A stretch of DNA of 23,535 nt from positions 1-23,535 of the IMG/VR virus record IMGVR_UViG_3300031658_000134. One strand, written 5' to 3'. A model generated the notes under the pieces. That model searched no databases. It was not told where the DNA came from and worked only from the letters and a program-made list of their open reading frames with translations. This document shows positions 1 through 23,535 of this stretch, in pieces (position 1 is the stretch's first letter; each line of letters starts with the position of its first letter). The DNA comes from a virus. Made by a program: the position numbers and the translations under genes.

Positions 1-33
1 TATAGCTAAATCTTTTGGTGTCTTTATGTTCAT
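1..33 (-). CDS. Start of a gene running off the left edge (partial)
   Basis: An ATG at 33-31 opens a frame that stays open to the window edge, giving MNIKTPKDLAI. It sits 22 nt downstream of a TATATT core belonging to the recurrent intergenic element at 49-80, and in the same direction as all other genes. No Shine-Dalgarno sequence is obvious. Eleven residues are too few to assign a function; the call rests on position, the promoter-like element and frame openness. Confidence 0.45.
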   Translation of the reverse strand, partial: MNIKTPKDLAI

Positions 34-48
34 AATGAGTTTATTTAT

Positions 49-80
49 ACTACTAATATACGCATAATTTCCGAGATAAA
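49..80 (-). promoter_or_regulatory. Recurrent promoter-like element, copy 1
   Basis: On the minus strand this reads ATCTCGGAAA, a short spacer, then GTATATTAG followed by TATAAATAA. It keeps the TCGGAAA block and TATATT core seen at 4519, 12599, 16993 and 21393. It lies between the DUF3310 stop codon at 85 and the partial gene at 33, where a promoter would be expected. Confidence 0.5.
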
Positions 81-84
81 AAAA

Positions 85-330
85 TTATTTTGCATTTATT
101 TTTAAATTATTTTCAATTAATTTGTTAAGATACTGTCTTGCTTTAAGTAAATCTTCCATGCCATTTTTGTGTCGCCACCTTGTAACGTACTTAATTATAT
201 TACCTTCAAAAAAATCAAGATTTTGAGAATAAGCATACTCCCACATCTCGATTCCTTTGGTGTAATGTTCTGGATGTTTTACTACATCATTATTAGGCAC
301 TTGGCTGGTCCTTTGGTAAGAATTCTTCAT
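85..330 (-). CDS. DUF3310 (SaV-like) small phage protein
   Basis: An 81-residue protein with the DUF3310 pattern: VKHPEHYTKG near residues 17-26, a central GNIIKYVTRWRHKNG block, then DLLKARQYLNKLIE near the C terminus. The family is common in tailed phages, usually near nucleotide or DNA-processing genes; its biochemical role is not established. As drawn, the frame overlaps the upstream zinc-ribbon gene by 38 nt. A GTG at 300 (Val11) has a good AAAGGA Shine-Dalgarno 8 nt ahead and would cut the overlap to 8 nt. No Shine-Dalgarno precedes the ATG at 330, so 300 may be the true start. All conserved residues lie downstream of either start. Confidence 0.8.
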   Translation of the reverse strand: MKNSYQRTSQVPNNDVVKHPEHYTKGIEMWEYAYSQNLDFFEGNIIKYVTRWRHKNGMEDLLKARQYLNKLIENNLKINAK

Positions 331-547
331 TTATATGCTTGCAATCAGCGCATCTATAAATTTGCATAGGTACAAGCGTCTCTTTACCTGATGGTGACAT
401 TATAGCTGAAAGCTTCTTAAATAAGAAAGCTGGTTCAAAATACTGACTTTCACATTTTTCACACAGCATATCTTCTAAATCATTTGGATTTATATTTAGC
501 TGTTGTTTTTGTTCTTTGTTTTGGTTTAAGTTTATTTCTCTACCCAT
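293..547 (-). CDS. Small zinc-ribbon phage protein
   Basis: This 84-residue protein has two CxxC pairs, C29/C32 (CEKC) and C66/C69 (CADC), spaced as in a zinc ribbon. Between them is the segment FEPAFLFKKLSAIMSPSGK. The first 20 residues are polar and Gln/Asn-rich, probably disordered. Its start codon overlaps the end of the upstream secreted-protein gene by one base, so the two are probably co-translated. Zinc binding is inferred from the cysteine spacing. Similar small proteins occur in large marine phages without an assigned function. Possible roles are a transcription modulator or a replisome accessory, but nothing in the sequence decides. Confidence 0.7.
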   Translation of the reverse strand: MGREINLNQNKEQKQQLNINPNDLEDMLCEKCESQYFEPAFLFKKLSAIMSPSGKETLVPMQIYRCADCKHINEEFLPKDQPSA

Positions 548-1062
548 TATTTTACTCTTATATATTTTTTGTTATTTCTAATGTACATAGTTCCTTTGGG
601 AGCTACTATTAATTCTCTACCCATTACGTCATACATCTTGCTATTATAGCCTTCGTTTTTCATTAGCTCTTCAATGCCAACTGTATTACTCATATTAAAC
701 AATACCCATGTGTAAGTATTCTGATCAAACACTAACGAATCACATCTAGTACATACTTCCATTATACCTGCTTCCCAAATCATAACATCATAACAAACTT
801 TAATAGTGTCTGTTGTTACAATCTGTCCGAAATAAGCATACATTCCTTGTCCAGAATAACACATATTTGAATTACATACTTGCCATAATACCAACATTGA
901 ATCTGCATCATGAACTATACCTGATGTATCAAGTCCTACAGCAAGTCCTTGACTTTGATCTGTCCAATATGATATTGAATCACAACAGAAATAAAGTGTT
1001 GATTGTTGTGCTTGCGTTTGTAGTCCAAGCGAAACTAATAATATTATTAAATACTTTTTCAT
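547..1062 (-). CDS. Secreted protein with putative T9SS C-terminal sorting domain
   Basis: The 171-residue product begins with a signal peptide: MKK, a hydrophobic core at residues 4-14, and a TQA|Q cleavage site after Ala18. The middle (19-125) is Cys-rich, including CCDS, VCNSNMC and VCTRC, which suits disulfides outside the cytoplasm. I do not recognise a family there. The last ~44 residues (GIEEL near 129, KMYDVMGREL at 142-151, APKGTMYIRNNKKYIRVK at the end) match the layout of Bacteroidota type A T9SS sorting domains: a short beta sandwich with a YDxxGRE strand and a final G-x-Y-hydrophobic...Lys strand. Known T9SS cargo passes through Sec, then crosses the outer membrane with removal of this domain. 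I infer that the phage exports this protein to the host surface. It is encoded 1 nt after GroEL. Confidence 0.65.
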   Translation of the reverse strand: MKKYLIILLVSLGLQTQAQQSTLYFCCDSISYWTDQSQGLAVGLDTSGIVHDADSMLVLWQVCNSNMCYSGQGMYAYFGQIVTTDTIKVCYDVMIWEAGIMEVCTRCDSLVFDQNTYTWVLFNMSNTVGIEELMKNEGYNSKMYDVMGRELIVAPKGTMYIRNNKKYIRVK

Positions 1063-1063
1063 A

Positions 1064-2961
<1,898 letters not shown>

Positions 2962-2975
<14 letters not shown>

Positions 2976-3684
2976 ATTGCTCCTTTTCTAAATTTAATTC
3001 ATACTCTGATTTTGTACAGGTAACTCCTGTCTGTTCTTTAACTAATTCTGGTGTTGTACAAGATTGATTAAATGATGCAAACTCTGTATGAGATTTCCAT
3101 CTTCCACAGCCTGCAAATAAACAACCGAATGCGTTAGACAGATAATCTGCCTTAGCGTATTCACATTTCTTTGTTACATCACACATAGGTTTAAATCCTT
3201 CCGCAAGGCTGATTCCCATTTCTATCATCTTCTTTCTTAATAGCCAATGTAAACCTACAATAAATTCTTCTTCGCAAAACATAAGCCTTCTTGCCATCTG
3301 CCCCCTTAGTGAACCTATAGATTGTTCAACGACATAACTACATTCTCTAGACATAAGATTTAAAGAAGACATTTCAATAGCTCTTAGTTCTTCAGAGCTT
3401 TCGTTTCTTACTTCTTCTAACTCCTCGAGCGTTTCCATTACTTCTTTCTTAAATTCAGGATCTTTCTCCATAGTATCCCATACTTGTGTGTACACAACGT
3501 AATTTGGATCAGGACTAACTATGTAATCTTTGAATTTTATACCTACTCTGGCTCTTGAATGCTGATCGTATTGACATATAGGTGTTCCTGTTATCTTGTA
3601 AGATATCATTCCTGAATCTTCGTTCCAACTTAGAATCTCTACGTCTAGGCATTCAATACCTTTTTTTACTATAACTTTATTCAT
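2962..3684 (-). CDS. Cys-rich hypothetical protein between ThyX-like and GroES
   Basis: I do not recognise this ~240-residue protein. From the ATG at 3684 it begins MNKVIVKKGIECLD and contains a predicted Glu-rich helical stretch (EELEEVRNESSEEL). Another predicted helical region around MARRLMFCEEEF follows. The C-terminal third carries clustered cysteines (MCDVTKKC, then FGCLFAGCGRW, then SCTTP and VTCTK), which could bind a metal or an Fe-S cluster. The frame extends to a GTG at 3711, but ATG 3684 gives the usual short overlap (8 nt) with the upstream gene. It is flanked by a ThyX-like gene and groES with overlaps on both sides, so it belongs to the same operon. No function is assigned. Confidence 0.7.
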
Positions 3685-4492
3685 CTGTAAATAATTTTTT
3701 ATCTGATTCACTCAGATTTTCAAATTTAATATTTGTAATATATTCTAGCACATCTTCAGTATCTTCATGTATTACCTTTAAGTATTCTCCGATCAATGGG
3801 AATTTCTCGGCTACAGATTCTATAACCTTTTTATATAACTCACTCATTGCCCATTCTTTGTTATCTATCTGATCAAATTTACCAGATGCATTGAAACCTC
3901 GCATACTTACAAGAGACAGAAGATTTTGTCCAAAGTGATATGAATGTTGGTAACTTTGTGGTAAGAACGACCTTGCAGATTGCCAAGAAGCCTGATCGGT
4001 ATCAAGAGCTTTTGCGTACAAACCTTTAAGTCTGGTCATCACACTTCTCTGTCTGTTAGTAAGTCTATCGAGCGTAACTATATCAACATCGGATTTATTA
4101 TTATCTCTGCAGCCAATACTCATAAAGCTAGTAAAAGGTGTTTGTGTATGATAATCAAACAGCCATCTTGGTACACCTCTAACTCTGAATATAAACTGTA
4201 CCATCTCCCTTGCTTGTGGTAAAGTATTGTGTGTTAGTACTGCCTTGACTACTTCTAACTTACCTTCCGGCGAAGTAATAGGCCACTTTCGTTCAAACTC
4301 ATTGTCTCCCCAAGTTGATGTGCTTGTAACAAACATCGACTTATACGGATTTGACATGTGGTCTTCCAGCGTGACCTCCACCTCTTTTTGTAATAACTTG
4401 AATTCTGTTTTTAACAGTGGCTGTTCTTCAGGTAATGTTCCCATCACAATCCTCAGGTTTTCAACCACCTCATAACTTAATTTATCTTGCAT
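3677..4492 (-). CDS. ThyX-like flavin-dependent thymidylate synthase homologue, divergent
   Basis: The 271-residue protein follows the ThyX layout. HNTLPQAREMVQFIFRVRG (88-106) aligns with the family His...Glu helix and Phe-rich strand. VPRWLFDYHTQ (107-117) sits where ThyX has the run into RHR. A late ARSFLPQS (173-180), an Asn-Leu helix (190-196) and EWAMSELYKKV match the AR-LP and QWEIR segments. ThyX makes dTMP from dUMP using FAD, NAD(P)H and methylene-tetrahydrofolate. The signature RHRxxS...SxRY is degenerate here: YHTQTPFTSFMSIGCRD lacks the first two arginines and the expected serine spacing. It may have altered specificity or be a structural relative. A promoter-like element ends about 27 nt upstream and AAAAAGG precedes the ATG, so this gene opens the groES-groEL operon. 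Confidence 0.65.
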   Translation of the reverse strand: MQDKLSYEVVENLRIVMGTLPEEQPLLKTEFKLLQKEVEVTLEDHMSNPYKSMFVTSTSTWGDNEFERKWPITSPEGKLEVVKAVLTHNTLPQAREMVQFIFRVRGVPRWLFDYHTQTPFTSFMSIGCRDNNKSDVDIVTLDRLTNRQRSVMTRLKGLYAKALDTDQASWQSARSFLPQSYQHSYHFGQNLLSLVSMRGFNASGKFDQIDNKEWAMSELYKKVIESVAEKFPLIGEYLKVIHEDTEDVLEYITNIKFENLSESDKKLFTDE

Positions 4493-4508
4493 ATTTCATA
4501 ACCTTTTT

Positions 4509-4538
4509 ATTATATATAAATATAACAAAACTTTCCGA
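4509..4538. repeat. 30-nt perfect direct repeat, copy A
   Basis: Thirty plus-strand bases here, from ATTATATATAA through AACTTTCCGA, are identical to those at 21383-21412, almost 17 kb away. Both copies lie directly upstream of a minus-strand gene and contain the TCGGAAA and GTTATATT blocks. Conservation of this length in an intergenic position points to a shared regulatory site. Confidence 0.9.
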
Positions 4539-4546
4539 CATAGTGA
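4517..4546 (-). promoter_or_regulatory. Recurrent promoter-like element, copy 2 (ThyX-like/groESL operon)
   Basis: On the minus strand: TATGTCGGAAA, spacer GTTTT, GTTATATT. The TATATT core at 4524-4519 lies 27 nt before the ATG at 4492, and an AAAAAGG Shine-Dalgarno lies between them. It is the only sizeable gap between DnaE and the ThyX-like gene. Confidence 0.6.
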
Positions 4547-4548
4547 AA

Positions 4549-7500
4549 TTATATCAACTTTTTTATCGAAGAGTTCTTACTTTTAGTGAAACCAAATTTA
4601 TTCTTAGATGAAGGTATCAATACAAATTCACCTTCTTCTAAACCTGCTATATCCCTTGTGTTAAATATAGTTATGTATAACTGTTTAACATCATCTTCTA
4701 ATACTATTTTGTAGAACTCCCTGCCTGTCTTTTTAGATTTCTTAATTATGATCTTGTTTATAATACCATACATCTGAAACTGTCCTTTTTCTATATCATC
4801 AGGTATCTGCTTAGGGCTAGTAAGCTGTCTTATTATATCAGGAGCGTTTTCTTGAAAAAACTCTGTATACTTTGTAAATGGGTGTTGGCTAAAATAAAAG
4901 TCAAAGTATTTCTTTTCAAAAGCAAACTTTTCAGATTTCTGCCAATCCTTTTCGCCTATATTAGAATCCAGCACCTCTCTTACTTTATCATCTACATTTT
5001 CTTTTTTCTTCAAGCTTTTACATGCAGTAAGTACCTCTTCTAGTATTTTTGAATTATCAAATACAGTTTTAAAATATCCAAGTCTGCATAAAGGTTCATA
5101 TGTTCGCTTTGTTACTTTATTATCTAATATAAAATTAACAAGATCTGGTATTGTTTTTATCTGACCAGGCTTAATGGAGTTTATAAGTGCTGCATCTTTA
5201 TCAGGAACACCTTTAACTAAGTTTAAGCCGAACTTTATAGAATCACGATCTCTATCTATTTCAAACTTGTTGCCTGTCTGCCCAATTACAAATTCATTAA
5301 ATTTTATACCTTTACCTTCGATTTGCTTTACAAACCAACTCAGCTCATCGTTTGTAGAGTGATTAAGCAGTGATGCGTAGTATTCTTTAGGGTAATGTAC
5401 TTTTTGCCACATAGATATATAAGCATTCATAGCGTATGCCAAAGAGTGAGATTTATTAAATGAGTATTCTGAGTATTTACCTAATATGTCAAGTAGCTCA
5501 TCAATATCCTCATCAACCATACCTTTTAGCTTGGCTCCTTTTTTAAACCTATCAAGCATGTCGTAGAAACTTCCTTTTTTGGCTTGGTTACCTTTATGAA
5601 GTAGTTTCAAGATTTTTCTACCACCATCAGCTTCAGCAAGAGTAAATCCGCCTATCTGCTGTAATATAAACATAATTTGTTCTTGAAAGATAGGGACACC
5701 TAGCGATTCACCTAATATATCCCAAAGAATTGGTGATTTTTTGTCTAGAAGCTTTTTTGCTGCTTCAGGATTTTCGCGGTTTTTGAGGTATTCATCAATT
5801 CCACCGGCCTGGATTATGGCAGGGCGAAACATAGCATTGATGGAAGAAAGATCAATAATATTTTTAGGCTTAATTGTTCTGATTAAATTTATCATATTAT
5901 CTGAACCGAATTGAAATATGTCCTTACAGTTACCTGTTTCAAACTCATCATAAACAGCCTTGTCATCGAAGTCAGATTTTAAGATCTCTTCTTCTAGCCC
6001 ATAAACTCCATGATCTTTTTCAATCAACTTGAACGTATCGTTAATAACAGATGCTGCTTTCAAACCTAGAATATCTAGTTTACAATAACCAAGATCACTT
6101 ACTTCACGTTCATCTCCACCTTCCTGTACCCCTGTTACTATCTCACCTTTTAATCTAAGCAGAGGTATCTCTGATTTGTCTAGATCTTTATTACTTACAA
6201 GAATACCTGATGCATGTCTACCTGTCTGTCTTACCATACCTACCATTTTAGGTGCCACTTTTAAAAATAATTCTTTGTTATCTTTTATAAATGCCATCAG
6301 ATCTTTTTCACCTTTTTTCTGAGCAATCTTGAATGCGTTTTTTATCTCAATATCTATAGGTGAGTTAGGATCTTCTCCAAAATATCCTGTAAGTTTATTT
6401 GATAGCACGAAGTCTAGTTCATGTATTCTGCATAAATCTTTTACTGTTGTCTTTGCACCAAATTTTCCAAAGTTTGCAATATGACACACGCGTTCTTTCC
6501 CAAATTTATCTTTAAGATAACCTTCGCATAGTTTTTGAGTATCAGAATCTATATCTAAATCAACATCTGCAGGGTCAATTCTAGCAGGGTTTAAGAACCT
6601 TTCGAAAATTAGATTATGTCTAATCGGATCAATCTTTGTAATATCTAGCACAAATAAAACAAGAGAACCACCGGCAGAACCTCTACCTGCACCTGTTGCT
6701 CCACCTACTTTATATACAAAGTTGTTTAGCAGATCATCTAAAATAAGGAAGTAGTCAATAAATCCTTTTGATTTTATAATATCCAATTCATATTTTAATC
6801 TGTCTGTATATTCCTTGTTATCTTTAGGTAGCAAACCGTTGCCTATTTTCTCAACCCATTTGACTTTAAGCTTTTCCATAAATTCAGTTTCACTCTGCTG
6901 CTTATCTTCGTGATACTTTGGAAAGTTATCTGGATATTTAGGTAGTTCTATATTTACTTTGTCGTTTATTTCAAACGTAGAGTCTATTGCCAGTTCAAGG
7001 AACTTCTTATCCATTCCACATTTTTCTGCTTCAGCATAAATCTCATCTATTTCTTTTATATATAGGGAGTGTACACTATAAAACCAATCTTCTACTGGAT
7101 ATGATTCTACTGTTTCACGCTGACGTATTACGTATAATAAGTATTGTATGTACCAATCGTCTTTATTTGCATAGTGATAATCTAAAGAAAACACTGGCTT
7201 GATCCCTGTCTTTTCGTATACTTTATGGTAAAAATTGTTACATTGCATTTGCATATCCAGATTATTTAATTGGATTTCCAAATAAAAATCGTCACCGAAC
7301 TTATCTCTGTACTTCTTGATAAGCTTTAATGCTTCTACTTCGTTGCCAGCTAATATGTATTGATTCCACTTTGACTGCAGACAGCCTGTTGTAATTATAT
7401 TGTTTTCGTCTAAAGTATTATATACCTTCTCCATACTTGACAAAGGCTTTCTGTAAAACGTATCAAAGCTAGCGTTTGAAACTTTCAATATGTTTTTGAC

Positions 7501-7902
7501 ACCTTCATAGTTTTTAGAATAAACTAATGTATGATTGTTTGCTGCTGCTGATTTATCTAGATGTTCACCAGCATCACCTATTACATCAGTTGAGCCTTTT
7601 TTAAGATCTAGAAACTTCGCATGATCACTATGATATAAATCATTTGTGTACAGCTCACACCCTATAATTGGATTGAGATTGTTTTCTTTTGCTTGTGTAT
7701 AAAACTTAGAAAAAGAAGACATATTACCATGTTCAGTTAATGATATCCCTGGTGCACCAACCTCTTTTGCACGAGTCATTATGTCTTCAATCTTTGTTAC
7801 GCCGTCTCCTTGAGAATAAGTTGAGTGGCCGTGCAAAGGAACATAGTTTGTAAATTTATTTCCTGTTTTATACTTTAATTTTAAGTCACATTTTTGACAC
7901 AT
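4549..7902 (-). CDS. dnaE: DNA polymerase III alpha subunit (family C, DnaE type)
   Basis: A 1117-residue replicative polymerase. An N-terminal Cys pair (C2/C5) precedes the PHP domain, which starts near residue 20 with LHGHSTYS (His24, His26) and SLTEHGNM, where Glu replaces the usual Asp of TDHG. The palm holds GAGRGSAGG, the catalytic pair at Asp450 and Asp452 (DVDLDIDSD), and the third Asp610 in KLDILGLK. The fingers include GRHASG and FQEQIMFILQQIGGF; the helix-hairpin-helix region has YSFNKSHSLAYA. A C-terminal OB-like segment (GQFQMYGIINKIIIKKSKK) follows. Length and order match bacterial DnaE. It copies the phage genome with the window's helicase, SSB and nuclease. No clamp, clamp loader or separate proofreading subunit appears here. 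The PHP metal site is nearly complete, so built-in proofreading is possible. It stands alone behind its own promoter-like element. Confidence 0.97.
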   Translation of the reverse strand: MCQKCDLKLKYKTGNKFTNYVPLHGHSTYSQGDGVTKIEDIMTRAKEVGAPGISLTEHGNMSSFSKFYTQAKENNLNPIIGCELYTNDLYHSDHAKFLDLKKGSTDVIGDAGEHLDKSAAANNHTLVYSKNYEGVKNILKVSNASFDTFYRKPLSSMEKVYNTLDENNIITTGCLQSKWNQYILAGNEVEALKLIKKYRDKFGDDFYLEIQLNNLDMQMQCNNFYHKVYEKTGIKPVFSLDYHYANKDDWYIQYLLYVIRQRETVESYPVEDWFYSVHSLYIKEIDEIYAEAEKCGMDKKFLELAIDSTFEINDKVNIELPKYPDNFPKYHEDKQQSETEFMEKLKVKWVEKIGNGLLPKDNKEYTDRLKYELDIIKSKGFIDYFLILDDLLNNFVYKVGGATGAGRGSAGGSLVLFVLDITKIDPIRHNLIFERFLNPARIDPADVDLDIDSDTQKLCEGYLKDKFGKERVCHIANFGKFGAKTTVKDLCRIHELDFVLSNKLTGYFGEDPNSPIDIEIKNAFKIAQKKGEKDLMAFIKDNKELFLKVAPKMVGMVRQTGRHASGILVSNKDLDKSEIPLLRLKGEIVTGVQEGGDEREVSDLGYCKLDILGLKAASVINDTFKLIEKDHGVYGLEEEILKSDFDDKAVYDEFETGNCKDIFQFGSDNMINLIRTIKPKNIIDLSSINAMFRPAIIQAGGIDEYLKNRENPEAAKKLLDKKSPILWDILGESLGVPIFQEQIMFILQQIGGFTLAEADGGRKILKLLHKGNQAKKGSFYDMLDRFKKGAKLKGMVDEDIDELLDILGKYSEYSFNKSHSLAYAMNAYISMWQKVHYPKEYYASLLNHSTNDELSWFVKQIEGKGIKFNEFVIGQTGNKFEIDRDRDSIKFGLNLVKGVPDKDAALINSIKPGQIKTIPDLVNFILDNKVTKRTYEPLCRLGYFKTVFDNSKILEEVLTACKSLKKKENVDDKVREVLDSNIGEKDWQKSEKFAFEKKYFDFYFSQHPFTKYTEFFQENAPDIIRQLTSPKQIPDDIEKGQFQMYGIINKIIIKKSKKTGREFYKIVLEDDVKQLYITIFNTRDIAGLEEGEFVLIPSSKNKFGFTKSKNSSIKKLI

Positions 7903-7926
7903 ATTTTACCTTTTTTATTTTATATT

Positions 7927-7957
7927 ATAATATAACTATTTTTTGTGAGATATGAAA
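7927..7957 (-). promoter_or_regulatory. Recurrent promoter-like element, copy 3 (dnaE)
   Basis: On the minus strand: TTTCATATCTCACAAAAAATA then GTTATATTATAATATAAAAT. The TATATT core at 7934-7929 lies 27 nt before the dnaE ATG, with AAAAAAGG in between. The CGGAAA block is degenerate (CACAAA), but the flanking TTTCATAT and GTTATATT match the other copies. Confidence 0.5.
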
Positions 7958-7976
7958 GGATTTAGCAGAGTAATTA

Positions 7977-7992
7977 CAAAAAGTTATTAACA
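7977..7992. repeat. 16-nt repeat at a gene end, copy A
   Basis: CAAAAAGTTATTAACA occurs identically at 21440-21455. Each copy lies at or just past a minus-strand stop codon and ahead of a promoter-like element. On the minus strand it reads TGTTAATAACTTTTTG, a weak GTTA/TAAC dyad plus a T run, which might end transcription or mark an RNA 3' end. Confidence 0.5.
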
Positions 7993-8499
7993 GAATGTAA
8001 TTGGTGTCGTACCTCTCATTACCGTTGTTTCAAATTCCTTCTGAAACCTATGTAGAGATGTGATGTGGACGTATATCTTTCCAAACTTATATTCTGGCCA
8101 GCAAGTTAGGAGTGCACACATAACCATCATGTATGTCTGGTTGTCATAACAGAAGTTCTTATCAAAGTTTTGACTTCTTACAAAAACATGCATATCTATC
8201 TTGCCATCTCTACATATTGTCTGTATTGTTGATAAACATGCTGCTAGAGTTGGGTCATCTTGATATGACTTGTGGAGTACGCATTGTCTGGAAGTAATTA
8301 TCTTAGATTCACATATACTAAGCATCTCTTCTATGATTTCGTTTCTTTCAACTTCGTCACCTATCAAAGCAGGTGGTATTTTTCTGCTCACAAAGTCTGT
8401 ATCTACTTCAATTTCATAATTGAAATTATAAATTTCTTTATATGTGGAACATTCTTGTTTGTTTAACAGGCTTTGTATTTTCTTTATTAGTTTTTTCAT
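7987..8499 (-). CDS. Short thymidylate synthase/dCMP hydroxymethylase-fold protein
   Basis: The 170-residue protein matches the core of the thymidylate synthase fold. SRQ at 70-72 corresponds to the phosphate-binding Arg region. C88 (LAACLSTIQ) is placed like the catalytic Cys146 of E. coli ThyA. RSQNF starts at R108, exactly 20 residues later as in ThyA (Cys146 to Arg166). SLHRF at 148-152 corresponds to the THLY motif. Asp119 falls where ThyA has Asn177, the residue that reads uracil. dCMP hydroxymethylases such as T4 gp42 carry Asp at this site and use dCMP. I infer a dCMP-directed enzyme, possibly making 5-hydroxymethyl-dCMP. It is much shorter than ThyA (264) or gp42 (246): the N-terminal region bearing Glu58 and Trp80 is abbreviated, so activity is uncertain. 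It overlaps the upstream reductase gene by 62 nt. Confidence 0.65.
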   Translation of the reverse strand: MKKLIKKIQSLLNKQECSTYKEIYNFNYEIEVDTDFVSRKIPPALIGDEVERNEIIEEMLSICESKIITSRQCVLHKSYQDDPTLAACLSTIQTICRDGKIDMHVFVRSQNFDKNFCYDNQTYMMVMCALLTCWPEYKFGKIYVHITSLHRFQKEFETTVMRGTTPITFC

Positions 8500-9502
8500 A
8501 GTGCTTTGCTATTGATAAATATGTTTTTGTTATACCTTCTCTTGAATTCATAGCGTCAGCTGATAAATTATAATGTCGGTACAGTTCGTAAAAGTTTTTA
8601 GATTTTCCATTGTGACGGGCTAGATAGTCACCATCAGCTTTTATATTTATATGCTCTGTTAAATCCTTGCAGCCCGTTACTTCCTCTATGAGATATAAAT
8701 AGTTTTTGAACGCCATTGGTCTATCTTTACTTATAATAAAATCTTTACCCCAGCCATTATCCATAAGCAAAAGCTGTAAAAACATATCTGCAAAGTATTC
8801 GTATCTCATATAATCTTTTTCAATTGCAGGATCAAGTAATACATCAAGTTTGCCATTTTCGTTAAGTGGGGATAATGTATAAGGTATGCTGTTCATACTA
8901 CAATACACCTTTTCTGTTATCTTTCTTATCATAGATGAGTTATCGAATGGTGCGTCTCCGTAAATAAATACAGGCTTAATAACCATCATATTTTCAGAAT
9001 CCATAGTCTGCTTTACTGCGAGTTCTCCTGAGTATTTGGATAGACCATATAGTGTTTTAGGATCTATGGCTGCTGACTCATCAAACTCTCCGTTGTTTTT
9101 CATATACTCATCAGGATCAAATACTGCAGTTGTTGAAAAGTAAATTATCTTGCAGCCTACAGAATTTGCTATGTTGATAAGATTTTGAGTACTTATAATA
9201 TTTGAGTTCACTGCTTCGTATGAAAAGTCATCACATTTGTCTGTGTTGACGTACGCTGCTGTATGTATTATGATGTCATCTTTTGTAAGTCTTTCCATAA
9301 CTTTATCCAAAACTTTTGTATCTGTTACGTCTACTTCTTTTGGTTTTACTAATACACCATTCAGATAGCTAAAGTCGTTTGTGTACTTTGCCAGATCAGA
9401 GTTGTCCATAATCTCAAATCTTTCTTGAGTACTTTCGTCTAATGCTTTTATAATTGATGTGGCTAACATACCACTTTCACCTGTAATAAATAATTTTCTC
9501 AT
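8438..9502 (-). CDS. NAD(P)-dependent sugar-nucleotide reductase, RmlD/extended SDR family
   Basis: A 354-residue Rossmann-fold protein. The dinucleotide motif ITGESGMLA is at 6-14. HTAAYVNTDKCD (80-91) matches the RmlD-type HTAAYT-VDKAE block. The active-site Ser/Thr cluster is FSTTAVFD (122-129), and the catalytic pair is Y152-x3-K156 (YGLSK). RmlD reduces dTDP-4-keto-rhamnose; relatives act on other nucleotide sugars, so the exact substrate is open. It lies among nucleotide-modifying genes, so a role in host surface sugars or in a sugar placed on DNA or protein are both possible. It is longer than typical RmlD (~290-300), with a C-terminal Lys/Asn-rich tail whose coding DNA overlaps the next gene. 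The start lies 8 nt after the kinase stop codon. Confidence 0.85.
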   Translation of the reverse strand: MRKLFITGESGMLATSIIKALDESTQERFEIMDNSDLAKYTNDFSYLNGVLVKPKEVDVTDTKVLDKVMERLTKDDIIIHTAAYVNTDKCDDFSYEAVNSNIISTQNLINIANSVGCKIIYFSTTAVFDPDEYMKNNGEFDESAAIDPKTLYGLSKYSGELAVKQTMDSENMMVIKPVFIYGDAPFDNSSMIRKITEKVYCSMNSIPYTLSPLNENGKLDVLLDPAIEKDYMRYEYFADMFLQLLLMDNGWGKDFIISKDRPMAFKNYLYLIEEVTGCKDLTEHINIKADGDYLARHNGKSKNFYELYRHYNLSADAMNSREGITKTYLSIAKHYEKTNKENTKPVKQTRMFHI

Positions 9503-9510
9503 GATGTTCT

Positions 9511-9918
9511 TTATATTCTTAACGCGGATTCAGCTATCGTATCGTGTGTCGTATCGATAAGTCTTACTCCAATTCCTATTTCTTCTGCTTTCTTTAATAC
9601 ATCATGGAAAACAGATCTGTGATTTTTCCAATCTTTGATATCTAAATCCATTTCATTGTGCAAGATAAATCTTTCTTTTACCATTTCGTATGAACAGTCT
9701 GTAAAGTAAAATTCTTCACCTAAATTATATGCCAGCTTCCACTTTGCAAGAAACCAGGACTCATCTATATCTCTACTATATAATCTTGAATATACTATTT
9801 GAGATAAAAATGATCTTACATAGACCATAGCCGTCCCTTCTGAGTTGCGTACTACTTCTCTACGTATAGAGTCCTTCCCTGTTTTATCAGGGCCATCAAT
9901 GTGTATTATTCTTGCCAT
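9511..9918 (-). CDS. Small P-loop (deoxy)nucleoside monophosphate kinase
   Basis: A 135-residue P-loop protein opening MARIIHIDGPDKTGKDS, with Walker A at 9-17 in the GPDKTGK form typical of phage thymidylate-kinase-like enzymes. FTDCSYEMVKERFILHNE (73-90) probably forms the Asp/Arg helix near the NMP site, and VRLIDTT (118-124) the last strand. It is much shorter than bacterial Tmk (~205-210) and lacks an obvious LID, so the donor or acceptor may differ. Its likely role is to phosphorylate a dNMP to the dNDP, feeding modified or normal nucleotides to replication. The gene overlaps the upstream hypothetical by 13 nt. Position between dUTPase and the TS-fold gene supports nucleotide metabolism. 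The substrate cannot be read from the sequence. Confidence 0.75.
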   Translation of the reverse strand: MARIIHIDGPDKTGKDSIRREVVRNSEGTAMVYVRSFLSQIVYSRLYSRDIDESWFLAKWKLAYNLGEEFYFTDCSYEMVKERFILHNEMDLDIKDWKNHRSVFHDVLKKAEEIGIGVRLIDTTHDTIAESALRI

Positions 9919-10268
9919 ATCTGCATCTGTGTTGTTATAAATTGTAACTGCTTTACTTCTACTTTACCGAATACTAGTACTTTATTATATAAAAGCATAT
10001 CGAAGTCTGTCTTTCTATGTAAATCAAACATATCTTCTGCTGTTGCCATAACATCAAACGATCTGCATAGATCTTGTAGAGGTATACAGCAAACGAATTC
10101 GTTGCCCGTTTCTTTAACTAAAGAATAACCCCAATGATCTCCAATAAAAGACTTTGTCTGTATTGTGTCTTCGACGAGAGATTCCCAAAACTTTATCTCC
10201 TGCTTTGCTGCTGGGTTTTCATAGAAACATAATGTAAGTTTAATTTCCTGTACTACCAAATCCACCAT
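9906..10268 (-). CDS. Hypothetical protein between dUTPase and nucleotide kinase
   Basis: This 120-residue protein is not recognised. It has alternating hydrophobic strands (EIKLTLCFY near 8-16, EFVCCIPL near 56-63, VLVFGKVEVKQLQFITTQM near the C terminus), suggesting a small alpha/beta or beta-rich fold. No signal peptide, membrane helix or clear catalytic motif is visible. It overlaps dUTPase upstream by 29 nt and the kinase downstream by 13 nt, so it is translated as part of the nucleotide operon. The reading frame is convincing because of this tight packing. Confidence 0.65.
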   Translation of the reverse strand: MVDLVVQEIKLTLCFYENPAAKQEIKFWESLVEDTIQTKSFIGDHWGYSLVKETGNEFVCCIPLQDLCRSFDVMATAEDMFDLHRKTDFDMLLYNKVLVFGKVEVKQLQFITTQMQIWQE

Positions 10269-10701
10269 CTCCTCTGTCTGTGTCGCTTAACTCGTCAACT
10301 TCTTCAAATTCAAAGCTGGGCACAGGCATAATAATAATCTGACCGACTCTTTCTCCTCGACTATATATTCCAGGGTAAGCTGTGCATACAGACTTTCTAA
10401 ATCTTAATTTAATTGGGCCTCTATAACCAGAGTCTACAACACCTACGCTGTTTGCAAGTAGTAAATCTGTTTTAGAAACTGAGCTTCTAGGGAATAAATA
10501 ACCTACGAAACCTTCTGGTATCTCCATAGATAAACCAGTATCGTATTCTATATATTTCTCAGACTTTGTAGAAAATCCTTCTTCGTCTTTGTTGTATTTT
10601 GTGCTTACTGATACAGATGTTAAATCCATACCTGCGTCTCCCTGCTTAGCATACGTTGGTATTACTGCGTCGGGATGTAGTTTTTTAATCTTTATTTTCA
10701 T
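10240..10701 (-). CDS. dut: Trimeric dUTPase (deoxyuridine 5'-triphosphate nucleotidohydrolase)
   Basis: A 153-residue homotrimeric dUTPase that hydrolyses dUTP to dUMP and pyrophosphate, keeping uracil out of DNA and supplying dUMP for thymidylate synthesis. All five motifs are present: AGMDL (23-27), PRSS (71-74), GVVDSGYRGPIKLR (87-100), RGERVGQIII (115-124) and the C-terminal RGDGGFGSTG (143-152), which closes over the active site. The motif III Asp90 and the Phe of motif V are intact, so it should be active. An insertion of charged residues lies between motifs I and II (about 34-49). The gene overlaps the upstream fusion gene by 17 nt. Confidence 0.97.
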   Translation of the reverse strand: MKIKIKKLHPDAVIPTYAKQGDAGMDLTSVSVSTKYNKDEEGFSTKSEKYIEYDTGLSMEIPEGFVGYLFPRSSVSKTDLLLANSVGVVDSGYRGPIKLRFRKSVCTAYPGIYSRGERVGQIIIMPVPSFEFEEVDELSDTDRGDGGFGSTGN

Positions 10702-11632
10702 GTTTGTATATTACCTCTATTATGTTTCCGTTAATTGTTTCTATTCCTTCGTTAAGCTTTCTATCAAGCGTTTTTTGATCATACAAATCTAAGTTCTTTC
10801 TTAGATATACCTTGAACCCACTATCATGTAACTTGTTTGCATTCGTTATATCATCGTCTACACAAAATGCTACCTGATTAGGATCAAAGTTATTTATAAT
10901 ATATTTTTCTTTTTCTTCGTCAAATACTATTGCATCATAACATATCCCGTTGTCTTTAAGCCACTTAAGAGTGTCTGAATATATTCTAAAGTATTTTTTA
11001 TAAGGTCTTGCTGTAAGTAAAACAACATTATATTTTTCACATGTTCTGCTCATAAATTCTTTTACACCAATTAGTACATCAAGCTGTGATTTTATTCCAC
11101 AAGTTCTGTATTCAGATTTTATCTTGTACTGCTCTTTTTTTCCTACCTTCTGTTTGAATTCGCTGAGAGATCTATAGCCTGCCCACTTTAAAAAACCACC
11201 TGGCCATTCCGCAAGCACACCGTCTATATCTATAAATGCTATCTGTTTTTCAGATGCCTTTATTTTCTCCATAACCTCTTCCTGGTTAAACTTTGCTTCA
11301 ACTACATTTGATTTATCTATAAACTTTTCGTATAACTCATCTACGCCAAAGCCGTTAAGCTGTATGATTCCAAATAAGTATTTTAATACGTCAACGCATT
11401 CTTCTAATACATTGTCATTTATATCCTCTGTGTTTTTGGAGGTGTGCATTTTCCAGTCTATCTCATCCAGTACTTCATACACCTCTTTAGACAGCGCTAG
11501 AACGTACTCCTTGTTCCACTTTATCTTGAGCTCCTTATCATTACGGACTTCACTTACGGTTAGACCCTGTTTTTTAAAAAACTTTTCCGTGAATGCCTCC
11601 TGTATCTTAAATATTTCTGTTAGCTTATCCAT
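10685..11632 (-). CDS. Fusion of an all-alpha NTP pyrophosphatase and a HAD-type nucleotidase
   Basis: The 315 residues hold two enzymes. Residues ~1-115 are helical and carry the metal-binding pattern of the MazG/dimeric dUTPase class: E50, E53 and E57 in KEVYEVLDEIDWK, then EECVDVLKYLFGI (78-90) with E78/E79 and D81. T4 gp56 dCTPase/dUTPase belongs to this superfamily. Residues ~130-315 are a HAD phosphatase: FIDIDGVLAEWP (nucleophile D135, acid D137), LLTARP (T207) and VDDDITNA (D259, D260). Such HAD proteins include 5'-nucleotidases. I infer stepwise breakdown of a dNTP to dNMP and then nucleoside, or house-cleaning of unwanted dNTPs. It follows the FAD oxidoreductase with an 8-nt overlap and precedes dUTPase. 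The substrate, dCTP or another, is not determined by sequence. Confidence 0.75.
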   Translation of the reverse strand: MDKLTEIFKIQEAFTEKFFKKQGLTVSEVRNDKELKIKWNKEYVLALSKEVYEVLDEIDWKMHTSKNTEDINDNVLEECVDVLKYLFGIIQLNGFGVDELYEKFIDKSNVVEAKFNQEEVMEKIKASEKQIAFIDIDGVLAEWPGGFLKWAGYRSLSEFKQKVGKKEQYKIKSEYRTCGIKSQLDVLIGVKEFMSRTCEKYNVVLLTARPYKKYFRIYSDTLKWLKDNGICYDAIVFDEEKEKYIINNFDPNQVAFCVDDDITNANKLHDSGFKVYLRKNLDLYDQKTLDRKLNEGIETINGNIIEVIYKHENKD

Positions 11633-12575
11633 TATCTTTCCATTCTTTTACTTTGTCTAAAACTTCATTAGCTTTAACCTTGTGGCTCCACTCTGCAAAT
11701 CTACCTAGCATTGTTATGCCGCTTATAGATTCAATATCTTCGCTGTTTGTTATCTGAATAGGTATATCTTCGAACTTCATATCTATTTTGTTTCCCTGTA
11801 TAGAGTCTCCTTCGATTGGAGCTGTTGATTCATATACCATATAATCTCTAAAGTATGTACACCTTGTCCAGTCTGCTTCTATAGAATATATGTAATCATA
11901 AAAAGTAGAAGGGTGGCCATTTTTCATAGCATCGTCAACTGAAAAACCATATTCGCATTTGTAAAAGCTTTTTCTAGATGTTGACAGATCAAACTTCCAT
12001 TTCTCGCACTCGCTTTCAACTTGAGGACATACTTCTTTTAATATATTAAGATTTAGTGTGTTAACTATATTACCATAAGCAGATGATTTACCGTCAGTAA
12101 ACTCGATTCTCATAATCTCTGTATCTATAGATTTTACAGAGGTTCTTATAAGCTGGTCTCTACCTTCTATTATTTCAAGAAGTTTTTTAAACAACTCCTT
12201 GTAACTATCTTCTCCATAATCTCCGAATTCAACGTGAGTAATCTCCGTCTTGCCTTCTGAAAGATGGCTTCCTTCGCTGGACTTGCCTCTTGTTCTGAGA
12301 CTATACTTTTTCCTGAATTCATCATCAGGAGTGTCATAGACACCATCTTTATCATGATATCCTATTACTGCATGTTCTATCTTTATTTCTAAATCTGGGA
12401 ATATTTCTTTTGCAAACCATTTCATTTGAGATGTAGCCTGCAGTAATCTAGGGCCTGGTATAAATGGCATATTCAATTGACCTAAAGGGTTTTCATCTAT
12501 TACTTTGTAGTCTTTATTATAATATGCTGCAATAAGTCCTGCAGGTCCTGCGCCTAATATGTAGTTCTGTTTCAT
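11625..12575 (-). CDS. FAD-dependent oxidoreductase, amine-oxidase/UDP-galactopyranose-mutase-like
   Basis: A 316-residue flavoprotein. YILGAGPAGLIAAYY (5-19) is the dinucleotide-binding motif. The near-C-terminal ITMLGRFAEWSHKVKANEVLDKV matches the second FAD contact of the amine oxidase/protoporphyrinogen oxidase/UDP-galactopyranose mutase group, where Gly-Arg is followed by an aromatic helix. It is shorter than most of these enzymes (~360-450), so the substrate domain is reduced. It is the first gene after a promoter-like element and follows the ribonucleotide reductase, leading into nucleotide genes. Possible roles are sugar-nucleotide chemistry, given the RmlD-like gene nearby, or redox partnering with a nucleotide enzyme. 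No substrate can be deduced. Confidence 0.7.
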   Translation of the reverse strand: MKQNYILGAGPAGLIAAYYNKDYKVIDENPLGQLNMPFIPGPRLLQATSQMKWFAKEIFPDLEIKIEHAVIGYHDKDGVYDTPDDEFRKKYSLRTRGKSSEGSHLSEGKTEITHVEFGDYGEDSYKELFKKLLEIIEGRDQLIRTSVKSIDTEIMRIEFTDGKSSAYGNIVNTLNLNILKEVCPQVESECEKWKFDLSTSRKSFYKCEYGFSVDDAMKNGHPSTFYDYIYSIEADWTRCTYFRDYMVYESTAPIEGDSIQGNKIDMKFEDIPIQITNSEDIESISGITMLGRFAEWSHKVKANEVLDKVKEWKDNG

Positions 12576-12596
12576 GTTGTAACCTTTTATTTATAT

Positions 12597-12628
12597 CTAA
12601 TATAACAATTTTTTCTGACATATGAAAA
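12597..12628 (-). promoter_or_regulatory. Recurrent promoter-like element, copy 4 (FAD oxidoreductase operon)
   Basis: On the minus strand: TTTTCATATGTCAGAAAAAATT, GTTATATTAGATATAAATAA, then AAAAGG and the ATG at 12575. The TTTTC/GAAAA arms form a dyad around ATATGTCA. The core at 12604-12599 is 24 nt before the ATG. Seventeen bases (12592-12608) are identical to 16986-17002. Confidence 0.6.
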
Positions 12629-12655
12629 TTTATTTCTTGTTTTGTTCAGCTGATG

Positions 12656-14515
12656 CTAACTAATCTCACAGCTACCTCCTGCACAGGCAAGTTCACCTGA
12701 AAGGTTAGTATCATCTTCTAGCTCAACTATCTTAGATAAATCTACGCTGGTCAAAGTTTTCATTAGTTCTTCGTATCTTTCTTCTGTGATATCTTCAAAT
12801 GGAGCCTGTGTATATGTCCCTCCGTTGTATGGTAATACAGAAAGTCCATTATAGCTGTTTCTGTTTTCCCACATCCACTTTCCAGCAAGAGACCACTGGT
12901 CTTCTTTAAGTGATATAGTTGCAGAAACGTTATGAGTATTTGATCCATTTCTGTGGCCTGGTGTAACCCACTCTGCTGCAACTTTCTTTACTCTTTCTAA
13001 AATCTGGAATGGAGATTCTGTTCTCAGTATAGATCCTTCAGGGGATTTTTGTGGTACTGATATAACAGCTGTATCATGTGGTCTGAAATATTCATCTTCA
13101 ACTAACTCTGGATGGTTGTTTGCTAGATAGTTATATATTGACTCGTTCTTTCCAACTCTAATTCTTCGTATATAATAATCGTTGTGCCATGCGTGTATGC
13201 CAGAACTTGTACCTAGCACTAGTGATGTTGTACCTGCAGGTTTTACAGTAGTTGTTCTAGCTGATTTATTTATTCCTATTATCTTAGCCACTCTTGTGTT
13301 TTCCCTCTTAACAATACTTGCAGCTGATTTCATGTCATAGCCTAGCACTACGCCCGAACCTATCCCTGTCATCGATACTCCAATCAAAGCATCTTTTTCA
13401 GTAGTATCTCTCCATATATCTCTTAAATAATGAAAGTTAGTATAACCCGCTTGAAGCGTTCCGACAAATGCTGCAGCTTTTACTCTTTCATTTAAATCTT
13501 CTTGAGATTCTATATTAGATACATTCACTTCACACAAATTACAAAACTGATTTGGTCTTAAAGCGATCTCACAGCATGGGTTAGTTCCCCAATCTTTATC
13601 ATTGTTTAAATATATTCCAGGCTCTCCTGCGTTTGATAGCTCAACTCTCTTCCAAAGATCCATAAAGAATTCTTCAGTGATTTTGTGTCTCATTAAACAA
13701 GCGGAGTTGTTTGCTCGTCCACGCTGTGGATTCTTTTCCCACCAGTCACCTGACTTGCAGCTAATCATCTGTTCATCATCTGCATTAAACAAAGCAATTA
13801 GTGCAGCTCTTCTAATACCACCTGCTAAGACTGCGTCTGCAATATGACAAATAATATCATGAGCTTCAAGAGTTGTGAGTTTGTCTCCGGTTTCTTTAGA
13901 TTCCAGTATGCCTGTAAGTTTCAATATACATTCTTTAAGTGGCTGTGGGCCTGGAGCTTTACCGCCTGATGTAACTAATGTCGCACCTTTAGGTCTTACG
14001 TCAGAATAATCGAATTCTATTCTACTGTTAGTACCATTCATATAAGATTTCATAAGAACTTTAATCGCATCAGCCCAGCCTTCAATTGAATCGCCAATTA
14101 AAAATCTTCGCTTTCTTTTAGGGTAAGGTTTTTGAATGACAGGCAGCTTGGTAACATGATGTCTTTGTACAGAATACCCAACTCCCGTTCCACCTAGCAA
14201 TAAAAACATAGTTTCGCTAAATGCGTCTACTGAGTCTATAGGTAGATACGCACAGTTATAAATTCTGTTAGGAGATATTTCAATTGGCTTTCCGCCGAAC
14301 TGCAAGCTACGCATCGAAGGGAGTATTTTTTTGTCATATACTAACTTATATTTTTCGTCTATTTCGTCTTTCAACATAGGGAATTTCTTCTTGTGCATCT
14401 GCTTGTTTCTTGTAACTAACTCTTCCCAAGTTTCTCTTCTGTTCAACTCTGGTACATATTTTGCATACTTCATATGTACTGTAATTTCTGATAATATTTG
14501 ATTTGATACTTCCAT
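12656..14515 (-). CDS. Adenosylcobalamin-dependent ribonucleoside-triphosphate reductase (class II)
   Basis: A 619-residue single-chain class II reductase of the Lactobacillus leichmannii type, converting rNTPs to dNTPs with coenzyme B12. Conserved sites are C88 (RIYNCAYLPID), the thiyl cysteine C314 with E316 in NPCCEIAL, C325 eleven residues later (FCNLCEV), and GTTSLVLGTSSG. A C-terminal CX4C pair (C611, C616 in CAGGSC) re-reduces the active site. GGTGVGYSVQRHHV belongs to the nucleotide-binding region. It is shorter than the ~739-residue Lactobacillus enzyme, probably because regulatory or insertion segments are reduced. A strong AAAGGGG Shine-Dalgarno precedes the ATG. B12 dependence lets it work with or without oxygen, but requires cobalamin from host or medium. 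A small hairpin and a palindrome separate it from the helicase gene. Confidence 0.95.
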   Translation of the reverse strand: MEVSNQILSEITVHMKYAKYVPELNRRETWEELVTRNKQMHKKKFPMLKDEIDEKYKLVYDKKILPSMRSLQFGGKPIEISPNRIYNCAYLPIDSVDAFSETMFLLLGGTGVGYSVQRHHVTKLPVIQKPYPKRKRRFLIGDSIEGWADAIKVLMKSYMNGTNSRIEFDYSDVRPKGATLVTSGGKAPGPQPLKECILKLTGILESKETGDKLTTLEAHDIICHIADAVLAGGIRRAALIALFNADDEQMISCKSGDWWEKNPQRGRANNSACLMRHKITEEFFMDLWKRVELSNAGEPGIYLNNDKDWGTNPCCEIALRPNQFCNLCEVNVSNIESQEDLNERVKAAAFVGTLQAGYTNFHYLRDIWRDTTEKDALIGVSMTGIGSGVVLGYDMKSAASIVKRENTRVAKIIGINKSARTTTVKPAGTTSLVLGTSSGIHAWHNDYYIRRIRVGKNESIYNYLANNHPELVEDEYFRPHDTAVISVPQKSPEGSILRTESPFQILERVKKVAAEWVTPGHRNGSNTHNVSATISLKEDQWSLAGKWMWENRNSYNGLSVLPYNGGTYTQAPFEDITEERYEELMKTLTSVDLSKIVELEDDTNLSGELACAGGSCEIS

Positions 14516-14557
14516 TCTGTCCCCTTTATTGATTTCTTATCTGCTCTGACTAAATAC

Positions 14558-14574
14558 GCCAACCTTGAGTTGGC
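14558..14574 (-). other. Hairpin between helicase and ribonucleotide reductase genes
   Basis: GCCAAC and GTTGGC form a perfect 6-bp GC-rich stem around a 5-nt loop. No T run follows on the minus strand, so it is a poor intrinsic terminator. It could pause polymerase, protect an RNA end or be a processing site ahead of the reductase message. Confidence 0.5.
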
Positions 14575-14577
14575 ATT

Positions 14578-14595
14578 CTAGTATAAATATACTAG
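14578..14595. repeat. Perfect AT-rich palindrome at the helicase stop codon
   Basis: CTAGTATAAATATACTAG has 8-nt perfect inverted arms around AA and overlaps the helicase stop codon at 14592-14594. Together with the hairpin at 14558 it makes an unusually structured 76-nt junction. It could bind a dimeric regulator, but there is no second copy in the window to support that. Confidence 0.5.
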
Positions 14596-15947
14596 TCATC
14601 TAGTTCTTCGAACCTCTTTGCCATTTCTTTTCTTAAGTGCTCTTGATGGTTACCCATCTGCACTGTAAGTTCTTTCCCTACTACCGAACTTTCATCGTAT
14701 ATATTAAAACTACCGTTATTTGTATCTATCTGACTAGGGAATGTTATTCCATCAGGCCCAAATCTATTTTTTATAACGTGAATTCTTCCTGTACCACCTA
14801 CTTTATCTTCAATCTTTCTACTTAAAGACATTACAAAATCTGCAGTCATGATCTTTGAATACGACTCTGCAATTTTATCTGCCTGGATAACGTCTTCTTG
14901 CAATGCAGATCTGTTAGCTTGTGATGCTGTCCAGATAGGTATATCTAATGTACCTGCTAAACCTCTTAGCTCTTCGTATATGTTACCTAGTTCGTGTCTA
15001 AGATCTCTGCCTGCCATTGAACTGTTTCCTTTTAGTAGATCTGCATAATCCAAAATTATCATATCAGGTTCTCTACCTAGCATCCTATATCTTTCTACGT
15101 GAGACGCTATCGTTGATATTGCTGCAGTCTTTGTTGGATAATATTTTATAATAAGATTACCTGGTATCTTTTCAACTGTTTCTTTTATAGCTTCTATGTT
15201 ATATTTCAATTCTTGATTTGCGATACCTGTGATTACTGAATCATATCTAAGTCCAACATAAGCTTCGTTTAATTCTAGTGTATAGTGCAAGACATTTTTT
15301 CCTTGCTTTATCACGTTTGCTCCCAAGTTCACTAGCAAGAAAGATTTACCAATTCCCGCAGGGGCAACTACAACTCCTAGTTCGCCTTTTCCTAAACCGC
15401 CATCCATGAGATTATCTACTACGTCCCAGCCTGTTGGCAATACGTGTCTTGCTGCTTCATTATATCTATCATCTACAGACTCTACGTATTCATGTCCTAC
15501 ATTTCTTTCTGTTCCTGCAGTCATTGCTGCATCTACTTTAGCTTTTATTGCGTCATATTTACCTGACTGAAGTAATTCGACAGAATCAATTATCGCTTGC
15601 TTTAGTACTTTATTTTTACAAAAGTCTAAAGTCTCTCCCATTACAAACTCTAAATCTTGAGAATCAATATATCGAAACGCTTCTTTTAGATTTTCAACTA
15701 TGCTTTTCTTTAACACTTCATCTGAAAGCTTTGATATTTTTACTTTCAATACCTCTGCTGTTGGTTGAGATTTATATTCTCTAAAGTACTCTTTGATGGT
15801 TGCAACTATGAATTGATTAGATTCATTTTCAAAATATGAATCCTCTAGTATGTCGTCTATTTGCTGCAGGAAGTCTTTGTTTTTAAGCAGACAAGTGATT
15901 ATTTTTATTTGGAACGTATAACCAAATTCGTTTAATTTATCACTCAT
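14592..15947 (-). CDS. Replicative DNA helicase, DnaB/gp41-like (RecA fold)
   Basis: The 451-residue protein has a helical N-terminal domain (~1-150) resembling DnaB-type primase/loader-interacting domains and a C-terminal RecA-like motor. Walker A is APAGIGKS at 195-202, preceded by the DnaB-type PTGWDVVDNLMDGGLGKGEL. Walker B is IILDY at 296-300 (Asp300) and the sensor region WTASQANRS spans 339-347. It would form a hexamer unwinding DNA 5'-3' ahead of the DnaE polymerase. It overlaps the exonuclease gene by 8 nt, so the two are co-expressed. No primase is seen in the window, and the N-terminal domain lacks a primase zinc or TOPRIM motif. The C terminus is charged (KRFEELDD). Confidence 0.92.
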   Translation of the reverse strand: MSDKLNEFGYTFQIKIITCLLKNKDFLQQIDDILEDSYFENESNQFIVATIKEYFREYKSQPTAEVLKVKISKLSDEVLKKSIVENLKEAFRYIDSQDLEFVMGETLDFCKNKVLKQAIIDSVELLQSGKYDAIKAKVDAAMTAGTERNVGHEYVESVDDRYNEAARHVLPTGWDVVDNLMDGGLGKGELGVVVAPAGIGKSFLLVNLGANVIKQGKNVLHYTLELNEAYVGLRYDSVITGIANQELKYNIEAIKETVEKIPGNLIIKYYPTKTAAISTIASHVERYRMLGREPDMIILDYADLLKGNSSMAGRDLRHELGNIYEELRGLAGTLDIPIWTASQANRSALQEDVIQADKIAESYSKIMTADFVMSLSRKIEDKVGGTGRIHVIKNRFGPDGITFPSQIDTNNGSFNIYDESSVVGKELTVQMGNHQEHLRKEMAKRFEELDD

Positions 15948-16986
15948 GAGATTTAGATGCCATTACTTCTAGGTTAGCAAAGCAAGCTTTCATCCAAAAG
16001 TCTGGATTTCTGATTGCTGTATGTGTTTTATCTTCTAGCATAAGTTTTTGAAATTTAGTTTTTACCAATCTGTTGATAGGTTTTTTCACAGCGTCTATTA
16101 TGTGAGCCTTTGTACTACCAGGTATATCTACTTCGCTTAATTGCATTAACTCATAGTTAAGCCTTATAATATCCTCACTGTCTTTTATATCTTTGATAAC
16201 TTTTGATCCGTCATCCATCTTGTTTACATGTTCTATCATTTCATCTAATGTAATTTTCTTATCTTCAAATAGGATAGGCAGTTTTTTCTGTAGGGTTTTA
16301 ACACCAACACCTTTGATGCCTGGTATATTGTCAGATGGATCGCCTTTCATAGTTCTATATAATAAAAAGTTGTGTGCTGGTATTTCAAAGTCCTCGTGTA
16401 CTGTTTCTTTAAAATAGTATTTCTTTTTGGTGGGAGACCATATCTGTACTCTATCATCTACAAGCTGTAGAAAGTCTTTATCAGTTGACATAATATAAAA
16501 TTGACTTTCAGGGTATACCTGTTGAGATAAGTATGCCATAGAATCATCTGCTTCGATATTTTCTGGTGCTATCACTGTAAGTGGTAAGTGGTCAAGATAT
16601 TGTGCCAATCTGCTAATCTGATTTTTCATGGACACACTTTCATCTTCCTGGTTATTAAAGGAGTTGAGACGAGTTAACCGCTTTCTAACTTTTCTGTTTG
16701 CTTTATACTCGGGAAAGAGTTTTCGCCTTTTACTAGAACCACCTTTGCCATCAAAACAAATGATTACTCGAGTTGGTTTGATGTTCTTGATTGCATAACC
16801 AATAGACTGCAGAAAACCCGTCATCCCTCCAATATGTATGCCGTCTTCATTCATACTAGGGTTTACGGCAAAAGCCCTAATAAATGTATTTAATCCATCA
16901 ATCAAAAGAATTCTGTCATTTGGTGATTGGCTTGCTGAATCTTCTTCGTTGAGATTTTTCAGGATTTCTATATAACTTTGTTTCAT
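15940..16986 (-). CDS. 5'-3' exonuclease / flap endonuclease (FEN family)
   Basis: A 348-residue nuclease related to T4 RNase H, T5 exonuclease and the Pol I 5'-nuclease domain. It removes RNA primers and 5' flaps. Metal-binding acids are visible: D30 (LLIDG), D79 (CFDG), E145/D147/D148 (EADD), D169/D171 (STDKD) and D216/D219. The helix-3-turn-helix DNA-binding motif is GDPSDNIPGIKGVGVKTLQK (215-234). FPEYKANRKVRK (91-102) is the basic helical-arch region. With no Pol I in this phage set, it should be the lagging-strand maturation nuclease. The ATG lies only 7 nt past a TATATT core and has no Shine-Dalgarno, which suggests a leaderless or near-leaderless message. The N-terminal ~24 residues precede the conserved domain. 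Confidence 0.95.
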   Translation of the reverse strand: MKQSYIEILKNLNEEDSASQSPNDRILLIDGLNTFIRAFAVNPSMNEDGIHIGGMTGFLQSIGYAIKNIKPTRVIICFDGKGGSSKRRKLFPEYKANRKVRKRLTRLNSFNNQEDESVSMKNQISRLAQYLDHLPLTVIAPENIEADDSMAYLSQQVYPESQFYIMSTDKDFLQLVDDRVQIWSPTKKKYYFKETVHEDFEIPAHNFLLYRTMKGDPSDNIPGIKGVGVKTLQKKLPILFEDKKITLDEMIEHVNKMDDGSKVIKDIKDSEDIIRLNYELMQLSEVDIPGSTKAHIIDAVKKPINRLVKTKFQKLMLEDKTHTAIRNPDFWMKACFANLEVMASKSHE

Positions 16987-16989
16987 ATA

Positions 16990-17021
16990 TCTAATATAAC
17001 AAAAAAATCCGATATATAAAA
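16990..17021 (-). promoter_or_regulatory. Recurrent promoter-like element, copy 5 (exonuclease-helicase operon)
   Basis: On the minus strand: TATATATCGGATTTTTTT, GTTATATTAG, then ATATATG where the ATG starts the exonuclease. The TATATT core is at 16998-16993. Its upstream half is shared with the terminator stem at 17007-17033, so the site may both end the previous transcript and begin the next. Confidence 0.55.
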
Positions 17022-17033
17022 CATATACCGGAT
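17001..17033 (-). terminator. Intrinsic terminator after the 114-residue protein gene
   Basis: An 11-bp stem (ATCCGGTATAT on the minus strand pairing with ATATATCGGAT, one G-U wobble) encloses a 5-nt loop and is followed directly by seven T residues counting the end of the stem (TTTTTTT). It lies between the stop codon at 17069 and the exonuclease start, which fits termination of the SSB/RecA/tRNA-side transcript. Confidence 0.75.
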
Positions 17034-17068
17034 CTATTTAATTTTTTATTTTTATAAATTCGTACGGA

Positions 17069-17413
17069 TTATTTCTGATTTGATATGTGGTACATTTCGT
17101 CACCCGGCTTCCAATAGCTTCTATTAGAATCTTTGCAAATTGCTATGCTGTACCCCTTACGGATTTCTGCTAGCGCAATTTCTACTTCCCCAGCTGTCTT
17201 TAAGTCTTTTACAGACAACGTAGTATATACTTTGTATCTACCTTTTTTACCAGGAGTTTTGTCTCTACCGCTCAACGCTTTCTCTCTGTCCATCTCGCCT
17301 TGTTCAAGAGCTGATTCTGCAGATGACTTTGACGGAGCCTTCTTGTTGCTTACTGCTGGTGCCTGAGTATCTACTCTAGGCTGGCCTGTAACATGTACTG
17401 TTAATCTTTTCAT
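17069..17413 (-). CDS. Hypothetical basic protein with disordered N-terminal half
   Basis: I do not recognise this 114-residue protein. After MKRLTVHVTGQPR it has a low-complexity stretch rich in Ala, Ser, Lys and Glu (about 15-60), probably disordered. A compact C-terminal part follows (KGRYKVYTTLSVKDLK, then AGEVEIALAEIRKGYSIAICKDSN and a closing YWKPGDEMYHIS), which looks like a small alpha/beta domain. There is no signal peptide or membrane segment. It is followed by the terminator at 17033 and lies downstream of the DUF4494-like gene. Its conserved-looking C-terminal half supports a real gene. Confidence 0.6.
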   Translation of the reverse strand: MKRLTVHVTGQPRVDTQAPAVSNKKAPSKSSAESALEQGEMDREKALSGRDKTPGKKGRYKVYTTLSVKDLKTAGEVEIALAEIRKGYSIAICKDSNRSYWKPGDEMYHISNQK

Positions 17414-17548
17414 AATATATCTTAATTTAATTTGGTTAAAATAAAAGGTTCTTGGTTGGTTAAATAAATCTTAATCATAGTGAGGATTTTTAACTCTTAA
17501 CATTCTGCACCGCGTGAAGGTGACCTTTTTAGCAAAACAAGGTGTATA
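17414..17548. other. 135-nt gene-free stretch
   Basis: No reading frame of note is present. It holds the odd palindrome AAGGTGACCTT (17517-17527) and, just 3' of the 65-residue protein gene, a weak ACCTT/AAGGT stem with a 10-nt loop. No copy of the recurrent promoter-like element is seen. It is probably the 3' region of the small gene and the leader of the next. Confidence 0.4.
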
Positions 17549-17746
17549 TTACAACACCTTAATTACATCAGACTTTTTAACTTCGACAACCTCGAATTCA
17601 ACTGAGTCGTTTGCAAAATCCTTATTTACAATTGCTTCTGCATCTGTAACTGATACAGCTGAAACTAAGTAAGCTTCTTTTTTCCACGTTACTTTGTTTC
17701 CTGTGTCCGTGGCAACTTTTACTCTTGCTAAATAATACATATCCAT
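17549..17746 (-). CDS. DUF4494-like small phage protein
   Basis: A 65-residue protein, MDMYYLARVKVATDTGNK..., with KKEAYLVSAVSVTDAEAIV at about 22-40 and FEVVEVKKSDVIKVL at the end. The pattern of a first strand, then an E-x-YLV-A-S-x-x-EAE helix start, then a final strand of alternating Val and charged residues, resembles DUF4494, a family known mainly from Bacteroidota and their phages. This one is short for that family. The function is unknown. It lies 36 nt after the tRNA-like RNA; a TATATT core with an A-rich leader stands 24 nt before its ATG, without the CGGAAA block of the other promoter-like sites. Confidence 0.6.
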   Translation of the reverse strand: MDMYYLARVKVATDTGNKVTWKKEAYLVSAVSVTDAEAIVNKDFANDSVEFEVVEVKKSDVIKVL

Positions 17747-17782
17747 AACTTTTTCTTTTTTTTATTTTTAATATAATAATAA

Positions 17783-18000
17783 CTATGCGGTGGGATTCGA
17801 ACCCACAGTTTTTCAAGCACTAATTGTGTTGGCTAAAAACTTAAAAAAGCCATATAGTTCCTGCGCTCTTTAGGAACTTGAGGACGATATTATCGCCTCG
17901 GTTTAACCTAGTTGATTACAAGTAATCGTTAAGGTTGCGTATCTCCAAGATGGTACTTCATGTTTTATATTCACGTCAACCATCATTCCGCCACGCATAG
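17783..18000 (-). tRNA. tRNA-like RNA with a long structured insert (possible intron-bearing tRNA)
   Basis: Minus strand. The ends pair perfectly as a 7-bp acceptor: CTATGCG at 18000-17994 with CGCATAG at 17789-17783. After T8-G9 comes a tRNA D arm: GCG, a loop with A14 and GG (GAATGATGGTTGA), then CGT. This resembles type II tRNA-Leu. A canonical T arm, GTGGG-TTCGAAT-CCCAC, occupies 17806-17790. CCA is not encoded. Between the D and T arms lie about 160 nt instead of 30-50. They fold into successive hairpins: AACCT/AGGTT (17905-17936) enclosing GATTAC/GTAATC, GAGG-CGAT/ATCG-CCTC (17880-17899), GTTCCT/AGGAAC (17857-17877) and AGTTTTT/AAAAACT (17807-17841). I could not place the anticodon arm or splice sites. 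The RNA starts 6 nt beyond the recA stop codon. It could be an intron-containing tRNA or a tRNA mimic. Confidence 0.65.
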
Positions 18001-18005
18001 CATTA

Positions 18006-19133
18006 TTATCCTATTGGCACATCGCCGTTTCCTATTTCGATATCATCGATACCTAAATTTTCTGTTTGATATGCCATTATCAATGTTTCACAAATCTTCT
18101 TATAGATTCTGTCTTTCCTTTCGGGGTCTGAAAGAACCAGTCTTTCAAAGTCTTTTGACAGAAACTTTATCTCTTTACCAGATACCTCATCAGTATAAGT
18201 ATACCACGATCCCCCTTGTTTTATGAGACTATAGTCTTTTAATACCTGAAGCCATCCACCAAAGTCATCTATTCCAGATTCGAAATAAATGTTGAACTCC
18301 GCTTCTCTTAACGGTGGTCCCATACGGTTCTTTACAACCTTAGCTTTAGTTTTAATACCTATAACTTGTTCTTTACCCTGAACCTTTGCTTTAATCTGGC
18401 CTGCAGCCTTAAGTCTTAATCTGCAACTAGCGTGGAATTGTATTGCTTTACCACCTGAAGTAGTATATTTGTCACCAAACATAACACCTAGCTTTTCCCT
18501 TAGCTGGTTTGTAAAGATCAAACATACTCTTTCTCTACCAATTAACTGTGTGATCTTTCTCATTCCTTTTGACAATACAATTGCTTTTGATGTAGCCCAA
18601 CCTTCTTTGTCATAATCCTGAGCTTGTTCAATCTTTGTAGTTGCTGCAGCTACTGAATCTACTGCAATTGATACCAATCGGTTTTTGTCTGATTCTTTAA
18701 CCTTTAAAATTATATTTTCAATAACTTCAAAGATATCTTCTACAGCCTCGAGTTGTATATAAAGCATTTTGCCTACGTCCATTCCTATAGCAGATAAAAA
18801 GTCTTCGTTCATAGCATTTTCAGTATCTATGTATACAGCAAGACCTCCCATTTTCTGGGTGTTTGCAAGGCAGTGGGCGGCAATTAGTGATTTACCAGAG
18901 GCTTCCATTCCAGTAATTTCGGTAATTCTACCTACAGGTAAACCACCATTGGGCCTATTAGAAATAGCTAGGTCAAGTAGAGATGAACCTGTACTTATCC
19001 ATTCAGTCAAGTCGGTGGGAGTGTCTTCCTCACCATCAAGAAAGTATGCAACTTTCATTCCTTTGAACTGTTTGTTTAATGAGTCAGCTAATACGCTGGC
19101 CAACTCATCTCTATTTTTCTTATCCTTTGCCAT
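18006..19133 (-). CDS. recA: RecA recombinase
   Basis: A 375-residue RecA-family recombinase that forms filaments on single-stranded DNA and drives strand exchange for recombination-dependent replication and repair. Walker A is GMEASGKS (75-82), the catalytic Glu is E105 in YIDTENAM, and Walker B ends at D159 (VSIAVDS). Loop L2 contains TTSGGKAIQFHASCRLRL. The insert CRLRLKAAGQIKAKVQGKEQ and the C-terminal region differ from bacterial housekeeping RecA, so this is a phage lineage closer to bacterial RecA than to T4 UvsX by motif layout. The tail ends with an acidic DDIEIGNGD. It follows SSB by 11 nt, giving a compact SSB-RecA pair, and precedes the tRNA-like RNA. Confidence 0.96.
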   Translation of the reverse strand: MAKDKKNRDELASVLADSLNKQFKGMKVAYFLDGEEDTPTDLTEWISTGSSLLDLAISNRPNGGLPVGRITEITGMEASGKSLIAAHCLANTQKMGGLAVYIDTENAMNEDFLSAIGMDVGKMLYIQLEAVEDIFEVIENIILKVKESDKNRLVSIAVDSVAAATTKIEQAQDYDKEGWATSKAIVLSKGMRKITQLIGRERVCLIFTNQLREKLGVMFGDKYTTSGGKAIQFHASCRLRLKAAGQIKAKVQGKEQVIGIKTKAKVVKNRMGPPLREAEFNIYFESGIDDFGGWLQVLKDYSLIKQGGSWYTYTDEVSGKEIKFLSKDFERLVLSDPERKDRIYKKICETLIMAYQTENLGIDDIEIGNGDVPIG

Positions 19134-19144
19134 ATTATTTCCTC

Positions 19145-19897
19145 TTATTCGTTAAATAAATCATCGAATGCAGTTTCAACATCTTTCGTTGATGATACAC
19201 CTGTTGATGTTGCCGTTGATTGTACCGGTGCAGCCTGCTCACCTCCGTCAGGATTAAGCCATTCTTCAAGTACAGCTTTCAAATCATCATACGAATTCTT
19301 TCTAAAGATTTCGAAGATTTCTTTCTGTCCGCTAACAATCTTGTCAGCAATGTTTGCATCTTCTGTTGCAGCTGTCATGTTTGGTTTAACACGGATTGCT
19401 GTTTTAGGGTAGTTGCCAACTCCTTCAGCAGGAGTAAATTCTACAGAAATATCTCTACCTGATTTTACATCTGTAATATCACCATAGTCTGGATCTGAAA
19501 TAAATCCTAATAGTTCTGTATATACTTGCTTACCGAATCCCCAGTACTTAACGCCTTCTGATTCCTGTCCTCTTACGATAACTGGTACATAACATCTCAT
19601 TTTTGGTGAAAGCTTTCTTGCCAATTTAAAGTCATCTGATTTCCCAGTAGCTCTTAGTTTTCCTGCAAATTCCTCTACCGGATCTGGCTCGCCATACGTG
19701 ATTGGTGATAAGTAATTCTTTTTACCTAAGTCGTAATGAAAATACATTTCGATAAAAGGATTCTCCTTGTTGTGTTGGTAAGGTACAATTCTTACTTGGT
19801 TTTTACCTGGTTCAGGTTTCCACAAGTTATCTTGTCTTCCTGTTTGTGTTTGTAAGTTGTTTAACTTACGTCTGATTGCGTCTAAATCAATAGCCAT
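19145..19897 (-). CDS. Single-stranded DNA-binding protein, gp32-like
   Basis: The 250-residue protein has the T4 gp32 arrangement. A basic N-terminal cooperativity region (MAIDLDAIRRKLNNLQ) is followed by an OB core with NQVRIVPYQ, FIEMYFHYDLGKKNYLSP and YVPVIVRGQESEGVKYWGFGKQVY. A linker leads to an acidic tail ending ETAFDDLFNE, where gp32 contacts partner proteins. The gp32 zinc-binding cysteines are absent (a single Cys remains), as in many marine relatives. It coats unwound DNA and coordinates helicase, polymerase and recombinase. It is transcribed from the element at 19926-19958 and followed by recA. An AACAGGAG Shine-Dalgarno supports the start. Confidence 0.9.
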   Translation of the reverse strand: MAIDLDAIRRKLNNLQTQTGRQDNLWKPEPGKNQVRIVPYQHNKENPFIEMYFHYDLGKKNYLSPITYGEPDPVEEFAGKLRATGKSDDFKLARKLSPKMRCYVPVIVRGQESEGVKYWGFGKQVYTELLGFISDPDYGDITDVKSGRDISVEFTPAEGVGNYPKTAIRVKPNMTAATEDANIADKIVSGQKEIFEIFRKNSYDDLKAVLEEWLNPDGGEQAAPVQSTATSTGVSSTKDVETAFDDLFNE

Positions 19898-19925
19898 TTT
19901 GTTCTCCTGTTTTAATTATTATTTA

Positions 19926-19958
19926 GTTAATATAACAAAAATAATTTACATTATAAAA
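19926..19958 (-). promoter_or_regulatory. Recurrent promoter-like element, copy 6 (SSB-recA operon)
   Basis: On the minus strand: TTTTATAATGTAAATTATTTTT, GTTATATTAAC. The TATATT core at 19934-19929 lies 32 nt before the SSB ATG. The TCGGAAA block is replaced by TAAAT, so this copy is weaker than those at 4519 and 21393. Confidence 0.45.
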
Positions 19959-20967
19959 CTTTTTGTAAGTTATTTTTGTATTTTTTTAAGTAGCCTTGTA
20001 CTGCTAGCTCTTTATGTTTTGCTTCTACAACAACATCGATGTCAAGTCCATAGTCATGAATCTTGTCTACTATAAGATCTGAATGAGCTTGAACTCTTAT
20101 CTTGCTTACGTCATGATGCAGCTTATGTATTGTGGGAAAGTCTGATAGTGTACTTTCAGTTATTTTATTTTTTGCCATTATGTCCTCTATAATTAGAGCA
20201 TGCTCTCGTCTGCGGGATTCTGAATAGTGAGTGCAGGGCTTTACATCACCCCATGTTGATGCTGCAAGTTTTAGTGCCTCCTCTTCTGTTTGACCTCCAG
20301 TACAGAATTGGTGATGGTGATAATCAAAAACAATAGGTATACCTACACGTCTATACACACCTTCGTATAAATCTCTGACAGAATACATGCTAGCTTTATC
20401 GTCGTTTTCAACTGTTAATCTTGATTTTGCAGAGTCCGATAGTTTTTCAAAGTTATTGCAAAATCTAACAAGTGCAGTCTCCTTGTTTCCATAGGCTCCA
20501 CCAACATGTATATTTATTTTTGCCATGCGTGATCTTGGCAAACCCATAAGATCCATTATCTGTCCGGACTTATTTAATTCGTTCCATGCGCCATCAACAA
20601 CTTTTTGAGTAGGAGATGCAAGCACTGTAAACTGCCCGGGGTGGAATGAAAGACGCTGGCCGTAGCCTTGTGCGAGATCACCTGCTTTTTTTAATAGCGC
20701 TGATAGTTCTTTATAATCTGGTAAGTCTTTAAATTCGTATTCAGACATCCAAGGGTATATTTCGCTAGACATACGAAATACTTTTATTCCATTGTCTTCG
20801 TTCCATTGAATAATCTTTATAAGATCTTTTGTATTTTCTATACACAGCTCTGATACATAGTCTAAACCTTTTGCATCAAATGTGCGTCTGATCATAGACC
20901 TTCCTGTGTATATACCTTGTTTTCTTAAGTGCATGTTTATACATGCGTATCCTAGTTGTTTTGCCAT
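19951..20967 (-). CDS. uvsE: UV damage endonuclease (UvdE/UVDE)
   Basis: A 338-residue member of the UVDE family, which nicks DNA 5' to UV photoproducts and some other lesions, starting an alternative excision repair path independent of UvrABC. The TIM-barrel start LGYACINM is at 5-12. Metal-site motifs are visible in order: MSSEIYPW, LSFHPGQF, INIHVGGAYGNKE, LTVENDDK and FDYHHHQFC. Length matches bacterial UVDE (~300-340). The enzyme protects DNA from sunlight damage, which fits a phage of surface waters. It stands alone: the membrane-protein gene ends 31 nt before it and SSB has its own upstream element. A TATATT core lies only 8 nt before the ATG with no Shine-Dalgarno, so the message may be leaderless. 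Confidence 0.95.
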   Translation of the reverse strand: MAKQLGYACINMHLRKQGIYTGRSMIRRTFDAKGLDYVSELCIENTKDLIKIIQWNEDNGIKVFRMSSEIYPWMSEYEFKDLPDYKELSALLKKAGDLAQGYGQRLSFHPGQFTVLASPTQKVVDGAWNELNKSGQIMDLMGLPRSRMAKINIHVGGAYGNKETALVRFCNNFEKLSDSAKSRLTVENDDKASMYSVRDLYEGVYRRVGIPIVFDYHHHQFCTGGQTEEEALKLAASTWGDVKPCTHYSESRRREHALIIEDIMAKNKITESTLSDFPTIHKLHHDVSKIRVQAHSDLIVDKIHDYGLDIDVVVEAKHKELAVQGYLKKYKNNLQKVL

Positions 20968-20971
20968 ATTC

Positions 20972-21001
20972 TATAATATAATAAATTTATTTGACATACT
21001 A
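20972..21001 (-). promoter_or_regulatory. Recurrent promoter-like element, weak copy 8 (uvsE)
   Basis: On the minus strand: TAGTATGTCAAATAAATTTATTATATTATAGAATATG, shown here as TATGTCAAA, spacer, TTATATT and the start codon. The core is at 20980-20975. It keeps TATGTC and TATATT but not the GG or the TTTG run, and it overlaps the preceding gene's stop codon. Confidence 0.35.
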
Positions 21002-21349
21002 TGCTGATTTCCAAAAAAGTTGCACACAAATTATGCCTGCTGATAGTATTAATGATGTTAGAGTTTTTAGAGTTATACCTTCGCCCATGAAGTACCAAGT
21101 AAGTACAGCATAAGAACTTATGCCTAATGCAAAGCCCATAAATCTACCTGGCCATAAAAGACCGTCGAAATGACCTACCATAAGTTTAGTACCTACAATA
21201 AACATATAAGAAATTACGCTTCCTAGTCCTACTGACAATAAAATTGGGTGTTTGTCAAACCATTTCCAGATAAACTGGCCGTTTGTTTGGAACCAGATTA
21301 GAGACTGGCCGGTAAAGAATAGCAGTATTGCTAGTGTCAATTTGCTCAT
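20999..21349 (-). CDS. Small multi-spanning membrane protein
   Basis: A 116-residue hydrophobic protein with four probable transmembrane helices, at about 3-21, 35-55, 65-89 and 95-114, joined by short loops. FTGQSLIWFQTNGQFIWKWF lies between the first two. No catalytic motif is seen. The size and helix count resemble small drug/metabolite-transporter-like proteins, but the similarity is only in layout. It would sit in the host inner membrane. A strong copy of the recurrent promoter-like element lies 44 nt upstream. Similar short membrane proteins occur in large marine phages without an assigned role. Confidence 0.7.
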   Translation of the reverse strand: MSKLTLAILLFFTGQSLIWFQTNGQFIWKWFDKHPILLSVGLGSVISYMFIVGTKLMVGHFDGLLWPGRFMGFALGISSYAVLTWYFMGEGITLKTLTSLILSAGIICVQLFWKSA

Positions 21350-21382
21350 TTGTTATTTGTCTTTGTTATTAAGTAATTTTTA

Positions 21383-21412
21383 ATTATATATAAATATAAC
21401 AAAACTTTCCGA
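21383..21412. repeat. 30-nt perfect direct repeat, copy B
   Basis: Identical over 30 bases to 4509-4538. It contains GTTATATT and the TCGGAAA block on the minus strand. A 17-kb separation and equivalent positions ahead of genes suggest selection on the sequence as a regulatory site. Confidence 0.9.
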
Positions 21413-21422
21413 TATATGGAAA
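21391..21422 (-). promoter_or_regulatory. Recurrent promoter-like element, copy 7 (membrane protein)
   Basis: On the minus strand: TTTCCATATATCGGAAA, spacer GTTTT, GTTATATT. The TTTCC/GGAAA arms form a perfect dyad with a 7-nt loop, followed by GTTTTG, so it might also weakly terminate the upstream transcript. The core at 21398-21393 is 44 nt before the ATG at 21349. Confidence 0.6.
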
Positions 21423-21439
21423 TTTTTAAGGGTTTTTTT

Positions 21440-21455
21440 CAAAAAGTTATTAACA
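21440..21455. repeat. 16-nt repeat at a gene end, copy B
   Basis: CAAAAAGTTATTAACA, identical to 7977-7992. It begins 2 nt past the stop codon at 21457-21459 on the minus strand and lies ahead of the promoter-like element at 21422, the same arrangement as the other copy. Confidence 0.5.
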
Positions 21456-21456
21456 A

Positions 21457-21858
21457 CTATCGTTTTACTTTAATGTAAATCACTTCTTTTACTGTAGTAT
21501 CTATTCTTTGTAAACCTTCATCACTTGTCACTAATATAGAATTTCTATAGTTATCCCACTCTAACTGAAAATGGTTATCTAGTACTCCATTGTTACACAA
21601 TTTAATACATTCATTCAATGCGTTAATAGTATACAAAGTATTTGTTTGTTTTTTCCTATGCAGTGATATTGTATCTGATATAATTTCTACTCGCTGTGAT
21701 GAGTCTATATTATATGTACACATCAACTCTGATTTGTTTTGTTCGTTGTTTAATATAAACAGCTTGTTATATAGAATATCATATGTATCTATAATTTTAT
21801 CTACAGTTTTTGTAAGGAACTTTGTCTTTGTAAATGTGCACAGTAATTGAGTTCTCAT
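21457..21858 (-). CDS. Conserved-looking hypothetical protein
   Basis: A 133-residue protein beginning MRTQLLCTFTKTKFLTKTVDKIIDTYDI. Alternating strands and helices with charged and hydrophobic residues suggest a compact alpha/beta fold. NKLFILNNEQNKSELMCTYNI (32-52) and VTSDEGLQRIDTTVKEVIYIKV near the end look like well-formed strands. I believe similar proteins occur in large marine tailed phages, but I cannot name a function. No signal peptide or membrane helix is present. The start ATG overlaps the end of the upstream large gene by one base, so the two are translationally coupled. Confidence 0.7.
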   Translation of the reverse strand: MRTQLLCTFTKTKFLTKTVDKIIDTYDILYNKLFILNNEQNKSELMCTYNIDSSQRVEIISDTISLHRKKQTNTLYTINALNECIKLCNNGVLDNHFQLEWDNYRNSILVTSDEGLQRIDTTVKEVIYIKVKR

Positions 21859-23535
21859 TATATCTTTCCTAACACTGATGTTCCAGAGTCAAACCCTGTA
21901 CCTGATACTGAAAATGCCAATGTATATGGTTTACCTGATCTTAAATCGACTTTAGTATACTTTGTGCCTTTAGATGTAATTGAATGTAGTATCCAAACTT
22001 TGACTGATGTGTGGCCTTTTCCTTTCTGAGGTGATGATTCTACAACAACACCTGGAACGTATTTTCCACCTTTTACAGCATCTTTCATATCCATAGCATT
22101 AAGTCTGTCTTCTTTATACTCTTTCCCGCTTTTAAGATATGACCAAGCTGTTCCTTTCATACCTTCTGTACCATATACTTTAAACATTGGTAAATCTGTT
22201 TTTCCAAAATACATTTCTTTTTCTAAATCTACAAATTCTTCTAGTATTTTTGATACTTCTTTTATAGTTCCTTTTGAATTTGACAGCATTGCATTTAAAT
22301 GTTCATATGCCATGTAGTTTACCATTAACTTAACAGTCAATTCCACTCCGTGATTAAGTGATGATATTTTTGGTACTTGTGGCCCTGCAGAAATTTTAGT
22401 CATGTCTATTCCATCATCAGGTGGAGATGTTAATCCTTTCAATATTTTGAATTGTGCGGTTGCTTCAGCTGCTAAGCTGTTTATTTCTTTAGTGTCACCT
22501 TGTAATGCTAGCTTTCCAACCACAGCAGCATATTCACTATAACTATATCTTGGCTTTTTGGCTTCATCAAGTCGTTTCACTGCGCTGTTGAATCTCTTCT
22601 TCATAAAGCTATCTAAGCTTGGTGATGGCTTGTCTGTCTTTGTTTTAAGTGCTGACATTATAGAACTACCAAATGATGAAATTTTGGTATTGATCTTGTT
22701 CATTGCTGCTGTGAATGTATCTTTGATCCACTTGAGGCCTTGATTAAAATATTGTGCTAGACCTTCATTTAATAAAAATTCTTTATCGGCGTGCTCCTGA
22801 GATTCTTTTGTTAAACGAATTCTCCATGTGTCCATCGGGCTTGATAGACCATACATGTCTGAAAATGCTTGCTGTATTCTACCTAGCTGTGCCCCGCCTT
22901 CTTTTGCCTTGTTACTTACTTGATAGAATTCTATGCCTGATTCTGTTTTGCACTTACCTTTCCCATCAAATGTAACTTTCTCAGTTTCAATTTGTGAAAT
23001 TAAAGCTGCTGGTGAGCCGTTAAGAATTATAGTGTCGGCTGTGTTATCTTTAAACCCAGTGCTGTCTAAGTTGCTGTTTTTATATCCGGCTTTATAATAC
23101 TTTTGTATGCTGCTATGTATGAAATTCCAGTTTTTATCGATGCCGTGTGATTGTGCAAATTTATATACGCCATTGGCAATTTCCAAAGCTTTTATTAAAT
23201 CGGGTATGCCTTCTATCGCTAACAGTGCAGATTTCCCACCGTACTCACTCCCTTTATTTAAAGCCGCTTTGAAAGCACTAATTGCAGAGTCAACGTCTGA
23301 CTGTTCTGCTTTACCACTCATTATCTTGTTATAGTAAGGATTCGGATCAAAGTATAGGCCTGTACAAGCAGCTGATTCGAATGTAGCATCTCCCCATTTT
23401 ATCTTGAATGGTGATTTTTTGCTTGATGCGTTTTTAAACAGCTTTGACATTTTGTTCATAGAGCCATAAATTTTATATACTGTACTTCCTGCTTTAATAT
23501 ATGCGGTTTTTATGTCTTTAGTACCACCTATATCT
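21858..23535 (-). CDS. Large phage protein of unknown function, 5' end outside the window
   Basis: A 533-residue stretch follows an ATG at 23459, but the same frame stays open through the right edge (upstream codons read DIGGTKDIKTAYIKAGSTVY and on). The real start is therefore probably outside the window and the protein longer. Two regions stand out. KIKWGDATFESAAC near residue 18 is an ordered start after a Lys-rich stretch. NTADTIILNGSP (about 144-155), followed ~25-45 residues later by GIEFYQVSNKAKEGGAQLGRI, recalls the Asp...(E/Q)xK spacing of PD-(D/E)XK nuclease-like folds; I hold this loosely because the catalytic Glu is not clear. The centre is helical (MSALKTKTDKPSPSLDSFMKKRF), and the C terminus is beta-rich and Gly-rich. 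It could be a virion or DNA-associated protein. Confidence 0.6.
   Translation of the reverse strand, partial: DIGGTKDIKTAYIKAGSTVYKIYGSMNKMSKLFKNASSKKSPFKIKWGDATFESAACTGLYFDPNPYYNKIMSGKAEQSDVDSAISAFKAALNKGSEYGGKSALLAIEGIPDLIKALEIANGVYKFAQSHGIDKNWNFIHSSIQKYYKAGYKNSNLDSTGFKDNTADTIILNGSPAALISQIETEKVTFDGKGKCKTESGIEFYQVSNKAKEGGAQLGRIQQAFSDMYGLSSPMDTWRIRLTKESQEHADKEFLLNEGLAQYFNQGLKWIKDTFTAAMNKINTKISSFGSSIMSALKTKTDKPSPSLDSFMKKRFNSAVKRLDEAKKPRYSYSEYAAVVGKLALQGDTKEINSLAAEATAQFKILKGLTSPPDDGIDMTKISAGPQVPKISSLNHGVELTVKLMVNYMAYEHLNAMLSNSKGTIKEVSKILEEFVDLEKEMYFGKTDLPMFKVYGTEGMKGTAWSYLKSGKEYKEDRLNAMDMKDAVKGGKYVPGVVVESSPQKGKGHTSVKVWILHSITSKGTKYTKVDLRSGKPYTLAFSVSGTGFDSGTSVLGKI

Follow-up and report, generated by a model that had tools for sequence, protein, structure and literature searches.

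Phage proteins with a short C-terminal tail, likely cargo of the host type IX secretion system

The gene at positions 547..1062 (minus strand) of the virus record IMGVR_UViG_3300031658_000134, which was analysed over its whole length of 23,535 bases (hereafter the window), encodes a protein of 171 aa that is likely a phage-made cargo for the type IX secretion system (T9SS) of its host. A T9SS in the host, secretion of the protein and its cleavage are inferred. The first-pass annotation, which was made without database searches, had called the product a phage protein with a Bacteroidota T9SS sorting signal. This claim is supported by another route, namely as a short C-terminal domain (CTD), and the support comes from homology to cellular tails, the occurrence of the tail on unrelated secreted bodies, canonical CTDs in sister phages and signal peptides that follow the Q-rule. 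The short signal is found on dozens of phage contigs with differing cargos, beside canonical type A and type B-like signals, and the question whether Bacteroidota phages use the outer-membrane secretion machine of the host to alter the surface of the infected cell becomes testable.

The gene and its genomic surroundings

The ORF at 547..1062 holds as previously annotated, except that its location on the minus strand had been left unstated. It is a real gene: dozens of IMG/VR contigs carry homologues, and its dN/dS of about 0.2 (Nei-Gojobori, in comparison with loci L002 and L003) indicates purifying selection. A protein scan of IMG/VR yielded 14 relatives of 49-100% identity, and a scan with the alignment of relatives yielded 57 loci. 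Residues A18 and Q19, the cysteines C27, C63, C68 and C104, and Y144, D145, G148, G157, Y160 and I161 in the tail are invariant or nearly so in the family. Among isolated phages (INPHARED) no real match was found to the 171-aa protein or to its tail; tail matches with E 3-10 in Campylobacter, E. coli and Enterococcus phages were rejected as noise.

The gene order is groES (2697..2975; PHROG 3188, E 1.8e-19), groEL (1064..2695; PHROG 5725, E 1.7e-160), the 171-aa gene, the gene of an 84-aa CxxC..CxxC protein (293..547) and that of an 81-aa phage 'nucleotide kinase'-linked domain protein (85..330; PHROG 236, E 8e-25), all co-linear on the minus strand. The 171-aa ORF begins 1 base past the groEL stop, and its own stop overlaps the ATG of the 84-aa gene, which is kept in L001, L002, L005 and L010. 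The claim of a gene directly after groEL in an apparent operon holds for the position, with a 1-base gap and the same strand. This arrangement is confined to the clade of the window (L001, L002, L005, L010), whereas the gene follows recA in L009, L023, L024, L043, L051, L053, L056, L057, L073, L091 and others, and lies upstream of a groEL in L044, L045, L060 and L064. We therefore dropped the groEL linkage as a functional clue, given that homologues elsewhere follow recA or other genes; the gene acts like a mobile accessory gene and not like a fixed part of a chaperonin operon.

The virus record further encodes a DnaE-type polymerase, DnaB helicase, UvsX/RecA, ribonucleotide reductase, dUTPase and single-strand binding protein. 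As to the host, the neighbouring genes point in no single direction: RecA is nearest to that of a Microcystis phage (52%), and GroEL is about equally near to bacterial and Flavobacterium-phage GroEL. Several other genes of the window deserve mention in their own right. A probable UV damage endonuclease (UvdE-like, named by eye from the sequence; 19951-20967) adjoins the genes of the ssDNA-binding protein and RecA, and this order is retained in many relatives. A nucleotide-sugar epimerase/reductase-like protein (8438-9502; PHROG 540) and a FAD-binding oxidoreductase-like protein (11625-12575; likewise named by eye) possibly modify surface sugars or DNA. A 533-aa protein (21858-23459) lacks a convincing match in PHROG, and its relatives are found in several IMG/VR loci but in no isolated phage.

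The N-terminal export signal

The N-terminus (residues 1-18; 1009..1062, minus strand) reads as a Sec-type signal peptide, MKKYLIILLVSLGLQTQA followed by Q, with predicted cleavage at A18/Q19. It satisfies the Bacteroidetes Q-rule, by which signal peptidase I exposes a Gln located right after the cleavage site (mean Q-value 71% across the Bacteroidetes species examined; PMC5837995); the cleavage itself was not measured. Both A18 and Q19 are invariant across 40 homologues, and the signal peptides of the family end in ..QA/Q or similar. The Q-rule is also met by unrelated tail-bearing bodies (..ASSQ, ..ADAQ, ..LTAQ), and among the 64 tail proteins whose start is complete, 62 have a Q-rule-like site, the remaining two being probably mis-started. 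The previously claimed Sec signal peptide and Cys-rich body both hold, the former as read from the sequence and with a Q-rule site, the latter with 7 Cys.

In one relative (L003:6519-7711) the same signal peptide of 20 residues, MKKILLTLVLGLGLLTADAQ, is encoded by two adjacent genes, one for a TlpA-like putative T9SS cargo and the other for a probable outer-membrane protein of 184 aa; this looks like a recent swap of a signal peptide module. A 64% identical relative of the 184-aa protein adjoins the same family in L012.

The tail and the curated T9SS models

The C-terminal 43 residues (129-171; 550..678, minus strand), GIEELMKNEGYNSKMYDVMGRELIVAPKGTMYIRNNKKYIRVK, likely represent the short-CTD class of T9SS signal, although there are no data on cleavage or secretion. 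The first-pass annotation had recognised a type A layout in the last ~44 residues. This holds in part: the motifs are real, within 43 residues, and the match to curated type A and B models failed. TIGR04183, TIGR04131 and Pfam gave no T9SS match at E<=10 for the 171-aa protein or for 13 aligned relatives, and a TIGR04183 domain is absent from the whole window; weak matches to ComS, quinone_pig3 and similar models were dismissed as signal-peptide or chance matches. The features of type A (about 72 positions, a PNP start) are not met by a tail of 43 residues without PNP, and the 171-aa protein does not reach the cut-off of type B (TIGR04131/CHU_C). Likewise, the profile of the phage tails is only weakly and locally similar to the long CTDs of bacterial genomes (hhalign P 2.5e-4, probability 43%). 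The absence of any T9SS profile match had been named beforehand as grounds for refutation, and for the curated models these grounds are formally given. We do not consider them decisive, because a test by curated models is blind to short CTDs, and we interpret the failure of TIGR04183 and TIGR04131 as a consequence of the tail belonging to this class.

Short CTDs are known from Prevotella intermedia, whose 80 cargos comprise 48 with short (43-55 aa) and 32 with long CTDs (Ye et al. 2025, PMC11969387) and which is called the only species reported to have both. For the short CTDs of this species, cleavage and glycosylation were demonstrated experimentally. Their consensus displays PT/GI at the cut with a strongly conserved Ile at +2, a motif B that combines Tyr with an invariant Gly and a basic residue right after it, a motif D of GxY followed by Ile, and a motif E in which one basic residue is invariant; the predicted structure is one three-stranded sheet after a coiled linker (all PMC11969387).

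These elements were compared in 66 distinct phage tails. The length of 43 residues in the 171-aa protein, which is also the mode of the family (range 37-51), falls within the 43-55 residues of short CTDs. At the putative cut the 171-aa protein has TV/GI; I, V or L is found at +2 in 65 of the 66 tails, among which PT/NI, PT/GI, PT/AI and PT/SI are frequent. Motif B is met by Y144-D-V-M-G148-R149 (Gly and basic residue in 66/66) and motif D by G157-T-M-Y-I, in which G and Y are separated by one residue more than in the consensus (G-x(1,2)-Y-[IF] in 64/66). Motif E corresponds to the basic residues in the C-terminal NNKKYIRVK, including K165 and K171, and a basic residue follows Y-I in all 66. 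The AlphaFold (AF2) model of the 171-aa protein, which was made from 40 aligned sequences, predicts a disordered linker (125-139) and three strands (143-145, 159-162, 165-168; pLDDT 83-90). A scan with the tail alone found 59 loci in viral contigs, with the tail motif lying 25-31 residues from the C-terminus without exception.

Cellular counterparts of the tail

The phage tails are closely related to short tails of cellular proteins (hhalign profile-profile P 6e-24, 41 columns, 44% identity). A scan of bacterial genomes revealed 22 loci with the tail. Most of these encode secreted proteins from Prevotella, Paludibacteraceae and Flavobacteriales, including a C10 peptidase and a GH53 enzyme. All 22 are Bacteroidota, save one Pelagibacter-binned record that resembles a phage contig. 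The same motif is carried at the C-terminus of an arabinanase of known structure (PDB 4kca; E 3.4e-5).

A phylum-wide search found the short cellular tail in 1 of 247 genomes only, which was that of the query itself. The short tail is not general in the phylum, and we therefore tested its association with SprA at the family level. In the family around a Prevotella isolate (121 genomes), 76 genomes possess both, two the tail only, nine SprA only and 34 neither (Fisher P 2e-19, a value that ignores shared ancestry). One of the two tail-only genomes, G325, encodes 40 short tails without any match to SprA, and is perhaps an incomplete assembly. SprA is likewise present in 18 of the 20 genomes that were brought in by the short-tail scan.

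In the family around the genome G312, short T9SS-like tails number up to 54 per genome. The short-tail proteins that were run against TIGR04183 were missed by it, and standard annotation therefore probably undercounts the T9SS cargo of this family. An entire class of cargo escapes the curated T9SS models, in phages as well as in Prevotella.

We also have to consider that the likeness of the tail to T9SS signals is a coincidence or a convergent beta-hairpin. The tail is short, and the scores of single-sequence HMM comparisons with long CTDs are marginal, both of which speak for this explanation. However, the profile-profile similarity to cellular short tails, the joint presence of all four short-CTD elements in nearly all members and the near-confinement of the bacterial tails to Bacteroidota all but exclude it.

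Bodies that carry the tail

The mature body of the 171-aa protein (residues 19-128; 679..1008, minus strand) is predicted to be a single all-beta Ig/FN3/PKD-like domain with pLDDT of about 84-95 over residues 31-120 (AF2). A fold search returned only generic Ig/FN3/PKD beta-sandwich matches (Z about 8), none of which clearly exceeded the others, so that no function can be read from the fold. The sole strong viral match to the body is A0A218ML00, an uncharacterised protein of an uncultured virus.

The same tail occurs in phages on several unrelated bodies. Most members have the Cys-rich Ig-like body; others are Omp28-type proteins of 590-618 aa (L019, L020, L205 and also L103), TlpA/ResA-like thioredoxins (L003:6519-7157, L203) or thioredoxin-like proteins of 430 aa (L012:4347-5651, L206). 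In L003, L012, L019 and L020 a thioredoxin-fold protein directly adjoins the homologue of the studied gene.

Two records under cellular labels contain elements of the phage type. The Omp28-type protein with a phage short tail in L103 (CAJQJC010000069.1) is binned as Candidatus Pelagibacter and probably lies on a mis-binned phage contig. A MAG labelled Chryseobacterium gleum (L102:4293-5135) encodes a 280-aa protein composed of an N-terminal domain like that of L107, the phage Cys-rich body and a short tail, the latter 77% identical.

Alternatively, the 171-aa protein could be a virion or tail-associated Ig-like protein, in which the hydrophobic N-terminus and the C-terminal beta strands serve assembly. 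Generic sandwiches such as the predicted body are common on phage virions, and a weak baseplate-like gene (E 0.0025) is located a few genes upstream in L003. This explanation is nevertheless very unlikely in view of the invariant signal peptide with its A-Q cleavage site, the movement of the gene among groEL, recA and other neighbourhoods without a tie to structural genes, and the presence of the same tail on secreted bacterial enzymes.

Canonical T9SS signals in related phages

TIGR04183 domains above the curated cut-off are found in 10 of the 49 tail-bearing virus records (best match of each E 8e-18 to 4e-12), mostly on proteins of 1,057-1,399 aa that consist of GCTDxxAxNYNPLANTDNGSC repeats. 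G007, the record to which the 79%-identical relative L003 belongs, encodes two short-tail proteins, one giant protein that carries PF18962/TIGR04183, and a protein of 193 aa that has CHU_C, a type B-like signal. We infer from the canonical CTDs of these sister phages the strongest indication that the host cells possess a T9SS. In a search of phage records, the isolated Flavobacterium phage vB_FspM_immuto_3-5A (MW353176), which has groES-groEL, was found to encode a protein (gp15) with a signal peptide, a cohesin-like domain (PF00963) and a canonical CTD (E 5.9e-12), and four other phage records in the same search had no canonical CTD. Giant GCTD-repeat proteins that end in a canonical type A CTD recur in several tail-bearing phages (L207:199-4395 in G007, L155-L163).

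A further rival to T9SS secretion holds that the protein is exported by Sec and goes no further than the periplasm or the inner side of the outer membrane, with the tail a vestige that came with a copied host gene and is not used by the T9SS. Some other phages are known to block superinfection by proteins of their own in the periplasm. The tail is not recognised by curated T9SS models, and phages of Porphyromonas gingivalis were noted to have Q-rule signal peptides, without a T9SS signal being reported (PMC10367356). On the other hand, the tail is under purifying selection and better conserved than the body in the comparison with L010 (dN 0.14 versus 0.50). Its position at the extreme C-terminus of several unrelated bodies is not expected for a vestige, and sister phages have canonical CTDs. 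We consequently regard this rival as unlikely and retain the interpretation of the protein as T9SS cargo.

Proposed mechanism and role

Under the cargo interpretation, the protein would be expressed from the groES-groEL operon and exported by Sec, and signal peptidase I would cut after A18 and expose Q19, which would be cyclised to pyroglutamate. The Ig-like body would fold with disulfides in the periplasm. The 43-residue short CTD would then dock on PorV, and the protein would cross the SprA translocon. The PorU sortase would cut at about V128/G129, and a Cys-rich domain of 110 residues would stay attached to the lipopolysaccharide of the surface or be released. Several observations count against the cargo reading: there is no match to a curated model, the comparison with long CTDs is weak, motif D is mostly G-x-x-Y, the gene is absent from the isolated phages of INPHARED, the neighbouring RecA is closest to that of a Microcystis phage, and G325 combines many short tails with no SprA match. 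In addition, short CTDs are proven only in Prevotella intermedia, and not in a marine host.

Delivery to the surface or outside, a block of superinfection, a change of the surface and action on neighbours, all suggested in the first-pass annotation, are not shown; secretion and roles are inferred. A changed surface of the infected cell, e.g., by receptor masking or superinfection exclusion, is our guess at the role, and we consider it less likely than not. Adhesion or aggregation of infected cells is a possible alternative, as is redox protection, which we consider because thioredoxin-fold cargos adjoin the gene. In a bolder reading, which may as well prove wrong as right, Bacteroidota phages run a dedicated programme of surface remodelling during infection. 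A short T9SS tag, exchangeable between proteins and overlooked in standard annotation, would be placed on several types of cargo (Cys-rich Ig-like proteins; Omp28, TlpA and thioredoxin redox proteins) and used beside the giant GCTD-repeat proteins with long CTDs, and the infected cell would be coated with proteins of the phage's choice.

Comparison with known systems

The closest likeness is to the short CTDs of P. intermedia (PMC11969387). The phage tail shares with these the 43 residues from the predicted cut, a PT/GI-like site with Ile at +2, the Y..G[RK] of motif B, a motif D ending in Y-I and a basic motif E, as well as a flexible linker that leads into a predicted three-strand sheet, and the consistently C-terminal position on proteins with signal peptides. 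It differs by being encoded in phages, which are known from metagenomes, and by a motif D that is mostly G-x-x-Y in contrast to G-x-Y. With the long type A CTD (TIGR04183/PF18962) it has in common YD..G[RK] and G..Y..K in the same order and at the C-terminus, and the two co-occur in the 10 of 49 records mentioned above; unlike the long CTD, the phage tail is devoid of the PNP start and of about 30 residues.

The phage immuto parallels the window in having groES-groEL and a protein with signal peptide and T9SS CTD. Its gp15 differs from the 171-aa protein in the cohesin-like body and the long CTD; the bodies are not homologous, and gp15 is not located beside groEL. Among bacterial proteins, HBP35 of Porphyromonas gingivalis is a T9SS-secreted protein of thioredoxin type, in which the last 22 residues of the CTD suffice (PMC11285876, PMC5445135). 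It parallels the thioredoxin-fold cargos of L003, L012, L203 and L206, but is bacterial and has a CTD of medium length, whereas the protein of the window has no thioredoxin domain.

Cryophage likewise encodes proteins with T9SS CTDs in a Bacteroidota phage, for which superinfection exclusion was also proposed and which was called a unique occurrence (PMC7468147, 2020). There, type A CTDs are found on enzymes and a PA14 protein of a single phage, while here a short-CTD family extends across dozens of phage contigs and other bodies. As far as the open-licence PMC literature that we searched is concerned, and without excluding earlier reports elsewhere, phage-encoded T9SS cargo was known before from Cryophage, and the widespread family of short-CTD cargo is new.
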